From Sagittula stellata E-37 (GTDB taxonomy: Bacteria; Pseudomonadota; Alphaproteobacteria; Rhodobacterales; Rhodobacteraceae): DNA of 64,000 nt. The position numbers and the translations under genes are program-made. The notes beneath the pieces are model-generated. The model searched no databases. It had not been told where the DNA came from and was given only the letters and a program-made list of their open reading frames with translations. Where the stretch lies: NCBI RefSeq assembly GCF_039724765.1, contig NZ_CP155729.1:3915501-3979500 (forward strand), in the 5' to 3' direction. Shown piece after piece: positions 1-64,000 of this stretch; the first letter of the stretch is position 1, and every line of letters begins with the position of its first letter.

Positions 1-1252
1 CGCCGATGTCGAATTCGAGCGGCGTGCGGACAACATTGCGTCCGATGGTGGCAATGCGTTTGTAGACCCGGATTTCCTCGAACAGATCCGTGTCCACCGG
101 TCGCGGCACGGGTGGCTCGTTTTCGAATTTCGAGTAGTTCAGCACATTGCTGAGAGTTTGCAGCAGCGCCTTGCCCGCCCCTTCGATCACATCGAGAAAG
201 ATCTCCGAATTGGCCTGATCGGCGGTGCGCAACAGTTCGGCCGCGCCCAGGACACTGTGCAGAGGCGTGCGGATTTCGTGGCTCATGGTGGCCAGAAACC
301 GCGACATGCCACGCTCTGACTGCTTGGCTTCCTCGGCGTCGCGCAAATGTGCGGTGACATCGTTCAACAGGGCCACATGACCGAGGGCCGTGTTCTCGAC
401 CGCATCGTGCAGGACGCGGGTGCGGACATCGAAACAGCGCGGCCCGTCCAGGGTGTCGAGCCAGACTGGGTCGTCCGAGGCCTCGGCGTTCTCCATGATC
501 TTGTCGACGACCGCTTGCAGCGACCTTTTGCGAAGCCGCATGGACCGCAGGTAGATGATGTCCCCCGCCTGCGCGTCGCGGCCCAGGAACAACTCCGCCG
601 CCGCCTGATTGGCATTCACCAGATGGCCGCCATGATCCAGCAGGAAGGCGGCGTTCCGAAGGCTTTCGAAAACGGCGAAGTACCGGTCCTTGTCCAGAGT
701 GACAGCGCGGGAGCGTTCCTGCAGTTCGCGCAGGCGCCGGTTGTCGTCGTGGTGGTGCCAGTCCGCGGTGATGCTGAGCTCGGTGTCGTCAAAGAAGTCC
801 CGGACCCGGACGGCTTCCTGCGCGGTGACGCCCCCCGGCAATTTGGCAAGTTCGGACACGTAGAGATTGCGGAAGTGCTTGAACAAGCCAAGGTACATCT
901 GGAGCGTTATGCCCTGCGACCGATGCAGCCGGGCGATCATGCGCATGCGCGAAAACCGCGGGTCCGACGCATAGTCGAGCGTCGCGAGCGGGCCGCTCGG
1001 GGCATCGTCGCTGCCCGCGAGATACGACCCGAGGGCGTCGGTGACGCTGACAATCGCCTCCACCCACGCGGCGCGGATCGTCGTGGTGAAGGGCGCGTAA
1101 CCGTTTGTTTTTGCGATCTCGATGGATTGGTCGACCAGGCGGTCGAGGCGCTGTTCAAGGAAATCGGTCAGTGCGTCGGTACTGCTGTTACGTCCGAAAC
1201 CGGACGACGTGTTGGCTGGCAAATCTGCTGGCGTATCTGTTGGCATCGGCAT
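1..1252 (-). CDS. Sensor histidine kinase, N-terminal part (cut by window edge)
   Basis: The minus-strand reading frame is open from an ATG at 1252 to the window edge, so only the first ~417 residues are seen. An N-terminal helical sensor region (~20-180) contains the stretch GITLQMYLGLFKHFRNLY, of the kind seen at the start of some soluble hybrid kinases. A PAS-like segment follows (~195-300, with AAFLLDHGGHLVNANQAA). Then comes a HisKA H-box, FLATMSHEIRTPLHSVLGA (~325-343), whose His is the expected autophosphorylation site. No signal peptide or membrane helix is visible, so it is probably cytoplasmic. It diverges from the molybdoenzyme operon across ~200 bp, as expected for a regulator of that operon (DdhS in Rhodovulum is the obvious parallel). 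The ATPase domain and any receiver lie outside the window. Regulation of the operon is inference. Confidence 0.85.
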   Translation of the reverse strand, partial: MPMPTDTPADLPANTSSGFGRNSSTDALTDFLEQRLDRLVDQSIEIAKTNGYAPFTTTIRAAWVEAIVSVTDALGSYLAGSDDAPSGPLATLDYASDPRFSRMRMIARLHRSQGITLQMYLGLFKHFRNLYVSELAKLPGGVTAQEAVRVRDFFDDTELSITADWHHHDDNRRLRELQERSRAVTLDKDRYFAVFESLRNAAFLLDHGGHLVNANQAAAELFLGRDAQAGDIIYLRSMRLRKRSLQAVVDKIMENAEASDDPVWLDTLDGPRCFDVRTRVLHDAVENTALGHVALLNDVTAHLRDAEEAKQSERGMSRFLATMSHEIRTPLHSVLGAAELLRTADQANSEIFLDVIEGAGKALLQTLSNVLNYSKFENEPPVPRPVDTDLFEEIRVYKRIATIGRNVVRTPLEFDIG

Positions 1253-1311
1253 CTCGGCCCGTCAGGCCCTCCCCCAAGAAGCAACGCTTGACCACGATAA
1301 GACCACTTTTG

Positions 1312-1357
1312 CCGTTTGCACAAACCCTAGGCACCGTTCGTTTACAACTCGTTTACA
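1312..1357. promoter_or_regulatory. Direct-repeat operator candidate upstream of the ddh-like operon
   Basis: In the ~200 bp between the divergent kinase and molybdoenzyme genes, TCGTTTACA occurs twice in direct orientation (1338-1346 and 1349-1357), 11 bp apart, about one helical turn. A weaker copy, CCGTTTGCA, lies at 1312-1320. Same-face direct repeats of this length are typical of response-regulator binding. This is the best candidate site for the partner of the adjacent kinase. Binding is not shown by sequence. Confidence 0.4.
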
Positions 1358-1458
1358 TGACGTAACAACTTTGCAGCCTTTGGCGGGCGCTCCTCCTCTA
1401 ACGTGTGATTCAATGATCGACCCAAACAACTGGGCGCACAGCCAAAGGGAGGATGAAC

Positions 1459-4191
1459 ATGCTGCGCATGAAGCGTCGTGAGTTCCTGCAAACATCGTCA
1501 CTTGCCGGTGCCGGCGTTCTGGCCGCGAACAAGGCATGGTCCTTGAACCGGCTTGAACCTATCGGCGACACCCTGGCCGAGGAATACCCCTATCGCGACT
1601 GGGAAGACCTCTATCGCCGGGAATTCACCTGGGACAAGATCGGCAAGGCCGCGCATTGCATCAACTGCATCGGCAACTGCGCTTTCGACATCTATGTCAA
1701 GGATGGCATCGTCATCCGCGAAGAGCAGCTGGCGAAATACCCCCAGATCAACCCCAACGTGCCCGATGCCAACCCGCGCGGCTGTCAGAAGGGCTCGATC
1801 CATTCCGCCGCCATGTATGAGGGCGACCGCCTGCGCTACCCGATGAAGCGGGTCGGCGAACGCGGCGAAGGCAAATGGCAGCGCATGGAGTGGGACGACA
1901 TCACCGAAGAGATCGCCGACAAGGTGATCGACATCTTCGAGAAATACGGTCCCGGCAAGCTGATGACCCACACCGGGTCGGGCAACCAGTCGATGGTCCG
2001 TTTCGCTGCGCCCTACCGCTTTGCCTCCCTGGTCGGTGGGGTGCAGCTCGATATCTTCACCGATGTGGGCGACCTCAACACTGGCGCGCATCTGGCCTAC
2101 GGCAACCCGCTGGAAAGCTTTACCTCGGACGCCTGGTTCGATGCCGACTACATCATGATGTCGCTTCTGAACCCCAGCGTGACACGGATCCCGGACGCAC
2201 ACTACCTGTGGGAGGCCAAGTACAACGGCGCCCGCATCGTCTCGGTCGCGCCGGATTACAACCCGTCGTCGATCCACGCCGATCTTTGGATGCCGATCAA
2301 ACAGGGCGCCGACCCGTTCCTGGCGATGTCGATGGTCAACGTGATCATCGAGGAGGAGCTCTACAAACCCGAATTCGTCAAGGAACAGACCGATCTGCCG
2401 GTTCTGGTCCGCACCGACACCGGCAAGATGCTGCGCGAGGCCGATCTGGTCGATGGCGGCTCGGACCAGAACTTCTACCACTGGGACCTGAACACCGGTG
2501 CCCCCGTGATGCTCAAGGGGACGATGGCGTCGGAGGAAAAGACCATCGCGCTCGACGGTGTCGATCCGGCTCTGGAAGGCACCTTCACGGTCGAGGGGAT
2601 CGAGGTCACCACCGTCTTTGAAAAGGTCCGCGCCGAGGCGTCGAAACACACACCCGAAGCCATGGCGGACATCACCGGCATTGCCGCCGAAACCGTGCGG
2701 ACCGAAGCGCGCAACTTTGCCAAGGCGAAGAAGGCGATCCTGATGCTGGGGTTCAACGTCGGCCGGTATTCCAACGGTATCTACACCGGCTGGGCGCAGG
2801 CGCTGATGCTGGCGCTGACCGGGCATGGCGGCAAGACCGGCGGGATGGACACGTCCTGGATCGACTGGAACCATGGCCCGTGGCTGCAACTGGCGCTGTA
2901 CGGGTTCGAAAAACTGCCGCGGCTCGAACCGGGCGGTCTGGGCGAGTTCCAGCGCGGCCACATGATCGAGCACGCGCGCAAGTACTATGACGCCGACAAG
3001 CTGAAAGAGCGCGTGGGCTTCAACATCGACGAAATGGAAGAGATGATCGACCAGAGTATCGGCGAAGGGTGGATGCCCTATCACGGCGATATGAAGGGCC
3101 TGATCTCGATCGCGGACAACAAGTTCCGGCGCAACAAGTTCGTCGACAAGTACCGCGAGCGCATCCTCGAAGAGGTCGAAGAGCTTTTCGTCGATATCAA
3201 CATCCGCATGGACAGCACGGCGCAATGGGCCGACTACCTGCTGCCCGCCGCCAGCCACTACGAGGCCTGGGATCTGCGCGGGGTGGGTTTCCACCGCTTC
3301 ATCAACGTGTTCTCCAGACCGGTCGATCCGATTGGCGAGGCCAAACCGGACTGGGACATCATGGAATTGTTGACCCGCAAGATCCAGGAGCGTGCCATCG
3401 CACGCGGGGTCAGCGGATATCAGGATGGCGACGTGAGCCGCGACCTGCACACGATCCATGACGATTACACCATGAACCAGACGATCATGACCGACTACGA
3501 CGCCACGAAATGGCTCGTGGACAACAGCCCCGAGATGGGTGGCGTGTCGCTGGAAGACGCAGCAGAACAGGGCTTCATCGTGATGAATGCCGTGGGGGGC
3601 AACAACCAGCCGCTGCCTGTGGACGAGCCCTACAACCCCTTCGTGGCCCAGACCGAGGACAAGAAGCCCTACGACACCCTCACGGGGCGGGTCACCTTCT
3701 ACTGCGACCATCCGACCTTCGAGAAACTGGGGGCCGTGGTCCCGACTGCGCGGCATCACGCCGGGTCGGAGGCCTCGAACTACCCGCTGAACTACTACTC
3801 GCCGCACACACGGTGGGGCATTCACTCCAACTGGCGCTCGAACAAGTTCATGCTGCGGCTGCAGCGGGGCGAACCCAACATCTACATCAACCCGAAACTG
3901 GCAGCGCAGAAGGGCATCACCGACGGCTCGAAGGTGCGGATCTTCAACAGCGCGGGCGAGTTCTTTGCCCAGGCCAAGTTCTACCCCAGCCTGCCGGAAA
4001 GCTCGATCATGATGGAGCACGGCTGGGAGCCGTATCAATACGAGCAGTGGAAGCCGATGAACAACACCATGGCCACGCTGATCCAGCCTTTGGAACTGGC
4101 GGGCGGATGGGGCCACCTTGGCTTCAAGCTCTTCAAATGGAACGCAAACCAGCTCGCGCACGAAAGCGGCGTTGACGTGGAGCCGGCCTGA
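1459..4191 (+). CDS. ddhA: Type II DMSO-reductase-family molybdoenzyme alpha subunit (DMS dehydrogenase-like)
   Basis: Periplasmic catalytic subunit carrying bis-MGD molybdenum and one [4Fe-4S] cluster. A Tat signal, KRREFLQTSSLAGAG, opens the protein. The N-terminal cluster motif is H-x3-C-x3-C (HCINCIGNC, ~66-74) plus a Cys at ~109 in NPRGCQKG; the leading His is characteristic of the type II branch (NarG, DdhA, SerA, ClrA, EbdA). An Asp near residue 202 in DIFTDVGDLNTG aligns by position with the Mo-ligand Asp of NarG. The length (~910 aa) fits DdhA/SerA/ClrA. ATG 1459 is chosen because GGGAGG ends 6 bases before it; ATG 1453 abuts the ribosome site. The gene order alpha-beta-chaperone-gamma matches ddh/ser/clr operons. 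DMS oxidation is the likeliest role in Rhodobacterales, but selenate, chlorate or another substrate cannot be excluded. Confidence 0.85.
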   Translation: MLRMKRREFLQTSSLAGAGVLAANKAWSLNRLEPIGDTLAEEYPYRDWEDLYRREFTWDKIGKAAHCINCIGNCAFDIYVKDGIVIREEQLAKYPQINPNVPDANPRGCQKGSIHSAAMYEGDRLRYPMKRVGERGEGKWQRMEWDDITEEIADKVIDIFEKYGPGKLMTHTGSGNQSMVRFAAPYRFASLVGGVQLDIFTDVGDLNTGAHLAYGNPLESFTSDAWFDADYIMMSLLNPSVTRIPDAHYLWEAKYNGARIVSVAPDYNPSSIHADLWMPIKQGADPFLAMSMVNVIIEEELYKPEFVKEQTDLPVLVRTDTGKMLREADLVDGGSDQNFYHWDLNTGAPVMLKGTMASEEKTIALDGVDPALEGTFTVEGIEVTTVFEKVRAEASKHTPEAMADITGIAAETVRTEARNFAKAKKAILMLGFNVGRYSNGIYTGWAQALMLALTGHGGKTGGMDTSWIDWNHGPWLQLALYGFEKLPRLEPGGLGEFQRGHMIEHARKYYDADKLKERVGFNIDEMEEMIDQSIGEGWMPYHGDMKGLISIADNKFRRNKFVDKYRERILEEVEELFVDINIRMDSTAQWADYLLPAASHYEAWDLRGVGFHRFINVFSRPVDPIGEAKPDWDIMELLTRKIQERAIARGVSGYQDGDVSRDLHTIHDDYTMNQTIMTDYDATKWLVDNSPEMGGVSLEDAAEQGFIVMNAVGGNNQPLPVDEPYNPFVAQTEDKKPYDTLTGRVTFYCDHPTFEKLGAVVPTARHHAGSEASNYPLNYYSPHTRWGIHSNWRSNKFMLRLQRGEPNIYINPKLAAQKGITDGSKVRIFNSAGEFFAQAKFYPSLPESSIMMEHGWEPYQYEQWKPMNNTMATLIQPLELAGGWGHLGFKLFKWNANQLAHESGVDVEPA

Positions 4192-4218
4192 GAGCCGCGT
4201 GAGAGGGAGGAATAAGAA

Positions 4219-5199
4219 ATGGCTGTGAAACGTCAACTCAGCATGGTTCTGGACCTGAACAAGTGCATCGGGTGCCACACCTGCACATCCGCCTGCAAAC
4301 TGCAGTGGACCAACCGCAACGGTCGCGAGTACATGTACTGGAACAACGTCGAGACCCGGCCCGGCACCGGCTATCCGAAGAACTTCCACGAAATGGGCGG
4401 CGGCTTCGACGAGGATGGCGCCCTGCGCCTGGGCAAGGAACCCAGCGCCGAGGACTACGGCGTGCCATGGGAGTACAACTACGAAGAAGCGCTGATGACC
4501 GGCACCGACCCGTGGCTACGTCCCAACGTCAAACCCACCTGGGGCGCGAACTGGGACGAGGACGAGGGCGAAGGCGACTACCCGAACTCCTACTACTTCT
4601 ACCTGCCAAGACTTTGCAATCACTGCGCAAACCCGGCCTGTCTGGCCGCCTGTTCGCGCAACGCGATCTACAAGCGGCAGGAAGACGGCATCGTCCTGAT
4701 CGACCAGGAACGCTGCCGCGGCTACCGATACTGTGTCTCTGCCTGCCCCTACAAGAAGGTCTATTTCAACGAGGAAATCTCGAAGTCCGAGAAGTGCATC
4801 TTCTGCTATCCGCGCATCGAGAAGGGCCTGCCCACCGCCTGCGCCAAGCAGTGCGTCGGCCGGATCCGCTGGATCGGCTATCGCGACGATGAGGACGGCC
4901 CGATCCACACGCTGGTGGACAAGTACAAGGTCGCCCTGCCCTTGTACCCGGAGATGGGAACGCAGCCCAACGTCTTCTACGTGCCGCCGCTGTCGCCGCC
5001 GAAGATCGACGAGGCCGGAGGCGCGACCGCCGAGTCCCGCGTGCCGCTCGACTATCTCGAAAGCCTGTTCGGCGACGGCGTCAGCGCGGCGCTGGAGACG
5101 ATCACCGCAGAGCGCGCCAAGAAGGCCGAAGGCGGCGAGAGCGAGCTGATGGACACCCTGATCGGCTATCGTCACGCCGAAATGTTCAAGCTAAGCTGA
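4219..5199 (+). CDS. ddhB: Iron-sulfur beta subunit of the DMS dehydrogenase-like enzyme
   Basis: Four-cluster ferredoxin subunit that passes electrons from the alpha subunit to the heme-b gamma subunit. Cys groups visible in order are CIGCHTCTSAC (~15-25), CNHCANPACLAAC (~133-145), CRGYRYCVSAC (~166-176) and CIFCYPRIEKGLPTACAKQC (~194-213). In the third group a Tyr replaces one Cys (C-R-G-Y-R-Y-C), the arrangement that gives a [3Fe-4S] cluster in NarH/DdhB-type subunits. There is no signal peptide of its own; in the family it is exported by Tat as a complex with the alpha subunit. It lies 27 bp after ddhA with a good GGGAGG ribosome site, and its stop overlaps the next start. 326 aa is the normal family length. 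Confidence 0.9.
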   Translation: MAVKRQLSMVLDLNKCIGCHTCTSACKLQWTNRNGREYMYWNNVETRPGTGYPKNFHEMGGGFDEDGALRLGKEPSAEDYGVPWEYNYEEALMTGTDPWLRPNVKPTWGANWDEDEGEGDYPNSYYFYLPRLCNHCANPACLAACSRNAIYKRQEDGIVLIDQERCRGYRYCVSACPYKKVYFNEEISKSEKCIFCYPRIEKGLPTACAKQCVGRIRWIGYRDDEDGPIHTLVDKYKVALPLYPEMGTQPNVFYVPPLSPPKIDEAGGATAESRVPLDYLESLFGDGVSAALETITAERAKKAEGGESELMDTLIGYRHAEMFKLS

Positions 5200-5954
5200 T
5201 GTCGGTCGCGGTAAAATCACGCCCGCCCATGGGCGACAGCCCCGCGCGGGCCCGGGCCAAGGAACGCATCTGGCGCCTTTCGGCGCTGGCCTTCGGGCAT
5301 CCGTCCGTGGAGTTCTTCGACGCCGTCGCCTCCGGGCAGTTCCACGAGGCATTCAGCGGTGCCTGGGGCGATGCCACCGGCGCGCCCTGGCCCAGAATGC
5401 CCGTCTCGCCGGACTTCGCCAACTTCGAGGCGGGCTACATCAGCGCCTTCCTGCATGGACAGGGGGGCAAGCCCGTTGCGGCCCTGCTGGCCGGCGACCA
5501 CGAAGACATCCTCGCCGGTCTGACCCGGCCGGCCTTCATGTTGAACGTCGCGGCCTTCTACAAGCATTTCGGCCTGAAACCGGCCACTGGCGACGAGGGC
5601 AAGACCGACGAACCCGACCATCTGGCCAGCATGCTGGAGATGATGGCGGTGCTGTGCCACTTCGAGGCGACGGCGCTGGCACAGGGCAAGGATGCCTCCG
5701 GCTATCGCCGGGCGCAGCGCGATTTCCTCTGCCGCTATCTTGGCCCGACGCTGGAGGCCGTCGCCGGATTGCTGCGACGTCATCCGGTCACTTTGCTGGA
5801 CCCGACGATCAGCCAGCTTGTGCAGGACCTCAGTGCCTGGGCCGAGATCCAGATCAACGAACTGGAGGTCCGGGTCGGCCCGTTCAACGACCCCGATGCG
5901 CCCAAGACCAGCAGCGTTTCCGCCGAACCGGCGGCACAGAACCTCTGGGGATAA
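5199..5954 (+). CDS. ddhD: TorD/NarJ-type molybdoenzyme assembly chaperone (DdhD-like)
   Basis: Cytoplasmic chaperone expected to hold the alpha subunit during cofactor insertion and proofread its Tat signal before export. The 251-residue protein is predicted mostly helical and lacks a signal peptide. Its C-terminal half has the acidic/helical pattern of TorD-family proteins (LASMLEMMAVLCHFEATALAQ region, given here only as ~145-165). Recognition rests mainly on its place between the beta and gamma genes, as in ddhABDC, serABDC and clrABDC. The ATG overlaps the ddhB stop (TGATG), suggesting translational coupling. Confidence 0.8.
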   Translation: MSVAVKSRPPMGDSPARARAKERIWRLSALAFGHPSVEFFDAVASGQFHEAFSGAWGDATGAPWPRMPVSPDFANFEAGYISAFLHGQGGKPVAALLAGDHEDILAGLTRPAFMLNVAAFYKHFGLKPATGDEGKTDEPDHLASMLEMMAVLCHFEATALAQGKDASGYRRAQRDFLCRYLGPTLEAVAGLLRRHPVTLLDPTISQLVQDLSAWAEIQINELEVRVGPFNDPDAPKTSSVSAEPAAQNLWG

Positions 5955-5965
5955 GGAGACCCACC

Positions 5966-6730
5966 ATGCGAACAACGATTGCTTCCCTGACCGCATTGGC
6001 CCTGCTGTCGGCTCCGACCCTGTCGGCGGCGCAGTCCCTGGGCGAAGGCAACGTCAAACTGCTCGAAGCCTACGACACCGTCGAGGTTTCGACCATTCCC
6101 GACGACATCTACCTGCGCACCGTCAACGATCCCGAAGACATCATCTGGGAGCGCATTCCCGAATACCGCGTTGCCATGATGCCGGCCCCGGCGGTGCACC
6201 CGTCGGTGGAGCTGAGGGTCAATTACGACGCCGAGACAAGCTATCTTTACGTGAACCTCGCCAAGACGTCGGACCGGTTCTACGTCCGGCTGCGCTGGAC
6301 CGACGACACGCAGAATACCGAAACCGCCTTTGACCGGTTCCGGGACGGTGTCGCGGTGCAGTTTTCCATGGGCGACGACGTGACATCCTACATGATGGGG
6401 GATGGCCCGGACAGCACGGTGAACATCTGGTACTGGCGATCCGACAAGGACGCGGTGCAGAACCTTGCGGCTGGCGGTCCCGGCAGCACCACGCTTCTGG
6501 ACGAACAGCCGGTCAGCGGGCAAAGCCTGTATACCGAAAAGGACGACGACCCCAACGTATGGACAGTGGTGATGTCGCGCCCGCTTGAGGACGACGGCGC
6601 GCATGACGTGTCGCTGAACCGCGACGTGGTGCCCATGGCGTTCGCCGTCTGGCAGGGTGCCGAGAAAGAGCGCGACGGGTTCAAGCGCGTCTCGGACGGC
6701 TGGGTCCTTCTCGACATGGCATCGGAGTGA
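5966..6730 (+). CDS. ddhC: Heme-b gamma subunit of the DMS dehydrogenase-like enzyme
   Basis: Periplasmic b-type cytochrome subunit that receives electrons from the Fe-S subunit. The start at 5966 has AAGGAG 8 bases upstream and begins a Sec-type signal peptide, MRTTIASLTALALLSAPTLS. The open frame extends further upstream, but that part overlaps ddhD and lacks a signal. The mature domain is beta-rich and of the DdhC/ClrC/SerC/EbdC type. In EbdC the heme is held by Met and Lys; a Met pair in YMMGDG (~residue 138) and a Lys in RDGFKRVSDGW near the C-terminus are candidates here, but this is inference. It is the last gene of the classical four-gene set. Confidence 0.8.
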   Translation: MRTTIASLTALALLSAPTLSAAQSLGEGNVKLLEAYDTVEVSTIPDDIYLRTVNDPEDIIWERIPEYRVAMMPAPAVHPSVELRVNYDAETSYLYVNLAKTSDRFYVRLRWTDDTQNTETAFDRFRDGVAVQFSMGDDVTSYMMGDGPDSTVNIWYWRSDKDAVQNLAAGGPGSTTLLDEQPVSGQSLYTEKDDDPNVWTVVMSRPLEDDGAHDVSLNRDVVPMAFAVWQGAEKERDGFKRVSDGWVLLDMASE

Positions 6731-6733
6731 TCC

Positions 6734-7846
6734 ATGGATTTCCTGACCCCTGAAGAAAAGGCAAGCGTCACCAAGACCGATTGCGGATTGGGCCACGCCT
6801 GCCAGTTCTGCCCCAAGGAAGCGGGCTGCAAGCTCGACAAGCCGTACCACAACAAGGTTCTGATCGAACGCCGCTTGCAGGAGATCGACCAAATCATCGT
6901 CGTTCTGGCCAACAAGGGCGGCGTCGGCAAAAGCACGGTCAGCGCCAATCTGGCCGCCGGGCTGGCGCGCGAAGGTTTTCGCGTGGGTGTCGCGGATGCC
7001 GACATCCACGGCCCCAACCAAAGCCGGTTCTTCGGCTTCGCCGGCGCCAAGATCCGCACCACCCCGGCAGGGTTGCAGACCCATGGGTTTGTGGCCGACG
7101 GGATCGACCACCCGGTCGAGGTCGGATCGCTGGCCTTCATGCTCGAAGACGACACCACCCCGATCGTCTGGCGCGATGCCTACAAGCACGACTTCATCCA
7201 CCACCTGATCGGCAGCTTCGACTGGGGGTCGCTCGACTTTCTGGTGGTCGACATGCCCCCCGGCACCGGCAACGAGCTGATCACGCTCTGCGACATGCTC
7301 GAAGGCAGCAACGTCTCGGCGGTTCTGGTGACTTCGCCGCAGGCGGTGGCACAGATGGACAGCCTCAAGGCCGGGCGGTTCTGCCGCGAACGCGGCCTGC
7401 CTGTCATCGGTGCGGCCGTGAACATGGCCGGCGTGCAATGCCCGAACTGTCACGAGGAATTCCACCTGTTTCCGGACGCGGGCGTCGCCGAGGCGTTGGG
7501 CAAACTCGACATCAGAAAACTTGCCGAGATCCCGCTCTCGCCCGATCTCGCATTGGGGTCCGACCGCGGCGAACCCGTCGTGACCGCAATGCCCGACAGC
7601 GTGGTGGCGCGCGCCTTCGCGCCGATGATCGAAGCGGTCTCGGCGCTGGGACGCGCAGGGTTTCACGAGGCGGTCGCCGCAACCATGCAGGACGTCTTTG
7701 CCGAAAACCTGAATGACGAGGATTTGCAGGCGGCGATGTCGGCATTGGCCGAAGGCGATGTCCTGGGTGCCGAGCTTTCGGATCTGCTGAACCAGGAGGC
7801 GAGCAGACTGAAACAGGCCTCGCAACCGGCAAAGGGACGCGGATAA
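6734..7846 (+). CDS. Mrp/NBP35-family P-loop ATPase, putative Fe-S carrier
   Basis: Walker A is NKGGVGKST (~60-68), with the deviant Lys near the start of the motif as in MinD/Mrp proteins. VVDMPPGTGNE (~173-183) is the classical Mrp motif. A Cys-rich N-terminus, CGLGHACQFCPKEAGC (~17-32), precedes it, and CPNC occurs at ~236-239. Mrp/NBP35 proteins assemble or carry Fe-S clusters. The extra N-terminal cysteines recall NBP35/ApbC-type cluster-binding proteins. It starts 4 bases after ddhC and its stop abuts the next gene, so it belongs to the same transcript. A role in loading clusters of this multi-cluster enzyme is a reasonable inference. Length 370 aa. Confidence 0.85.
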   Translation: MDFLTPEEKASVTKTDCGLGHACQFCPKEAGCKLDKPYHNKVLIERRLQEIDQIIVVLANKGGVGKSTVSANLAAGLAREGFRVGVADADIHGPNQSRFFGFAGAKIRTTPAGLQTHGFVADGIDHPVEVGSLAFMLEDDTTPIVWRDAYKHDFIHHLIGSFDWGSLDFLVVDMPPGTGNELITLCDMLEGSNVSAVLVTSPQAVAQMDSLKAGRFCRERGLPVIGAAVNMAGVQCPNCHEEFHLFPDAGVAEALGKLDIRKLAEIPLSPDLALGSDRGEPVVTAMPDSVVARAFAPMIEAVSALGRAGFHEAVAATMQDVFAENLNDEDLQAAMSALAEGDVLGAELSDLLNQEASRLKQASQPAKGRG

Positions 7847-9688
7847 ATGGACGGAGCAGTTGAGACGGTTTCACGTCGCGGGTTCTTTCGCGGTCAGTTC
7901 GGGGCACAGCCAGAGCCGGCAGAGGGCTGGTATTCGGTAGAAGGCCTTCCAGCCGGCGCCGACGACGTGTTCTGGGATGGCTGGACGGATGAGGCCGGCC
8001 TCTTCGTGGTCGGCGATCACGGCGCGATCAACCATTTCGATGGCGCGGAGTGGGTCCGCCTGCCAAGCCCCGCCCCCGTGCCGATCCATGCGCTTTGGGG
8101 CACGGATCGGGAAAACCTCTGGGCCGTCGGCTGGATGGGCCTAATCCTGCACCACGACGGAGAGGTCTGGCACCAGGTGCATGGCTGCGTGGTCGACGCG
8201 AAGGGCAAATACGCCTCCGTCGAAGAGAACACACCGCTGTTCGCCATCTGCGGCCGCGCGGACGGGCACGCCTGGGCGGTCGGAGATCGCGGCAGAATCC
8301 TGCATTTCGACGGCACGGACTGGTCGGTCGAAGATGCCGGGACCCGCGCCCATTTGCGCGCCGTCATCGTTTTGGACGATGGTCGTGTGATGGCCTCGGG
8401 CGGCGATGGCACGGTGGTTCTGCGCAATTCCGAAGGCGTGTGGGAGGTCCTCGATTGCCCCGTTGCCTCCAATTTCACAGCAGCGATGGCCCTGCCCGAC
8501 GGGCGTGTCCTGCTGGCCGGGGGCCGGTATTTCATCCAGGCCAACGGCTTTCGCGGCGATCTTGTCGAATGGGATGGCGAACGCTTCGAAAAGCTCTTCC
8601 CCGACACCGAGTTCAGCCGCTTCCGGGCGTTGGGCCGGACCGGCAAGGGCCTTCTGGCGCTCGGCGATGCCGGTCAGATCCACCTGATCCGCAAGGACTG
8701 CATCGACCGCTTGCAAAGCGGCACGGGCCACGACCTTCTGGGCCTCGTCGACCTACCCTCGGGCGAGGTGATGGCGGTCGGGGATTACGGCAGTCTTCTG
8801 GTGGGAGGCAGCGACGCACTGACCTGCTTTGCCCCCGCGATCCAGCCCGGCGAGGACCCGGCGAACTGGTCCGCGATGGACAGCGGCACGGACCGCCAGC
8901 TTTGGGGGATGTGGCACGATCCTGAACAGGACATGCTCTTTGCCTGCGGCGAGGAAGGCACCGTGCTGGTCCATGATCGCGGCAAGTGGGAGGCGCTGCC
9001 ACCGGCGGGCACGCTTGGCATCCACGACCTGGCCCGCGCCCCGGATGGCGGATTGCTGGCGGCGGGTCAGCTCGGCGAAGTGCACCACTTCGACGGCACC
9101 GCCTGGAGCAAACACTTCGACCTGTTCATGGATGTCACGATCCTGTCCTTGTGGTCCGATGGCCACGGGCAGATCTTTGCCGCCGGCGACGAAGGTCTGG
9201 TGCTTCATTGGGCGGGCGCGGAGTGGGAGCGCATGCCCTCCGGCACCAAAAGTGCGCTTTACGGCCTCTGGGGTATGGACGCCGAGCATCTGCTGGCGGT
9301 CGGCGACTTCGGCCAGATCATGCGGTGGAACGGCAAGCGCTGGGACGAGTTCAACGCCGGGACCGAGCACTTCCTGTTCGACGTCTGGGGGCGGTCCCTG
9401 CGCGATATCTTCGTTGTCGGCCTGTCCGGAACCATCGGCCATTTCGACGGATCGCGGTGGCACATCACCCCGGCGCGGGCGCGCAACGACCTGTTGGCCC
9501 TGACCGGCACCGCGACCGATGTCGTGGCCGTGGGCGCGGCAGGCGCCGCGGCCCGGTTCGACGGTCAGCGCTGGCACATGGACCCGACGGGCACCACGGC
9601 CGGCCTACGGGCGGTCGCCGTGAATGACGCGGGCCGGTATTTCGCTGCGGGGGATGGCGGGACGATCCTGTGCCGTGACGTCGAATGA
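7847..9688 (+). CDS. 14-repeat beta-propeller protein of the ddh-like operon
   Basis: The 613 residues are almost entirely built of ~43-residue repeats. Each has a core of the form (V/A)GD-x-G-x-(I/V)-x-H-(F/W)-DG-x-x-W, for example VGDHGAINHFDGAEW, VGDRGRILHFDGTDW, AGDEGLVLHWAGAEW and VGDFGQIMRWNGKRW. About 14 units can be counted, some degenerate (around 205-245 and 285-325), which would fit two seven-bladed propellers. The N-terminus has SRRGFFRGQF, a twin-Arg motif without a hydrophobic stretch, reminiscent of the NapF N-terminus, so it may stay cytoplasmic and bind an assembly partner. No catalytic residues are recognised. The position directly behind the Mrp ATPase (start on the next base) suggests an assembly or scaffold role, which is inference. 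Confidence 0.8.
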   Translation: MDGAVETVSRRGFFRGQFGAQPEPAEGWYSVEGLPAGADDVFWDGWTDEAGLFVVGDHGAINHFDGAEWVRLPSPAPVPIHALWGTDRENLWAVGWMGLILHHDGEVWHQVHGCVVDAKGKYASVEENTPLFAICGRADGHAWAVGDRGRILHFDGTDWSVEDAGTRAHLRAVIVLDDGRVMASGGDGTVVLRNSEGVWEVLDCPVASNFTAAMALPDGRVLLAGGRYFIQANGFRGDLVEWDGERFEKLFPDTEFSRFRALGRTGKGLLALGDAGQIHLIRKDCIDRLQSGTGHDLLGLVDLPSGEVMAVGDYGSLLVGGSDALTCFAPAIQPGEDPANWSAMDSGTDRQLWGMWHDPEQDMLFACGEEGTVLVHDRGKWEALPPAGTLGIHDLARAPDGGLLAAGQLGEVHHFDGTAWSKHFDLFMDVTILSLWSDGHGQIFAAGDEGLVLHWAGAEWERMPSGTKSALYGLWGMDAEHLLAVGDFGQIMRWNGKRWDEFNAGTEHFLFDVWGRSLRDIFVVGLSGTIGHFDGSRWHITPARARNDLLALTGTATDVVAVGAAGAAARFDGQRWHMDPTGTTAGLRAVAVNDAGRYFAAGDGGTILCRDVE

Positions 9689-10278
9689 CGGCCTTTACGA
9701 GAGAAACCATGCGCGCGACCGCAACGGCAATCGCGGTCGAGCGCCCCCTTCTGGGCTACATCCGGTCCGAGGATCGCGGTGTCGGAGACATGCTCCTGAG
9801 CCACGTTGCCGAGCGTCTGATCGCGCAGGGCCTCCGGGTGCACGGCGCCATTCAGGTCAATCGGGACCGGCACGACGGGCAGCGGTGCGACATGGACATC
9901 CGTCTCCTGCCGGAGGGGCGGGAGATCAGGGTGTCGCAAAGTCTCGGCCTTGGCGCGCGCGGCTGCCGCCTGGACAGCGGCGCGCTGGAGACCGCCGTCG
10001 CCTGCGTCGGCGCGTCCTTCGCGCCGGATGCGGATGTACTGATCGTCAACAAGTTCGGCAAGCAAGAGGCATGCGGCGCGGGCTTTCGCACGCTGATCGG
10101 TGAGGCCATTTCCATGGGCGTGCCGGTGCTGACCTGCGTCAACGCCATGAACCAGACGGCATTCGACGAGTTCTCGGCCGGTTTCCAGGTGCGGCTGGAC
10201 GCCTGTGAAACCACCCTGCTCAACTGGTGCCGAACGCATCTGCACGACCTCGGGCCAAACGCGCGCTCGGTTCGCTAA
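9685..10278 (+). CDS. DUF2478 family protein
   Basis: A 197-residue protein whose start overlaps the propeller-gene stop (ATGA). Recognised by the family pattern VNRDRHDGQRCDMDIRLLPE (~53-72), RISQ-like IRVSQSLGLGARGCRLD (~76-92) and DVLIVNKFGKQEA (~115-127). The last motif resembles a nucleotide-binding core of NTPase/THEP1-like proteins, but there is no proper Walker A. DUF2478 proteins are often found beside molybdenum-cofactor and molybdate genes (from memory of the family), which fits this operon. Biochemical function is unknown. It is the last gene of the unit that begins at ddhA. Confidence 0.8.
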   Translation: MTAFTRETMRATATAIAVERPLLGYIRSEDRGVGDMLLSHVAERLIAQGLRVHGAIQVNRDRHDGQRCDMDIRLLPEGREIRVSQSLGLGARGCRLDSGALETAVACVGASFAPDADVLIVNKFGKQEACGAGFRTLIGEAISMGVPVLTCVNAMNQTAFDEFSAGFQVRLDACETTLLNWCRTHLHDLGPNARSVR

Positions 10279-10500
10279 CGACCAGTCTGATCTTTGCCCG
10301 TACCGCATACCGTCGCGGGCCATCCGATTGTCAAAATCCCGAGCTGTCGTTTCACAAATGTGTAGAGCCTGAAGCCTGCGGCTGGGCTGTTCGGGCCGCT
10401 GCCGGACCGTTCGACCGTTTTCCCACTGCGGGCAAAATCCGGGTGCGGGCCCCACATCGCCGCCCGGGGAAGCTCTCTGACCCGCCTGTTCCTTCCTGAT
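10279..10500. other. Intergenic stretch with no recognisable gene
   Basis: Between the DUF2478 gene and the IS3 debris I see no convincing coding frame, RNA gene or strong terminator. Short open frames on both strands lack family resemblance and ribosome sites. It probably belongs to the same zone of decayed insertion sequences as the next 550 bp. Confidence 0.4.
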
Positions 10501-10527
10501 GGTGTCAAAGCGCCCTCAAGGCACCTT

Positions 10528-10839
10528 TTGCCGACGCCGCGTTTACGAGAATGCTGCGAGGCGGAGGCGCGCACAGAAGCGCTCAGCCTTGTCGGACTGG
10601 TCATCGTCCGGAAATCGTTCCGCGCATGGCCCGGTCAAAGACGGATCGGCGTTCTGCCGGAACGGCAGGGCATCAGCATGAACCACGCGACGCTCTGCCG
10701 GAATTACCCGGAAGACGGGCTTTCGGAGCAGCGTCGCCTTGGCCGGAAACGGGCGCGCTACGAGGACACCGATGCCAGCCGCCGCGCGCGTCAACGTGCC
10801 CCTCCGATCAAGGATATCAGCCAAACCGTTGCCGGGTAG
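10528..10839 (+). pseudogene. IS3-family OrfB (DDE transposase) remnant
   Basis: The plus-strand frame contains INH-like ISMNHATLCRNYPEDGLSEQ followed by RRLGRKRARYE (~50-76 of the frame). This matches the family pattern of IS3-group OrfB proteins, where 'MNHKRVYRLYREEGL...RRRGRKRA' precedes the catalytic core. None of the DDE catalytic region is present and the upstream part is unrelated, so this is a short decayed fragment. It lies head-to-head with OrfA fragments on the other strand, so at least two different IS3 elements have decayed here. Confidence 0.55.
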
Positions 10840-11055
10840 CAATTTCCTGCAATGTCCAGTCTCCGCGCTGCACTTCCAGTGCCACCTTCGCCTCAAGCCA
10901 TTCTGTAAACCCACCGCACTTCGCCATTCTCTTGTCCATTCAAAGGTCTGGAAGACACCTTGTCCGACCGTACAGTTTTTCAGGACCACTTCAGAACTCC
11001 ATCTGGCGCAGCACGCGCATGATCTGGGCCTCGGTGAATCGTGTCTTCTTCATCG
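10838..11055 (-). pseudogene. IS3-family OrfA fragments
   Basis: Two pieces of OrfA-type sequence lie on the minus strand. From ATG 11055 the frame reads MKKTRFTEAQIMRVLRQMEF and stops at once; this is the usual beginning of IS407-type OrfA. Between ~10838 and 10945 another frame reads FTEWLEAKVALEVQRGDWTL and QEIATRQRFG then stop, the N-terminal helix-turn-helix region of an IS2/ISRj-like OrfA. Neither is complete. They mark an old insertion hot spot between the DMS dehydrogenase-like operon and the amine cluster. Confidence 0.6.
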
Positions 11056-11102
11056 GAATCTCCTCGTTCATCCTGCCGAGAAAACTCTACTTCCGTATCC
11101 CC

Positions 11103-12707
11103 TTAAGATTGGGGGGATTGCCCCACCATGCGGGCGCATTTCTCGCCAATCATGATCGTCGGTGCATTGGTGTTGCCCCCGATCAAGGTCGGCATGATGG
11201 AAGCGTCGGCAATGCGCAGGTTGTCCATGCCATGCACCTTCAGGCTGGCCGGATCGACGACCGACAGCGCGTCGCGGCCCATCCTTGCCGTGCCGACCGG
11301 ATGATAGACGGTCAGCGCCTCGGCCCGCAGGTAGGCGAGGATTTCCGCATCGCTTTGCACGTCGGGTCCGGGGAGGATTTCTTGCCCGTTCAGGTCTGCC
11401 ATGGGGGCGGCCGCAAAGATCCGGCGGGCCAGTTTGATACCCTCCACGAGGACCTCTGCGTCATCGCCCTGAGAGAAGAAGCGATGGTCGATCATGGGTG
11501 TCAGGTCGCCCCCCTCACGTGAGATGGTGATCTCGCCGACGGATTTGGGGCGCAGCACGCAGGTATGCACGGCAAAGCCATGGCCCCATTCGATCAGCCG
11601 CCCGCGATGGCTGCGATAGCCGGGGACGAAATGGAACTGCACGTCCGGAAGGTCACCGGCCAGCGGCGTTTTGGCAAAGCCGCCCGCGACCACGTAATTT
11701 GTCGACAGCTCGCCCTTGCGCCCCGCGGCAAAGGCAAAAGGGGCGGCCAGAAGACGGCGCCTGTTGGCAAAGGACAGCCCCAGCGTGCGCGCCGACGGGC
11801 TCCGCACGGTGATCATGCCATCGACGTGGTCGCGCAGGTTTTGCCCGACTCCAGCCAGATCATGGACAACTTCGATCCCGGCCCGCTGCAAGACCTGACC
11901 GGGCCCGATACCCGATTGCATCAGGGCCATCGGCGTGCCGATGGCGCCCGCGCTCAGGGTCACCTCGCCCCGGCACTGCACCTGAAGCGCCTCGCCGTTG
12001 CGGGACAGGGCAACGCCGGTCACGCGGCCCTGATCCACCAGAAGCCGGCGCAGCTCGGTGTCGGTCCAGATCGCGAGGTTCTTGCGCTGGCGCACCGGCT
12101 CCAGAAACGCGTTGTAGGAGGAAAACCGGATACCGTTCCGCTGCGTGACATCATAAACCCCAAGCCCCAGCTGTGAGGGCCCGTTGAAATCCGTGTTATG
12201 CGGAAGCTGAAGCGTCTCGCCCGCTGCGATGAAGGCGTCGCAGACCGGGTTCGGATCCTTGGGGCGATTGACGTAAAGCGGCCCGTCGGTGCCGTGATAG
12301 GCGGGATCCTGGCCGATCCTGTTGCGCTCCAGATCCTTGAACACCGGCAGGACATCGGACCAGCCCCACCCCTCGCAGCCGAGATCCCGCCAGTCGTCGT
12401 AATCCTGCGCCGCCCCGCGAATATAGAGCATCGAGTTCATCGAGGACGATCCGCCAAGCATCTTGCCGCGGTTCACGGGAATGCGGCGGTTGTTCAGCTC
12501 CGGCTGGGGCGTGCCCACGTAGCCGTAGTCAAAGCGCGGCCGGCCATACATCGCGAGGATGCCTGCCGGGATCTTCACCCGCGGGTCGCTTTGCCCCTTC
12601 CCGGCCTCGATGATGAGCACACGGGTGCTTGGGTCGGCGGATAGTCGGTTGGCCAGTACGCATCCGGCCGATCCGGCCCCGATGATGATGTAGTCAAAGG
12701 TTTCCAT
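11103..12707 (-). CDS. GMC-family FAD-dependent alcohol/choline dehydrogenase
   Basis: Flavoprotein oxidising an alcohol to an aldehyde. The N-terminal dinucleotide fold is YIIIGAGSAGCVLANRLS (~5-22), followed by the GMC signature GGSSSMNSMLYIRG (~85-98) that contacts FAD. The C-terminal region has YHPVGTARMG (~475) with the catalytic His, and NTNAPTIMIGEKCA near the end. Length 534 aa matches BetA and related alcohol dehydrogenases. The start overlaps the end of the upstream amidohydrolase gene by 14 bp, so the two are co-translated. In this cluster it could oxidise a hydroxylated amine delivered by the ABC importer. The substrate is not determined by sequence. Confidence 0.9.
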   Translation of the reverse strand: METFDYIIIGAGSAGCVLANRLSADPSTRVLIIEAGKGQSDPRVKIPAGILAMYGRPRFDYGYVGTPQPELNNRRIPVNRGKMLGGSSSMNSMLYIRGAAQDYDDWRDLGCEGWGWSDVLPVFKDLERNRIGQDPAYHGTDGPLYVNRPKDPNPVCDAFIAAGETLQLPHNTDFNGPSQLGLGVYDVTQRNGIRFSSYNAFLEPVRQRKNLAIWTDTELRRLLVDQGRVTGVALSRNGEALQVQCRGEVTLSAGAIGTPMALMQSGIGPGQVLQRAGIEVVHDLAGVGQNLRDHVDGMITVRSPSARTLGLSFANRRRLLAAPFAFAAGRKGELSTNYVVAGGFAKTPLAGDLPDVQFHFVPGYRSHRGRLIEWGHGFAVHTCVLRPKSVGEITISREGGDLTPMIDHRFFSQGDDAEVLVEGIKLARRIFAAAPMADLNGQEILPGPDVQSDAEILAYLRAEALTVYHPVGTARMGRDALSVVDPASLKVHGMDNLRIADASIMPTLIGGNTNAPTIMIGEKCARMVGQSPQS

Positions 12708-14352
12708 CGTCGCCCCAATAGGTCAGCCGCCCGTCGCAGATCGTCATCGCAACCGTCGCGGCCTCGGCACTCTGCGCCAATCCGTCGAGGTCGCCGTCGA
12801 TCAGCACCAGATCGGCGGCCAGCCCCGGCGTCAGCGCGCCGCGATGTGTTTCGCAAAAATCCGCATAGGCCCCGCCCGTGGTGTAGGCCGCCAGACAGTC
12901 GTCCAGCGTGATCCGCTGGTCCGGCATGTCGTCCCGCCAGGGGCTCCGGGTCAGAGCACAGTGGATGGCGTAAAGCGGCGAAAGTGGCGACACCGGCCAA
13001 TCCGTGCCAAAGGCCAGCGGCACGCCCCGATCCCGGATCATCCGCCAGGGGAACGCCGTGGGCCAGCGTGCAGGTCCCATGATCGAGGTCGTCGGCTCCA
13101 GAGGCAGCCCGGCAGAGCCCGGAGGATGCACCGGCTGCATGGAGGCGACGATCCCCAGGGGCGCCAGCCGGTCGACATCCTCGGGCGTGATCGTGTCGAT
13201 ATGTTCGATCCGGTGGCGGGCATCGCGGGGGCCGTTAGCGCGGGCGGCGGCCTCGTAGCCGTCGATCGCCGCGCGCACGGCACCGTCGCCGACCGCATGG
13301 GTCGCCACTTGCAAGCCGCGCCTGTCGGCCTCGATACAGATCGCGTTGAATAGGTCCGGCGCGATCAGCGGCTCGGAGCGGAAGCCCGCCCGGTCGGGAT
13401 AATCGGTGACGGTAAGCGCGGTCCAGGTGTCATAGACCCCGTCGAGGAAGAGCTTGATGCGCCGGAAGTGCAGCCAGCCGGGCACTTCCTCGCCGAACTG
13501 TTCGATCCGGGCGACACCGGCCACCCCGTCGCTTTCATCGAGCTTGAGCGGCAGGCTCACGCGCACCGGCATCTCGCCGGCCAACGCCAGATCCCTGAGG
13601 AGCCCCGCCTGGTAGGGATTGCCGTCCATGTTCACGGCACTGGTGATTCCATGGCGCGCGCAATACTCCCCGGCCAGGCGGAGCAGGCCACGGTCATACG
13701 CCCGCGCGGCGTCTGTCTCCGGCTCAAGCCCCTGGTTGCCGAGGCTGTCCCGCCCCTTGAGCTCGGAGAGCTGCTGCACGAAGCTCATTGCCGCGAATTC
13801 GCGCAGCTCTCCGGTGGCCAGCCCGTCTTCGCCCATGACCACCTCGGAGCCCGGTTCGACCTCGGCGCCCCGCAGCACCCCGGCCAATTCGAGCGCGCGG
13901 GTATTGGCCCAGCCGCAATGCAGATCCACCGAGGACATGAAGATCGGACGATCCGGGCTGATCCGGTCCAGCAGGTGCCGGTCGGGGCGACGGTCTTCGC
14001 CGAAGATCGTGTAGTTCGCGGCAAAGGCCGAATGCAGGGGCGCATCCGGGGTTTCGTCGATGAAGCTTCGGAAGGCAGTGCTGACGGCCTTGAGGCCAAA
14101 GACCTCGCCCAGGTTCAGCATCGACAGCGTGGCGCCGCCCATGAAAAGGTGCAGGTGGCTTTCGATGAAGCCGGGCAAGAGTTCCCGCCCGCCAGCGTCG
14201 ATTACGCGGGTCTGCGGCCCGATGAACGCGCGGATGTCATCATCGCCGCCCAGCGCCGCGATCTTCCCATCAAGGATCGCAACAGCCGTCGTGCCGGGGG
14301 CTGCAAAGAGCGGGCGCACCCGGGCGTTCAGAAAGACAAGATCGGCGTGCAT
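12694..14352 (-). CDS. YtcJ/AepA-like metal-dependent amidohydrolase
   Basis: Cytoplasmic TIM-barrel hydrolase of the amidohydrolase superfamily. Metal-binding motifs are visible: GFIESHLHLF (~60-69, HxH), a His in VDLHCGWANTRAL (~140), then ATHAVGDGAVRAAIDG and HRIEHIDTI (~355-395), and an Asp in LAFGTDWPVSP (~475). The 552-residue length and the HCGWAN and GTDWPV signatures are typical of YtcJ-like enzymes, which hydrolyse N-acyl or amide bonds. It follows the solute-binding-protein gene on the same strand, so the imported compound is plausibly its substrate or precursor. Exact reaction unknown. Confidence 0.88.
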   Translation of the reverse strand: MHADLVFLNARVRPLFAAPGTTAVAILDGKIAALGGDDDIRAFIGPQTRVIDAGGRELLPGFIESHLHLFMGGATLSMLNLGEVFGLKAVSTAFRSFIDETPDAPLHSAFAANYTIFGEDRRPDRHLLDRISPDRPIFMSSVDLHCGWANTRALELAGVLRGAEVEPGSEVVMGEDGLATGELREFAAMSFVQQLSELKGRDSLGNQGLEPETDAARAYDRGLLRLAGEYCARHGITSAVNMDGNPYQAGLLRDLALAGEMPVRVSLPLKLDESDGVAGVARIEQFGEEVPGWLHFRRIKLFLDGVYDTWTALTVTDYPDRAGFRSEPLIAPDLFNAICIEADRRGLQVATHAVGDGAVRAAIDGYEAAARANGPRDARHRIEHIDTITPEDVDRLAPLGIVASMQPVHPPGSAGLPLEPTTSIMGPARWPTAFPWRMIRDRGVPLAFGTDWPVSPLSPLYAIHCALTRSPWRDDMPDQRITLDDCLAAYTTGGAYADFCETHRGALTPGLAADLVLIDGDLDGLAQSAEAATVAMTICDGRLTYWGDDGNL

Positions 14353-14372
14353 CCGGGGCTCCCGCGGGCAAT

Positions 14373-14394
14373 GCGGGGGCCTTCTGGCCCCCGC
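14373..14394. terminator. Stem-loop between the binding-protein and amidohydrolase genes
   Basis: GCGGGGGCC-TTCT-GGCCCCCGC forms a perfect 9-bp GC stem just downstream of the solute-binding-protein stop. There is no T-run. Such hairpins commonly protect the highly expressed binding-protein message or attenuate read-through to later operon genes. Confidence 0.55.
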
Positions 14395-14402
14395 CTTATC
14401 GA

Positions 14403-15419
14403 TTACTGCAGCAACTGGGTCCAGACTCGCGTCACCAGGTCCTGCGCCTTGGGGCTACAGGTGCGCGACATCTCGACCGGCACCGTCGGGTAGAGCGCCG
14501 GCGCGTTTTCCTCGGTGAATTCCTTGTCGGCGTCGATGATCGTCATCGGGGAGGAATGCGAGTAGTAGTTCATCTCGATGGTCGCGTTCTCGGGCGTCGA
14601 GATGAACTCGATGAACTTGATCGCGTTCTCGCGGTTCGGCGCGCCCTTCGGGATCACCATGCTGTCGATCCAGCCGACCAGGCCTTCCTTGGGCATGGCG
14701 TATTCCAGCGGCGCGCCGTCGGCGATCGCGCGTACGACCTCACCATCCCACCAGAAGTGCGAAGCCACCTCGCCCGAGCCGAGACGGCCCGCGATGTTGT
14801 CCGAGGAATAGGCGGCCACGTGTTCCTTCTGCGCCATCAGCAGGTCAAGCACGCGCTTCATCTCGTCGGGATCTTCCGAGCAGAAGGGCACGCCGAGATA
14901 GAGCTGGGCGGCCCCCACGACTTCGTCCGGGTAGGAGAGCATGGCGATAGAGCCCGCAAGCGCGCCCTCGGGTTCGAAGAAGTACTTCAGGCTGTCGGTG
15001 GGACCGTCATATTGATCGGTGTTCACGGCAAAGCCCGCCGTGCCATAGGCCAGTGGGATGGAATATTCCTGGGTCTCGTCCCACCATTGGTTGCGGTAGG
15101 CCTCCTGGATATTTCCATAGGCCTCGAGCTTGTCGGCGCCGAAGTTCTCGATCAGGCCCTCGTCGATCATGATGCGCAGGAAGTGCTGCGAGGGCGCCGC
15201 GATGTCATAGCCCGAGGATCCGGCCTGAAGCTTGGTCAGCAGGTCCTCGTTCGAGGTATAGCCGTCCACGCTGACGTCGACGTCATACTCCTCGGCGAAT
15301 TTCTCGATCAGTTCCGGCGCGATGGATTCCGACCAGACGTAGAGGTTCAGCGATCCTTCGGCCATCGCCGAGGTGCCCATGAGCAGCGCCATTGCCGTTG
15401 CCGTCTTGAATACGGTCAT
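14403..15419 (-). CDS. Periplasmic substrate-binding protein, PotD/PotF type
   Basis: Extracellular solute-binding protein of the spermidine/putrescine cluster. A Sec signal, MTVFKTATAMALLMGTSAMA, is followed by the family opening LNLYVWSESIAPELIEKFAE. Further family landmarks are YDIAAPSQHFLRIMIDEGL (~70-88), WDGEVVRAIADG (~225) and FIEFISTPENAT (~270). Length 338 aa is normal. The ligand-binding Asp/Glu set of PotD cannot be checked without alignment, so polyamine is only one option; homologues also bind opines or other cationic amines. The gene follows the second permease by 43 bp. It is probably the most highly expressed gene of the import operon. Confidence 0.9.
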   Translation of the reverse strand: MTVFKTATAMALLMGTSAMAEGSLNLYVWSESIAPELIEKFAEEYDVDVSVDGYTSNEDLLTKLQAGSSGYDIAAPSQHFLRIMIDEGLIENFGADKLEAYGNIQEAYRNQWWDETQEYSIPLAYGTAGFAVNTDQYDGPTDSLKYFFEPEGALAGSIAMLSYPDEVVGAAQLYLGVPFCSEDPDEMKRVLDLLMAQKEHVAAYSSDNIAGRLGSGEVASHFWWDGEVVRAIADGAPLEYAMPKEGLVGWIDSMVIPKGAPNRENAIKFIEFISTPENATIEMNYYSHSSPMTIIDADKEFTEENAPALYPTVPVEMSRTCSPKAQDLVTRVWTQLLQ

Positions 15420-15462
15420 GTTGTGTCTCTCCTGTTGGGGGGGTGGTTGGTGTGATTGGGGA

Positions 15463-16266
15463 TCATGAGCCGGTGCGCTGACCGCGCGCCGCGACCGTCA
15501 GCGCGATCGTGGCGAGGACCAGCGAACCGAGGATGAGCAGGGTCGCCACGGCGTTGAGCTCTGGCGATGTGCCCACGCGGATCAGCGAGAAGATGTAGAC
15601 CGGCAAGGTGGTCGTGCCGCCCGAGCTCAGCATGTTCGAGGTGATGAAGTCGTCCATCGAGATCAGGAAGGCGAGCATCGCGCCCGAGAACAGCCCCGGG
15701 AAGATCAGCGGCAGCGTCACGCGGCGAAAGACGACCCAGCGCGAGGCATAGAGATCCGTCGCCGCTTCCTCGTAATCCAGCGACATGCCCTGCAACCGGG
15801 CGCGGATCGGAAGGAAGGCAAAGGGGGTGCAGAAGGCCGAATGCGCGATCACCAGCTTGAGCATGCCATTCTGCACGCCAACCAGCGAGAATAGGATCAG
15901 CGTCGCCACCGCCAGCACGATCTCGGGCAAAAGCAGCGGCAGGTTCACCACGGTCTCAGAGAGCTTGCGGAAGCGGACGTTCCTGCCGCGGATGATCGAC
16001 AGCGCCGCCAGCAGCGCAATCGTCGTGGCCACGGAGGTGGCGATGAGGGCCACCGTCAGCGAAGTCTTGAGCGCGGCGATCAGCGCGTCGTTCTGCAGCG
16101 CGGAGGCGTACCATTTGAACGAGAACCCGGTCCAGACGCTGGTGATGCGGTTGGCATTGAACGAGTAGAGGATGACGATCAGCAGCGGCGTGTAGAGATA
16201 GACAAAGAACGCAATGCTGATCAGCCCCAGCCCGGGATAGCTCTTGACGTCGTGCTGCTTGCTCAT
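15463..16266 (-). CDS. ABC transporter permease, PotC/PotI type
   Basis: Inner-membrane permease of about six helices. The cytoplasmic coupling motif, EAATDLYASRWVVFRRVTLP (~155-174), fits the EAA-x3-G-like loop of this family. Hydrophobic spans are evident at ~15-35, 70-95, 105-130, 140-155, 190-210 and 235-258. The first codon overlaps the stop of the preceding permease, so translation is coupled. It forms the channel with the other permease, and the binding protein docks on the periplasmic side. Confidence 0.9.
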   Translation of the reverse strand: MSKQHDVKSYPGLGLISIAFFVYLYTPLLIVILYSFNANRITSVWTGFSFKWYASALQNDALIAALKTSLTVALIATSVATTIALLAALSIIRGRNVRFRKLSETVVNLPLLLPEIVLAVATLILFSLVGVQNGMLKLVIAHSAFCTPFAFLPIRARLQGMSLDYEEAATDLYASRWVVFRRVTLPLIFPGLFSGAMLAFLISMDDFITSNMLSSGGTTTLPVYIFSLIRVGTSPELNAVATLLILGSLVLATIALTVAARGQRTGS

Positions 16267-17198
16267 GCCGCGACCTCCTTGCGGGCGCTGCGCAGGGCCA
16301 GCGCGATCAGCACCAGCATCACCACCACCAGCAGGGTCATGGCGATGGCCGCCCCGAAGGGCCAGTTGCGGGCTCCGCCGAACTGCAGCTGGATCAGGGA
16401 GCCCATCATCATCTGCTTGCCCCCGCCCATCAGGATCGGCTCGAGCACCGCCCCAAGGGCCGGCACGAAGACAAGGATCGCGCCGGAGGCGATGCCCGGG
16501 GCGGTCAGCGGCAGGATCACCCGGCGCAGGGTTGTCCAGCGGTTGCCGTAAAGATCGTGCGCCGCTTCGATCAGCGCGCCGTCCAGCTTTTCGATGGAGG
16601 CGAAGACCGGCAGGACCATGAGTGGGATATAGGTATAGACCATCGCCGCCAGCGTCGCGCCGTCGTTATACATCAGTGAGAGGCCGGCGGGCGCGCCAAG
16701 CGCTTCCAGCAGGCGCGGCAGCGGGCCGTCCTTGCCGAGGATGATCATCCAAGCATAGACCCGCAGGATCATCGACATCCAGAACGGCAGCGTCACGAGA
16801 AAGACCAGCAGCGACTTGCGGTGACCGGGCTGCCGCGCGATCCAGTAGGCTACGGGGACGGCCAAAAGCAGGCAGAGCAGCGTCGTCACGCTTGCCAAAA
16901 GGATCGTGCGCAGGATGATGATCAGGTATTGCGGCGTGAACTCCATCTCGCCGGTCCAGCCCTCGTTGAAGAGGATCTGGCGATAGCCCGACAGGTCGAG
17001 CCCCCAGTCAAACCCGCCATAGGCGCCCCTGACGGCGACCGAGACCGCGGCGATGATGAAGATCGGCAGGATCAGGGCAAAGCCCATCAGAACCCAGGAG
17101 GGCACCAGCCCCAGATAGGCCAGGTTGATCGGGCGGCGCAGGGCCTGCGGCGCTGTGACCTTTTCCGCGCCGGCATGATGTCCGGTTGCCTCGCTCAT
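16263..17198 (-). CDS. ABC transporter permease, PotB/PotH type
   Basis: Second permease of the importer, 311 aa, with an N-terminal ~30-residue cytoplasmic extension and about six transmembrane spans. The EAA-type loop is EAAHDLYGNRWTTLRRVILP (~213-232), followed by LTAPGIASGAILVFVPALGAV. Such permeases pair with a PotC-type partner. The start overlaps the ATPase gene stop (ATGA), giving an ATPase-permease-permease-binding protein order. Confidence 0.9.
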   Translation of the reverse strand: MSEATGHHAGAEKVTAPQALRRPINLAYLGLVPSWVLMGFALILPIFIIAAVSVAVRGAYGGFDWGLDLSGYRQILFNEGWTGEMEFTPQYLIIILRTILLASVTTLLCLLLAVPVAYWIARQPGHRKSLLVFLVTLPFWMSMILRVYAWMIILGKDGPLPRLLEALGAPAGLSLMYNDGATLAAMVYTYIPLMVLPVFASIEKLDGALIEAAHDLYGNRWTTLRRVILPLTAPGIASGAILVFVPALGAVLEPILMGGGKQMMMGSLIQLQFGGARNWPFGAAIAMTLLVVVMLVLIALALRSARKEVAA

Positions 17199-18268
17199 GC
17201 GGCCAGAACCCGCGCCGCGTTTTCGACAAAGCCCACATGCACGCTGCTGCCCACCGCGATGGCATCGCCCTCGCGCGAGGCATTGCGCCGCGAGGCCCGG
17301 ATTTCAACGCCGCCCACGGCCAGTTGGTAATGGGTGTATCCGCCGAGATAATGCTTGTTCACCACATCGGCCTGAAAACCGACACCCTGCACCTGGTCCC
17401 CGAGGTTGAGCTTTTCCGGCCGGATCGAGAGCGTCGCCTTGCCCTGCCCCATGCGCGTCGAAGAGGGCGCGGTGATGACCGGGCCGAAGGGCGTGCGGAC
17501 CGTCGCGCTGGTGTCGGTCGCCTCCAGCACCTCGACCTCGACGAAATTCGTCTCTCCGACAAAATCCGCGACGAAGCGGTTCGACGGCTCCTCGTAGATC
17601 TCGGAGGGGGTGCCGAGTTGCTGCACCTCGCCGCCGCCCAGAACCGCGATGCGGTCGGACATGTCGAGCGCCTCTTCCTGGTCATGGGTCACGAAGACAA
17701 AGGTGATGCCGGTGTCGCGCTGAAGCGTGCGCAGCTCGTCGCGCATGGCCTGCCGCAGCTTGAGATCCAGCGCGGAAAGCGGCTCGTCCAGCAGCAGCAC
17801 CTCGGGCTCGGCGGCAAGCGCGCGGGCCAGGGCGATACGCTGCCGCTGCCCGCCGGAGAGCTGGTCGGGCTTACGGTTGGCAAAGGCGCTCATGTGCACC
17901 CGTTCCAGCATTTCGCCCACGCGGGCCGTGATCCGCGCCTTCTCCCAGCCGAGATTTTCGAGGCCGAAGGCCACGTTCTGGGCCAGCGTCATATGCGGAA
18001 ACAGCGCATAGCTCTGGAAGACCGTGTTCACGCGCCGCTTGTGCGGGGGAATATCGACGATGTCGCGCCCCTGAAGCAAAAGGCTGCCGCTGTCCGGGCT
18101 CTCGAAACCGGCGATCATCCGCAAAAGCGTGGTCTTGCCACAGCCCGAGGGGCCCAGCATCGTGAAGAACTCGTTCTCGCGGATCTTGAATTCGACCGAG
18201 CGCAATGCCTGATAGGAGCCGAAACTCTTCGACACGTTGATCACTTCGACAGCGGTTTGGCGGCTCAT
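17195..18268 (-). CDS. ABC transporter ATPase, PotA type
   Basis: Energy-coupling subunit of the importer. Walker A GPSGCGKTT (~39-47), the signature LSGGQRQRIALARAL (~136-150), Walker B VLLLDEPLSALD (~155-166) and the switch His in FVFVTHDQEEALDMSDRIAV (~190-209) are all intact. A C-terminal TOBE-like beta domain (~250-350) is present, as in PotA/UgpC/MalK-type ATPases of cation and sugar importers. At 357 aa it is standard. This is the first gene of the minus-strand import operon; its promoter must lie in 18269-18745. Confidence 0.92.
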   Translation of the reverse strand: MSRQTAVEVINVSKSFGSYQALRSVEFKIRENEFFTMLGPSGCGKTTLLRMIAGFESPDSGSLLLQGRDIVDIPPHKRRVNTVFQSYALFPHMTLAQNVAFGLENLGWEKARITARVGEMLERVHMSAFANRKPDQLSGGQRQRIALARALAAEPEVLLLDEPLSALDLKLRQAMRDELRTLQRDTGITFVFVTHDQEEALDMSDRIAVLGGGEVQQLGTPSEIYEEPSNRFVADFVGETNFVEVEVLEATDTSATVRTPFGPVITAPSSTRMGQGKATLSIRPEKLNLGDQVQGVGFQADVVNKHYLGGYTHYQLAVGGVEIRASRRNASREGDAIAVGSSVHVGFVENAARVLAA

Positions 18269-18745
18269 TCGGTTCTTCCCATGGATCAGGCGCGCAGGCC
18301 GGTCTTGCAGGGCCCCCTGGTCGGAGCCGCGCGTGGGGGGAATAAACGTCAGGCGTGTTTCGTTAATAAATGAGAACTTGCGGAAGTGCTGGTTAGGTCC
18401 CGCCTAAGCGAGACGGCGGGACATCGCGACAGGCCGCATAAGTTGTCGTATTGTTGGGAAATAAGTTGTTTCCCTGCGTGCTAGGGCAGCATCCCGCAGA
18501 CTGAGGCCCCCTGGCCTGTTGATGTGCACTGCCTAAAAAACATACATCTTTGGTGTCAAAAAGTGCGCACGACCGGCTCGGGATGGTCCTGCGCATGTCC
18601 CCGGCTCAAGCCCATTGACGGTTACCCACCACGCGCGCCATCTGACATGCGCCAGGCCCAAGCTGCCGCTGGCCACACAACCCTGCGCCTGGACGGCGAC
18701 GCGGGCAGAGAACCGACGAGGACCCTCGGGAGGGCGACACAAGAC
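18269..18745. other. Divergent intergenic region between the importer operon and lysR
   Basis: About 480 bp separate the ATPase gene from the LysR start. It should carry both promoters and LysR sites. It is AT-richer around 18360-18560 than the flanks. I see no unambiguous palindromic T-N11-A operator, riboswitch or RNA gene. The reading frame of lysR stays open upstream to ~18524, but this part lacks the LysR N-terminal pattern. Confidence 0.4.
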
Positions 18746-19747
18746 ATGCCACTGCGTTTCAGCCTCAGACAATTGGAGTATTTCGTTGGTGTTGGCGAAA
18801 CCGGCAGCATTGCGGGCGCGTCACAGCGGCTGAACGTGTCCTCGCCCTCGGTCTCGGCGGGGATTTCGCAGTTGGAAGTAGAGCTGGGGGTCCAGCTTTT
18901 CATTCGCCACCACGCCCAGGGGATGACGCCGACGGCAGCGGGCCTTCAGATCCTCGATCAGGCGCGACTGGTGCTGCGGCAGGCCGGCGCGATCAACGAC
19001 ATGGCCGGCGATCTTTCGGGCAGCGTGCGCGGCTCTCTGGCGATCGGCTGCCTCAGCACCTTTGCCCAGATCGTGGTGCCGGGGCTGCGGCAGAGCTTTG
19101 TGCAGGAGCATCCCGAGGTGCGCACCAGCCAGATCGAGGCCGACCAATCGGGGCTCTTCAGCCTGCAACGGCAGGCGAGGATCGACCTTGCACTGACCTA
19201 TGATCTGGATCTTCCGCGCGACTTGACCTTCATTCCGATCCTCGACCTTCCGCCGATGGTCGCCCTCTACGAGACGCATCCGCTGGCGCATCTGCCGGAA
19301 ATCTCCATCGACCAGTTGGCGCCGCATCCGATGGTTCTGCTCGACCTGCCGCATAGCGCCGAGTATTTCATGTCGTTCTTCACCGACCACGGGTTGCGCG
19401 CCAACATCGCCGAGCGGACTCGGGACATGGCGGTGATGCGCGGGTTGGTGGCGAACGGCTTTGGCTATTCGATCATCAACGTGCGCCCGCAGAGCGACCT
19501 TGCGCCCGACCGCAAACCGATCCGTTATGTCCCCCTTTCCGGCGGACAGCGGGCGATGAAACTGGGCATTCTCACCAGTGCCGGGTCAAACCACACGCAG
19601 CTGCACAAGACCTTCTTCGGCCATGCGCAACGCTGGATCGAAGATCAAGCTGATCGGTTGCAGCTCAACCCGACCGGGCGCGCAACTGGATGTCAGCAGA
19701 GCTCGGCCGCCAGCCGGTCCATCATCGCATCGCATTGCCCAAGCTGA
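18746..19747 (+). CDS. LysR-type transcriptional regulator of the amine cluster
   Basis: The start at ATG 18746 puts the helix-turn-helix in the usual place: FSLRQLEYFVGVGETGSIAG then ASQRLNVSSPSVSAGISQLE (~5-45). The C-terminal effector-binding domain (~95-300) contains IGCLSTFAQIVVPGLRQSF and ANGFGYSIINVRP, typical LysR landmarks. 333 aa. It is the only plus-strand gene in the 11-27 kb cluster. It diverges from the importer and converges on the deacylase gene, overlapping its 3' end by 55 bp. It probably senses the imported compound or a metabolite. Confidence 0.9.
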   Translation: MPLRFSLRQLEYFVGVGETGSIAGASQRLNVSSPSVSAGISQLEVELGVQLFIRHHAQGMTPTAAGLQILDQARLVLRQAGAINDMAGDLSGSVRGSLAIGCLSTFAQIVVPGLRQSFVQEHPEVRTSQIEADQSGLFSLQRQARIDLALTYDLDLPRDLTFIPILDLPPMVALYETHPLAHLPEISIDQLAPHPMVLLDLPHSAEYFMSFFTDHGLRANIAERTRDMAVMRGLVANGFGYSIINVRPQSDLAPDRKPIRYVPLSGGQRAMKLGILTSAGSNHTQLHKTFFGHAQRWIEDQADRLQLNPTGRATGCQQSSAASRSIIASHCPS

Positions 19748-20850
19748 GCCAGGGTGACGTATTCATCCGCCTTATGCCCCTGCGCCTCCATGCTGCCGGG
19801 GCCGCAGACCACGGTGGGGAACCCCATGCCTGCGAAGAAGCCTGCCTCTGTTCCGAAGGCGACCTTGGTCAATTCGTCCGATCCGCACAGGCGCGCGACG
19901 CGCTGAACGGCGGGGTGGCCGGACGAGATGTCGAGGCCGGGGTAGGTGTTGGTCACCGCGATGTCGATGCCCGCGCCCGCGAAGTGCTTGCGGTAGGGTG
20001 CGCAGATGCGATCGGTCTCGGCGGTCAGGCGGTTCAGAAAATCCGGCAACGCATCCTGCGGCAGATGGCGCAGCTCGAAGTCGATGACCGCCTGTTGCGG
20101 CACGATGTTCAGGGCCGTTCCGCCGTGGAGGGTTCCGGCGTGGACAGTGCTATAGGGCACGTCATAGGCACTGTCTTTCGCGCCCGAGGCTGCGTAACTC
20201 TCCTGAAGCCCCTTAAGTGCCGCGATGAACTCCGCTGCCAGGTGCAGCGCGTTGACGTATTTGGGCGCCAGCGCAGAGTGCCCCGCCTCCCCGTGGCAGG
20301 CGGCCCGCAGCGCAGCCTTGCCCTTGTGCCCGGTTGCCACGCGCATCGAGGTTGGCTCGCCCACGATGCAAAGCTCGGGCGTCCATCCCAGATCCTCTAA
20401 GGCAGGGGCCATCTTGCGCATGCCCTGGCAGCCGATCTCTTCGTCATAGGAGATGACCAGCATCAGGGGGGCGGTCAGGCGATTTGCCTCGACCCGCTGC
20501 GCCAGCGACAACATCGACGCGAGGTATCCCTTCATGTCGGTCGTGCCGCGACCGAACACCCTGTCGCCCTCGCGCGTCATCTCGAAGGGGGCCCGCGTCC
20601 AGGCCTGCCCCTCGACCGGGACCACATCGCTGTGCGCCGACAGAAGAACGCCCCCCGGCCCATCCGGCCCGATGCGGGCGACGAGGCCGGATTTGGCAAG
20701 CTCGGGATCGGGGATCCTTTGGGTCGTGAACCCCGCCGCTGCCAACAGTCCCTCGGCACAGTCGATCAGCGCGAGGTTGCTCTCGGCGCTGACCGTGGGA
20801 AAGGAAATCAGGCGCGCCAGGATATCGAGCGTCGAGGAATGCGGTGTCAT
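19693..20850 (-). CDS. argE-like: ArgE/DapE-type M20 deacylase
   Basis: Zinc peptidase-family deacylase resembling N-acetylornithine deacetylase. Motifs: LLSAHSDVVPVEG (~68-80, first metal His and Asp), FGRGTTDMKGYLA (~100-112, bridging Asp), VISYDEEIGCQGMR (~133-146, catalytic Glu pair) and a distal His in CGPGSMEAQGHKADEYV near the end. 385 aa. Its location in a catabolic operon, away from arginine genes, suggests it removes an acyl group from a degradation intermediate rather than serving arginine synthesis. The start overlaps the downstream end of the TMADH-like gene by 4 bp, so translation is coupled. Confidence 0.88.
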   Translation of the reverse strand: MTPHSSTLDILARLISFPTVSAESNLALIDCAEGLLAAAGFTTQRIPDPELAKSGLVARIGPDGPGGVLLSAHSDVVPVEGQAWTRAPFEMTREGDRVFGRGTTDMKGYLASMLSLAQRVEANRLTAPLMLVISYDEEIGCQGMRKMAPALEDLGWTPELCIVGEPTSMRVATGHKGKAALRAACHGEAGHSALAPKYVNALHLAAEFIAALKGLQESYAASGAKDSAYDVPYSTVHAGTLHGGTALNIVPQQAVIDFELRHLPQDALPDFLNRLTAETDRICAPYRKHFAGAGIDIAVTNTYPGLDISSGHPAVQRVARLCGSDELTKVAFGTEAGFFAGMGFPTVVCGPGSMEAQGHKADEYVTLAQLGQCDAMMDRLAAELC

Positions 20851-22916
20851 TCTGCCGCCAGTTCGGTGATCTCCCGGCGGAAGGGCAGGTCGTCCCCGAT
20901 ATCCTCACCGTCAAGTTCCCGCGCATAGCGATGACCGGCATAGGTGGCCCAGGCAATCGGCCCCGAGGCTTCCGCATCGCCAAAGATCTTGACCGACCGG
21001 ATGCCCGCATCCGCCCATTCCGCCTGCCGCGCGGTGAGATCCAGGAACAACTGGTCATTGCCGGTGCGCGAGGCCACCATGACCACGGCGTCGCACTCAT
21101 AGGGCCGGGTCTTGCCGGTATAGACGCAATTGCTGACGACATGATCGGTGGCGATGGAGGCCACGCCGCGGTTGAGCACGATGTCGACGCCCATCTCGTC
21201 AAGCCGGGCGTGGATGGTCGCCTGTTCAAGCGTGTTGTTCGTCCAGTCGGACACGTAGGCCGAGGGCGTGATCAGCGTCACCTTCGCGCCCTGCTTGACC
21301 AGCAGTTCCGCGAGCACGCCGCCCATGTAGTAGTGATCGTCGTCATAGATAACCACGTTACCGCCGGGCACGGTCCCGTCCATGAGGTCATCGGGGGTAT
21401 AGACCTTGGCGCCTTCGGCAATCGGCATCGGCACCACGTGTTGCCGCGAGACCCCGTCGCGCCGCCAGGTGGAGCCGGTCGCGATGGCGATGTTCTGGAA
21501 GCCGAACTCGAGCACGCTTTCGGCGTCGAGCGCGCTTTCGCGGTAGATCTCGACGTTCGGGCGCTGCGAGAGCTGGTAGTCGCGGTAATCCACCACGCGG
21601 CCCCAGGCCGAAAGGCCAGGCAGCGCGCGTTCGCGGGTGACCCGCCCGCCGATCACGCTGCGGGCTTCGGCCACCGCCACGTCATAGCCGCGTCGGCACA
21701 GCGCCCAGGCCGCCTCCAGCCCCGCGGGACCCGAGCCGATGACCAGCACGTTGTCGCTGCTGCCCTTGGCGTTCATGTTTTCCGGGTGCCAGCCCTTCCG
21801 CCATTCCTCCATGAAGGTCGGGTTCTGGGTGCAGCGGCTGATCGACATGGTCATGTCGCCGGTGATGCAGATGTTGCAGCCGATGCATTCGCGAATGTCC
21901 TCGATCCGGCCTTCCTCAATCTTCTTGGGCAGGAACGGGTCCGCGATCGAGGGGCGCGCGCAACCGATCATGTCAAGCGTGCCGGACTTGATCATCTTGA
22001 CCATGACGTCCGGCGAGGTGAACCGCCCGACCCCGACGATGGGCTTGTCGGTGAAGTCGTGGATCGCCTTCACCAGATCGAACTGCGCCGCCTCTTCCTT
22101 GAAACGTGAGGGGCCGGAGCAATCCTCCCACGCGCCATGGGCCAGGTCCCAGATGTCGGGCAGGTCGCGGTTCATCTCGATGAAATCCCGCACTTCGGCA
22201 TTGGAGAACCCAAGATCGCCGATGCTCTCGTCAAGGGAAACCCGCATCGCGATGGCCATCGTATCCCCGACCGCATCGCGAATATCCGCAACCACCTCGC
22301 GTGCAAAGCGCGACCGGTTTTCCAGACTGCCGCCGTATTCGTCGGTGCGCTGGTTGGTGGCCCGGCTCAGGAAGTGCTGGAAAATGCCGAACCCATGCGC
22401 GCCGTAGAGGTTGATCAGGTCAAACCCGGCCTCGCGCGACCGCTTGGCGGCGTTCACGAACCAGCGGCGCAGATCGCCGATCTCGCTTTTCGACAGCGCC
22501 CGGGCCTGCACCGGGTCGTTGGTGAAGGTGCGGATCGGCAGCGCGGAGGGCGCCAGCGGCACCTCTTTGGTGTACAGGTTGGGACCGTTGATGCCGGAAT
22601 AGGCCAGCTGGATCCCCGCCAGCGCGCCGTGTTCCTTCATCTTTTCCGACATCCGGCGCAGCTGCGGGATGTCCTTGTCCTCCCACAGGCGCAATTCGAT
22701 GAAGGGCGTGATCTCTGAACTGTGGTGCATCTCGCACTGCTCGGTGAAGATCACGGCCCAGCCGCCCTGGGACTTGATCCCGCGCATCTCCGCCGCGGCC
22801 GAGGGGTCGCGATAGCCGCCGCCGTTGCAATGCGGCACCTGGTAGAAGCGGTTCTTTGCGGTCAGGGGACCGATCTTGATGGGATCGAACAGAATGTCGT
22901 AGCGGGCGTCGCGCAT
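20847..22916 (-). CDS. TMADH/DMADH-family FMN and [4Fe-4S] amine dehydrogenase
   Basis: The start at ATG 22916 (AAGGAG just upstream) places Cys at residue 30 in NRFYQVPHC, exactly the position of the 6-S-cysteinyl-FMN Cys of trimethylamine dehydrogenase. The cluster motif is C-x2-C-x2-C-x11-C (CIGCNIC..C). The Tyr-x2-His pair is at 171/174 (LYGAH), and a Trp-Asp pair in DIWDLAHG parallels TMADH W264/D267. Residue 60 is Gln, as reported for dimethylamine dehydrogenase rather than the Tyr of TMADH. The Trp after the third cluster Cys in TMADH is absent. C-terminal FAD/ADP folds (VLVIGSGPAGLEAAW) complete a ~689-residue enzyme. It probably removes N-methyl or amine groups, releasing formaldehyde or an aldehyde. 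The substrate is unknown. Confidence 0.88.
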   Translation of the reverse strand: MRDARYDILFDPIKIGPLTAKNRFYQVPHCNGGGYRDPSAAAEMRGIKSQGGWAVIFTEQCEMHHSSEITPFIELRLWEDKDIPQLRRMSEKMKEHGALAGIQLAYSGINGPNLYTKEVPLAPSALPIRTFTNDPVQARALSKSEIGDLRRWFVNAAKRSREAGFDLINLYGAHGFGIFQHFLSRATNQRTDEYGGSLENRSRFAREVVADIRDAVGDTMAIAMRVSLDESIGDLGFSNAEVRDFIEMNRDLPDIWDLAHGAWEDCSGPSRFKEEAAQFDLVKAIHDFTDKPIVGVGRFTSPDVMVKMIKSGTLDMIGCARPSIADPFLPKKIEEGRIEDIRECIGCNICITGDMTMSISRCTQNPTFMEEWRKGWHPENMNAKGSSDNVLVIGSGPAGLEAAWALCRRGYDVAVAEARSVIGGRVTRERALPGLSAWGRVVDYRDYQLSQRPNVEIYRESALDAESVLEFGFQNIAIATGSTWRRDGVSRQHVVPMPIAEGAKVYTPDDLMDGTVPGGNVVIYDDDHYYMGGVLAELLVKQGAKVTLITPSAYVSDWTNNTLEQATIHARLDEMGVDIVLNRGVASIATDHVVSNCVYTGKTRPYECDAVVMVASRTGNDQLFLDLTARQAEWADAGIRSVKIFGDAEASGPIAWATYAGHRYARELDGEDIGDDLPFRREITELAAE

Positions 22917-22993
22917 GGGGGCTCCTTCGCGGGCGTGGTGCGGCCTGGGCCGCGACCGGCACACCCGGGGTGTCTTTCGTAACTTGGGCCGGA

Positions 22994-24490
22994 TCAGGCC
23001 TTGTACTTGATCCAGGTCGTTTTCAGGGCGGTGTACTTGTCCAGAGAATGCAGCGACAGGTCGCGGCCGAAGCCCGATTGCTTCATGCCGCCAAAGGGCG
23101 TCTGCGCCGACAGGGCATCCACGGTATTCACCGACACGGTGCCCACGTGCAGGCGATCCGCCACGCGGCAGGCGCGGCTGAGGTTGTCCGTCCAGACCGA
23201 GGCCGCGAGCCCGTAGATGGAATCGTTGGCCATGCGCACCGCCTCGTCTTCGCTGTCAAAGGCGATGACCGACAGGACCGGGCCAAAGATCTCGTCCCGG
23301 GCAAGCGGGTCGTCCTGCGACACCTCGTCAAAGATCGTCGGCTGCACGAAACAGCCCTTGCCGTCCACCGTGACGCGGGCGCCACCGGTCACGAGGTTGG
23401 CCGTCTCCTTGCCCGCCTCGACGAAGCGCATGATGCCCTGCGTCTGCTTTTCGTCGACGATCGCCCCCATTTTCGAGGCCGGGTCGAGCGGATCGCCGGG
23501 CTGCATCGCCGTGGCGCGCTCTTTCAGCCTTGCCACGAACTCGTCCTTGATCGCGCGCTCCACGTAGAGCCGCGAATTGGCCGAACAGACCTCGCCCTGA
23601 TTAAAGAAGATGCCGAAGGCCGCCATGTCGGCTGCCGCGTCCAGATCCTCGCAATCGGCAAAGACGATGTTGGGGCTCTTGCCGCCGGTTTCCGGCCAGA
23701 CCTGTTTCAGGTTCGACTGGCCCGAGTATTGCATGAACATCTTGCCGATGGCGGTAGACCCGGTGAAGGCGAGGCAATCGACATCCATGTGCAGGCCAAG
23801 CGCCTTGCCCGCCGTGTGCCCGAACCCCGGTACCACGTTGAAGACGCCCTCCGGTACCCCCGCCTCGGCCGCCAGTTCGGCCAGCCGCAACGCAGAGAGG
23901 GGCGATTGCTCGGCAGGCTTCAACACCACCGAATTGCCTGCCGCCAGCGCCGCCGCGGATTTCCACGTCGCCATGTCCAGCGGGAAATTCCAGGGCGTCA
24001 CCGCACCGACAACGCCCAGGGGCACGCGGCGCACCAGCGCCAGATCGCCCGGGCCGGTTGGCGCGACCTCGTCATAGAGCTTGTCGATGGCTTCCGCATA
24101 CCACTGGAAGAAATGCGCGGACCCCGGGGCGTCGATGGTCGAGGCGTCGGTGATCGTCTTGCCCATGTCGAGACTGTCGAGCAGCGCCATTTCCTCGAGA
24201 TTGGCGCGCAGCAGGTCCGCCAGCTTCAACAGCACCGCCTTGCGGTCCCCGGGCGCCATGCGGGACCAGTGGCCCGCCTCAAAGGCGCGGCGGCCGGCGG
24301 TGACGGCGCGGTCAACGTCTTCGGCGTCACATTCCGCGACGGCGGTCAGCACGGCGCCGGTGGCCGGATTGATGCTGTCGAAGGTCTTGCCGGAGGCGGC
24401 CTCGACAAACTTGCCGTTGATGAAGGCCTTGCCGCGCAAATCCAGCATGGCGGCGCGCGCCGCCCAGTCCTGATGCGAATGATCGAGCAT
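22994..24490 (-). CDS. NAD(P)-dependent aldehyde dehydrogenase
   Basis: Soluble ALDH-superfamily enzyme of 498 aa that oxidises an aldehyde to a carboxylate. Visible landmarks are VTPWNFPLDMATWKSAAALA (~160-179), FTGSTAIGKMFMQYSG (~240), the general-base region PETGGKSPNIVF (~265) and the catalytic Cys in FNQGEVCSANSRLYVE (~300). It sits behind the TMADH-like gene's start by ~78 bp on the same strand, i.e. upstream in the transcript. It is a natural partner for aldehydes released by that dehydrogenase or by the GMC enzyme. The class resembles betaine/gamma-aminobutyraldehyde dehydrogenases, but specificity is inference. Confidence 0.92.
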   Translation of the reverse strand: MLDHSHQDWAARAAMLDLRGKAFINGKFVEAASGKTFDSINPATGAVLTAVAECDAEDVDRAVTAGRRAFEAGHWSRMAPGDRKAVLLKLADLLRANLEEMALLDSLDMGKTITDASTIDAPGSAHFFQWYAEAIDKLYDEVAPTGPGDLALVRRVPLGVVGAVTPWNFPLDMATWKSAAALAAGNSVVLKPAEQSPLSALRLAELAAEAGVPEGVFNVVPGFGHTAGKALGLHMDVDCLAFTGSTAIGKMFMQYSGQSNLKQVWPETGGKSPNIVFADCEDLDAAADMAAFGIFFNQGEVCSANSRLYVERAIKDEFVARLKERATAMQPGDPLDPASKMGAIVDEKQTQGIMRFVEAGKETANLVTGGARVTVDGKGCFVQPTIFDEVSQDDPLARDEIFGPVLSVIAFDSEDEAVRMANDSIYGLAASVWTDNLSRACRVADRLHVGTVSVNTVDALSAQTPFGGMKQSGFGRDLSLHSLDKYTALKTTWIKYKA

Positions 24491-24502
24491 GTCTGTCCCT
24501 GT

Positions 24503-25177
24503 TCAGTCGTCGCCGGGCACGCCGTAGGAGGGCGCGGCGCGCGGGTCGAGGGCGCGTTGGACGTAGGCGTCGAGCTGCGGCTTGTAGACCTCCCACGCGG
24601 TGGCGATGGCCTCGATGGGGCAATCTTCCGTCCAGTCGCAGCGCAGGTCGGCGACCGGCCATGCGACCTTGTCCGCGATCTGCAGCCCGGCGGAATGGAC
24701 GGGGCCTGCCTCGCCCCCCGCGGCCAGACCCGCGCGCATGGCGGCAATGAGGCGGTCGCCGATATGGCCGGTGGCCGAGAGATATGCATCCACGATGGCC
24801 TGCGGCACGCCCTCATTATCCAGAAGGTTGCCGGCGGAGGCGACGTTCTCCGCCTGCGCCTGCGTCCAGATCCCGAGCGAGTTCGGCCCTGAATGGATCG
24901 CCGTCGCGCCGGTCTTGTCCACCGCCATGACCTGTCGGTACTCGACGAACTTCGCCTCCGACGCCACGCGGGCGACGGCGGCCTCGGCGCTCATGCCGCC
25001 TTGCATCAGGTCGAGCGTCAGCGGCCCGAGCGTCGGGTCGGTGACGTTCTGCGAGGCCACCGCACCGACCCCTGCCCGGGTATAGGCGCAGCGCGCGGCC
25101 ACCGCGGGAGAGGAGGAGGAGATGGCAATGCCGAACATGCCGGTGTCGGGGCAACGCGCAACGAGGGAAAAGGTCAT
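24503..25177 (-). CDS. DUF1028 (Ntn-hydrolase-like) protein
   Basis: A 224-residue protein beginning MTFSLVARCPDTGMFGIAI. It continues with SSSSPAVAARCAYTRAGVGA and SQNVTDPTLGPLTLDLMQGG, the conserved core of DUF1028. The family has an Ntn-hydrolase-like fold and is often encoded beside RidA proteins and amino-acid catabolic genes. The ATG at 25177 overlaps the RidA stop by 4 bp; the frame stays open far upstream, but that part lies antisense or in a shifted frame over ridA. It may be an amidohydrolase, which is unproven. Confidence 0.85.
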   Translation of the reverse strand: MTFSLVARCPDTGMFGIAISSSSPAVAARCAYTRAGVGAVASQNVTDPTLGPLTLDLMQGGMSAEAAVARVASEAKFVEYRQVMAVDKTGATAIHSGPNSLGIWTQAQAENVASAGNLLDNEGVPQAIVDAYLSATGHIGDRLIAAMRAGLAAGGEAGPVHSAGLQIADKVAWPVADLRCDWTEDCPIEAIATAWEVYKPQLDAYVQRALDPRAAPSYGVPGDD

Positions 25178-25602
25178 GCGCCGTATCCTTCGGGAATGAC
25201 CGCCGTGCCGTCGATTTCCACCAGCCATTCGGGCCGGGCCAGGGCCTGCACCACCAGACCGGTCGAGACGGGATGCACGCCTTTGATGTATTCGCCCATG
25301 GTACGATAGACCGCCTCGCGGTGGCGCACGTCGGTGATGTAGACCACGACCTTGACCAGATGCGCCATCTCGCCGCCAGCCTCTTCGATAAGCTGCTTGA
25401 TGTTCTGCATCACCTTGTGCGTCTGCTCGACCGGATCGTGGCTGTCGATGTTCTTCGCCGTGTCGAGGTCCTGCGGGCATTGGCCGCGCAGCCAGACGGT
25501 CTTGCCGCCCTGGGTGACGACCGCTTGGCACAGATCGTTGTCGAGCTTCTGCTCTGGGTAAGTCTCGGCGGTATTGAACTTGCGGATGCGGGTGTGGGCC
25601 AT
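25174..25602 (-). CDS. RidA family (YjgF/UK114) protein
   Basis: A 142-residue RidA-superfamily protein. Family landmarks are VWLRGQCPQDLDTAKN (~36-51), the helix EQTHKVMQNIKQLIEEAGGE and VVVYITDVRHREAVYRTMGE (~84-103), and a final PEWLVEIDGTAVIP. RidA proteins hydrolyse reactive enamines/imines. Its fusion in one operon with an amine dehydrogenase makes sense because amine oxidation generates imines. It lacks the usual Arg-containing active-site strand in an obvious form, so it may belong to an Rid subgroup without confirmed activity. Confidence 0.88.
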   Translation of the reverse strand: MAHTRIRKFNTAETYPEQKLDNDLCQAVVTQGGKTVWLRGQCPQDLDTAKNIDSHDPVEQTHKVMQNIKQLIEEAGGEMAHLVKVVVYITDVRHREAVYRTMGEYIKGVHPVSTGLVVQALARPEWLVEIDGTAVIPEGYGA

Positions 25603-25617
25603 GAGATGTTCCTCGGA

Positions 25618-26889
25618 TTACTCGGCGGCGGGCTGCACGATAGCAGCCTCGCCCTCGTAGCGCTGGTAGGCGCGTTGAATGTTGATCTGGTCGGCGACGT
25701 GCTTGGCATCGTGCCACACGCCCCAGAGAAACGACGACCCGCGCCGCGACTGCCAGGGAAGGCCCAGGAAATAGACATCCGGTGCCACCGACATGCCGCG
25801 CTGATGGATCGGCGCGCCTTTTTCGTCGAAGGCGTCGACCTTCAACCAGTCGAAATCCTGCCGGAAACCGGTGGCCCAGATGATCGAGGTGACGCCCTCG
25901 GCGGCCAGATCGAGCTTGCGGATCCTGTTGGTCAGGCACTCCGGGTCAGGAAAGGTCCGGCGCGCCTCAGGCTCTTCGGGCAGGTCGATGCCGGTGCGCG
26001 CGATATAGGCATCGGCCATATCCAGCACCTCCAGGTAGTTGGCGTCCCCCGCCGAGACGTTCTTCGCCAGATCGTCCGCAAACTCCAGAACGCCATCCTT
26101 GAAGCCGCTCGTCAGCCCGGTCAGGGTGACGCCCTCCCCCGCCAGACGGCGGAAGTCCATCGTCTGGCCTCCGCGCGCACCGCTGACGGAAATCGTGACA
26201 TGCTCGGTCCCCGGCGCCGGGGCCGGCATATCCCACAGGCCCAGAACCCCCAGCCACCAGACGTTGTCCCGGCCCCGGTAACGGCGCGGCGGCCGGTCGT
26301 GCGGCCCAACCGAGAGGTACACCTTGCGTCCCGCCCGGTTCAGCTCATCCGCGATCTGCGCGCCGGACGAGCCCGCGCCCACAACCATGACGGCGCCTTC
26401 GGGAAGCTCTTCGGGGTTCTTGTAATGAAAAGAATGCAGCTGCTCGATCCCAGCGGTCTCGGGCACGAGTGGCGGGATGACGGGGTGCTGGAAGGCGCCG
26501 GTGGCGGCGACGATACGACGGGCCTGGAAGTCGCCCTGGTCGGTCTTGACCAGAAATCCCCGATCTCCGGAAAGAGGCTCTGCCGAGAGAACCTCGACGC
26601 CTTCCCGGATCGGCGCGTCGATCATCGCGGCATAGTCGATAAGATACTGCGCCATCCGGTCCTTGGACACGAAGGCATCGGGATGGCAGTCCTCGAACTC
26701 CAGCCCCGGAAAACGATCGTGCCAGGCGGGGCCATTGGCCACCAGATTGTCCCACCGACCGGTGCGCCAGGCTTCGGCGGTGCGGTGCCGTTCAAGAATG
26801 ATATGCGGGACCTGCGCGCGACCGAGGTGTTCACTCATCGCGATTCCGGCCTGGCCACCGCCGACAATCAGTGTGTCTGTTTTCTCCAT
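25618..26889 (-). CDS. FAD/NAD(P)-dependent monooxygenase-like flavoprotein
   Basis: The start at ATG 26889 gives MEKTDTLIVGGGQAGIAMSE, the FAD-binding GxGxxG fold. ERHRTAEAWRTGRWDNL (~34-50) matches the flavin-monooxygenase family opening. A second nucleotide fold, VMVVGAGSSGAQIADELNRA (~170-189), should bind NAD(P)H. Another family feature is ATGFRQDFDWL near 325. 423 aa. This group (CzcO/FMO-like) contains N- and S-oxygenases and Baeyer-Villiger enzymes. Here an N-oxygenase or an amine oxidase role is plausible. It is probably the first gene of the minus-strand catabolic operon that runs to ~19.7 kb. Confidence 0.85.
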   Translation of the reverse strand: MEKTDTLIVGGGQAGIAMSEHLGRAQVPHIILERHRTAEAWRTGRWDNLVANGPAWHDRFPGLEFEDCHPDAFVSKDRMAQYLIDYAAMIDAPIREGVEVLSAEPLSGDRGFLVKTDQGDFQARRIVAATGAFQHPVIPPLVPETAGIEQLHSFHYKNPEELPEGAVMVVGAGSSGAQIADELNRAGRKVYLSVGPHDRPPRRYRGRDNVWWLGVLGLWDMPAPAPGTEHVTISVSGARGGQTMDFRRLAGEGVTLTGLTSGFKDGVLEFADDLAKNVSAGDANYLEVLDMADAYIARTGIDLPEEPEARRTFPDPECLTNRIRKLDLAAEGVTSIIWATGFRQDFDWLKVDAFDEKGAPIHQRGMSVAPDVYFLGLPWQSRRGSSFLWGVWHDAKHVADQINIQRAYQRYEGEAAIVQPAAE

Positions 26890-27336
26890 GAGGACGTCCG
26901 CACTCCCTGCATTTGATTGCCCAAAACCTCCCCACCAACGGAGCGATACAGGGGTTTTATGCAGTCGCTGCAAACTAGAAAATTACGATTTCGATCATCA
27001 TTGCTTAGGGTAAGCCTAAACCAGATCCGGCCCTCGTTTGCGACCCGGCTTTTCGGCACGTTGCGACCTTGGCCGCGTGACGCTGCGACTGCTCATTGCC
27101 CACTCTGACGGCAGGAACGACGCGAACGGCCCAAGATCACCATTGCTGCCAAATGTGGCGGATAAACGGTCTTGGGCCATACCTACACGTCATCCCAGCC
27201 GCAGCGAAGGTCGGCTTCCCGCCCTTTCTGTCAGAGCGTGCAGCTATGCTGCGCCCAGCACAAGCGGCAGCAATGGGGCTGAGAGCGGTTCAGTCGCACC
27301 GTGGCTTAGTTCCAATCCGCAGGAGGCGCTTGACAC
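26890..27336. other. Intergenic region, no gene recognised
   Basis: About 450 bp between the monooxygenase-like gene and the 3' end of the mechanosensitive-channel gene. It should contain the promoter of the minus-strand catabolic operon. Open frames here on the plus strand are antisense continuations without family resemblance. No RNA gene, repeat or clear terminator was seen. Confidence 0.4.
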
Positions 27337-28659
27337 CTATTCACGCGGCGCGCTCCTCGCGAGGAGATCATCGCTGTCTTGGCGCTCAGCGTCGACAAGG
27401 GGGATCAGCGCCGCTTCTTCCGATTTATGGACCGAGGGCTCCAGCGATGATGCGGGTGCGTGCGGCATTGATACCTTGCGCGGTGGCGGTTCGGAGGGTG
27501 CCCCTGACAGCCCCGCCCCTTCCAGGCGAATGCGATACGTCGTGTCAGGGATCGCCACCCCAGCTTCTTCGATAGCAGTCTTGACCAATCGAATGGCGTC
27601 TCCGCGTGCCGTGGAAAAGCCTGTCGCGGTCTGGTCGACCCAGCCAGTCACACGCAGGATGGCGCCGGACTCTGTGATGTTCTCGATCCAGACCAACTCT
27701 TCCGGGTCGTCCAGTACGAAAGGCAATGCTTTCAGCGTCGTCTGTGCCAAGCTGCGCGTCGTCTCGAGATCCGCGTCAGGGTCGATGCCGATGTCGAACA
27801 TGAACCGCCGCGCCGGATACTGCGTGTAGTTCACGATCTTGCCCTTGAAGACAGTCGCGTTTGGAATGCGGATGTGATTGCCGTCGAGCGACAGCAGAAT
27901 CGTCGCGCGCGAGGTCAGTCGGATCACGCGGCCGACGTCGCCTTCGATCTCAACCAGGTCGTTCGGGCGAAAAGGTTGGCGCAGGCTCAACATGACGGAC
28001 GCCACGAAGTTCTCCACCGTGTCGCGGACGGCAAAGCCGATGGCAAGACCGATGATCCCCGCAGCGCCGAGGATCGTGCCGAGCAGGGCCGCCGCCCCCA
28101 CGACATCCAGCGCAACCACGATGCCGATGATCCCGGAGGCCACGCGGAACGCCTGCCGATAAAGCTCGGCGATGAAGGCGTTGGGCGAGATGCGGTCCCA
28201 AAACCGCATTCGCGCCACGAGGAAGCCCGCCGCGACGATCATCAGGAAGGCCACAAACGCCAGCAGCAGCAAAGGTAGACGGGAGATCAGTTGCGCAACC
28301 CGCGCCCGGAAGCGATCAACCGCGGGATTTATCTGATTGGCGAGCTCATCCGAAGCCGTGAGCGTGTTGTTCACCGCAACGACACCTTCGAGACGCTCGG
28401 CAATGCTCTCGGCCTTCTCGCTGATGGATGGGTCTGCGACGTCCCCCGCAAGCGATACGACCCCAGCGTCGACGCTGACCGAGATCCCTTCGAATTCGAG
28501 AGCTCCGAGTATGGCGCGCAAGCGAGTCGCGATGGCCGCGTCGTCAGGTACGTTCTCGACTGCAAGCGTGGGCAAGGCATCCGCCTCGGTCACGACATCC
28601 TGGGCCAAGACCTGGCACGGGGCAAGTATGAGGGCGAGGCAAAGGAGGACCTTGTTCAT
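27337..28659 (-). CDS. MscS-type mechanosensitive channel with BON domain
   Basis: The start at 28659 has GGGAGAGG 5 bases upstream and gives a signal peptide, MNKVLLCLALILAPCQVLAQ. Residues ~35-105 form a periplasmic BON-like domain (LEFEGISVSVDAGVVSLAGD, then AESIAERLEGVVAVNN). Three or so membrane spans follow (~125-225). The pore-lining helix is GLAIGFAVRDTVENFVASVM (~218-237) and the MscS beta domain contains LVEIEGDVGRV (~254). A charged, Pro-rich tail ends the 440-residue protein. It acts as an osmotic release valve. The BON domain may bind lipid or envelope components. The gene is monocistronic as far as can be seen. Confidence 0.88.
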   Translation of the reverse strand: MNKVLLCLALILAPCQVLAQDVVTEADALPTLAVENVPDDAAIATRLRAILGALEFEGISVSVDAGVVSLAGDVADPSISEKAESIAERLEGVVAVNNTLTASDELANQINPAVDRFRARVAQLISRLPLLLLAFVAFLMIVAAGFLVARMRFWDRISPNAFIAELYRQAFRVASGIIGIVVALDVVGAAALLGTILGAAGIIGLAIGFAVRDTVENFVASVMLSLRQPFRPNDLVEIEGDVGRVIRLTSRATILLSLDGNHIRIPNATVFKGKIVNYTQYPARRFMFDIGIDPDADLETTRSLAQTTLKALPFVLDDPEELVWIENITESGAILRVTGWVDQTATGFSTARGDAIRLVKTAIEEAGVAIPDTTYRIRLEGAGLSGAPSEPPPRKVSMPHAPASSLEPSVHKSEEAALIPLVDAERQDSDDLLARSAPRE

Positions 28660-29002
28660 ACCTCTCCCAGATAGCGTATTCGATGCGGGCGCCAACAGGA
28701 CATGCAGTCGATCGGCATCAGTCCGGCGACGCGAACGATCAATCGGCCAAAGGCCGGAGTCTTCCATCCTGCGTCACGACCTGATCTGGATGTGAGGTCG
28801 CATTCCTGGCGATCATCGCTTGGCGGCACTGCGCAGCCACATGGCTGGTGCGCGATCGGTTCCAGCCATGCCTATGGCGTTTGCCAACCTTTCGCTGCGG
28901 CAACTCTCCGCCCTCCCAGTGCTCTGCGGACCTACATGGGGCTTGTCGCACATATCAGCGATGAGGATTCACTGTAGGAATCCAGTGCGTTGGATCGGTG
29001 TC
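28660..29002. other. Intergenic region, no gene recognised
   Basis: About 340 bp between the channel start and the IS5 pseudogene. No convincing coding frame. I looked for a transposon left end of the TGTGA-N9-AAGATTGGAA type that would pair with the right end at 30399 and did not find one here or in 26.9-27.3 kb. Confidence 0.35.
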
Positions 29003-30155
29003 ATGCCGAGGCCCTCTCCCTCCCGCTATCGCACGACGGACTGGTCCGAATAAAACACTGCGCTGCGCCGGCGGGGTTCGCTCTGGGTCTGGTTTGATCC
29101 CGACACGGTCCGGCACGCCGGAAAGACCGGTAAACGGGGGCGGCCCGAGACGTTCTCGGACGCCGCGATCCAAACCTGCCTGACGCTGGAGGGTGAGGGG
29201 CGTCTCGGCAACGATCCGGGGGATCGTTTCAGCCCTGAACGGGCGGAGCCCCGGCCTGTTCGGCCTTCCGCTTCTGCAGACGGTCGGGCCGGTCGAGAGC
29301 CCGATCCGGATGGCTGGGCGCGACCGGCGGGCTCCGGACTGTTCGGCGCTGTGCCGACGGCAAGCGCGGATCGGGGTCAGATCCCCTGTCGCCGCTCGGG
29401 CAAGCCCTTGAACCTGCCGATCCCCTCTCGTGACATCACCGCGCGATGCACGGCCGGGCAGCGGACAGCACGGGGGTGACGTTCGGTGGCGGTGGCGCAT
29501 GGCCGGCCCGGAAGCATCGCGCCTCCGGCCAGAGGCAATGGCGCAAGGTTCACATCGCCCCGGACACGGAAACCGGCGACATACGCGCGGTCGAGTTCAC
29601 CTCAGGCCGCCATGGCGACAGCCCGCTGCTGCCAGACCTGCTGTCGCACATTCCCGAGGGCGAGGAGATCGCCACCGTCACGGCCCCTCTCGGGATCATG
29701 CGACGCATGACCCTGCCGGGCAACGGACGGCGCATCCGACACACGCCGATGCCATCCCGCCATCGTCGAGCACGGCGCCGATGCCGTCATACCGATCCAC
29801 CGGAACGGCCGCGCCTGGAAAGAAGACTGCCCCGCAGCATTGGCGCGAAACGAGATCCTGCGCGCGACGCGACACCTCGGCAGGGCGCTCTGGAAGACGT
29901 GGGCCCGCTACCATGTCCGAAGTCGGGTCGAAGCTCAGCCTCTCGGGACATTGCTGTGCAATGCCCTGCTGGCCAAGGGATGAATTGCCTGAAGCTCTTC
30001 GGGGAGCGGATCATGTCCGTTCGCCATTGCCGCTCGGACCGATGGCGCATCGATGGCCCACCCCCGACCGTCAGACCCCCGAAATCCGGATCCGCATCGT
30101 CATCGTGAACCGCTTCCCGGCCCCCGGCAGAGCCGAGATCGAGGCTATCGCCTGA
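29003..30155 (+). pseudogene. IS5-family transposase, multiply broken
   Basis: The gene starts MPRPSPSRYRTTDWSE and then meets TAA where the family has Tyr (the next codons give NTALRRRGSLWVWFDPDTVR). GRPETFSDAAIQTCLTLEG follows. The central DDE region appears in another frame as DSTGVTFGGGGAWPARKHRA, QRQWRKVHIAPDTETGDIRA and DLLSHIPEGEEIATVTA. The last third is in a third frame (AVIPIHRNGRAWKEDCPAAL, then ILRATRHLGRALWKTWARYH), ending at TGA 30155 after RFPAPGRAEIEAIA. At least one stop, one deletion and two frameshifts kill it. It belongs to the same transposase type as many Rhodobacterales IS5 elements and is different from the 841-bp IS. Confidence 0.75.
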
Positions 30156-30221
30156 AGCACAACGGGAAAAGGGACCTTCAGCCCGAACCCCGATTTGCCC
30201 AAAAACGCCCACGGCCATATA

Positions 30222-30399
30222 TGTGCCCTCCCGTGTTCGTCAGACTTCAGTTTAGGGGCAAGGTCATACGGGCGCAAATCTCTGTCAGTTCGGAAGGATT
30301 ATGGACGGTGAGGCGTTCGGAATGTCAGCTGATGCCAGTCTTGCCCGGGCAAGATGCCAAGTAGAACCGGATAGGTTCCAATCTTCGGCGAATGTCACA
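30222..30399. repeat. Right end of an outer Tn7/Tn5053-like element (element 1)
   Basis: This ~178-bp stretch is about 80-85% identical, in the same orientation, to 36534-36709. The last 65 bp differ at only four positions. It ends TTCCAATCTT-N9-TCACA (30376-30399), the same terminal design as the other two ends. A further internal site is CCAGTCTTG near 30332, inside the palindrome TCTTGCCCGGGCAAGA. I read it as the right terminus of an older element whose left part is lost or not recognised. The IS5 pseudogene would lie inside it. Confidence 0.55.
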
Positions 30400-30403
30400 T
30401 GGA

Positions 30404-30560
30404 TGTGATATCCGGTTAAGATTGGAATCTGACACGTTCCCAAGTGATTGATCCAGAATCTTTTCCCATTTGGCATCAAAATCAAATTGGAGTATTTTTC
30501 GGGTAAGACTGGAACCTCCGCGCTCTTGCACCCCAAAGCCCATAAGACTGCGATTCAGGT
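30404..30560. repeat. Left end of the inner Tn7/Tn5053-like element (element 2)
   Basis: TGTGA (30404-30408), nine bases, then AAGATTGGAA (30418-30427). This is the mirror image of the right ends at 30399 and 36709, with identical spacing. Two more AAGACTG-type sites in the same orientation follow at ~30500 (AAGACTGGAACC) and ~30543 (AAGACTGCGATTCAGG). Three spaced sites at the left and closely packed sites at the right is the arrangement known for TnsB sites in Tn7. Only 4 bp (TGGA) separate it from the preceding right end. Confidence 0.55.
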
Positions 30561-30800
30561 CGCACTCTTTCCCGAATACCGCTGGCTGGGCGCAGACGTG
30601 GAGCAAAAGCCCAGACAGGGTACCTTGAGCAGCCCAGCACCGCGCTTCCCCCCCCCATCCTACTACCAGAAATGCCTTCGCCCTGCCGCGCAAGCGGCAG
30701 GGCGAGATTTCATTTACATTCACGATGGATGAGGCGGACAGGTCTCTCGACCAGATGAGCGCAGGACTAACCTGACAATATCCGTGGAAGTCTTGAGTCT

Positions 30801-31362
30801 TTATAGGCTTAGAATGTTTTCTCTGTCGTATACCCGTACATCACTCTCTGAAATCACGGAGCTAAGCTGCGAAGCTCTGACCAGTGCCATCACTTGTCTG
30901 GGCGTTAGCCCGAGATGTTGGGCGGCAGTCTTTGGTGTTTGGAGCCTTTCTAGGAAGCCCTCATAATCGTCGCACGTTACAAACTCCGCAGCGTTATGAA
31001 ACCCGTTGGGACGCCGTCGCTCCACCCGAAGCAGCCCAGCTGAAACCACTTTCCGGATTTCGCGGCTACTCAGGGCCAAACGCTTACGCACCTCCTCCAG
31101 TGTCAAATCGGCACGCTGTTGGCGGCGTATCGCGGCGAACAGCTCTCTATGACTAATTCTCAGTCCGGCGAGTCCGATCTCGGTCGTATTGATGTAGGAA
31201 CCGGGCAGCTCTCCCGCCTCAAGAAAGCGAAGAATTTGACCTGCGGGGCACCGCAACACAAATGACGCATGCGAGAGGCTGATCATATCTTTGCGGAGGG
31301 CATGATCGGGTTGGAGGATCGCCCGAGCTTTCATTCGGTTGAGGAGATCATCCAGCATTTTA
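30801..31362 (-). pseudogene. TniQ/TnsD-like protein, C-terminal fragment with HTH array
   Basis: Only the last ~187 codons remain; the 5' part is cut off by the 841-bp IS at 31363. The fragment contains three helix-turn-helix-like units: LSHASFVLRCPAGQILRFLE (~32-51), LTLEEVRKRLALSSREIRKV (~87-106) and TPKTAAQHLGLTPRQVMALV (~146-165), the last ending with VRVYDRENI. Arrays of such units are found in the C-terminal half of TniQ/TnsD target-selection proteins. The leftward orientation toward the left end matches the usual tnsABC-tniQ order. The N-terminal TniQ domain with its zinc finger is missing, so the call is tentative. Other MerR/excisionase-like DNA-binding proteins remain possible. Confidence 0.4.
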
Positions 31363-31419
31363 GGTTCAGGACCCATTGATTTGGTTGAGCGAGCGTGATT
31401 CACCGTTCGAAAACGAGCG

Positions 31420-31773
31420 GTGAACATGTCTGATCTCTACTGGTTGAGCGATGCGCAGATGGCGCGTCTGGAGCCTTACTTCCCCAAGTCGCACGGCAAG
31501 CCCCGGGTTGATGACCGGCGCGTTCTGAGCGGTATTATCTTTATCAATCGCAATGGATTGCGGTGGCGAGATGCGCCAAGGGAATACGGCCCGCACAAGA
31601 CACTCTACAACCGCTGGAAGCGGTGGAGCGATAGAGGCGTCTTCGCCCGGATCATGGCCGGGCTGGCGGGCGAGCATGGTGAGGAGACGACCGTGATGAT
31701 CGACGCAACTCATCTGAAGGCCCATCGCACGGCGTCCAGCCTGGGCGTGAAAAAGGGGGGCGTGGACGGCTGA
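31420..31773 (+). CDS. IS transposase OrfA (copy 1)
   Basis: 117 residues, N-terminal part of a DDE transposase (DUF4096-like: LYWLSDAQMARLEPYFPKSH, then RVDDRRVLSGIIFINRNGLR). The first catalytic Asp is in VMIDATHLKAHRTA (~97). The frame ends shortly after GVKKGGVDG. At 31750-31760 there is A5G6, a slippery run. OrfB is in the -1 frame, so a programmed -1 shift probably makes the full transposase. Confidence 0.85.
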   Translation: MNMSDLYWLSDAQMARLEPYFPKSHGKPRVDDRRVLSGIIFINRNGLRWRDAPREYGPHKTLYNRWKRWSDRGVFARIMAGLAGEHGEETTVMIDATHLKAHRTASSLGVKKGGVDG

Positions 31774-31793
31774 TTGGCCGGACGAAGGGAGGC

Positions 31794-32183
31794 ATGAACA
31801 CGAAGTTGCACGCCGTCTGCGACAGCCATGGCCGGCCCATCGACCTGTTCCTGACTGCCGGCCCCGTCAGCGACTACATCGGGGCGCGTGCGCTGGTCGG
31901 CGGGCTGCCAGACGTGAAATGGCTGCTCGGAGATCGCGGCTACGATGCCGACTGGTTCAGAGAAGCCTTGCAAGACAAGAAGATACGCCCTTGCATCCCG
32001 GGCCGGACGAAACGGAAGACGCCCGTCCCGTACGACAAGCGCAGGTACAAGCGTCGCAACCGGATCGAGATCATGTTCGGCAGGCTCAAGGATTGGAGAC
32101 GGGTGGCGACCCGTTATGACCGATGCCCAAAGACCCTCTTCTCAGCGATCGCACTCGCTGCGACCGTGATCTTCTGGCTTTGA
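31794..32183 (+). CDS. IS transposase OrfB (copy 1)
   Basis: C-terminal transposase half (129 aa), containing the second Asp region WLLGDRGYDADWFREAL (~43-59) and the last catalytic Glu region RRNRIEIMFGRLKDWRRVAT (~90-109). It overlaps the OrfA frame-shift zone and in practice is read as an OrfA-OrfB fusion; the frame is already open upstream of this ATG. It differs from copy 2 by one residue (Leu here, Phe there, in PKT-x-FSAIALA). Confidence 0.85.
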   Translation: MNTKLHAVCDSHGRPIDLFLTAGPVSDYIGARALVGGLPDVKWLLGDRGYDADWFREALQDKKIRPCIPGRTKRKTPVPYDKRRYKRRNRIEIMFGRLKDWRRVATRYDRCPKTLFSAIALAATVIFWL

Positions 32184-32205
32184 GAGAGAACGAGTCCTGA
32201 CCCTA

Positions 32206-32781
32206 GGTAACCGGCGGCAGGCACTTATTGCCCTGCACCGCTCTATACTCCAGGTTCAAGGTCACATCCAGGCACCGGGCGAGTACCATCGGCACGTTAC
32301 CGGCACGAATGCCGACGATGCAACGTGGCGGCCCGCGATCATTGAGATCGCGTCAAAGCTGAAAATCGTCCCTGGCATGACGTCCGAAATGTGGCTCGAG
32401 AGGGCTCGCGCCGTTCTGGCCCCCAATCTCGTGTCTTCCGCAACCATCAAGCAGCGCCTGCGGTCGACTTCCGGCCTTGAGGCCGCGTTGGTTAGCCCGC
32501 CGCTGGATTCGCATCCCGTGCGCACGATCCACTCGGCGAAGGGGTTGGAGTTCGCGGCGGTGTGCGTGGTCATGACGAGCAACAAGACCAAAAAAATATT
32601 CGCACATCTCGAAACTGGAGAGGGCACACAGGACTCTGCTGAGGATGCCCGGAAGATCTATGTGGCTGCGTCTAGGGCGAAACGGCTGCTGGTCATAGCA
32701 GTCCCGAAAAATTCGGCACGCAAACTGGAAGCGCTCCTGGCATCTCATGACTGCAAGACGCAGAGACATGACGTTGTTTGA
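32206..32781 (+). pseudogene. UvrD-like superfamily 1 helicase, C-terminal fragment
   Basis: The frame is open from the IS edge, with no start of its own at that point. It carries helicase motif V/Va as TIHSAKGLEFAAVCVV (~111-126 of the fragment) and motif VI as YVAASRAKRLLVIAV (~155-169). The Walker A/B ATPase half is missing, so the fragment cannot be an active helicase. UvrD-like helicases of this compact type occur next to OLD-nuclease genes (for example Gabija GajB) and other defence genes. Its stop is 14 bp before the AbiGi-like gene, so the intact ancestor was probably the first known gene of the same operon. Confidence 0.6.
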
Positions 32782-32795
32782 TCCTGGGAGGTGAC

Positions 32796-33443
32796 ATGGC
32801 GCTTATCGGAAGCATCGATCCGTCATGGAAGGACATGTCGAAATATGTGGTTCACTTCGCGAAGGCCGAACCGCCGAGTACGGCGTACGACAACGCGATT
32901 TCGATCCTTTTCGAACGGCGCATCGTCGCTGCGAAGACATTCGGCGCCGGTCGCAAGCTTGCTCCGGCGCGCAGGTCGGTATGCTTCAGCGAGGTGCCAC
33001 TTCACCATCTAAAGCGGTTGGCGGACGTCCGTGGTCCGCATGGGATCGGTTTTCGAAAGGAGTTTCTCGTCGAGCGTGGTGGTGGACCGATCCTTTACGC
33101 CTACAAGGACACGCCCCAAGCACAGTCGATCAACGCGATGGTGAATGCGGCGGCCAACGCCCCGGATGCGCCCGTCTGGAATATTGCACCCTTCGTGGAT
33201 CTGCCGGGCACTTATGGAAACTCAAAGTACCTCTATGAATGGGAGCGGGAATGGCGGCATGTTGGAGATCTCGACTTCTCCGAGACGGATCCGGCGTTTT
33301 TGATAATTCCGGAAGACCTCCATGACGCAGCCCGGGACTTCTTTCACTCTGCGAAGGTAGACCATGTGGGGCCGAGCTACGAATGCCCCTTTATCGATCC
33401 ATACTGGGGAGAGGACCAGATTGTTGCTGCACTGTATTCCTGA
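32796..33443 (+). CDS. AbiGi-like putative defence protein
   Basis: The start at ATG 32796 has GGGAGG 4 bases upstream. The 215-residue protein has SVCFSEVPLHHLKRLAD (~65-81), GIGFRKEFLVERGGGPILYA (~87-106) and YEWEREWRHVGDLDF (~152-166). This combination, (F/T)-E-(V/I)-PL, GIGF-(K/R)-KE and EREWR, resembles AbiGi, described as the antitoxin side of a type IV abortive-infection pair, and the DUF2971-like proteins. No signal peptide or membrane span. It lies 9 bp before the large gene that follows and is clearly co-transcribed. Identification is from memory of the family pattern and is moderate. Confidence 0.5.
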   Translation: MALIGSIDPSWKDMSKYVVHFAKAEPPSTAYDNAISILFERRIVAAKTFGAGRKLAPARRSVCFSEVPLHHLKRLADVRGPHGIGFRKEFLVERGGGPILYAYKDTPQAQSINAMVNAAANAPDAPVWNIAPFVDLPGTYGNSKYLYEWEREWRHVGDLDFSETDPAFLIIPEDLHDAARDFFHSAKVDHVGPSYECPFIDPYWGEDQIVAALYS

Positions 33444-33452
33444 CATTGCCCG

Positions 33453-35378
33453 ATGACCGCCGACGTCGAAACTTGTCCTGCCATTTGGAGCATTTTGTAT
33501 CGCCACGAGCCGAGCCGGGAAATCGGTCGGCGTAAGATCACGATCAAAAGGCCAAATTTAGTCGATCTAAAACTGGTCGACCAAGTGGTGCGTGAGCTGA
33601 ACCTCCCCGAGGTAATGGCACAGTTGGACGCAGCAGAGGTCGCAACGTTGGCTGCGGTAGCGGCCACCGCTAAAAAACAGCACGGTGATGATGCCGGGGC
33701 GTCGAACGCGCTTCAGGCGCTTTTGAAGTCGCGCCCAGGCGAACTCGATGTTGACATCGCGCTGGTGGCGATAGCTGATTACGGCGTTAATCGCGACATC
33801 CTCCGGGCCTTTCCTGAGATGACTCAATCCTCTGCCATGATTGAGGCAATCATTGAGGCAGCGACGCAAGGGTTATTGGCCGGCTGGCATCGCTACGTCG
33901 AACTGAACGCCTTGGTCGTCCGGGATCTGAACCAGGCCAGACGTGCCTTCCCCGCTGTGGAGAGACTTACCCGCGACTTCGCACCGACCGTACTTATCGC
34001 CGCAACAGCTCGTGGGCTCGGCTGGACGTCATGGGTTAAGCTTTTCGCGATCCTGTACGATGAAGTCGAGCTTGCCGGAGAGACCAGGTGCACCGTCCCG
34101 GAGAGACGTGGACCGGACACCGAAGAGACTTTCGCGATGCGGCGCGCAGCGTGGGATGTGATACTGCCCGACGGCTCGGTCAGAGAGGTCGCACAATTGA
34201 TCCTGGACCTCGACGGAGCGCTGTCTGCCTCCGGCCCTGACGTTCGCGCCGTCTATGTCCAGCGTTTGCGCAAGGCAATCGGTGGTGACGCCGATCTGCG
34301 CCGGGCGGCAGTAGAAGCTTTACTCAGCCGCTGCCCGCCGCGGCAGCATGATCTGGCGTTATTCGCTGCCACGCGGCTAGTCGAACCAGATGATGAGGCC
34401 TTTGTCAAGGCGCTCACCGAGCATCCAGATCGAGAAGTAGGTTACCGGGCCGACAAGTTACGCCACGCTGTATTTGGCAAATCGACCAGCGAAGAGGCTT
34501 GGCCAACTCCTAGTGTCAGCACTATCGCTCGGGGGCTTTTCAGCATCGGTCTGGATCCCATTCCGTCCAAATACCCAAAGACGTGGATTGGCGACCGGCT
34601 CGTCGAACTTCTCATTGAGCAGACAGTGGCGGGTGAGGAGAGGAGGTTCGCGGAGGAGTATTCAGATCACAGCGAGGAAGGAGAGGAAGGACTGCTTCGA
34701 AGCTTCTTCTCCCGCCTCGAATCTCGCCTTGGCGACTTGGGAGATGGTCTTCGAGCGACGGCAAGCGCCACCGGAGCAGCTCGCAATACGAGTATCGATC
34801 TGAAGTATCGGCCCGTCGATAAATCGGAGGAGGGTAAGCCGGGGGTGAACCCGAAGGGCGACGCCGAGCCCCCCGGCTTTTCCGCTGATCTATGCCTGAT
34901 CGTGGATCCGTATCTCGAAGACCGTTCTCTCGGCAAGCGCGCTACACTTATCCAGGCGAAGCGGCTGCGGCTCAAAGACCCCACCCAGTCAGACAAGGGC
35001 CTAGCCAGTTCCTTCAAGCTGGACCCTTTACAGATGACGGACCTGATCCGCCAAACAGGGTCATCCTTCTATCTGTTCCAATGCCCAGGACTGCTCGATC
35101 GGGGCGTACCTATGGTCGCGACGCAGCTCGTCGAGGATTTGGCGCGGCATCATGCAGCGAGCGCCGCTCAAATCCCAGCACACCTAGTTGGCCCTGCTTC
35201 TCGCCCGTTCGCAGAATGGCTCACGTACATGGTGCTGGGGTTGCGCACAGGTGACCCGCTGGCAGAGCTCGTGGCGAAGGCCGAAGGTGGTGCCGGACGG
35301 CGCCCGCGCCCTTTGGCGAAGTTTGGAACTGTCGAAATTGTGCTGCGCGTGGGTGACCTAAAGTCAAAGGACGATTGA
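33453..35378 (+). CDS. Unknown 641-aa protein with PD-(D/E)XK-like C-terminal motif
   Basis: Not recognised as a named family. Residues ~35-400 are predicted helical with Ala/Leu-rich repeats (for example AEVATLAAVAATAKK and AAVEALLSRCPPRQHDLALF), like HEAT-type scaffolds. An acidic stretch lies at ~400-420. Around 475-510 the sequence runs SADLCLIVDPYLEDRSLG and ATLIQAKRLRLKDP. Asp479 with Gln501-x-Lys503 has the D...(E/Q)xK spacing of restriction-endonuclease-like nucleases. A following SSFYLFQCPG segment is also conserved-looking. It is co-transcribed with the AbiGi-like gene and with the helicase remnant. A role as the effector nuclease of a defence operon is inference. GC is lower than in the flanking chromosome, as for the whole element. 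Confidence 0.6.
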   Translation: MTADVETCPAIWSILYRHEPSREIGRRKITIKRPNLVDLKLVDQVVRELNLPEVMAQLDAAEVATLAAVAATAKKQHGDDAGASNALQALLKSRPGELDVDIALVAIADYGVNRDILRAFPEMTQSSAMIEAIIEAATQGLLAGWHRYVELNALVVRDLNQARRAFPAVERLTRDFAPTVLIAATARGLGWTSWVKLFAILYDEVELAGETRCTVPERRGPDTEETFAMRRAAWDVILPDGSVREVAQLILDLDGALSASGPDVRAVYVQRLRKAIGGDADLRRAAVEALLSRCPPRQHDLALFAATRLVEPDDEAFVKALTEHPDREVGYRADKLRHAVFGKSTSEEAWPTPSVSTIARGLFSIGLDPIPSKYPKTWIGDRLVELLIEQTVAGEERRFAEEYSDHSEEGEEGLLRSFFSRLESRLGDLGDGLRATASATGAARNTSIDLKYRPVDKSEEGKPGVNPKGDAEPPGFSADLCLIVDPYLEDRSLGKRATLIQAKRLRLKDPTQSDKGLASSFKLDPLQMTDLIRQTGSSFYLFQCPGLLDRGVPMVATQLVEDLARHHAASAAQIPAHLVGPASRPFAEWLTYMVLGLRTGDPLAELVAKAEGGAGRRPRPLAKFGTVEIVLRVGDLKSKDD

Positions 35379-35446
35379 GGTGGGTCGCGTTAGTAGTGCG
35401 GAGGCATACTTAGGCGGTACTGGAAGACGGCAGATCGCCAAGTAGG

Positions 35447-35716
35447 TCATGGAATGACGAGAAGCCATTCGAAGATCACGGGGCCTGAGAGCGCCTGTGC
35501 GGTGCTGTAGGCGCGCAGGTCGCGCTCCAGCATCTGTTCAGCATAGGCCATGCGATCCGCCCAAGGGAGGGCGTCTCCGCCGCGCGCCATCTCCTCGCGG
35601 ATGATCGCCCGGCCGGATTCGGGGGTCGTGTGAAGGCCGTGGCGGGCGAGCTCGGTGATCAGGCTGGTCTTGCCCACACCGGGGCCGCCCGTCACGACGA
35701 AAAAACGGTCGCTCAT
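35447..35716 (-). pseudogene. AAA_28-type P-loop ATPase, 5' half only
   Basis: The frame opens MSDRFFVVTGGPGVGKTSLI with an intact Walker A (GGPGVGKTS) and continues ESGRAIIREEMARGGDALPW, typical of ~180-residue AAA_28 ATPases. After SGPVIFE, where the family reads 'FDRG-PD', it runs into WLLVIP and stops. Roughly the second half is missing. The break near 35470 lies 90 bp from the end of the large defence-type gene, so this is probably the junction created when that cargo arrived. Only 89 aa remain and it is unlikely to work. Confidence 0.6.
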
Positions 35717-35974
35717 GGGCCATCCTCGGGTTTGACAGGGGAAGGGCTGCGCAGCGATCGACGCGCCGAAACGCGGATCAAAGCAGCATAAATTCTCGTA
35801 GGGAAAACAGCACCGGTCTGAGCGGCAGAGGCAAATCCTCTGACGAGAAAGGCAGAACTATCTGGTGCTTTTCAACACCGATGCGAGCTGCCCTTGCGAG
35901 ATCAAACCTCCAAGCTCTTGCTCACCATGCGATCGCTCAACTAGCTGGTTCGCGCTGCCACCCGTTCGATTGGT

Positions 35975-36529
35975 CTACGGAAGCTCGTTTCCATGTTCGA
36001 CATCCGCCCAATGCTTGTTAACGGGCATACGGGCTGCCCGCTTTGCCATTTCCTCAATCTGGATCGGTCGAAAACCCCACTGGTCGACGCCGACATTTAT
36101 GCTGTTTCGCGAGCCTGCCCATTGGTCGTGGACGTGGCCGAACAGCTGTAGGGCGCCTCTGCGTGCGCCGTTCCAAGTGATCATCGGATAGTGGCAAAGG
36201 ACGAGGCTGTGTTCGCCGTCCTGGATCTCGGCCATGTACTCTGTGCTGGCCCAGGGGAGGGATATTACTGCTTCGTCGTCGTGGTTGCCAATGATCAGAT
36301 GCTTGCGGCCGGGCAGGCTGTGAAACCAGCTCTCGAACTGTGCCGTATCGGCAGCGCGACCGAAGGCAAAATCTCCCAAGATCCAGAGGTCATCATCATG
36401 CGCGACGCAGGCCTGAAAGTTGGCGATCAGGGCCGCGTTCATCTCGGCGGTTGAGGCGAAGGGGCGCTTGCAGAAGTCGATGATGCGGTGGTGGCCGAAG
36501 TGCAGGTCGGCCGAATACCAGTTGGCCAT
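35975..36529 (-). CDS. Calcineurin-like metallophosphoesterase
   Basis: The start at ATG 36529 gives MANWYSADLHFGHHRIIDFC. The dinuclear-metal motifs are complete: DLHFGH (~8-13), GDFAFG (~56-61), GNHDD (~80-84), CHYP (~112) and GHVHD (~131-135). 184 aa. Such small phosphoesterases act on nucleic-acid ends, nucleotides or phosphoproteins; the substrate cannot be read from sequence. The gene begins 2 bp inside the putative transposon right end and reads inward, so part of its promoter lies in the terminal repeat. It is apparently intact cargo. Confidence 0.8.
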   Translation of the reverse strand: MANWYSADLHFGHHRIIDFCKRPFASTAEMNAALIANFQACVAHDDDLWILGDFAFGRAADTAQFESWFHSLPGRKHLIIGNHDDEAVISLPWASTEYMAEIQDGEHSLVLCHYPMITWNGARRGALQLFGHVHDQWAGSRNSINVGVDQWGFRPIQIEEMAKRAARMPVNKHWADVEHGNELP

Positions 36530-36533
36530 GCCT

Positions 36534-36709
36534 GTGCCCTCCGTGCTCGTCAGACCACAGTTTAGGGACGAGATCACACCGGCGCAAATACCTGTCAGTT
36601 CAAAGGGATTCTGTACGGCGAAACGCTCGAAATGTCAGCAGATGCCAGTCTTGCTCGGGCAAGATGCCAAGTAGAACCGGATAAGTTCCAATCTTTGGCG
36701 AACGTCACA
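36534..36709. repeat. Right end of the inner Tn7/Tn5053-like element
   Basis: It ends TTCCAATCTT (36686-36695)-N9-TCACA (36705-36709). Read inward on the minus strand, further sites are AAGACTGGCATC, a weaker TGAACTGACAGG and a weaker TAAACTGTGGTC, so about four sites lie within ~150 bp. It contains an imperfect palindrome TCTTGCTCGGGCAAGA. Nine bases (GGAGGTCAT) separate it from the tRNA-Gln CCA. It is the copy to which 30222-30399 is a diverged direct repeat. Confidence 0.55.
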
Positions 36710-36718
36710 GGAGGTCAT

Positions 36719-36793
36719 TGGCTGGGGTGGTAGGATTCGAACCTACGGTGCGCGGTACCAAAAACCGGTGCCTTACCACTTGGCTACACCCCA
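36719..36793 (-). tRNA. tRNA-Gln (UUG), CCA encoded
   Basis: The minus strand begins TGGGGTGTAGCCAAGTGGTA and ends CACCCCAGCCA, so a complete 7-bp acceptor stem and the 3' CCA are encoded. The anticodon loop reads TTTTGGT, giving anticodon TTG. The T-arm is GTAGGTTCGAATCCTAC. The outer anticodon-stem pair (27-43) is C-C, a mismatch compared with the usual G-C or A-T; the other four pairs are intact. Its 3' end is the apparent insertion point of the neighbouring transposon-like element. Confidence 0.92.
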
Positions 36794-36853
36794 ACCGTGG
36801 CGCGCTACTTACTGCGCCGGTTCGGGAGGATCAAGACCTTCTTCCCGAAAAAA

Positions 36854-37852
36854 TTACTCTGCCCCGCGAAGGGCGGCGGGCGCGTCGGCAACGTCCGAGC
36901 CGTAGAAACGGAACTGTGCCCGCCCCGCGCGCTTGGAGGCGTAGAGCGCCGTGTCCGCACGGTCCATGATTTCCGTCGGCGACAGACCTTCGCCCTCGGA
37001 AATCGCTATGCCGATGCTGGTGGAGATTCGGCACTTCGTGGTGCCCCAGTCCACGGGCCGCTCGATCCGTTCGATCATGCGGCCAGCAATCTCCGCGATG
37101 CGCGGCATCCGGGTCAGGTTGGCAAAGACGATCATGAACTCGTCCCCGCCGACGCGCGCCACGGTATCGTCCTTGCGCGATTCCTCCAGCATGATCCGCG
37201 CGGCGTGGCGCAGGACGTGATCCCCCGCCGCGTGCCCGTAGGTGTCGTTCACCGCCTTGAAGAAATCGAGATCGAGGTGCATCAGCGCGTAGGCCCGCCC
37301 CTGCCGCGAGATCCGGTCCAGCACCGTGTCCAGCGCGCGCCGGTTGCGCAGGCCGGTCAGCGTGTCGGTGAAGGCCCGCTCCTCCGCCGCAACCATTGCC
37401 CCCTGGAGACGGGTGTTGAGACTGCGCGACGCGTCCATGGCGGCGGACTTCGCCTCCACAAGGTAAAGCATCTCGATGGCAAGGTCGGTCGGCGCGAAAT
37501 CGGTGCTGGTCAGGGCGTAGTCGCGCACCGCGTCGACCACCGCGATGCCGAACGACAGGTTGACCACCGCGCCCCCGCCACCGGTGCCGACCACAACGCC
37601 CTTCAGGGCGGTCCGCACACCGTCGCGCAGCCTGAGATGCAGCTTGCGACCCTGGGCCGCGCGCAGGCCCGCCATGTCCGTCACCGCGCGAGGGCGGTAG
37701 ATCTCGAACACCTCCAGAAACCGGGCGTTTTCCAGGCGCCGCCCGCTCAGCTTGTGGAGCGTCGGTCCGGCCTGCACGATATGCCCTGTCGGCGACAGGA
37801 CGGCATGCATCGGGCAGAGCGCGTGCAGCACCTCTTCGGGCAGCGACGTCAT
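36854..37852 (-). CDS. HNOBA-GGDEF diguanylate cyclase
   Basis: 332 residues. The N-terminal part, MTSLPEEVLHALCPMHAVLS then GHIVQAGPTLHKLSGRRL, is a PAS-like heme-NO-binding-associated (HNOBA) domain (~1-130). A helical linker follows (~150-170). The GGDEF domain contains DTLTGLRNRRALD, DLDFFKAVNDTYGHAAGD and an intact GGDEF active site (~260-264) that makes c-di-GMP from GTP. RKDD five residues before GGDEF is a good inhibitory I-site (RxxD). The ATG overlaps the stop of the H-NOX-like gene (ATGA), so the two are a co-translated sensor-output pair. Confidence 0.9.
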   Translation of the reverse strand: MTSLPEEVLHALCPMHAVLSPTGHIVQAGPTLHKLSGRRLENARFLEVFEIYRPRAVTDMAGLRAAQGRKLHLRLRDGVRTALKGVVVGTGGGGAVVNLSFGIAVVDAVRDYALTSTDFAPTDLAIEMLYLVEAKSAAMDASRSLNTRLQGAMVAAEERAFTDTLTGLRNRRALDTVLDRISRQGRAYALMHLDLDFFKAVNDTYGHAAGDHVLRHAARIMLEESRKDDTVARVGGDEFMIVFANLTRMPRIAEIAGRMIERIERPVDWGTTKCRISTSIGIAISEGEGLSPTEIMDRADTALYASKRAGRAQFRFYGSDVADAPAALRGAE

Positions 37853-38454
37853 GCCGCCCCTCCCTGCGCGCCGCCACCCGCCGCGAGGTCGAAGGCCCGG
37901 CCGGCGGCAAAGGCCGATTCCACAAGCGTAATGTCCACCTCCTGTTCGCCCATGCCGACGCCTTCGGCGTTCAGCAGGACAAGCGCGCCGTAATCGTCGG
38001 CCATGGCGCGCAGCACCCCCACCATGACGAAGCCGAAGCCGGGCAGCCCCTCTCCGACCGTGAGGCGGAAGGTGTTCTGCCCCATGTCGCGAAGTTCCAG
38101 ATCCGGCAGCACGAGGTCGGCGACGGCCAGCCGCGCCCGGTCCGGCAGGTCGTCGAGGGAATGCAGGAACTCGATATAGTCGACGCCGCCGAAGCGCAGT
38201 AGGCGGCGCAACCCCTCGCTGTTGGGATGGGAGACGAGATAGGTGCCCACGTCCTCCAGAAAGAGGTCGCTGCTCTTGCCCAATTCGATTTCCGTGGCGG
38301 CGATGATCGCGTCGAAGGTTTCGGTCGGATAGTTCAGCATCGCCTCGAAATCGCCGGCCTCGAACTGGGCGTGGCCGGTGATCGCCTCCCACGTGGACTG
38401 CCCGTAGGTATCCTGCACAAAGACCTGAAATGTTCTCAGGATGAGACCATGCAT
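37849..38454 (-). CDS. H-NOX-like protein lacking the canonical heme ligands
   Basis: 201 residues starting MHGLILRTFQVFVQDTYG, the usual H-NOX opening. The helical half has VGTYLVSHPNSEGLRRLLRF and VDYIEFLHSLDDLPDR. In heme-binding H-NOX proteins the pattern is FL-x2-LD-x2-H with the proximal His at the last position; here it is Pro. The YxSxR motif that holds the heme propionates is also missing (the region reads TFRLTVGEGLPG). A His sits four residues earlier in FLHSLDD and might substitute, but this is doubtful. It may sense something other than NO, or bind heme differently. It pairs with the HNOBA-GGDEF protein downstream. Confidence 0.85.
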   Translation of the reverse strand: MHGLILRTFQVFVQDTYGQSTWEAITGHAQFEAGDFEAMLNYPTETFDAIIAATEIELGKSSDLFLEDVGTYLVSHPNSEGLRRLLRFGGVDYIEFLHSLDDLPDRARLAVADLVLPDLELRDMGQNTFRLTVGEGLPGFGFVMVGVLRAMADDYGALVLLNAEGVGMGEQEVDITLVESAFAAGRAFDLAAGGGAQGGAA

Positions 38455-38639
38455 GACCGCTGCTCCGCTTTCGGGGCACCATGGCGCAGCGACGTTTAAC
38501 AGGCGCATAATATATGCAATTGAGCCGAGTTTCGGGCCGGGCGAGGCCAGCGGGCCCCTGTCCCGCCCCCCTTTGGCCGGGCACCTCCCGACGAGGGAGT
38601 CAGAGGTATTTTTGCCAAGATGAAGCGCAGCGGTCGTGC

Positions 38640-39060
38640 ACCGGTCGAGCCGGGCGCGACGTGGCAGCGGGACCGATGCGGGCGCTGCCTGCGGGCCGGC
38701 CCGCCGCGAGGTAGACCACGTGGCAGACCAAATGCGTGCCCGACTGGACCGCCGCCCGGAGCGCATGCCCCGTTTCCCACATCGCCTGACCGTCGGGCAC
38801 GTTGGCGGTGCAGGCGCCCGAAGAGCGCATCGGCAAGCCGTAGTGGCGCGCCATCTGGCCGGTCATCTGCGTGGCGCGCATGCATTCCGGCGTCCCGGAG
38901 GATCTTCACCGTGTCGGGGCGCAGGAACTCGTTGCCGATCTCTTCGAGGATGCGCATGGTCGCGTCATGCAGGCGGGCGACCGCGTCCGGGCGCAGCGGT
39001 TCGGTCGGCCGGCCGGCGTTGCGCGGGATGTGCCAGGGGGCCTGGGCCACAGCAGGTGCG
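38640..39060 (-). pseudogene. MttB-type trimethylamine methyltransferase remnant
   Basis: Two pieces of the family are visible in different frames. At ~38890-39050 the minus strand reads AVARLHDATMRILEEIGNEF then LRPDTVKILRDAG, the N-terminal region of MttB/COG5598 proteins. At ~38700-38881 it reads QMARHYGLPMRSSGACTANV, PDGQAMWETGHAL and AAVQSGTHLV, a region normally a few hundred residues further on. Intervening and C-terminal parts are missing. It is a dead gene after at least one deletion. Active MttB homologues demethylate quaternary amines using corrinoid proteins. Confidence 0.65.
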
Positions 39061-39239
39061 CCGGGGCGTGCCCCGCCCGGCCGCACTGGTCGCGGCGTGT
39101 CGGTGCGGCGTCGTCGGGCACGATGGCGCTTTCCCTGCGGTCCGGTGAGCGGCAAGGCACCCATCACACGGCGATCCGCTGCCCGCTGCCTGCCGGAAGA
39201 CGACGCAGGCGATCGCTTTTGCCGTCCGGGGCGCCGCGA

Positions 39240-39953
39240 TCACCCGCGGGTCGCGCGCCCGTCGAGCCAGCCCGGCAGGTGCCCCACGTCCGGCAGCACG
39301 GCCTCGGCGTGGGGGCCAAGCACCTCCGGCCCGGCCATGCCGGTCAGAACGCCGACGCAGACCATGCCCGCCGCGCGCCCGGCCAGCAGGTCGTGCGTGC
39401 TGTCGCCCACCATCGCCACCCGCGCGGGCGGCACGCGCATCCGCTCGGCGAAGGCCAGCAGCGGATCGGGCGAGGGCTTTGCCCCCCAGCCGCTGTCGGC
39501 CCCCGCGACGAAGTCGAACTGCCCGAGGATGCCGACCTCGGCCAGATGGGCCCGCGCCACCGATTCCGTGTCGTTGGTCATCACGCCCAGCATCAGCCCA
39601 CGCGCCGCAAGCTCTGCCAGCAGGGGCACCAGCGGCACCGCCTCCACCAGAGGCGCGCGGCCTGCCTCCTCGACGATGATCCGCTCCAGCGCCGCCGCAT
39701 CCTGCGGCAGGACCCAGGCCAGCAGCGCCGCGATCTCGCGATTGGTGCCGGCGATGGCGGGGCTGTCGGGCAGGAAACGCCCGGCTTCGAGGTCGAAACG
39801 CAGCACGTCGGCGGCGCGCGCCGCGCGGCTTGCGTCACCGTCGGACAGGCGCGCGATCAACCGCGCCGCAAAGACGTCCCAGGTTGCCGAAAAATCGAAA
39901 AGCGTTCCGTCCTTGTCGAACAGGACCGCGTCGACGCTCAGGTCCAATGCCAT
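39240..39953 (-). CDS. HAD-superfamily phosphatase (Gph-like)
   Basis: 237 residues; the start at 39953 has GGAGG 4 bases upstream. HAD motifs are intact: DAVLFDKDGTLFDFS (~8-22, nucleophile Asp and acid Asp), VMTNDTES (~120), K in WGAKPSPDPL (~154) and GDSTHDLLAG (~180). It resembles phosphoglycolate phosphatase but the substrate is not fixed by sequence. The start lies within the end of the DUF3572 gene (16-bp overlap), so both belong to one minus-strand transcript. Confidence 0.88.
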   Translation of the reverse strand: MALDLSVDAVLFDKDGTLFDFSATWDVFAARLIARLSDGDASRAARAADVLRFDLEAGRFLPDSPAIAGTNREIAALLAWVLPQDAAALERIIVEEAGRAPLVEAVPLVPLLAELAARGLMLGVMTNDTESVARAHLAEVGILGQFDFVAGADSGWGAKPSPDPLLAFAERMRVPPARVAMVGDSTHDLLAGRAAGMVCVGVLTGMAGPEVLGPHAEAVLPDVGHLPGWLDGRATRG

Positions 39954-40222
39954 TCTCCTCCGCCCGGAAGGGCCGCGCGGGCCTGCGCGACGACCGTGTA
40001 ATCCAGTCCCGCCGATTCGCAGAACGCCATGACCCACGCGTCGTCCATCATCACGAAGTCGAGAACCGCCCCCTGGAAGACAGGGTCCCCCAGACCGTTG
40101 CGGAAGTCCGCCTCCGACGCGCCCGAAGCCCCAAGAAACACCGGCAACAATTCATCGTTGCCTGCAAGCCATGCCATCGCCTGCAAACTGACCGTCTCGG
40201 CACTTTCCTGCGTAAAGCTCAA
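39938..40222 (-). CDS. DUF3572 family protein
   Basis: A ~94-residue Rhodobacterales protein: ESAETVSLQAMAWLAGNDEL, VFLGASGASEADF, LDFVMMDDAWVMAFCESAGL and a terminal ALPGGGEWHW are the family hallmarks. The most likely start is the TTG at 40222 (LSFTQES), since the family normally begins there; the frame is open further upstream but that part has no family similarity and faces the divergent cyclase gene. Function unknown. It is commonly located next to pleD-like genes. Confidence 0.8.
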   Translation of the reverse strand: MSFTQESAETVSLQAMAWLAGNDELLPVFLGASGASEADFRNGLGDPVFQGAVLDFVMMDDAWVMAFCESAGLDYTVVAQARAALPGGGEWHWT

Positions 40223-40337
40223 TTCCCACGCCACCTTGAAAGGGTTTCTTAACCAAATTTCACCAAATCTGATGGGGCCGAGAAGTTCAAGCACGCGCCG
40301 ACACTCACGGTGCAAGACACGAGGTAGCTGAACACTG

Positions 40338-41861
40338 ATGACTGGGCGGATCCTGGTGGTCGATGCGGTGCCTACCAACCGCATCATACTGCGAGTCAAA
40401 TTGTCTTCGGCCTATTACGAGGTCGTGCAGGCGGCCTCTGGCGAGGCGGCCCTCGCGATGATGCGCAGGTCCGATCCGGATCTGGTGATCGCGGCCTCCG
40501 AACTGCCCGACATGTCCGGCCGGACGCTTTGTTCCGCGATCCGGCGGAAGTGCGCCTCCCGCCCGGGACCGGCCGTCCCCGTCATCGTCGTGCACCCCGC
40601 GGACCGGCCGGAGGAACGGCTTGCCTCGCTCGCCGCGGGGGCGGACGACGTGCTGTCGCAGCCCATCGACGACGTCGTGATGCTGGCCCGGCTGCGCTCG
40701 CTCCTTCGGGCCCGCGACGCGGAGGCAGAGCTGCAGTTGCGCGACGACACCGGCCGGGCGCTGGGACTGGCCGAGCAGCCCTCAGACTTCAGCAAACCGG
40801 GGCAGGTGCGGATCATCGCCGACCGCCCCGGCGCGACCACACGCGCCCGGATCGAGGCGTTCTGCCGCCGCTCCGAAGACCACATCGAACTGGTCGATCC
40901 CGACAACGCCATGCGCGAGAACCCGCGCCACCCCGACCTGGTCGTCCTGCTGGAGACCGAGCATTCCGGCGGGAACGTGTTGTCGCTCCTGCCGCAATTG
41001 CGCTCCAATCGCGGCACGCGCCGCTCCGCGCTGATGTACATCGCCCTCCCCAATCACCGGAGGGAGGCCGCGTCCGCCCTCGACATGGGGGCCAACGACC
41101 TGATGTCCGACGGCCTGGAGGTGGACGAACTGGCCTTGCGGCTGAAGAAACAGATCGCCCGCAAGCGGCTGGGCGACCGGCTCAGGGCGAACATGCGCGA
41201 CGGGCTGCGCGCCGCCGTGACCGACCCGCTGACCGGGCTCTACAACCGACGGTACGCCCTGCCCCACATCTCGCGGCTGGCCGACCGGGCAGAGCGGTCG
41301 CGCAGGCCCTACGCCCTGCTCCTCGCGGATCTCGACTACTTCAAGCAGGTGAACGACGACTACGGCCATGCCGCGGGCGACGCGGTGCTGGTGACGCTGG
41401 CGCAGCGGCTGACCGACAACCTGCGGGCCGCCGACCTGATCGCCCGCTGGGGCGGCGAGGAATTCCTCGTGGCGATGCCCGACACCGACCGCACGGCAGC
41501 GCGGCTGACCGCAGGGCGCCTGTGTTCCCTGATGGCGAAGAACCCCATCTCCCTGCCCGATGGCCGCAGGATCATCGTCACGCTGTCCATCGGGGTGGCC
41601 ATCGGAGTGTCGCGCAGCGCCGAAACGCCGGTCGACCTGATTTCAAGCGCCGACTCCGCGCTCTATGCCGCGAAGAACGGCGGCCGCAATACGGTGGTCA
41701 TGGCCGACACGGTGCTCGCATTGCCGCTGACCAAGGTCGTGCGCACCCTGCCGCCCGCCCCGAAACCGAACCCGAGGCTGGCGCCCGTCGAACCGATGAT
41801 CGGTCAGGACACCGGCACCGACGGCGCGACGATCCCGCCCTGGGGCCTGCCGCGCCTCTGA
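40338..41861 (+). CDS. pleD-like: PleD-like diguanylate cyclase with degenerate receiver
   Basis: 507 residues with two receiver-like domains (~1-125 and ~150-275) and a C-terminal GGDEF domain (~290-455). The layout and opening RILVVDAVPTNRIILRVKL follow PleD. In the first receiver the acidic pair is reduced (VDA instead of VDD), and the phospho-acceptor position in DLVIAASELPDMSG is Ala four residues before the Pro, so it cannot be phosphorylated in the normal way. The cyclase site GGEEF (~373) and the I-site RAAD five residues before it are intact. Adjacent DUF3572 diverges. A Pro-rich tail of ~50 residues ends the protein. Confidence 0.88.
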   Translation: MTGRILVVDAVPTNRIILRVKLSSAYYEVVQAASGEAALAMMRRSDPDLVIAASELPDMSGRTLCSAIRRKCASRPGPAVPVIVVHPADRPEERLASLAAGADDVLSQPIDDVVMLARLRSLLRARDAEAELQLRDDTGRALGLAEQPSDFSKPGQVRIIADRPGATTRARIEAFCRRSEDHIELVDPDNAMRENPRHPDLVVLLETEHSGGNVLSLLPQLRSNRGTRRSALMYIALPNHRREAASALDMGANDLMSDGLEVDELALRLKKQIARKRLGDRLRANMRDGLRAAVTDPLTGLYNRRYALPHISRLADRAERSRRPYALLLADLDYFKQVNDDYGHAAGDAVLVTLAQRLTDNLRAADLIARWGGEEFLVAMPDTDRTAARLTAGRLCSLMAKNPISLPDGRRIIVTLSIGVAIGVSRSAETPVDLISSADSALYAAKNGGRNTVVMADTVLALPLTKVVRTLPPAPKPNPRLAPVEPMIGQDTGTDGATIPPWGLPRL

Positions 41862-41958
41862 GCGCGCGCCGGGCGGCCCGCCTCCGGCTGCGGACTCCCA
41901 TCTGCATGACGGTCACCTGAAAAACGCGCCGGAGCCGCCCGGCGCGCGCCGCCCTGCC

Positions 41959-42495
41959 CTACTCGCGCGGCGGGCCGTCCTTGCGGCGATGCTCTTCGAA
42001 ATGCCGCGCGCGCCGTTCCCGGAACCGGGCCAGCGTCTCTTCCAGACGGTCGGCGTAGGCCGCGCGTTCCGCAGGCGTCATCCCGGCGACATAGGCGCTC
42101 AGCACCTCCTGCCCGCGCTTGCGAAACCCGGCGCTGCGCTCGGCCTGCGCGGTCATCAGCGCCCCGAGCGCGGCAGGATCGTAGGGGTCGGCGCGCAGCA
42201 CCTTCAGCGCCTGCTGGTAATCCTCGATCACGTCGCGCCGCGCGCCGCGCGCCTCCGTGCGGTCGCGCAGGAACGCTTCGCGCAGCGCCTGCCGCACCTC
42301 GTCGCGCTGGTCCTCGTCCAGGGCCCGCGTGTAGGGCAGCGCCGGGTCCCCGCCGTCGGGCCGTCCCGGCGACACCGGCGGGCCGTTCCACAGGAACGCC
42401 ACCACGACGCCGGCAACCGCAAGGTTGATCGCCAGCGAGACGAAGAGCATGATCCGCATCACGCGGTTGCCTTGCGATCCGGCCATGCCGCTCAT
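41959..42495 (-). CDS. Spy/CpxP-like periplasmic stress protein, membrane-anchored
   Basis: 178 residues with one N-terminal membrane segment (IMLFVSLAINLAVAGVVVAF, ~15-34). A periplasmic, highly charged helical domain follows, with LTXXQ-like elements such as DEDQRDEVRQALREAFLRDR and MTPAERAAYADRLEE. It fits the heavy-metal-sensor/Spy-CpxP-like class that chaperones or senses envelope stress. The start overlaps the anti-sigma stop (ATGA). Together with the upstream sigma and anti-sigma genes it makes a three-gene envelope-stress module. Confidence 0.78.
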   Translation of the reverse strand: MSGMAGSQGNRVMRIMLFVSLAINLAVAGVVVAFLWNGPPVSPGRPDGGDPALPYTRALDEDQRDEVRQALREAFLRDRTEARGARRDVIEDYQQALKVLRADPYDPAALGALMTAQAERSAGFRKRGQEVLSAYVAGMTPAERAAYADRLEETLARFRERRARHFEEHRRKDGPPRE

Positions 42496-42869
42496 CCTTC
42501 CATCATCGCCAGTTCGAACCCCGAAAGCGGGTCGACGCCCATCTCTCCCAGATCCGCGCTGCCGCCCCAGAACGCGTCCAGCGTCGCGGGCGGGTTCACC
42601 CCGATCCAGATGCCCGCCGCGCAGGCCGCCGCCAGCCCGGTCATCCCGATCCAGCCGCCCAGCGCGCCGCGCACCTGGTCCCAAAGGCCCGGACCGCCCC
42701 CCTGCGGCGCCACGCGCGCCCCCGGCACCGGCATCTCGGCCAGTGCGTCGGCGGTCAGCCGCGCCATGAAATCGCCGTCGGGCACCGGCGCCTCGGCCCG
42801 TGCCGCCTCGAAGAACGCCGAGAGGTCCCCGGCGGACCCCGGCATCGTGTCGTCCCTTGGATCAGTCAT
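42492..42869 (-). CDS. Putative anti-sigma factor
   Basis: 125 residues, one central transmembrane span (GWIGMTGLAAACAAGIWIGV, ~72-91) with a short cytoplasmic N-terminus (DLSAFFEAARAEAPVPDGDF) and a short periplasmic tail. No classical ZAS zinc motif (HxxxCxxC) is present. The anti-sigma role is inferred from its overlap with the ECF sigma gene (ATG inside GATGACTGA) and from the membrane topology. Confidence 0.7.
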   Translation of the reverse strand: MTDPRDDTMPGSAGDLSAFFEAARAEAPVPDGDFMARLTADALAEMPVPGARVAPQGGGPGLWDQVRGALGGWIGMTGLAAACAAGIWIGVNPPATLDAFWGGSADLGEMGVDPLSGFELAMMEG

Positions 42870-43452
42870 CGCCGTCGTACCCCAGTTCTGTCCTGCGCCC
42901 GGCCAGAAGCGCTTCCAAAGTCCGTTTTCCCCGTGCCGTCAGACTTTCCACGGCGCGTGTCCCGATGTCCATGATCTGCGCGATCTCGGGGTTTGGCAGC
43001 CCCTCGATATGGCGCAGCACCACCGCCTGGCGCTGCCGCTCCGGCAATTGGTCGAGCGCGGCCTGCAACGCTTCGGCCCGGGCCGCCTGCTGCATGTGCT
43101 GCGCGGCAGAGGGGCGCTCGTCCTCCGGCTCCGGTATGTCGTCGAGCGCCGGTCCCGCGCGGCTCCTCCGCCGCATCCGGTCGATGCAGAGGTTCGCCGT
43201 CACCCGGTACAGCCAGGTCGAGACCTTCGCCTCGCCCGGGCGCCAGTCGGGCGCCGCGCGCCACAGGCGCAGAAGCGCCTCCTGGGTCACGTCTTCCGCC
43301 TCTGCCCGGTCGCCGCCCAGCATACGGAAGGCATGGGCCAGCACACGGGGCGCCAGCCGCGCTGTCAGCGCGCGCGCCGCAGCGGCATCGCCCGCGGCAT
43401 ACGCCGCGAGAAGCTCCTCCTCGGCACAGTCGCTCATGGCGTCATAAGGCAT
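42862..43452 (-). CDS. ECF-type RNA polymerase sigma factor
   Basis: Region 2 reads GDRAEAEDVTQEALLRLWRA and STWLYRVTANLCIDRMRRRS (~45-100). Region 4 reads LDQLPERQRQAVVLRHIEGL then PNPEIAQIMDIGTRAVESLT (~128-170). About 196 aa depending on start; 43452 or 43437 are both possible because neither has a strong ribosome site. It is the first gene of the sigma/anti-sigma/Spy-like operon. Its release by the membrane anti-sigma should activate envelope or metal-stress genes. The EF-hand gene upstream on the same strand may be a target. Confidence 0.88.
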   Translation of the reverse strand: MPYDAMSDCAEEELLAAYAAGDAAAARALTARLAPRVLAHAFRMLGGDRAEAEDVTQEALLRLWRAAPDWRPGEAKVSTWLYRVTANLCIDRMRRRSRAGPALDDIPEPEDERPSAAQHMQQAARAEALQAALDQLPERQRQAVVLRHIEGLPNPEIAQIMDIGTRAVESLTARGKRTLEALLAGRRTELGYDGDD

Positions 43453-43553
43453 CCCGGTTCCGTATCCATCTGCGCTAACCGCAACCGCGGCACCGCGCAA
43501 TGCCCCGGACCATCCGCCGTCCGGCGGGCAGCCCGGGGCGGGAACTCACGATC

Positions 43554-44150
43554 TCAGCGGTCCTGACGCCACGGGAAACGGCCCTCGCCGCGCTCGCCAC
43601 GCGGACCGTGGCCGCGATCGGCGTGCCGTTCGCGCATTTTCGCCTTTGCGGCCGCGATCTCTTCCTGGCTCAAGGCGCCGTCGCCGTCGGTGTCCAGACG
43701 TTCCAGCATCCGGTCGAACATGTCCGCCGGGGCCTGACGCTGCGCTTCCTCAAGGCTCAGCATCCCGTCGCCGTCATAGTCCAGCCGGTCGATCATCGCC
43801 TGGCTGCGCTCGGTCATCCGCGCCACGCGGCGCGCCTCGCGCTGGGCCTCGGCCCGGGCGGCCATCTCGTCGGCGCTCAGCATCCCGTCGCCATTGGTGT
43901 CGGCGTCGGTAAAGCGCTTCTCGGCGGCGGCCTTCATCTCGGCCTCGGTGATCTTGCCGTCACCGTCGGTATCCGCCGCGGCGAACATCTCTTCCGAGAA
44001 GAAGCCGCGCGGGCCCATGCCGCCCTGCGGGCCGCCATGCGCACCGTCGTGGCCACGCCCGAAGTCGCGCGCCTGCGCCGCACCGGCAGTGGTCAGCACC
44101 GCCACCAGCGCCGCAGTCATCCAGAGGGTCGGTTTTGTCCTGGTCATCAT
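43554..44150 (-). CDS. Secreted four-EF-hand calcium-binding protein
   Basis: The start at 44150 has GGAG 6 bases upstream and gives a Sec signal, MMTRTKPTLWMTAALVAVLT. Four canonical Ca2+ loops are present: DTDGDGKITEAE, DTNGDGMLSADE, DYDGDGMLSLEE and DTDGDGALSQEE. They are followed by a His/Arg/Gly-rich tail. 198 aa. Periplasmic calcium-binding proteins of this kind are common beside RpoE-type systems in Rhodobacterales. It may buffer or sense divalent ions. It lies ~100 bp upstream of the sigma gene on the same strand. Confidence 0.85.
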   Translation of the reverse strand: MMTRTKPTLWMTAALVAVLTTAGAAQARDFGRGHDGAHGGPQGGMGPRGFFSEEMFAAADTDGDGKITEAEMKAAAEKRFTDADTNGDGMLSADEMAARAEAQREARRVARMTERSQAMIDRLDYDGDGMLSLEEAQRQAPADMFDRMLERLDTDGDGALSQEEIAAAKAKMRERHADRGHGPRGERGEGRFPWRQDR

Positions 44151-44391
44151 CCTGGTCTCCATGGTTTCTGTCGCACCTGTCCCGAGCGCCGTTCTTGGGC
44201 GTCTCTGCAGGCTTCCACGCACGGGGCGGCAGCTTCCGTCGCAGAAGCCGGCACAAAACGCACGAAACACGATCACTGAAGCGTGAGCGCAAACGGTCCG
44301 AATGTGACACGCCGCCGCAAGGGCGTTTCGCCCCCTTTCATAAGCCGCACCGAGAGAGCATCTTTCGCGCTCGAGGAGGCACGGGATTTCT

Positions 44392-44784
44392 ATGCAGCAA
44401 TCAGGCAACATCGCAGCAGACACGCCGATCTGGCCGACGCTCTGGCGTGGCTGGCGCAGGCGGTGTCCGAAATGCGGCTCCGGACCGCTCCTTTCGGGCT
44501 ACCTCAAGGTGCGCGACACCTGTCCGGTCTGCCGTCAGGAACTGTACCACCACCGGGCCGACGACGGACCCGCCTACCTGACGATCCTCATCGTCGGGCA
44601 CATCATGGCGCCCCTGCTGCTGATCGTGTTTGAAGCGTGGCGGCCCGATCCGCTCGTGCTCTTCACGATCTTTGCGGTTGGCTGCGTTGCGCTTTCCCTT
44701 TACCTTCTGCCCCGATTGAAAGGGGCGATCGTGGCCTTCCAGTGGGCCCGGGGGATGTACGGCTTCGCGCCGCGCCCCGGCTGA
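44392..44784 (+). CDS. DUF983 membrane protein
   Basis: 130 residues. An N-terminal zinc-ribbon-like pair, RCPKCGSGPLL and DTCPVCRQEL, is followed by two transmembrane helices (AYLTILIVGHIMAPLLLIVF and LVLFTIFAVGCVALSLYLLP). This is the DUF983 layout of unknown function, often near cytochrome oxidase or sporulation genes elsewhere. The following NUDIX gene starts 18 bp downstream, so they are co-transcribed. Confidence 0.85.
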   Translation: MQQSGNIAADTPIWPTLWRGWRRRCPKCGSGPLLSGYLKVRDTCPVCRQELYHHRADDGPAYLTILIVGHIMAPLLLIVFEAWRPDPLVLFTIFAVGCVALSLYLLPRLKGAIVAFQWARGMYGFAPRPG

Positions 44785-44802
44785 CCGCCCGGAGGAGACC
44801 CC

Positions 44803-45513
44803 ATGACGACAACCGCCCCGACCCCCGACAAGAGCGCCCTGCGCGACGCGGCCACCGTGATCGTGCTGCGCGACCGCCGGACGCGGCCTCGGGTGCTGAT
44901 GGGCCAGCGCGGGGCGAAGGCCGCCTTCATGCCCAACAAGTTCGTCTTCCCCGGCGGCGCCGTGGACCGGGGCGACGCACAGATCCACCTCACCCGCCCG
45001 CTCTCGCCGCTGTGCGCCGCGCGGATCGAGGAAGACGCACCCGCCGGCATCGCGCGTGCGCTCGCCGCGGCCGCGGTGCGCGAACTCTGGGAAGAGACCG
45101 GCCAGATCCTCGGCACACCCGCGCCCTGGCCCGGCACCGTGCCCGCCGACTGGCTCAGCTTCGCGGGCACCGGGCACCGGCCTTCCGCCGAAGGGCTGCA
45201 ATTCGTCTTTCGCGCGATCACGCCCCCGGGCCGTCCGCGCCGCTTCGATGCCCGCTTCTTCCTGCTGGACGCAGAGGCGCTGATGTCCGACCCCGACGAC
45301 TTCTCCCACGCCACGGATGAGCTGTCGCACCTCCAGTGGATCGCCGTGGACGAGATTCGCGACTACGACCTGCCGTTCATCACCGAGGTCGTGCTGGCCG
45401 AGGTCGCGGCGCGCGCCGCCGACGAGACGCCTCCGGACAGCGTGCCGTTCTTCCGCAACGACGACGAGGAAAGCCTGTTCCTCCGCCTGCGCGGAGAGCC
45501 GATGCGCGACTGA
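44803..45513 (+). CDS. NUDIX hydrolase
   Basis: 236 residues. The Nudix box is present in the diverged form typical of NUDT7/CoA-pyrophosphatase-like proteins: GGAVDRGDAQ (~47-56) starts it and AAAVRELWEETGQILG (~87-102) supplies the REx2EE metal site. Other parts are VIVLRDRRTRPRVLMGQRG and LQWIAVDEIRDYDLPFITE. It probably hydrolyses a nucleoside diphosphate derivative; the insertion between the two halves is long. A GGAGGAG site precedes the start. Confidence 0.85.
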   Translation: MTTTAPTPDKSALRDAATVIVLRDRRTRPRVLMGQRGAKAAFMPNKFVFPGGAVDRGDAQIHLTRPLSPLCAARIEEDAPAGIARALAAAAVRELWEETGQILGTPAPWPGTVPADWLSFAGTGHRPSAEGLQFVFRAITPPGRPRRFDARFFLLDAEALMSDPDDFSHATDELSHLQWIAVDEIRDYDLPFITEVVLAEVAARAADETPPDSVPFFRNDDEESLFLRLRGEPMRD

Positions 45514-45638
45514 GGTGCACGGCCGGTGCACCCGGCGTGAACGCGGCTGATCCCCAAGGCGCGGATCGCGGCTGAACCGAACGGCGGACGAACCGCCCGG
45601 ACCGGGCGCCCCGGACAAGGCTACGTTGGACCAAGCCG

Positions 45639-45694
45639 CCTCAGACCAACCCCCTCAGTCCAGCCCCCTCAGGCCAGCCCCCTCAGACCAAGCC
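45639..45694. repeat. 14-bp tandem repeat, four units
   Basis: CCTCAGACCAACCC is repeated with small changes at 45639, 45653, 45667 and 45681. The last unit runs into the 3' end of the minus-strand gene at 45683. It is a minisatellite-like stretch in otherwise empty sequence between two converging genes; no function is suggested. Confidence 0.6.
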
Positions 45695-46057
45695 GCGCCA
45701 CATGGCGAACCACATGGCGCCAAGCGCGATCAGCGCGAGGTTCAGCACCCTCGCCGCCTTCCAGCGCACCCGCCGCGTCACGCGCCTTTCGCGCAGCACG
45801 GGGCCTTTCAGGAACCGCGCGACGCGCCGCTCGGCCTGCGCCATGGCGCGCGCGTCGATCTGGCGGGCGATCTTCGGATGCCCCGCCCCCTGCCGCGCCG
45901 CCGCCAAAGCCAGCAGGTCGCGGCGCACCGCCTCGGGCAGAGCGCCCCGGGCGCGTTTCACCCGCAACGCCAAAGGGCCGCGCCGCAGCCCCATCCTGCG
46001 CGCCAAGAGCCCCTCAAGCCGCGCCACACGGCGTGCCATGTCCCGTTCCACCTGCAT
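45683..46057 (-). CDS. Conserved hypothetical with C-terminal membrane helix
   Basis: 124 residues, very rich in Arg/Ala/Leu, with a basic helical body (VARLEGLLARRMGLRRGPLA) and one C-terminal hydrophobic segment (VLNLALIALGAMWFAMW). It resembles small tail-anchored Rhodobacterales proteins of unknown function. The frame has codon use like its neighbours. It converges on the NUDIX gene. No function can be given. Confidence 0.55.
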   Translation of the reverse strand: MQVERDMARRVARLEGLLARRMGLRRGPLALRVKRARGALPEAVRRDLLALAAARQGAGHPKIARQIDARAMAQAERRVARFLKGPVLRERRVTRRVRWKAARVLNLALIALGAMWFAMWRGLV

Positions 46058-46174
46058 GGCACGACCTTACCCGCCGCCGCATTTTCGCCTCAATTGCAGA
46101 CACGTCACCACAGCGTTCGCGCCCCGTCGACAATTGCACTGGCCCTCGTCCCGGCCCCGTCCTATCTAGGCGGC

Positions 46175-46936
46175 ATGTTGAACACGCTGACATACGGCAC
46201 GCCCGGGGGCACGCCGCTGGTGATCGTCCACGGGCTGTTCGGATCGGGCCGCAACTGGGGCGTGATCGCCCGGCGGCTGGCCGAGGAACGCTTCGTGCTG
46301 ACCCCCGACATGCGCAACCACGGCGACAGCCCGCATTCGGACAACCACGGCTACCCCGACCTCGCCGCCGACCTGGCAGAGCTGATCGACGCCCACGGTG
46401 GCCGCGCCCATGTGGTGGGCCATTCCATGGGCGGCAAGGCGGCGATGACGCTGGCCCTCATGCACCCGGAAAAGGTCGCCTCGCTCCTCGTGGCGGATAT
46501 CGCGCCGGTCGCCTACGGCCACAGCCAGCAGCAGTACATCGACGCCATGCGCAAGGTCGACCTGACGCAGGTCGACCGCCGCTCCGACGCGGTGGCGCAA
46601 CTGGCCGAACACGTCACGGACAAGGCGCTGCAAAGCTTCTTCACCCAGTCGCTCGACGTGAAGGCCAGGCAGTGGAAATACAACCTCGACGCGCTCGAAG
46701 CGGAAATGCCGAAGATCCTCGGCTTCCCGGAGATCGACGGGCAATACACCGGACCCGCGCTGTTCCTGTCCGGCGGGCAGTCGGACTACGTGCTGCCCGA
46801 GCACCGCGACACCATCCGCCGGATGTTTCCCAAGGCGCGCTTTGCCAAGATGCCGCAGGCCGGTCACTGGCTGCACGCCGACGACCCGCGCGGGTTCGAG
46901 GCCTCCGTCCGGGCGTTTCTCTCCGCCGTCTCCTGA
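46175..46936 (+). CDS. Alpha/beta hydrolase, YbfF-like esterase
   Basis: 253 residues beginning at ATG 46175. Oxyanion and nucleophile elbow motifs: VIVHGLFGSGRNWGVIAR (~16-33) and VVGHSMGGKAAMTLAL (~88-103, Ser nucleophile). Acid and base are in LFLSGGQSDYVLPE (~200) and AGHWLHADDP (~231). It matches the YbfF/ABHD11-type esterases acting on short acyl or acyl-CoA esters. The frame is open upstream but that part shows no homology. Confidence 0.88.
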   Translation: MLNTLTYGTPGGTPLVIVHGLFGSGRNWGVIARRLAEERFVLTPDMRNHGDSPHSDNHGYPDLAADLAELIDAHGGRAHVVGHSMGGKAAMTLALMHPEKVASLLVADIAPVAYGHSQQQYIDAMRKVDLTQVDRRSDAVAQLAEHVTDKALQSFFTQSLDVKARQWKYNLDALEAEMPKILGFPEIDGQYTGPALFLSGGQSDYVLPEHRDTIRRMFPKARFAKMPQAGHWLHADDPRGFEASVRAFLSAVS

Positions 46937-47069
46937 CGCGCGCGGAGAATCTCCGCGCCACGGACCGCCGCGGCGGCGGCGCGGGCAGGCATCGTCCCAC
47001 CGTGACCGCAGCGTCCCGGCCGCCCCAAGACGCGCCCGAGATGCCCAAAGCCCCCTTGACCGGGACACC

Positions 47070-47090
47070 ATATTCGAGAAATCCGAATAT
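47070..47090. promoter_or_regulatory. Palindrome ATATTCG-N7-CGAATAT
   Basis: A perfect 7-bp inverted repeat (spacer AGAAATC) lies ~80 bp beyond the 3' end of the sulfonate-region lysR. A near copy, ATATTCG-N7-TGAATTT, is in the lysR/hpsN-like promoter region at 48160-48180. The shared form ATTCGARAAAYNYGAAT suggests one regulator recognises both. Confidence 0.4.
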
Positions 47091-47172
47091 GCGGGATGAC
47101 GTTCGCAAATGAGCGCGCGACGCTCTGGACAGGGCGCCGCGCTGCGACAACCTGTACGCCATGCGCAGGTCC

Positions 47173-48138
47173 CTAGCCGTCCAGTATCTTCAGATCGCCT
47201 TCGAGCCACGGCAGCTTGGCCCAGGCCGGGCCGATCACCATGTCGCTCACCAGCATCCGCATGGTGCGCGCCACGTCGCGCGGCACCTGGTCGGTCCAGT
47301 CCGACCCGGCATAAAGCGAGATCGTCCGTGCGAAGGGGCTGAACGGCAGCGGATGTACCTCCATCCTGTCGTGCATCCGGCCCGCCCGCATGTACTGGAG
47401 AGACGTCGTCAGCGCCCAGCCGACACCGCGCGACACCAGCGTCATCAGCGACAGATGCGCGCCGATCTCGAAGCGTTCGGGAAAGGACAGCTTCTGCCGG
47501 GCCAGATGCGCCTCGATCTGCCGCCCCACCACCTGTTCGCGGTCGTAGCGCAGAAGCGGCGCCTCCCGCATCAGCGCCTCGATCCCGCCCGCCGCCTGTG
47601 CGGCACCCCGCGCGCAGACAAAGATATACGGATCGCGCACCAGCGGGTATTCGACCACGCCGGGCATGACCTCGCCGCTCGACGCGGCGATGGCAAGGTG
47701 CAGGCGGCGGGCGCGGATCTCTTCGGATATCTCGTGGCTCGGCGCGGTGATCAGCTTGAACCGGCAGCGCGTCATGCTTTCCGCCAGCATCGTCACCAGC
47801 CGGGGTGTCAGGTCGTTGTCGAAGTCGTCGATCACGCCCAGGTTCAGCACCGCCAGATGCGCGAGATCCATCACCGTCAGCTCGCTCTGCGCCAGCCGCA
47901 ACTCGCGCAACACCGCCTTCGCACGGCTGAGAAACGCCCGCCCCGCAGGGGTCAGCATCATCGGCCGGCGGCCATGGTCGACAAGCTCCACGCCCAGCGC
48001 CGTTTCGAGGTTGCGCATCTGCTGGCTGACCGCGGGCTGGCTCAGCCCGGTCAACTCGGCGGTGCGGGCGACCGATCCGCTCTCGGCCAGCGCCTCGAAC
48101 ACCTCGAGCCCGCGCAGGGACACCCCCTTGGTCAGCAT
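47173..48138 (-). CDS. LysR-type regulator of the sulfonate region
   Basis: 321 residues from ATG 48138 (CAGGAG 8 bases upstream). The helix-turn-helix is LRGLEVFEALAESGSVARTA then ELTGLSQPAVSQQMRNLETA (~8-47). The effector domain (~95-300) is typical. It diverges from the HisD-like gene across ~90 bp that contain an ATATTCG-N7-TGAATTT element, a likely autoregulatory operator. It is expected to control the dehydrogenase-lyase-racemase genes in response to a sulfonate such as cysteate or sulfolactate (inference). Confidence 0.88.
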   Translation of the reverse strand: MLTKGVSLRGLEVFEALAESGSVARTAELTGLSQPAVSQQMRNLETALGVELVDHGRRPMMLTPAGRAFLSRAKAVLRELRLAQSELTVMDLAHLAVLNLGVIDDFDNDLTPRLVTMLAESMTRCRFKLITAPSHEISEEIRARRLHLAIAASSGEVMPGVVEYPLVRDPYIFVCARGAAQAAGGIEALMREAPLLRYDREQVVGRQIEAHLARQKLSFPERFEIGAHLSLMTLVSRGVGWALTTSLQYMRAGRMHDRMEVHPLPFSPFARTISLYAGSDWTDQVPRDVARTMRMLVSDMVIGPAWAKLPWLEGDLKILDG

Positions 48139-48159
48139 CGGCTTCTCCTGAACATGCAC

Positions 48160-48180
48160 ATATTCGAAAAACATGAATTT
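48160..48180. promoter_or_regulatory. Candidate LysR operator between lysR and the HisD-like gene
   Basis: ATATTCG-N7-TGAATTT lies ~22 bp from the lysR start and ~48 bp from the HisD-like start. The inner ATTCG-N7-YGAAT form, spanning 17 bp, fits the T-N11-A style of LysR sites. It recurs as a perfect palindrome at 47070-47090. Confidence 0.45.
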
Positions 48181-48227
48181 GCGCCCCCATCAAGAATTCT
48201 GTCTCCCTGCCCGTCAAGGACCCTTCG

Positions 48228-49520
48228 ATGCCCCGAATGATCAAATCCGCCCCCGGCCTGCCGCCTGCCGCAACAGGCGACATCCGCGACACAGTCGAGA
48301 TCATGCTTGCCCGCCTGCGCAGCGGCGGCGACACCGCCGCCCGCGACTATGCCCGGCGCCTCGACGGCTGGACCGGCCCCATCGTCACGCCACGCAGCAC
48401 GATCGAGGCCGCCGCCGCACAGGTGCCCTCCGACCTGAAAGAGGCGCTGGCCTATGCCCACGCCAACATCAGCGCCTTCGCCCGGGCGCAGCGCGCCTCG
48501 CTGCAGGACTTCGAGACTGAACTCCGCCCCGGCCTGATCGCCGGGCAACGCTCCATCCCCGTCTCGGCGGCGGGTTGCTATGTGCCGGGCGGGCGGTATG
48601 CGCACATCGCCTCTGCCCTGATGACCATCGCCACCGCAAAGGCGGCCGGCGTGCCGCACATCACCGCCGCCGCCCCGCCACGAGACGGGCCCGGCATCGA
48701 CGCCGCCACGCTCTACGCGATGGACCTGGCCGGGGCGGACACGATCCTGACGCTGGGCGGGGTGCAGGGCATCGCCGCCATGGCCTTCGGGCTGTTCGGC
48801 ACGCCCGCCGCCGCGATCCTCGCCGGACCGGGCAACGCCTACGTGGCCGAGGCCAAGCGCCAGCTTTTCGGGCCGACCGGGATCGACACCGTGGCGGGGC
48901 CCACCGACCTGCTGATCGTCGCCGACGCCACCGCCGACCCGGGCCTTGTGGCGCTGGACCTCGCCGGACAGGCCGAACACGGGCCGACCTCTCCGTGCTG
49001 GCTGGTGACCGACCACGAACCGCTGGCCCGCCGCGTCCGCGACTTGATTCCCGACACCTGCGCGCGCCTCGGCGGCACGAATGCCGACACCGCCCGCGCC
49101 GCCTGGGACGCCATGGGCGAGATCATCCTTTGTGACAGCCGCGAGGAGATGGCGCAGGAGGCCGACCGCATTGCCCCCGAACACCTGCACCTGCATGCCA
49201 CCGCGCTCGACTGGTGGCAGACGCGGCTCACCGCCTACGGTTCGCTCTTTCTCGGGGCCGAGACGACGGTGGCCTTCGGCGACAAGGCGTCGGGACCGAA
49301 CCACGTACTGCCGACCTCCGGCGCCGCGCGCTACACCGGCGGGCTGTCCGTCCACAAGTTCCTCAAGACCGTGACCTGGCAGCGCGCCACCGACGCGGCG
49401 CTGCCCGCCCTCGCCCGTGCCACCAGCCGGATATCCCGCGCCGAAGGCATGACCGGCCACGCGCTTTCCGCCGAGGCCCGCCTCCACGCCCATTCCCCGA
49501 CCACCGCCCTCAGGGCCTGA
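48228..49520 (+). CDS. HisD-family dehydrogenase (HpsN-like)
   Basis: 430 residues of histidinol-dehydrogenase type: [20 protein letters not shown] (~104-123), [14 protein letters not shown] (~165), [16 protein letters not shown] (~194) and [11 protein letters not shown] (~218). Zn-site residues occur in [13 protein letters not shown] and [10 protein letters not shown]. It is not with his genes; it is followed 14 bp later by a CuyA-type cysteate lyase. That context points to HpsN, the HisD homologue that oxidises 2,3-dihydroxypropane-1-sulfonate to sulfolactate in marine Rhodobacterales. A role in histidine synthesis is unlikely but not excluded. Confidence 0.8.
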
Positions 49521-49534
49521 CGAAAGACCGCAAG

Positions 49535-50545
49535 ATGAACCTCACCCGCTTCCCGCGCCTCCGCCTTGCCCACCTGCCAACGCCGCTGGAACCCATGCCA
49601 CGGCTGTCGGCCCTGCTGGGCGGGCCGGAACTCTGGATCAAGCGCGACGACTGCACCGGTCTCTCGACCGGCGGCAACAAGACCCGCAAGCTGGAATTCC
49701 TGATGGCCGAGGCCGTGCAGCAGGGCGCCGAACTGGTGATGACCCAGGGCGCCACCCAGTCGAACCACGCCCGCCAGACCGCCGCCGCCGCCGCCCGCCT
49801 GGGTCTCGGCTGCCATCTCCTGCTGGAGGACCGCACCGGCTACACCCACGACAACTACCGCCACAACGGCAACGTCCTCCTGGACGTGCTGCACGGCGCC
49901 ACCATCGAACATCGCGCGGCAGGCGGCGACATGAACGCCGAGATGGAGAAGGTGGCCGAGAACCGCCGCGCGGGCGGCGCCAAGGTCTACACCATCCCGG
50001 GCGGCGGCTCGAACCCGACGGGGGCGCTCGGCTACGTGAACTGCGCGCTCGAACTCCTCGCGCAGGTGACGGAGGCGCACCTGCCCGTCGATCACATCGT
50101 GCACGCCACGGGCTCGGCCGGGACGCAGGCCGGGCTGGTCACCGGGCTGAAGGCGCTGAACGCGGGCATCCCGGTGCTGGGCATCGGCGTGCGCGCCCCG
50201 CAGGAGAAACAGGAAAGCAACGTCTACCGGCTCGCCTGCGCCACCGCGGAAAAGCTGGGCTGCGCCGGGGTGGTCGGACGCGAAGACGTGATGGCCAATT
50301 GCGACTACATCGGTGAAGGCTACGGCCTGCCGGCGGACAGCACGCTCGAGGCCATCGACCTCTTTGCAAGGACCGAGGGCATCCTGCTCGACCCGGTCTA
50401 TTCCGCCAAGGGCGCGGCGGGGCTGATCGACCTGATCCGCAAGGGCCACTTCAAGGCAGGCGAGCGGGTGGTCTTCCTGCACACCGGCGGCGCCATCGGC
50501 CTGACCGGCTACACCCATTGCTTCGACGCGGCTGGGCGGACATGA
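49535..50545 (+). CDS. cuyA: L-cysteate sulfo-lyase / D-cysteine desulfhydrase family (CuyA-like)
   Basis: PLP enzyme of the ACC deaminase/D-cysteine desulfhydrase fold, 336 aa. It opens [20 protein letters not shown]. The PLP Lys lies in [18 protein letters not shown] (~46-63). A Ser/Asn-rich site is [20 protein letters not shown], and the phosphate loop is [15 protein letters not shown] (~190). The sequence style ([20 protein letters not shown]) is that of CuyA, which converts cysteate to pyruvate, sulfite and ammonia. D-cysteine desulfhydrase is the main alternative. Neighbours support sulfonate use. Confidence 0.85.
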
Positions 50546-50562
50546 CCTGCCACGCCACGCAG

Positions 50563-50615
50563 ATGATTTTTCTCGAAAAATCATCCCGCACCAAGACTTT
50601 TCGTCGAAAAGTCTT
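50563..50615. terminator. Twin perfect palindromes after cuyA
   Basis: ATGATTTTTC-TC-GAAAAATCAT (50563-50584) and AAGACTTTTC-GTC-GAAAAGTCTT (50593-50615) are each 10-bp perfect inverted repeats, 8 bp apart. Similar AAGACTTTTCGNCGAAAAGTCTT elements are frequent between genes in Rhodobacterales. They could form hairpins that act as terminators or mRNA boundaries, although the racemase-like gene starts only 13 bp later on the same strand. Confidence 0.6.
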
Positions 50616-50627
50616 CCCCCGCCCGGC

Positions 50628-51314
50628 ATGACGACTGTCGGCATTCTGGGCGGCATGGGACCGCAGGCAACGATCCTGCTGATGCAGAAAGTGCTCGACG
50701 CCGTCCCGGCCACGGACGATGCCGGACATGTGCCGTTGATCGTTCACCAGAACCCCGCCGTGCCCTCGCGCATCGCCGCGTTGATCGAGGGGACAGGGCC
50801 TTCGCCGCTGCCCGCGCTGCAAGCCATGGCGCGTGACCTGCAGGCCGCCGGAGCGGCGGCGTTGGCCATGCCCTGCAACACCGCGCATGTTTACGTGGAC
50901 GGCATTCGCGCTGCCTGCGGCCTGCCGTTCCTCGACATGCTTTCGGAAACCGCGTCAGCGCTTGAGGGCAAGGGCCGCATCGGCATCCTCGCCTCGCCCG
51001 CGACCCGCCTGACCGGCGTGTTCGACAGGTATCTGCCGCAGCCCTTCGAGATGCCGGAGGACGACGGACCGGTGCTCGACATGATCCGCGCAGTCAAGGG
51101 CGGCGCTTCGGCCTCCGACATTGCCCCGGCGCTGACAAAGGCCGCGCGGCGGCTTCTCTCACGCGCCGACCACATCCTGATCGCCTGTACGGAACTCTCC
51201 CTGGCGGCGCCCCTGATGCCGGAGGACATTGCCTGGACGGACAGCCTCGACTGTCTCGTGGCCCGGATCGTGGCGTTGGCCCGGCACCATCCCGAAGACG
51301 GCTCGCCGCGCTGA
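50628..51314 (+). CDS. Aspartate/glutamate racemase family protein
   Basis: 228 residues: TVGILGGMGPQATILLMQKV (~3-22), first catalytic Cys in LAMPCNTAHVYVDGIR (~82-97) and second in ILIACTELSLAAP (~183-195). It is a cofactor-independent two-cysteine racemase of the Asp/Glu/hydantoin class. Next to CuyA it may interconvert cysteate enantiomers, cysteate being a close structural analogue of aspartate; this is inference. It is the last gene of the sulfonate cluster. Confidence 0.85.
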   Translation: MTTVGILGGMGPQATILLMQKVLDAVPATDDAGHVPLIVHQNPAVPSRIAALIEGTGPSPLPALQAMARDLQAAGAAALAMPCNTAHVYVDGIRAACGLPFLDMLSETASALEGKGRIGILASPATRLTGVFDRYLPQPFEMPEDDGPVLDMIRAVKGGASASDIAPALTKAARRLLSRADHILIACTELSLAAPLMPEDIAWTDSLDCLVARIVALARHHPEDGSPR

Positions 51315-51645
51315 CGCGCGCCCCCCGGGCGCAAGCGGCCCGCGGGAGTTTCGGAATGTTGTGCATGCCGGGGCCGTCGGGATGCCGGGCAATCCCCTGC
51401 CTTATTTGTGCGCCCCTTCCGTTGCGGTCGGGCGCAGATGACCGACGCCATGACGTCGTGCGGATGTGGCCGTTCCCGACCTCCCAAGGTTCCGAAACGC
51501 CGCCGGCCCCTCTGTTCCGGTCGATGACCGGAACGGCACCCGGCCCCACCGGCGCCGGGCTGGCCCCTGTCTGACGACCCTGTGCCGCCCGAACCCGTCC
51601 CGCAGCGGAACGGATCGGGCGAGGACGCGCGCACCCAAAGCCCGG
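51315..51645. other. Intergenic region, no gene recognised
   Basis: About 330 bp between the racemase-like gene and the converging lipoprotein gene. Small open frames on both strands show no family likeness or ribosome sites. No tRNA, strong hairpin or repeat was noted. Confidence 0.4.
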
Positions 51646-52008
51646 TCAGAGCCCGGTGCAGGTCTGCTCGGCCCGTTCCGCGAAGATCTTGTACCGCTTC
51701 CAGAATTCCTCGTGTCGCGGGTTGTCCGACTGCCGGATTTCCTGCGCGCGATGCGGGTCGGAGAAGAAGCTGGCGGCCATGCTCTGGTCGCTTCCCCTCA
51801 GGTCGCGGTCCGCCACGGCCTGCACACATCCGCACAGTTGCACATTCGCGGCCTTGCGCCCCGAGGCCATGCACGCCCGTGCCACCTGCCCCGCGGCGAA
51901 CGCCGGGGCCACCGTCGTGTTGTACCCCTTGTTGCGGTTGTCGCTCCGACCGCCGCCACACGCGGCCAGCGTCAGGCACAGCATCGTGCCCAGCAAGATC
52001 CTTGTCAT
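51646..52008 (-). CDS. Small lipoprotein of unknown function
   Basis: 120 residues from ATG 52008 (AGGTGG upstream). Signal peptide with lipobox: MTRILLGTMLCLTLAAC, cleavage before Cys17. The mature part has four further Cys (ACMASGRKAANVQLCGC and a terminal TCTGL) and the conserved-looking DNPRHEEFWKRYKIFAERAE. Homologues in Rhodobacterales are sometimes labelled 'arginine transporter', which the sequence does not support. Outer-membrane or periplasmic anchoring is expected. Confidence 0.78.
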   Translation of the reverse strand: MTRILLGTMLCLTLAACGGGRSDNRNKGYNTTVAPAFAAGQVARACMASGRKAANVQLCGCVQAVADRDLRGSDQSMAASFFSDPHRAQEIRQSDNPRHEEFWKRYKIFAERAEQTCTGL

Positions 52009-52094
52009 ACCACCTGTCCTAACGGCCGGGGGTGGCTGTGCCATCTCTCCCGGGACTGCTCTGACGCCTATCATGCGTCAGAAGCGTCGCGGTT

Positions 52095-53651
52095 TCAAGA
52101 ATCCGCGATCTCCCGCAGGTCACGAAATGCGCCGTCGAGGTATGGCTCGTACCGCCGCCACGACCGGGAGCTGCCGGTGTAGACCCGCATGCGCACCTGC
52201 GCGGTGGAGGCCGTCTGCACCGCCCGCCGGTTCAGGTCGGGGCGCAGGCAGGCCGCGTCCCAGTCCAGCCCCAGGTCGGCGATCAGGGCGCGCGTCTCCG
52301 CCTCTGGCGCGGTGACGAGCGCCTCGTAGTCCAGCCGCCGGATGCGCCCGGGCCAGCGCGCGTTCCAGAAGGCCATCAAGTCGCGGTAGAGGCCGTGATA
52401 GGCCACCACCTCGGCCGGGTCGTTGGCGTAGCCCAGCCCCTCCGACACGAAGTAATGCGCGAGGTTCGACCAGCAGACGGCCTCCGGCTGGCGTGTGACA
52501 TGCACGATCCGCGCCTCCGGCAGGGCGGCGGCGATCAGCCCGATGTAGCGGAAGTTGTGCGGCATCTTGTCGGTCACGAAGCGCCGCCCCTCCGCCCGCA
52601 GGGCCACGCTTTGCAGGTAGCTCTCCCGAAAGGCCCGAAGCGCCGTGGCGTCCGGCGCGGTCTCGCCCGACATGAACGGCTGGGCCAGCGCGTTCACCAC
52701 GCCCAGCTCGCCCGCGCCCGTGACGTCCGGGTGGGCCGAGACGATCTGTTCGGCCAGTGTCGTCCCGGACCGGGGCATCCCGAGGATGAAGACCGGGACC
52801 ACCGCGCCCGGCTCCGCCGCCAGCGGGTCGAGCGTGCCGAAGACCTCGCGCAGCCGGGCGAACACCGCCCGGTCCGAAGCCACGGAATAGCCCTGCCGGG
52901 CCTTGCGCAGCGCGTTGGCCTCCGACAGGGCGCGCCAGGCCTGCGCCTCCTGCCCCAGCCGGTCGTAGGCCGTGAAGAGCGCCGCGCAGATCCGCATCCG
53001 GTCGGGCGGCGGGGTCAGCGGGTCGTCGGCGATTGCCTGCATCTGCCGAAGCTGCGCATCCTCCGCCTCCCACGTCTTGGCCGCCGCGAGGTTCCTGTGC
53101 GCCTCCGCAAAGCGCGGCGCCGCGCGCACCGCCTTGCGGAAGGCCGTACGCGCCGCCTTTGCCCTGCCCTGCGCCTGCAACGCCACGCCGAGGTTGTTCA
53201 TCGCCGCCGCGTTGTCCGGTTCCTGCCGCAGCACCCGTTCGCAGAGCGCCTGCACCTCCGCCATCTCGCCGCGGTAGAGCAGCACCGCCGCCAGTTCCAC
53301 CAGCGCCCGCGTCGAATCGGGCGCCAGCCCGACCGCGCCGCGCGCCCGCACCTCTGCCTCGTCGATCCGCTCGACCGCGCGCAGCGCGACGGAGTGGTTG
53401 GACAGCGCCTCCGACAGGTCGGGCCTCAGCGCCGCCGCCTGCCCCAGCGCCTTCTCCGCCTCCGAAAAGAGGCCCAGCGCCAGCAGCACGCCGCCGTAGA
53501 TCTGCCAGAGAACGTAAGACGCCGGGAAGGCCTGCAACAGCTTGCCCGTCTCCTCCGCGACCACGACGCTCTGCCCCGCGTCGTGCAACGCGACAAGCTG
53601 GTCGAGGATCTCCTGCGGCGGATCGCCTGTGATGGGAAAAGACTGCTGCAT
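52095..53651 (-). CDS. TPR-sulfotransferase fusion protein
   Basis: 518 residues. The N-terminal ~240 residues are TPR repeats, for example AEKALGQAAALRPDLSEALS, VRARGAVGLAPDSTRALVEL and AAMNNLGVALQAQGRAKAAR. The C-terminal part is a PAPS-dependent sulfotransferase (Sulfotransfer_3-like). The 5'-phosphosulfate loop is VFILGMPRSGTTLAEQIVSA (~279-298) and the 3'-phosphate region includes RFVTDKMPHNFRYIGLIAAA then VHVTRQPEAVCWSNL. Such fusions are widespread in Roseobacters and sulfate an unknown acceptor, possibly a polysaccharide or lipid. Confidence 0.88.
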   Translation of the reverse strand: MQQSFPITGDPPQEILDQLVALHDAGQSVVVAEETGKLLQAFPASYVLWQIYGGVLLALGLFSEAEKALGQAAALRPDLSEALSNHSVALRAVERIDEAEVRARGAVGLAPDSTRALVELAAVLLYRGEMAEVQALCERVLRQEPDNAAAMNNLGVALQAQGRAKAARTAFRKAVRAAPRFAEAHRNLAAAKTWEAEDAQLRQMQAIADDPLTPPPDRMRICAALFTAYDRLGQEAQAWRALSEANALRKARQGYSVASDRAVFARLREVFGTLDPLAAEPGAVVPVFILGMPRSGTTLAEQIVSAHPDVTGAGELGVVNALAQPFMSGETAPDATALRAFRESYLQSVALRAEGRRFVTDKMPHNFRYIGLIAAALPEARIVHVTRQPEAVCWSNLAHYFVSEGLGYANDPAEVVAYHGLYRDLMAFWNARWPGRIRRLDYEALVTAPEAETRALIADLGLDWDAACLRPDLNRRAVQTASTAQVRMRVYTGSSRSWRRYEPYLDGAFRDLREIADS

Positions 53652-53732
53652 GACGCCTCCTCCCCCCTGCCTAAGACAGATCGGTAAAGACGGGCTTAGC
53701 GGGCAAAAAGATCGCGAAAGTTCTGCCTACGG

Positions 53733-55208
53733 TTAAAGGACACCGAAAAGCTGCAAACCCAGAGTGACGAGCGCACTCAGCAACCTAGAAACCGTCATTC
53801 CAAGCCGCACCGTCTTGAAACCCTTGCTGTCAAAAATCCTGGCGCCGGTTTCAGGAATATCCGAAATCCTCACACGAGTCTTGGCAACACGCGAGAAGAT
53901 GCGGGTCGCCTCATCCATGCCCGGCAAGGGAGGCGCACCATTCGGCAGCGGCGTCAGCGCATCGTTTATCAGCTTGGGAATATCTCGCTCGAAGTCCTCC
54001 TTCATCACGCCTTCGCTGATTTCGGGCAATGTCTCCGCTGCATCTTCAAGCAGCGCAATCGCCTCCCCGGGCAGTTCCCTCAATACTTCCCGCGCAAGGC
54101 TCTCACGGTTCGCGGCGACCTCGGGATGATGCGCCCTGATCCCCCGCGCGCCTTCTTCAACGGCGTCCAGCAGCGCGAGATTGTCTTCGCTGTCGGCAAG
54201 TTCCTTGCGGTCGAAGTTACGCCGCAGGCTTACCGCGACCGAGACATAATCCATCTCGACCCGCTGCGGGTCATTCCCGTACCGTTCATGCGCGCGCCGC
54301 AAGACGCGGGCTTCGCGCATATCTTCACGCAAACCATTATTGCCGTGCAGCGCATCGTTGAGAGCGTCCGCCGTCCGCGCCATCAGCGTCGCCATGAAAG
54401 CGGCATTCTGCATCGGGATCGGTTCGGCGAAGAAACGACTGGTTTCCGCGTTGTAGCCGATGCGCTCCGCAAGCGGCACGTGTTCTGCGAAGAAAGCAGC
54501 CTTTGCCTCCTCAATCGCCTTGGCCACGGCATCCGCCCCGGCCTGCCAGGTCTCCCCCGGGATCAGCGCGACCTTTTCCTGCAAGGCCCAGGGCAGCGGT
54601 TCGCCCCGCAGCATGCTGTCGTACCAGTCATTGAAGAATTCGTACCTTTGATCGGTCTCCAAGAGGGTCGGTCCGAGGTCGCCTGAGCGAAGGCCCTCCG
54701 GCACACCTACGCCGTGCCAGAGAGGTTCGCGAAACATCTCGTCCGGTGAGAAGTCGCTGTCCGCCTCAATTGAGGCGCGGGAGGCGGCGCGGGAGGCGGC
54801 GAAGGAGGAGGAGTCGGCGGAGGAGGCGGAGTCGGCGGCGAAGGAGGAGGAGGAGGAGGCGGCGAAGGCGGCGAAGGAGGAGGCGCGGGAGGCGGCGCGG
54901 GAGGCGGCGAAGGCGATTGAGGAGGCGGAGTCGGCGGCGCGGGAGGAGGCGAAGGCGGCGCGGGAGGAGGCGAATTTGATTTCAGGGGTTGGACATGTGC
55001 TCGCAACCCCTGAAATCAGGTTAGCCCAGACAGTCAAGAGCACAAGGCTTTCGTGCTGTTGTCGAGCCTCCCCAGTATTCTTCCAAGTAGACTGTGCCGC
55101 AACGATGGGCAGGACGCGCAGCGCTGCACGTGTTGCGATGGCGACGCATACCTCCTGGCTCTGCGTCTTCAGCCATGCCTTCAAAGCATCATTGTCCTCG
55201 AACCGCAT
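53733..55208 (-). CDS. Ser/Ala-repeat hypothetical protein with C-terminal anchor
   Basis: 491 residues from ATG 55208 ([20 protein letters not shown], an opening seen in other Rhodobacterales proteins of this type). Residues ~79-147 are a low-complexity tract of A/S/R/F/D built from units such as [11 protein letters not shown] and [13 protein letters not shown]. The DNA is almost pure GGA/GCG repeats on the plus strand. The rest (~150-470) is an ordinary helical, acidic protein with no known domain, ending in a hydrophobic segment ([16 protein letters not shown]). Tract length probably varies between strains. Function unknown. Confidence 0.65.
54772..54974. repeat. Purine-rich GGA/GCG low-complexity tract
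   Basis: About 200 bp in which the plus strand is nearly all G and A with GGCGNNGGAGG-type units (for example GGAGGCGGCGCGGGAGGCGG). It encodes the Ser/Ala tract of the minus-strand gene. Such strand-asymmetric repeats are prone to slippage and can form triplex or G-rich structures. Confidence 0.75.
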
Positions 55209-55425
55209 GGCCCACCTGCACTCTACCCGTCTTAAAGGCAGCCTAGCCGCGCGGCCGACCGACACAAAGCCTGATCTGCATCCCTTGGGGCTTTCAGGCG
55301 GCGGCGTCCCGTTGCTTTGCCTCCCGCCCTGCCCTGCCTTGCGCACAAGCCTTGCCATTCCCCCCTTTCCAAGCCATATGCACCCATCAAACCCAAGCCC
55401 TTCCCCGAAGGACTCGAGCGCGCGC

Positions 55426-57231
55426 ATGAGCACCCCCCAGAACCTGATCCGTAACTTCTCCATCGTCGCCCACATCGACCACGGGAAATCCACCCTGGCC
55501 GACCGGCTGATCCAGTTGACCGGCACCGTGGCCGAACGCGACATGAAGGAGCAGATGCTCGACGCGATGGACATCGAGCGTGAGCGCGGCATCACCATCA
55601 AGGCGAACACCGTCCGCATCGACTATCCGGCGAAGGACGGCAACACCTACGTCCTGAACCTGATCGACACGCCCGGACACGTCGACTTTGCCTACGAGGT
55701 CAGCCGCTCCATGCGCGCCTGCGAGGGGTCGCTGCTGGTGGTCGACGCCTCCCAGGGGGTCGAGGCGCAGACGCTTGCCAACGTATACACCGCCATCGAC
55801 GCCGACCACGAGATCGTGCCGGTGCTGAACAAGGTCGATCTGCCCGCCGCCGAACCCGAACGCGTGGCCGAACAGATCGAGGACGTGATCGGCATCGACG
55901 CCTCCAACGCCTGCCTGATCTCGGCCAAGACCGGCGTCGGCATCCCCGACGTGCTGGAGGCCATCGTGACGCGCCTGCCCGCGCCCCCGGAACGCGACGC
56001 GGACGCGCCGCTGAAGGCGATGCTGATCGACTCGTGGTACGACCCTTACCTCGGCGTCGTCGTGCTGATCCGCGTGATGGAGGGCACGATCCGCAAGGGC
56101 GACAACATCCGCATGATGAAGACGGGGGGCAAGTACGGCGTCGACAAGCTGGGCGTCTTCCGCCCCGCCATGCAGGACGTCAAGGAACTGGGCCCCGGCG
56201 AGATCGGCTTTTTCACCGGCTCGATCAAGCAGGTCCGCGACACCCGCGTCGGCGACACCATCACCACCGAGAAGAAGGGCGCGGAGACCCCGCTGCCGGG
56301 CTTCAAGCCGTCGATCCCCGTGGTCTTCTGCGGCCTCTTCCCGGTGGACGCCAACGACTTCGAGGACATGCGCGACGCTATCGAGAAGCTGGCGCTCAAC
56401 GACGCCTCCTTCACCTACGAGATGGAGACCTCTGCCGCCCTCGGTTTCGGCTTCCGCTGCGGGTTCCTGGGCCTTCTGCACCTGGAGGTGATCCGCGACC
56501 GGCTGGAGCGCGAGTACGACATCGACCTGATCACCACCGCGCCATCGGTGATCTACCACCTCTACATGAAGGACGGGGAGAAGATCGACCTCCACAACCC
56601 CGCCGACATGCCCGACATGACCAAGGTCGACCACATCGAGGAGCCGCGGATCAAGGCGACCATCCTCGTGCCCGACGACTACCTGGGCGACGTGCTGAAG
56701 CTGTGTCAGGACCGCCGCGGCATCCAGCTCGACCTGACCTATGCGGGCAGCCGCGCCATGGTGGTTTACGACCTGCCCCTGAACGAGGTCGTCTTCGACT
56801 TCTACGACCGGCTGAAATCGGTGACCAAGGGCTACGCCTCCTTCGACTACCAGCTTGTGGGCTACCGCGAGGACGCCCTCGTCAAGATGCAGATCCTCGT
56901 CAACGACGAGCCGGTCGACGCGCTCTCCATGATGGTCCACCGCGACCGGGCCGAGATGCGCGGCCGCGCCATGTGCGAGAAGCTCAAGGACCTGATCCCG
57001 CGCCACATGTTCAAGATCCCGATCCAGGCGGCCATCGGCGGCAAGGTCATCGCGCGCGAGACGCTGTCTGCCCTCCGCAAGGACGTGACCGCCAAGTGCT
57101 ACGGCGGCGACGCCACCCGGAAGAAGAAACTGCTCGAGAAGCAGAAGGCCGGCAAGAAGAAGATGCGCCAGTTCGGCAAGGTCGAGATCCCGCAGGAAGC
57201 GTTTATTTCCGCACTCAAGATGGATGATTAA
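55426..57231 (+). CDS. lepA: Elongation factor 4 (LepA)
   Basis: Ribosome-associated GTPase that back-translocates or remodels stalled ribosomes. 601 residues from ATG 55426. G-domain motifs: AHIDHGKST (~15-23), RERGITIKA (~46-54), DTPGHVDF (~82-89), NKVD (~136-139) and SAKTG (~166). Domain IV/C-terminal LepA features include [12 protein letters not shown] (~345) and the basic tail [19 protein letters not shown]. The family length is ~600 aa, so this start is preferred over upstream in-frame ATGs. Confidence 0.97.
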
Positions 57232-57245
57232 TCCATCTTGAGTGC
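57211..57245. terminator. 15-bp hairpin overlapping the lepA stop
   Basis: GCACTCAAGATGGAT-GATTA-ATCCATCTTGAGTGC is a perfect 15-bp stem with a 5-nt loop. The lepA stop codon TAA (57229-57231) spans the loop edge, so the last lepA codons form the 5' arm. No T-run follows. Another hairpin, AAACGCTGGGC-CACAT-GCCCGGCGTTT, lies at 57326-57352 and may be the actual terminator. Confidence 0.7.
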
Positions 57246-57325
57246 GAGTGGGCGAAAGCGGGTTCTGGCGCAGCCAGGTTCCGCGTGCCCACACCCCTCC
57301 ATTCCGGGCGCGTTCGCCCGACCTC

Positions 57326-57352
57326 AAACGCTGGGCCACATGCCCGGCGTTT
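57326..57352. terminator. Probable lepA terminator hairpin
   Basis: AAACGCTGGGC and GCCCGGCGTTT pair around CACAT with one T-G wobble, giving an ~11-bp GC-rich stem ending in TTT. It lies ~95 bp after lepA and before the second IS copy. Confidence 0.5.
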
Positions 57353-57498
57353 CCGCATCGGTGGCCCGATGACCACTTTTGATTGAGTTTTCGGCCACTC
57401 TAGTCTACTCGATACCTTTGTGAGTGAGTAGTTAAGCGCTGCTGCACTCCGCCCAATGTATATTTCTCAGCAGACCTAGGGTCAGGACTCGTTCTCTC

Positions 57499-57888
57499 TC
57501 AAAGCCAGAAGATCACGGTCGCAGCGAGTGCGATCGCTGAGAAGAAGGTCTTTGGGCATCGGTCATAACGGGTCGCCACCCGTCTCCAATCCTTGAGCCT
57601 GCCGAACATGATCTCGATCCGGTTGCGACGCTTGTACCTGCGCTTGTCGTACGGGACGGGCGTCTTCCGTTTCGTCCGGCCCGGGATGCAAGGGCGTATC
57701 TTCTTGTCTTGCAAGGCTTCTCTGAACCAGTCGGCATCGTAGCCGCGATCTCCGAGCAGCCATTTCACGTCTGGCAGCCCGCCGACCAGCGCACGCGCCC
57801 CGATGTAGTCGCTGACGGGGCCGGCAGTCAGGAACAGGTCGATGGGCCGGCCATGGCTGTCGCAGACGGCGTGCAACTTCGTGTTCAT
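57499..57888 (-). CDS. IS transposase OrfB (copy 2)
   Basis: 129-residue C-terminal transposase half, identical to the copy-1 protein except Phe for Leu in PKT-x-FSAIALA. Contains WLLGDRGYDADWFREAL and RRNRIEIMFGRLKDWRRVAT with the later DDE residues. It is expressed by frameshifting from OrfA. Confidence 0.85.
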   Translation of the reverse strand: MNTKLHAVCDSHGRPIDLFLTAGPVSDYIGARALVGGLPDVKWLLGDRGYDADWFREALQDKKIRPCIPGRTKRKTPVPYDKRRYKRRNRIEIMFGRLKDWRRVATRYDRCPKTFFSAIALAATVIFWL

Positions 57889-57908
57889 GCCTCCCTTCGT
57901 CCGGCCAA

Positions 57909-58262
57909 TCAGCCGTCCACGCCCCCCTTTTTCACGCCCAGGCTGGACGCCGTGCGATGGGCCTTCAGATGAGTTGCGTCGATCATCACGGTCGTCTCCT
58001 CACCATGCTCGCCCGCCAGCCCGGCCATGATCCGGGCGAAGACGCCTCTATCGCTCCACCGCTTCCAGCGGTTGTAGAGTGTCTTGTGCGGGCCGTATTC
58101 CCTTGGCGCATCTCGCCACCGCAATCCATTGCGATTGATAAAGATAATACCGCTCAGAACGCGCCGGTCATCAACCCGGGGCTTGCCGTGCGACTTGGGG
58201 AAGTAAGGCTCCAGACGCGCCATCTGCGCATCGCTCAACCAGTAGAGATCAGACATGTTCAC
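57909..58262 (-). CDS. IS transposase OrfA (copy 2)
   Basis: 117-residue N-terminal half, identical to the copy-1 protein. Includes LYWLSDAQMARLEPYFPKSH and the first catalytic Asp in VMIDATHLKAHRTA. It ends after an A5G6 slippery run suited to a -1 shift into OrfB. Confidence 0.85.
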   Translation of the reverse strand: MNMSDLYWLSDAQMARLEPYFPKSHGKPRVDDRRVLSGIIFINRNGLRWRDAPREYGPHKTLYNRWKRWSDRGVFARIMAGLAGEHGEETTVMIDATHLKAHRTASSLGVKKGGVDG

Positions 58263-58283
58263 CGCTCGTTTTCGAACGGTGAA

Positions 58284-58676
58284 TCACGCTCGCTCAACCA
58301 AATCAATGGGTCCTGAACCTAGATCCCTCTCCCAAGGGTCCCGCCCCACCTCCATCTGCCGCCGCAACATCCGCGTTCGCACCGCGCCCCCGGCATCAAA
58401 ACCGCGCTCCAGCCGAGCCAGTTCCTCCCGCGCTTGGATCGTCTTTGCCAGCGCGTGCGCCGCGTACTCCGCCTCCATACCCCGCGCCTTCTCCTCGACC
58501 GAGGCGCCCAGCAGCGTGTCCAGCACCTTCACCTGGTAGAACGGCACCACGGCACAGCCCACCCGGCCGCGCCGTTGCAGCCAAAGCTGCCCGCCCGTCC
58601 GTTCGACGTAGCGCAGTTGCGCGGCGACGTTTTCGCGGAACTCCGTGATGCTCATTGCCCTGATCTCGACGTCCAT
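58284..58676 (-). CDS. Phd/YefM-type antitoxin-like protein, 3' end replaced by IS
   Basis: 130 residues from ATG 58676 (GGAGG 6 bases upstream). The N-terminal half, EIRAMSITEFRENVAAQLRY then QLWLQRRGRVGCAVVPFYQV, is an antitoxin-like DNA-binding fold of the Phd/YefM kind. A long helix with many charges follows. The last ~12 residues (after RDPWERD) come from the 841-bp IS. Removing the IS gives a frame continuing LGLLRNIHWAECSSA then stop, so only the tail was altered. No toxin gene is adjacent; it may be an orphan regulator. Confidence 0.6.
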   Translation of the reverse strand: MDVEIRAMSITEFRENVAAQLRYVERTGGQLWLQRRGRVGCAVVPFYQVKVLDTLLGASVEEKARGMEAEYAAHALAKTIQAREELARLERGFDAGGAVRTRMLRRQMEVGRDPWERDLGSGPIDLVERA

Positions 58677-58908
58677 GCGCCCTCCGATTCTCCGATGCCG
58701 CATCCGGGGCCCCGTGCCCCGGTTTTCGGCCAAAGGTTAACAACCGGCCGGAAAGGACCCCCGAACCGGCCGGGACTCACCATAAGGAATGGTAAACGGC
58801 GAAGGGTTAAGCCACCGGGCGCGCCCTGTTTGACGCAGGTCAACGCACAGATAGGAAAATCGGAATATACGAGATCTTGTACGATTAACCCGATCTCAGG
58901 AGGTCTGA
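58677..58908. other. Intergenic region upstream of the small membrane protein
   Basis: About 230 bp between divergently transcribed genes. It includes an inverted AACCGGCCGG...CCGGCCGG pair (58741-58782), the FNR-type box at 58830-58843 and a good AGGAGG ribosome site at ~58899. No gene is seen. Confidence 0.5.
58830..58843. promoter_or_regulatory. FNR/CRP-family box TTGAC-N4-GTCAA
   Basis: TTGAC-GCAG-GTCAA is a perfect palindrome of FnrL/NnrR type, 66 bp upstream of the small membrane-protein gene at 58909. A possible -10 (TATACG) lies ~30 bp downstream, which would place the site near -40 and suggest activation under low oxygen or by NO. Confidence 0.55.
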
Positions 58909-59103
58909 ATGTTCCGCCTCGCCAGTATCCTCTACTCGCTGATCTCCACCACGGTGGCGGGCAGCCTCATCATCGCGGCCCTCGTCGCGGGCTACGACAC
59001 CCTCATCCCCATCGTCGTCGCGGCGGCCATCGGTTTCGTGGTCTCGCTGCCGATCTCGTGGTTCGTGGCGAGGGCGCTTTACGGCCCTGCAAAGCCCGCC
59101 TGA
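58909..59103 (+). CDS. Small two-helix membrane protein
   Basis: 64 residues with two hydrophobic helices (LYSLISTTVAGSLIIAALVA and LIPIVVAAAIGFVVSLPISW). It ends FVARALYGPAKPA. AGGAGG 6 bases before the ATG. Similar small proteins are conserved in Rhodobacterales, with no known function. The FNR-type box upstream suggests oxygen-linked expression. It converges with the phosphatase gene. Confidence 0.75.
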   Translation: MFRLASILYSLISTTVAGSLIIAALVAGYDTLIPIVVAAAIGFVVSLPISWFVARALYGPAKPA

Positions 59104-59104
59104 C

Positions 59105-59560
59105 TCAACGGCTTAGCGCATCCAGCAAGCCATCCGCGCAGACCTCGACATGGTCCAGCGTGCCGTCGAAATCGCGGGTGTAATAGGGGTCGGGCACCTC
59201 GGTCCAGCCGGAGCCTTCGGGCGCGTAGTCGGTGAAGAGCCTGACCTCCGCGCCCCCCTCCGGCTGCATCCGCCGCAGGTTGGCCATGTTGTCCGCATCC
59301 ATGGCGACGATCAGGTCGAAGGCGCCGAAGTCGCCCTCCGTCACCTCCCTTGCCCGCAGCCCGGACAGGTCGTAACCCCTTGCCTTTGCGGCCTTTTGCA
59401 TCGGACCATAGGGCGGCTCTCCGGCGTGCCATCCGCCCGTCCCGGCGCTGTCGAGATTGAGGTTAACGCCCCTTTGGGCGGCCTTAACCCTCACCACCCC
59501 TTCGGCGGAAGGGGAGCGGCAGATGTTGCCAAGACAGACAAAGAGGATACGCTGGGTCAT
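59105..59560 (-). CDS. Low-molecular-weight protein tyrosine phosphatase
   Basis: 151 residues with the complete family motifs: the P-loop VCLGNICRSPSAEGV (~8-22; Cys nucleophile and Arg) and the general-acid loop VPDPYYTRDF (~120-129). Length and motifs match Wzb/YwlE-type enzymes that dephosphorylate tyrosine or arginine phosphoproteins. It diverges from the sirtuin gene by ~40 bp. Confidence 0.93.
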   Translation of the reverse strand: MTQRILFVCLGNICRSPSAEGVVRVKAAQRGVNLNLDSAGTGGWHAGEPPYGPMQKAAKARGYDLSGLRAREVTEGDFGAFDLIVAMDADNMANLRRMQPEGGAEVRLFTDYAPEGSGWTEVPDPYYTRDFDGTLDHVEVCADGLLDALSR

Positions 59561-59599
59561 GCGGCAACTATGCCGCGCGAAACCTTTGCGGACAAGTGC

Positions 59600-60292
59600 A
59601 TGACACGGAACGGGAAAATCGTGATCCTCACCGGCGCGGGCCTGTCCGCCGAAAGCGGCCTGTCTACCTTTCGCGACGAGGGCGGCCTCTGGTCACAGCA
59701 CCGGATCGAGGACGTCGCCACCCCGGAGGCCTTCGCCCGCAACCCGGATCTTGTGCAGGCCTTCTACAACGCACGCCGCGCCCAATCCCGCGCCGCCACC
59801 CCCAACGCCGCTCATGTCGCGTTGGCTCGGTTGCAGCGCGACCACGGCGGAGAGGTTGTCATCGTCACGCAGAACGTCGATGGCCTGCACGAAAAGGCCG
59901 GCGCTAAGGTCATCCACCTGCACGGCGCGCTTGATTCGGCGCTGTGCCACCTTTGCGATCACCGCTGGACCGCCCCCGAAACCATCGACAGCGCAACTCC
60001 ATGCCCCGCCTGTGGACACCACAGCGCCCGGCCCGACGTCGTGTGGTTCGGCGAGATGCCGTACCACATGGAGGAGATCGCGGAACACCTTGAAAATGCC
60101 GACATCTTCGCCTCTATCGGCACGTCGGGCCAGGTCTATCCGGCCGCCGGGTTTTCCCAGCTTGCATCGGACTACGGGGCGGAGTGCATCGAGCTGAACC
60201 TGGAGCCCACGTCGCATGTCTTTCACCAGAGGCGCATCGGGCATGCCACCCAAACCATTCTAGCCTGGGTCGAAGAGCTTATCGGCGCATGA
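59600..60292 (+). CDS. cobB: NAD-dependent protein deacylase, class III sirtuin
   Basis: 230 residues from ATG 59600. NAD site GAGLSAESGLSTFRDEGGLW (~12-31), TQNVDGLHEKAG (~89-100), the catalytic His in HLHGALDS (~105) and a zinc ribbon CHLCDHR...CPACG (~115-137). YNARR at ~57-61 supplies the Tyr-x2-Arg pair that in SIRT5/CobB accepts succinyl and other acidic acyl-lysines. It should remove acetyl and succinyl groups from metabolic enzymes. Confidence 0.92.
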   Translation: MTRNGKIVILTGAGLSAESGLSTFRDEGGLWSQHRIEDVATPEAFARNPDLVQAFYNARRAQSRAATPNAAHVALARLQRDHGGEVVIVTQNVDGLHEKAGAKVIHLHGALDSALCHLCDHRWTAPETIDSATPCPACGHHSARPDVVWFGEMPYHMEEIAEHLENADIFASIGTSGQVYPAAGFSQLASDYGAECIELNLEPTSHVFHQRRIGHATQTILAWVEELIGA

Positions 60293-60328
60293 AAGGTGCG
60301 GGCGGCGGACGACCACCGCCCGGCAACC

Positions 60329-60805
60329 TCAGTTGCCCATCGACATGCCGTGGCCCGCGCCGTGGGTGCCGGCGTCCTGACGCTCCAGATCAACCGGGAT
60401 GTCCACGACGACCTCGCCCGCCTTTTCGAAGGTCAGCGTGACGGTGACCGTGTCGCCCTGTGCCATCGGACGTGTCAACCCCATGAACATCACGTGATCG
60501 CCGCCACGAGCAAGCGCGTGATCGCCATTGGCGGGCACGGCAAAGCCTTCCTCGACGTGCATCATCTTCATGACGCCGTCACCCATGTCCTTATGGGTAT
60601 GCAGTTCGACCCGGGCCGCGATGTCGGATGCAGCAGAAACGAGGCGGTCGTCCTCGGACCCCGTGTTGCGGATCACCATGAAGGCGGCGCCGGCCTTGGC
60701 TGTGGGGCTGGCCGCGCGGGCGTAGGCGTCCGCGACTTCGATGTCGGCGAATGCGGGGGAGGCAAGGGTCAGCGCAACCGCGCCCGCCAGAAGGGATTTC
60801 ATCAT
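60329..60805 (-). CDS. Periplasmic copper chaperone PCu(A)C
   Basis: 158 residues with a Sec signal (MMKSLLAGAVALTLASPAFA). Copper ligands follow the H-x(n)-M-x(21-22)-H-x-M pattern: HTHKDMGDGVMKMMHVEEGF (~69-88) and GGDHVMFMGLTRPM (~101-114). A His/Met-rich tail (THGAGHGMSMGN) can bind more copper. It delivers Cu(I) to the CuA site of cytochrome oxidase. The small gene upstream on the same strand may be co-transcribed. Confidence 0.92.
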   Translation of the reverse strand: MMKSLLAGAVALTLASPAFADIEVADAYARAASPTAKAGAAFMVIRNTGSEDDRLVSAASDIAARVELHTHKDMGDGVMKMMHVEEGFAVPANGDHALARGGDHVMFMGLTRPMAQGDTVTVTLTFEKAGEVVVDIPVDLERQDAGTHGAGHGMSMGN

Positions 60806-60842
60806 TGTTCACTACCTTTTCATTTGATGTTGAGACGTGAAA

Positions 60843-61202
60843 TCAAAGAAAAAGCGGTGGGCCCCGTGCGGTGGCCGACGGCCTTTCGGCATCTGCCAGC
60901 GCGGTGGCCTGGGGATCGCTCTCCACGGCCTGCCAGATGAACGACATCCCGCCCTGCGCCACCGCCAGACCGACCGAAGCAAACAGCGCCATCATGCCAT
61001 CGTCGCAGAGGTGGACGTGACCGATGGCGCGCCCCTCGGCATCCACGGCGACCTCGACCACCGTCAGACCGCGACAGATCTCCATCGACCCGACCGGCGT
61101 TGCCTGCCCACGCGCCATGCCGGCCGCAAGACCGGTCATCGCCAGCACCACGATCAGCAGGGGGGCCAGAAGCCCGCGGGTCAGGGACATCGTCCGTGTC
61201 AT
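60843..61202 (-). CDS. Small secreted hypothetical protein (DUF2946-like)
   Basis: 119 residues from ATG 61202. An N-terminal hydrophobic signal, GLLAPLLIVVLAMTGLAAGM, is followed by MEICRGLTVVEVAVDAEGRA and VHLCDDGMMALFASVGLAVA. The Cys pair (EICRG, HLCDD) and the location before PCuAC suggest a copper-related periplasmic role, as in other Rhodobacterales. No function is established. Confidence 0.6.
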   Translation of the reverse strand: MTRTMSLTRGLLAPLLIVVLAMTGLAAGMARGQATPVGSMEICRGLTVVEVAVDAEGRAIGHVHLCDDGMMALFASVGLAVAQGGMSFIWQAVESDPQATALADAERPSATARGPPLFL

Positions 61203-61249
61203 GCGCGCCTTATAGCCGGGCGAAACAGGCGCGTCATGCAACAAAAGCA

Positions 61250-61283
61250 AACGGCCCCGGGTGTCACCACCCGAGGCCGCCGC
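61250..61283 (-). terminator. Rho-independent-type terminator after rpmB
   Basis: On the minus strand, GGCCTCGGGTG-GTGA-CACCCGGGGCC forms a strong stem (one G-T wobble) followed by GTTTGCTTTTGTT. It lies ~20 bp beyond the rpmB stop. Confidence 0.75.
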
Positions 61284-61301
61284 AATCGTCCGTCGAAGGG
61301 A

Positions 61302-61589
61302 TCAGGCGGTAACCTGTGCCTTCGCAATCTCTTTCTTGACCTTCAGGGCACGGTCCGACAGCTCGGTGTCCTTCGCCTTGGCCAGGAACTTGTCGAGACC
61401 ACCGCGGTGGTCGACCGAACGCAGCGCGTGCGCGGATATGCGCAGCTTGACGCCACGGCCCAGAGTCTCCGACTGCAGGGTCACATCGTTCAGGTTCGGC
61501 AGGTAACGCCGCTTGGTCTTGTTGTTGGCATGGCTGACATTGTTGCCAACCATCGGGCCCTTACCGGTCAGTTCGCAAACACGCGACAT
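61302..61589 (-). CDS. rpmB: 50S ribosomal protein L28
   Basis: 95 residues from ATG 61589. The family opening is [20 protein letters not shown] and it continues [20 protein letters not shown]. The basic C-terminal half ([20 protein letters not shown]) is the usual alphaproteobacterial form. It is monocistronic, with a terminator just downstream. The frame is open a little further upstream but the L28 N-terminus fixes the start. Confidence 0.97.
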
Positions 61590-61722
61590 CGTTTCGTCCT
61601 CATTGTCAGTCGGCCAGAGCCTTGCCAGCCCCAAACCGCGCCAATATCAAAGGGCGCCGCCCGTTTGAGGGAAGGCGCCCAGAATCTCGTTCTGCGGCTT
61701 CTAGGCATATGGAGCGGAGTCG

Positions 61723-62514
61723 TCAAGCCCTCTCGGTCAGGGCCTCTGCCTCGGCTTCGGCCCGTTGCGCCAGACCTTCGCGACCACGGTATCTGGCGAT
61801 CTCGGCCAGGTGAAGCCAGTAGCTTTCGGACCGGCGCCGCACGTCGCGGTGCACCCTGCCGATTTCACGCGGATCGGCAAGCCCCTCGGCCAGATCGGTC
61901 TTCAGCCAGTCGAAACGCCCGCCTTGCCGGATCACCCGCGTCGCGGGGTGTCCGCCACACGGCAGCATGACCAGCGTCAGACGGGGGAAGAGTGCGCGAA
62001 TCATCCGTCCGTGTTCGACGTCCATGCGCTTGAACGGGTCGACCAGCACCGCGCCGCGCATCTGCGTCCCGCGCCCCTCCAGCGTCCCGAGCGCCCCGTC
62101 CCAACCATCCGCCTCCCCCCGGTAGCGCCGGTCGAAGGGCACCACTTCCGGGTCGATCGACACCTGTGGAGAGATCGCCAGAATCCGGTCGATCCGAAGC
62201 GCGCGGGCAAAGCGCAGGGCGCCGTAGCCACCCATCGAGAACCCCATCGCAGCCACCTCGTCATAGCGTTCGACAAAGCGCGACAGGGCCGCTTCAAGCG
62301 CCTCGGTCTCGTCGTTGATGAACCAGTCGTTCTCGCGCGATTGGATGTGTAGATGCGCAAAGCTGCGGGTCACGAAGCCCATGACCGGGCGCGGCTCGTC
62401 GAAGGAACCCGGCGCGCCGACGCGTTGACGGAAACTGACGAACAGCTTCTTCCTCCGAGGCCGAAAGACCGTCGCCCTCAGACGGCCCCCATCGAACACC
62501 GGATGGGCCTTCAT
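61723..62514 (-). CDS. Alpha/beta hydrolase-like protein
   Basis: 263 residues. The nucleophile elbow is AAMGFSMGGYGALRFAR (~88-104), and a His is present in LPCGGHPATRVIRQG (~185). The N-terminal strand KLFVSFRQRVGAP lacks the classical HG oxyanion motif. The C-terminal ~50 residues are charged and helical. It resembles predicted esterases of Rhodobacterales with unknown substrate. The start overlaps the meaB stop by 4 bp, so the two are co-translated. Confidence 0.75.
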   Translation of the reverse strand: MKAHPVFDGGRLRATVFRPRRKKLFVSFRQRVGAPGSFDEPRPVMGFVTRSFAHLHIQSRENDWFINDETEALEAALSRFVERYDEVAAMGFSMGGYGALRFARALRIDRILAISPQVSIDPEVVPFDRRYRGEADGWDGALGTLEGRGTQMRGAVLVDPFKRMDVEHGRMIRALFPRLTLVMLPCGGHPATRVIRQGGRFDWLKTDLAEGLADPREIGRVHRDVRRRSESYWLHLAEIARYRGREGLAQRAEAEAEALTERA

Positions 62515-63518
62515 CGGTCCAGGTGGTCCTCCAGCATTTGCCGGGCGGCCAGACCCGGAGACAAGGTCCCCGCCGCGACCTGTGCCGCCAGGTCCGCCAT
62601 AGCCTGCTTAGGCCCGGGGTCGCGCAGGCGTGCCAGCAGACCGTCGCGCACCTCCGCTTCGAACCAGAAACGCGCCTGCTCGGCGCGGCGTGCGTCGAAA
62701 TGCCCGTTCTCTCGCCGCCAGTCCGCCAGTGCCGTCATCTCGTCCCAAGCGGCGTCCAGTCCGTTCCGTTCGATGGCAGAGACGGTCATTGCCTTGGGAA
62801 AGCCCTGCGGGTCCTGCGGCCGTTTCCTGAGCAGACGCAGCGCCCCGGCGTAGTCGGCACAAGTCCTGACGGCCTGCCTTTTCAGGTCGCCATCCGCCTT
62901 GTTGACCAGCAGGATGTCGGCCATCTCCATTATGCCGCGCTTCACGCCCTGCAATTCGTCTCCGCCCGCAGGGGCCAGCAACAGCAGGAAAAGGTCGCAC
63001 ATTTCGGCCACCATGGTTTCTGACTGGCCGACGCCGACCGTTTCGATCAGCACCACGTCGAACCCCGCCGCTTCGCAGAGGTCGATGGCTTCCCGCGTGC
63101 GGCGTGCGACGCCGCCCAGTTGGCTTTGCGCGGGCGACGGGCGGATGAATGCGTTGCGCTCGCGCGACAGCCGCTCCATCCGCGTCTTGTCGCCTAGAAT
63201 CGAGCCGCCCGAGCGCGCGGAAGACGGGTCCACCGCCAGAACCGCCACCTTCAGGCCCTTCTCGATCAGCATCATTCCGAAGGCTTCGATGAAGGTCGAT
63301 TTCCCGACACCGGGCGTGCCGGACAACCCAATTCGCAGCGCCTGCCGGTTGCATCCCGCAAGTTCGCCCAAAAGGTGAGACGTCGTTTCCCGATGCTCTT
63401 TACGGGAACTCTCGGCCATCGTGATCGCCTTCGCCAGGGCTCTGCGATCTCCGGCCAGCACAGAATCCTTCATGCTCTTGAGTTCGGCGCCCTGCCCGGC
63501 CTCTGTCACCTTCGTCAC
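62511..63518 (-). CDS. meaB: Methylmalonyl-CoA mutase-associated GTPase MeaB/ArgK
   Basis: G3E-family GTPase that loads and protects the B12 mutase. Walker A GLSGTPGVGKSTFIEAFG, DPSSARSGGSILGDKTRM (switch region), VVLIETVGVGQSE and the base-recognition NKADGD are all visible. The frame is open to 63635, but the N-terminus is uncertain. The GTG at 63518 is favoured because AAAGGCGA lies just before it; ATG 63473 (MKDSVLAGDRRALAK) is the alternative. It gives ~335 aa, normal for MeaB. Confidence 0.93.
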   Translation of the reverse strand: MTKVTEAGQGAELKSMKDSVLAGDRRALAKAITMAESSRKEHRETTSHLLGELAGCNRQALRIGLSGTPGVGKSTFIEAFGMMLIEKGLKVAVLAVDPSSARSGGSILGDKTRMERLSRERNAFIRPSPAQSQLGGVARRTREAIDLCEAAGFDVVLIETVGVGQSETMVAEMCDLFLLLLAPAGGDELQGVKRGIMEMADILLVNKADGDLKRQAVRTCADYAGALRLLRKRPQDPQGFPKAMTVSAIERNGLDAAWDEMTALADWRRENGHFDARRAEQARFWFEAEVRDGLLARLRDPGPKQAMADLAAQVAAGTLSPGLAARQMLEDHLDR

Positions 63519-63717
63519 CTGTCGTCGCCTTTCTTCTGTTGTCCGTGCCGCCAAACGGCGATCTTTCCGAGACGGGATGCCCGGGCCGACCACATGCGCC
63601 GCAAAGCAAGTCGGCCGGCCTTCTGCATCTCGCACCGACCTCTCGTCGGCGGCGCCATCGCCACTCCGTCATCCGGCTTTTCCGACGAAATAAACCGAAA
63701 CACCGCGCGGAGTGAAC

Positions 63718-63906
63718 ATGCCCGTTCCGCCCACCGTGAAAAAGCCGAATCGAATTGCAGACCGGGCCCGCATGGATCTGGCCCGCACGCCCGATTTCAC
63801 CGACACCGCTCTCCATGCCGGCTTCCACCGCAAAAACCAGTGGTTCCTCGGTGACACCGGCAACGACACCGCGCTGGAAAGCACCGATGCCGCCTCTCTT
63901 GCCTGA
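63718..63906 (+). CDS. Small hypothetical protein
   Basis: 62 residues from ATG 63718 with GGAG 5 bases upstream. The sequence MPVPPTVKKPNRIADRARMD then FHRKNQWFLGDTGNDTALES has no recognisable domain, signal or membrane span. It lies between divergent meaB and the hrpB start. The good ribosome site and codon use are the only support. Confidence 0.4.
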   Translation: MPVPPTVKKPNRIADRARMDLARTPDFTDTALHAGFHRKNQWFLGDTGNDTALESTDAASLA

Positions 63907-63932
63907 CCGGGCAGCGTGTGGATAAGGGGCAC

Positions 63933-64000
63933 ATGTCCCAGACCCTGCCCATCGACGACGCCCTGCCCGACCTGATCGCCGCCCTGCGCGCCCACGGACG
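63933..64000 (+). CDS. hrpB: ATP-dependent helicase HrpB, first 22 codons
   Basis: From ATG 63933 the frame reads MSQTLPIDDALPDLIAALRA then HG at the window edge. 'LPID-x-LPDLLAALRAHG' immediately before the Walker A loop is the characteristic start of HrpB DEAH-box helicases. The gene continues beyond the window. Confidence 0.75.
   Translation, partial: MSQTLPIDDALPDLIAALRAHG

Follow-up and report, generated by a model that had tools for sequence, protein, structure and literature searches.

Relics of Tn7-like transposons beside a tRNA-Gln gene in Sagittula stellata E-37

In Tn7, a cut-and-paste transposon, the transposase sites are spaced in the left end and packed in the right end, and it is the right end that adjoins the target gene. 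Insertion of Tn7 makes a 5-bp duplication, as it does in the family described below (Tn7 passages of PMC11406308). Homing to the flank of a tRNA gene is also known: namely, in CASTs of types I-B2 and I-D (PmcCAST and CyCAST), a long TniQ/TnsD protein guides homing downstream of a tRNA gene (CAST passages of PMC10293859 and PMC11406308). Benler et al. 2021 described Tn7-like elements whose cargo includes Gabija and other defence systems, mentioning integration downstream of tRNAs, and the main text of that paper contains no word starting 'Rhodobacter' (PMC8649781). Tn5053, finally, is described as lacking TnsA, using a resolvase and targeting plasmid resolution sites (Tn5053 passages of PMC11406308). 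Our literature search found no paper joining Tn7-like elements with tRNA-Gln, other spellings aside, and none joining Tn7-like elements, tRNA, TniQ and alphaproteobacteria. Here, we analyse a stretch of 64 kb, called the window throughout, whose host is a relative of Rhodobacter. It is highly probable that the decayed transposons in this window belong to a Tn7-like family of the Rhodobacterales with tRNA-Gln(TTG) as its homing target.

Terminal sites and remaining genes of the window

The sequence TGTGA-N9-AAGATTGGAA occurs with zero mismatches at 30376-30399 (minus strand), 30404-30427 (plus strand) and 36686-36709 (minus strand), exactly where a first-pass annotation of the same DNA had placed three sites of one shared design. 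With up to 2 mismatches allowed, there are still exactly 3 matches in the 64-kb window, for 0.03 expected, and none of 100 shuffled windows contained three such sites. The three sites are transposon ends, namely those of the right-end stub of an outer element of Gln type (30213..30399, minus strand, terminus at 30399), the left end of an inner element (30404..30583, plus strand), which follows after a 4-bp gap reading TGGA (30400..30403), and the right end of the inner element (36532..36709, minus strand). The outer and inner right ends are 85% identical over 168-169 bp, in line with the earlier estimate of some 80-85%. TTGG/CTGG cores, which are candidate TnsB sites, lie at +19, +40 and +62 in both right ends and at +19, +67, +84 and +106 in the inner left end. 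In other words, the candidate transposase sites appear spaced on the left and packed on the right; this layout had been noticed before, although the right end has three packed sites rather than four. What is more, the left end aligns with those of Alloyangia, Celeribacter and Pacificibacter and with a Sinirhodobacter relic, and an alignment of 23 right ends reveals blocks of sequence that are kept among them. The docking gene, tRNA-Gln(TTG), lies at 36719..36793 on the minus strand, 9 bp from the inner right end, as the first-pass annotation had it.

The window copies are relics of Tn7-like transposons. In particular, the outer copy is cut down to a stub of its right end, bordered by an IS copy (28938..30209), presumably of IS5 type, which abuts the outer right end and occupies the place of the outer body; the same genome has four more near full-length copies of this IS (91-100%) and one partial copy. 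The inner element keeps 186 residues of a TniQ of about 605 residues, together with fragments of defence genes. This 3' remnant of tniQ (30801..31361, minus strand) encodes a helix-turn-helix/MerR-like DNA-binding part, with the HTH_17 profile above and MerR below its cut-off. The leftward TniQ-like tail suspected from the start is therefore real, being 25-29% identical to the C-terminal part of four TniQ proteins of about 600 residues and 85% identical over 185 aa to the intact TniQ of Alloyangia; a first scan of genome contigs with this tail had detected no relative. The gene is truncated by a second IS of IS5 type (31363..32203, plus strand; DUF4096 and DDE_Tnp_1; ends read by eye). TnsA, TnsB and TnsC gave no match in the 64-kb window at E 0.01, and the rest of tniQ was likewise not found past the second IS.

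The remaining cargo starts with a C-terminal remnant of GajB, the Gabija UvrD helicase (32377..32781, plus strand; PADLOC GajB 2.3e-46, profile positions 446-576 of 577), which is the only Gabija sequence in the window, while a Puniceibacterium element has both GajA and GajB. There follow an AbiGi-like gene (32778..33443, plus strand; Pfam AbiGi 5.1e-10, PADLOC 2e-9) and an ORF of 641 residues (33453..35378, plus strand) without a match in Pfam or PADLOC. Embedded inside the inner element is a right end of tRNA-Ala type (35705..35875, minus strand), 94% identical to a copy beside tRNA-Ala in strain GH2-2. An ORF at the right end (35975..36532, minus strand), the start of which is seen in relatives too, has no Pfam match at 0.001, and we take it to be metallophosphoesterase-like from motifs read by eye. 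Three points were absent from the first-pass annotation, namely the bounding of the outer stub by an IS, the cutting of tniQ by an IS and the right end of another type at 35705-35875.

Origin of the tandem

The proposal that two related elements used the same target in succession remains the best reading, and two clean insertions in turn are likely rather than certain for this window because the flanks of the inner element carry no matching 5-bp duplication (ATGGA on the left, GGAGG on the right). Since the target stays whole, a later landing beside the same tRNA would be possible; a later relative would then come to lie between tRNA and earlier copy, with a right-end/left-end tandem as the outcome. 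For the window, we infer an order of events on these lines, in which the outer element, now reduced to a right-end stub, would have been joined by an inner one, of which both ends, the tail of tniQ and pieces of defence genes are left; two IS copies lie there as well.

Alternatively, the two ends of the inner element may stem from different insertions, brought together by a deletion or by recombination between the copies of a stack. We consider this rather unlikely, if a serious contender: it would fit the missing duplication, the gap of 4 bp where at least 5 would be expected, the mosaicism seen in the embedded tRNA-Ala-type right end and the two IS copies next to which sequence has been lost. 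However, duplications decay with time, the right-end/left-end gaps of other tandems measure 5-8 bp, compared with 4 bp here, and match what successive insertion predicts, and the inner elements of two other genomes (G257b and G412) have exact duplications. Within the four genomes of the window's own genus, no empty site for the window element was seen; in one of them (G413), a decayed right end is found at 12 bp from tRNA-Gln, and two (G412 and G262) have no Gln-type right end at tRNA-Gln. As for how tandems escape target immunity, divergence of the ends is a weak reason, since the right-end pairs are 85%, 68% and 83% identical, but those of GH2-2 are 94% identical.

Relatives, class and target of the family

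The mobility of the family is proven by its relatives. Alloyangia mangrovi holds a TnsA-TnsB-TnsC-TniQ element with matching ends, 11 bp from tRNA-Gln and with the 5-bp duplication TTAGG, its two ends sitting on two contigs, and the empty site is present in five other genomes of that genus. The first-pass annotation had thus rightly anticipated elements with tnsA, tnsB, tnsC and tniQ between matching ends at the same distance from tRNA-Gln, and the empty-site comparison it had suggested succeeded in Alloyangia's genus, 5-bp duplication included; a search across 394 family genomes had been of no help, and it was the genus-level search that found one. Among Gln-type target duplications, 1 of 3 cases is exact, and the inner element of Celeribacter shows no matching duplication (GGTGT/ACAGG), provided that contig 16 holds its right end.

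The family is Tn7-like, as judged by TnsA, TnsB, TnsC, TniQ, the end arrays and the 5-bp duplication in relatives. TnsB was found in the Alloyangia, Celeribacter and Puniceibacterium elements; it has Mu-transpos_C above and rve below the cut-off, its catalytic residues D291, D385 and E421 are invariant in 8/8, and the closest solved chains are TnsB or TnsAB. The TnsC of Puniceibacterium matches TniB (PF05621) at 1.7e-19 and AAA_22, and the TniQ domain of relatives (4.4e-12) sits in a protein of about 605 residues with DNA-binding repeats. One could, given the TniB (PF05621) and TniQ domains, read the family as a replicative Tn5053/Tn402-like element with TniA, TniB, TniQ and a resolvase, but this is very improbable: a gene for a TnsA-like endonuclease precedes tnsB in relatives (PF08722 N-terminal domain, 27.1-27.4 bits, barely over the cut-off of 26.5), TniQ is long and carries DNA-binding repeats, and insertion is into the flank of a tRNA rather than a res site. 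Consequently, only the first half of the label Tn7/Tn5053-like, under which the ends had been annotated, stands. The TniQ and TnsB trees carry long-branch warnings, and element ends were not found in the closest tns sister clade (G257a, G218).

A scan of 84,980 species with a right-end pattern, blind to tRNA position, gave 21 matches, 18 of them at 8-14 bp from tRNA-Gln(TTG); the other three are two right-left tandem junctions and one chance-like match. The spacer varies over 8-15 bp in all, and the family homes to tRNA-Gln(TTG) at a near-constant short distance. The reader of the tRNA gene is most likely a protein selector, which we infer to be TniQ; the domain layout of an intact homologue would fit this role, in a model of low pTM (0.45). 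Binding and cutting of the ends of an intact copy would fall to TnsB and TnsA, with TnsC as the bridge, while the long, TnsD-like TniQ would choose the target, its N-terminal TniQ core contacting TnsC and its C-terminal MerR/Xis-like domains reading the tRNA gene. Elements of the family land 8-15 bp beyond the 3' end of the tRNA, right end nearest to it, with a 5-bp duplication and the tRNA gene left whole. Homing by an element-borne guide RNA matching tRNA-Gln has precedent in V-K CASTs (V-K passages of PMC11406308), and we reject it here as exceedingly improbable, since in three elements (Alloyangia, Puniceibacterium and window) exact matches to the tRNA-Gln region do not exceed 11 nt, the best 24-mer has 6-7 mismatches and no 20-mer occurs three times.

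Many right ends at tRNA-Gln resemble solitary relics: of the 19 genomes or records having such an end, only 4 yielded a TniQ close to the family. Among 26 genomes or records searched with the left-end pattern, 5 gave a match, one of which (G401, Aquimixticola) turned out to be a right end; the reversed control pattern matched 1. Repeats without transposase, which had been named as grounds against transposon ends, are thus common, but the empty site removes the worry; a conserved, non-mobile flank of tRNA-Gln, which these solo ends might otherwise suggest, has next to no probability, considering that the flank is present in only 7 of 394 family genomes, one by a short weak match, and that the window has a second copy 6.3 kb off. 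An integrase-type genomic island is equally improbable, given the whole tRNA, the 5-bp duplication outside it, the repeated sites in the ends and tnsABC-tniQ in relatives, even if broken tRNA-Gln copies (L163, L164, L169) suggest that other elements use the same gene.

Sister families and comparison with known systems

The intact relatives sit a few bases beyond certain tRNA genes and can bring anti-virus genes with them. A sister family at tRNA-Arg(ACG) shows exact 5-bp duplications in 4/4 cases. At tRNA-Ala(GGC), where the case consists of adjacency, seen in 8 genomes, and of junctions read, 2/4 are exact (G412, and G405 across two contigs), one matches in 4/5 bases (G397) and one not at all (G408). 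Sister families also form stacks. An automatic duplication search at 13 tRNA-linked loci placed four Arg-type loci clearly above random controls; one (G399C44) was marginal at 21 vs 20, and the other eight were not above controls, for which reason docking at tRNA-Lys and tRNA-Met is a lead only. In one natural case, tnsABC is 94% identical in DNA and tniQ is a different gene; as retargeting by tniQ swap, a candidate case (G409) was discarded, the swap being real, but a same-type right end on another contig also lying at tRNA-Ala. We would give even odds to a more general picture, in which Rhodobacterales hold several Tn7-like families, each with a long TniQ reading its own tRNA gene (Gln-TTG, Arg-ACG, Ala-GGC, perhaps more), the tRNA being a docking port where newcomers insert between it and earlier occupants, so that defence islands grow as ordered stacks and adjacent elements exchange ends and tniQ cassettes.

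The analysis links a single tRNA gene to a transposon family for which intact members, clean ends and an empty site are known. The sister families and the exchange of tniQ beside tnsABC make the specificity and swappability of TnsD directly testable, landing at a short distance from conserved tRNA genes, without harm to them, makes the family interesting for DNA insertion tools, and stacks allow relative dating of defence-island growth.

With Tn7 of E. coli (TnsABC+D, glmS), the family shares TnsA, TnsB, TnsC and a long TniQ/TnsD, the spaced-left, packed-right candidate sites and a right end beside the target gene. It differs in its target, tRNA-Gln and not glmS, in having second insertions beside a first and in its distant sequences, Tn7 TnsB matching only at E 0.066 and no solved TnsC at E 0.01. 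To Tn5053/Tn402, it is similar in its TniB- and TniQ-domain proteins, but relatives of the window element have a TnsA gene. As in the elements described by Benler et al. 2021 (defence-cargo passages), there is Gabija-type cargo. Like the I-B2 and I-D CASTs, as their published descriptions have it in part, the family lands downstream of a tRNA gene and has a long TniQ/TnsD, here probably the protein guide; unlike them, with their fused TnsAB, CRISPR-Cas and second TniQ-type protein, it has separate TnsA and TnsB and no guide was found. CyCAST, in these same descriptions, inserts about 30-33 nt past tRNA-Leu, compared with 8-15 bp past tRNA-Gln here. In short, tRNA homing by TnsD is known already, and it is the tRNA-Gln target, the short offset and the stacking that make this family a variant.

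Tandem transposon ends beside tRNA-Gln

Three TGTGA-N9-AAGATTGGAA sites lie exactly where the first-pass annotation, which read them as tandem Tn7/Tn5053-like transposon ends, had placed them: at the right end of an outer element (terminus 30399) and at the left (from 30404) and right (to 36709) ends of an inner one. Their number is beyond chance, with 3 found against 0.03 expected when up to two mismatches are allowed, and 0 of 100 shuffles yielding three. Identity between the two right ends (30231-30399 and 36541-36709) is 85%, at the top of the ~80-85% first estimated, and tRNA-Gln(ttg) (36719-36793, minus strand) does stand 9 bp from the inner one. The repeated internal sites are also present, but not in the proposed counts of about four on the right and three on the left. 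Each right end has TTGG/CTGG cores, candidate TnsB sites, at +19, +40 and +62, and the left end has them at +19, +67, +84 and +106. When 23 right ends and 5 left ends are aligned, the best-conserved blocks include those around the terminal sites.

Of the outer element a right-end stub survives, abutting a multi-copy IS, and the inner tniQ is cut by a second IS. The TniQ-like tail suspected near the left end is real: ORF 30801-31361 encodes the C-terminal portion of a long TniQ, matching the long TniQ proteins of relatives at 69-85% identity (Alloyangia 85% over 185 residues, Celeribacter 70%, Puniceibacterium 69%). Among 394 family genomes 12 have a match, those other than its own at 20-30%. 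TnsA, TnsB and TnsC of five relatives gave no match in the window (tblastn, E 0.01). The inner cargo includes a GajB C-terminal fragment and an AbiGi-like gene, beside which a 641-residue ORF (33453-35378), with no Pfam or PADLOC match, is a candidate defence gene; the Puniceibacterium element has both GajA and GajB. At the inner right end lies a gene whose start is common to relatives and which, from motifs read by eye, we take to be metallophosphoesterase-like. What is more, a tRNA-Ala-type right end (35705-35875, 94% identical) is embedded in the inner element, and since it lies 845-849 bp from tRNA-Gln in the window, G403, G406 and strain GH2-2 alike, the right part of the tRNA-Gln family is an old mosaic. 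The tandem ends favor the proposal of two elements arriving in succession at one target; that said, the inner flanks differ (ATGGA vs GGAGG), and therefore a single insertion bringing both inner ends is not provable. Within the window's genus, a decayed right end persists next to tRNA-Gln in G413, and G412 and G262 have none.

Right ends, intact elements and an empty site in other genomes

Used as a query, the 178-bp right end has only two copies in its own genome and is matched in 7 of 394 family genomes (393 genera), its own counted; five non-self genomes all have tRNA-Gln(ttg) adjoining, and the remaining one gives a weak 46-base match without a tRNA. A tRNA-blind pattern of 27 right-end positions, run over 84,980 species, gave 21 matches, a count not independent of the former because the same five genomes occur in both. 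For eighteen of them tRNA-Gln(TTG) is 8-14 bp away, two are followed by a left end (Celeribacter baekdonensis after 8 bp, L052; Pacificibacter marinus after 6 bp, L057), and one, in Candidatus Karelsulcia, adjoins neither. On a Thioclava plasmid a right end is 15 bp from a tRNA-Gln gene, accompanied by a TniB gene, the tail of a TnsB and a TniQ in split form that shares 42% identity with the window tail; tRNA gene and docked element are both carried by plasmid p3 (L050 15245-15319). Record L064 bears the name of an actinobacterium, Enemella evansiae, but its contig is also classed within the window's family (G002), and the title may be wrong.

The search for intact elements near tRNA-Gln was successful: TnsA (290-313 aa), TnsB (717), TnsC (318-324) and TniQ (605-610) are consecutive in Celeribacter, Alloyangia and Puniceibacterium. 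In the first two the genes are oriented toward the left end; in Puniceibacterium a left end was sought and not found. Of 19 genomes or records bearing this kind of right end, 4 yielded a TniQ as close as these, Thioclava among them. Pfam assigns TnsA N-terminal, Mu-transpos_C, TniB/AAA and TniQ domains, the solved chains nearest the relatives' TnsB are TnsB or TnsAB proteins, and D291, D385 and E421 are invariant across 8 TnsB proteins, as are the Walker residues across 8 TnsC proteins.

Related genomes also supplied the proposed empty-site comparison. Upstream of the Alloyangia left end the sequence is ...GTATGTTAGG, and downstream of the right end, on another contig, TTAGGAGATAT, then tRNA-Gln. 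The left flank is matched in 6 of 20 genomes of the genus, itself counted. We inspected 8 of 11 non-self matches, in five genomes (the other three match a different query part), and in all eight ...GTTAGG runs uninterrupted into AGATATTGGCTGGG, with TTAGG present once; tRNA-Gln is whole in five (one per genome) and broken in three. The Alloyangia element is an insertion 6 bp past the tRNA with a 5-bp duplication. The broken copies (L163, L164, L169) have the same left flank and look as if other, integrase-type elements also attach at tRNA-Gln.

Sister families and tniQ replacement

In G257, G127 (tniQ in pieces), G308 and G231, tRNA-Arg(ACG) is followed after 9-10 bp by a related element of ~17-20 kb, with exact 5-bp duplications in 4/4, checked with controls. 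Beyond the duplication in G308 and G231 (L043-L046), outside the left end, the two share a similar sequence that has TGACC repeats and resembles a transposon end, so that a third family may use this tRNA. At tRNA-Arg(ACG) of Pacificibacter marinus (L176, L177), the docking end holds one TniQ gene and another follows tnsABC ~15 kb off, perhaps a two-selector element. The tRNA-Ala-type right end gave 17 matches in 11 of 32 genomes searched: eight, in eight genomes, 8-11 bp past tRNA-Ala(GGC), four at right-left junctions, four within tRNA-Gln elements and one without a nearby tRNA. Three Gln-type members cluster with good support in both trees (16 TniQ, 16 TnsB proteins), the long-branch warnings falling outside this group. 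Possible ends also lie ~8-12 bp past tRNA-Lys(TTT) and tRNA-Met(CAT) (L190 near 7592-7667, L186 near 13206-13282), near other TniQ genes; a duplication was sought at both and none found.

Fluviibacterium (G409) and GH2-2 (G408) both have right ends of the tRNA-Ala type beside tRNA-Ala, in G409 on a different contig from the tns genes. Their tnsABC DNA is 94% identical over 4,885 bp, a match that stops ~31 bp into tniQ; the encoded TniQ proteins share 33.7% identity, and similarity returns 16-97 bp beyond the gene. The pair represents a clean natural tniQ replacement (L179 7594-9399, L182 4412-6205).

Stacking and comparison with known systems

Right-left junction gaps measure 4 bp in the window, 8 in Celeribacter, 6 in Pacificibacter and 6 at tRNA-Arg (G257b), and four further junctions are of tRNA-Ala type. 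No tRNA lies within the 40 kb read at the Pacificibacter junction (L057); a 609-residue TniQ gene is found ~12 kb from it, without TnsABC matches (L134-L136). In one of these four, G412 of the window's genus, a 17.1-kb element with matches to TnsA, TnsB, TnsC and TniQ adjoins tRNA-Ala, with CCTAT on either side and an outer right end immediately next. Because the target stays intact, later arrivals can insert between the tRNA and older copies. Known Tn7, according to PMC11406308, resists a second insertion close by, whereas tandems occur here, and they therefore imply weak immunity or escape; divergence of the ends by itself does not account for all of them.

TnsD-guided homing to tRNA genes is already known for the Tn7-like CAST I-B2 and I-D (PMC10293859 and PMC11406308), and Tn7-like elements in general are noted to insert downstream of tRNAs (PMC8649781); our literature search returned no paper pairing 'Tn7-like' with 'tRNA-Gln'. 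In contrast to the two CAST types, the family described here has separate TnsA and TnsB, and no guide was found. We regard it as a variant of a known theme, distinguished by these two features together with its tRNA-Gln port, 8-15 bp offset and stacking.
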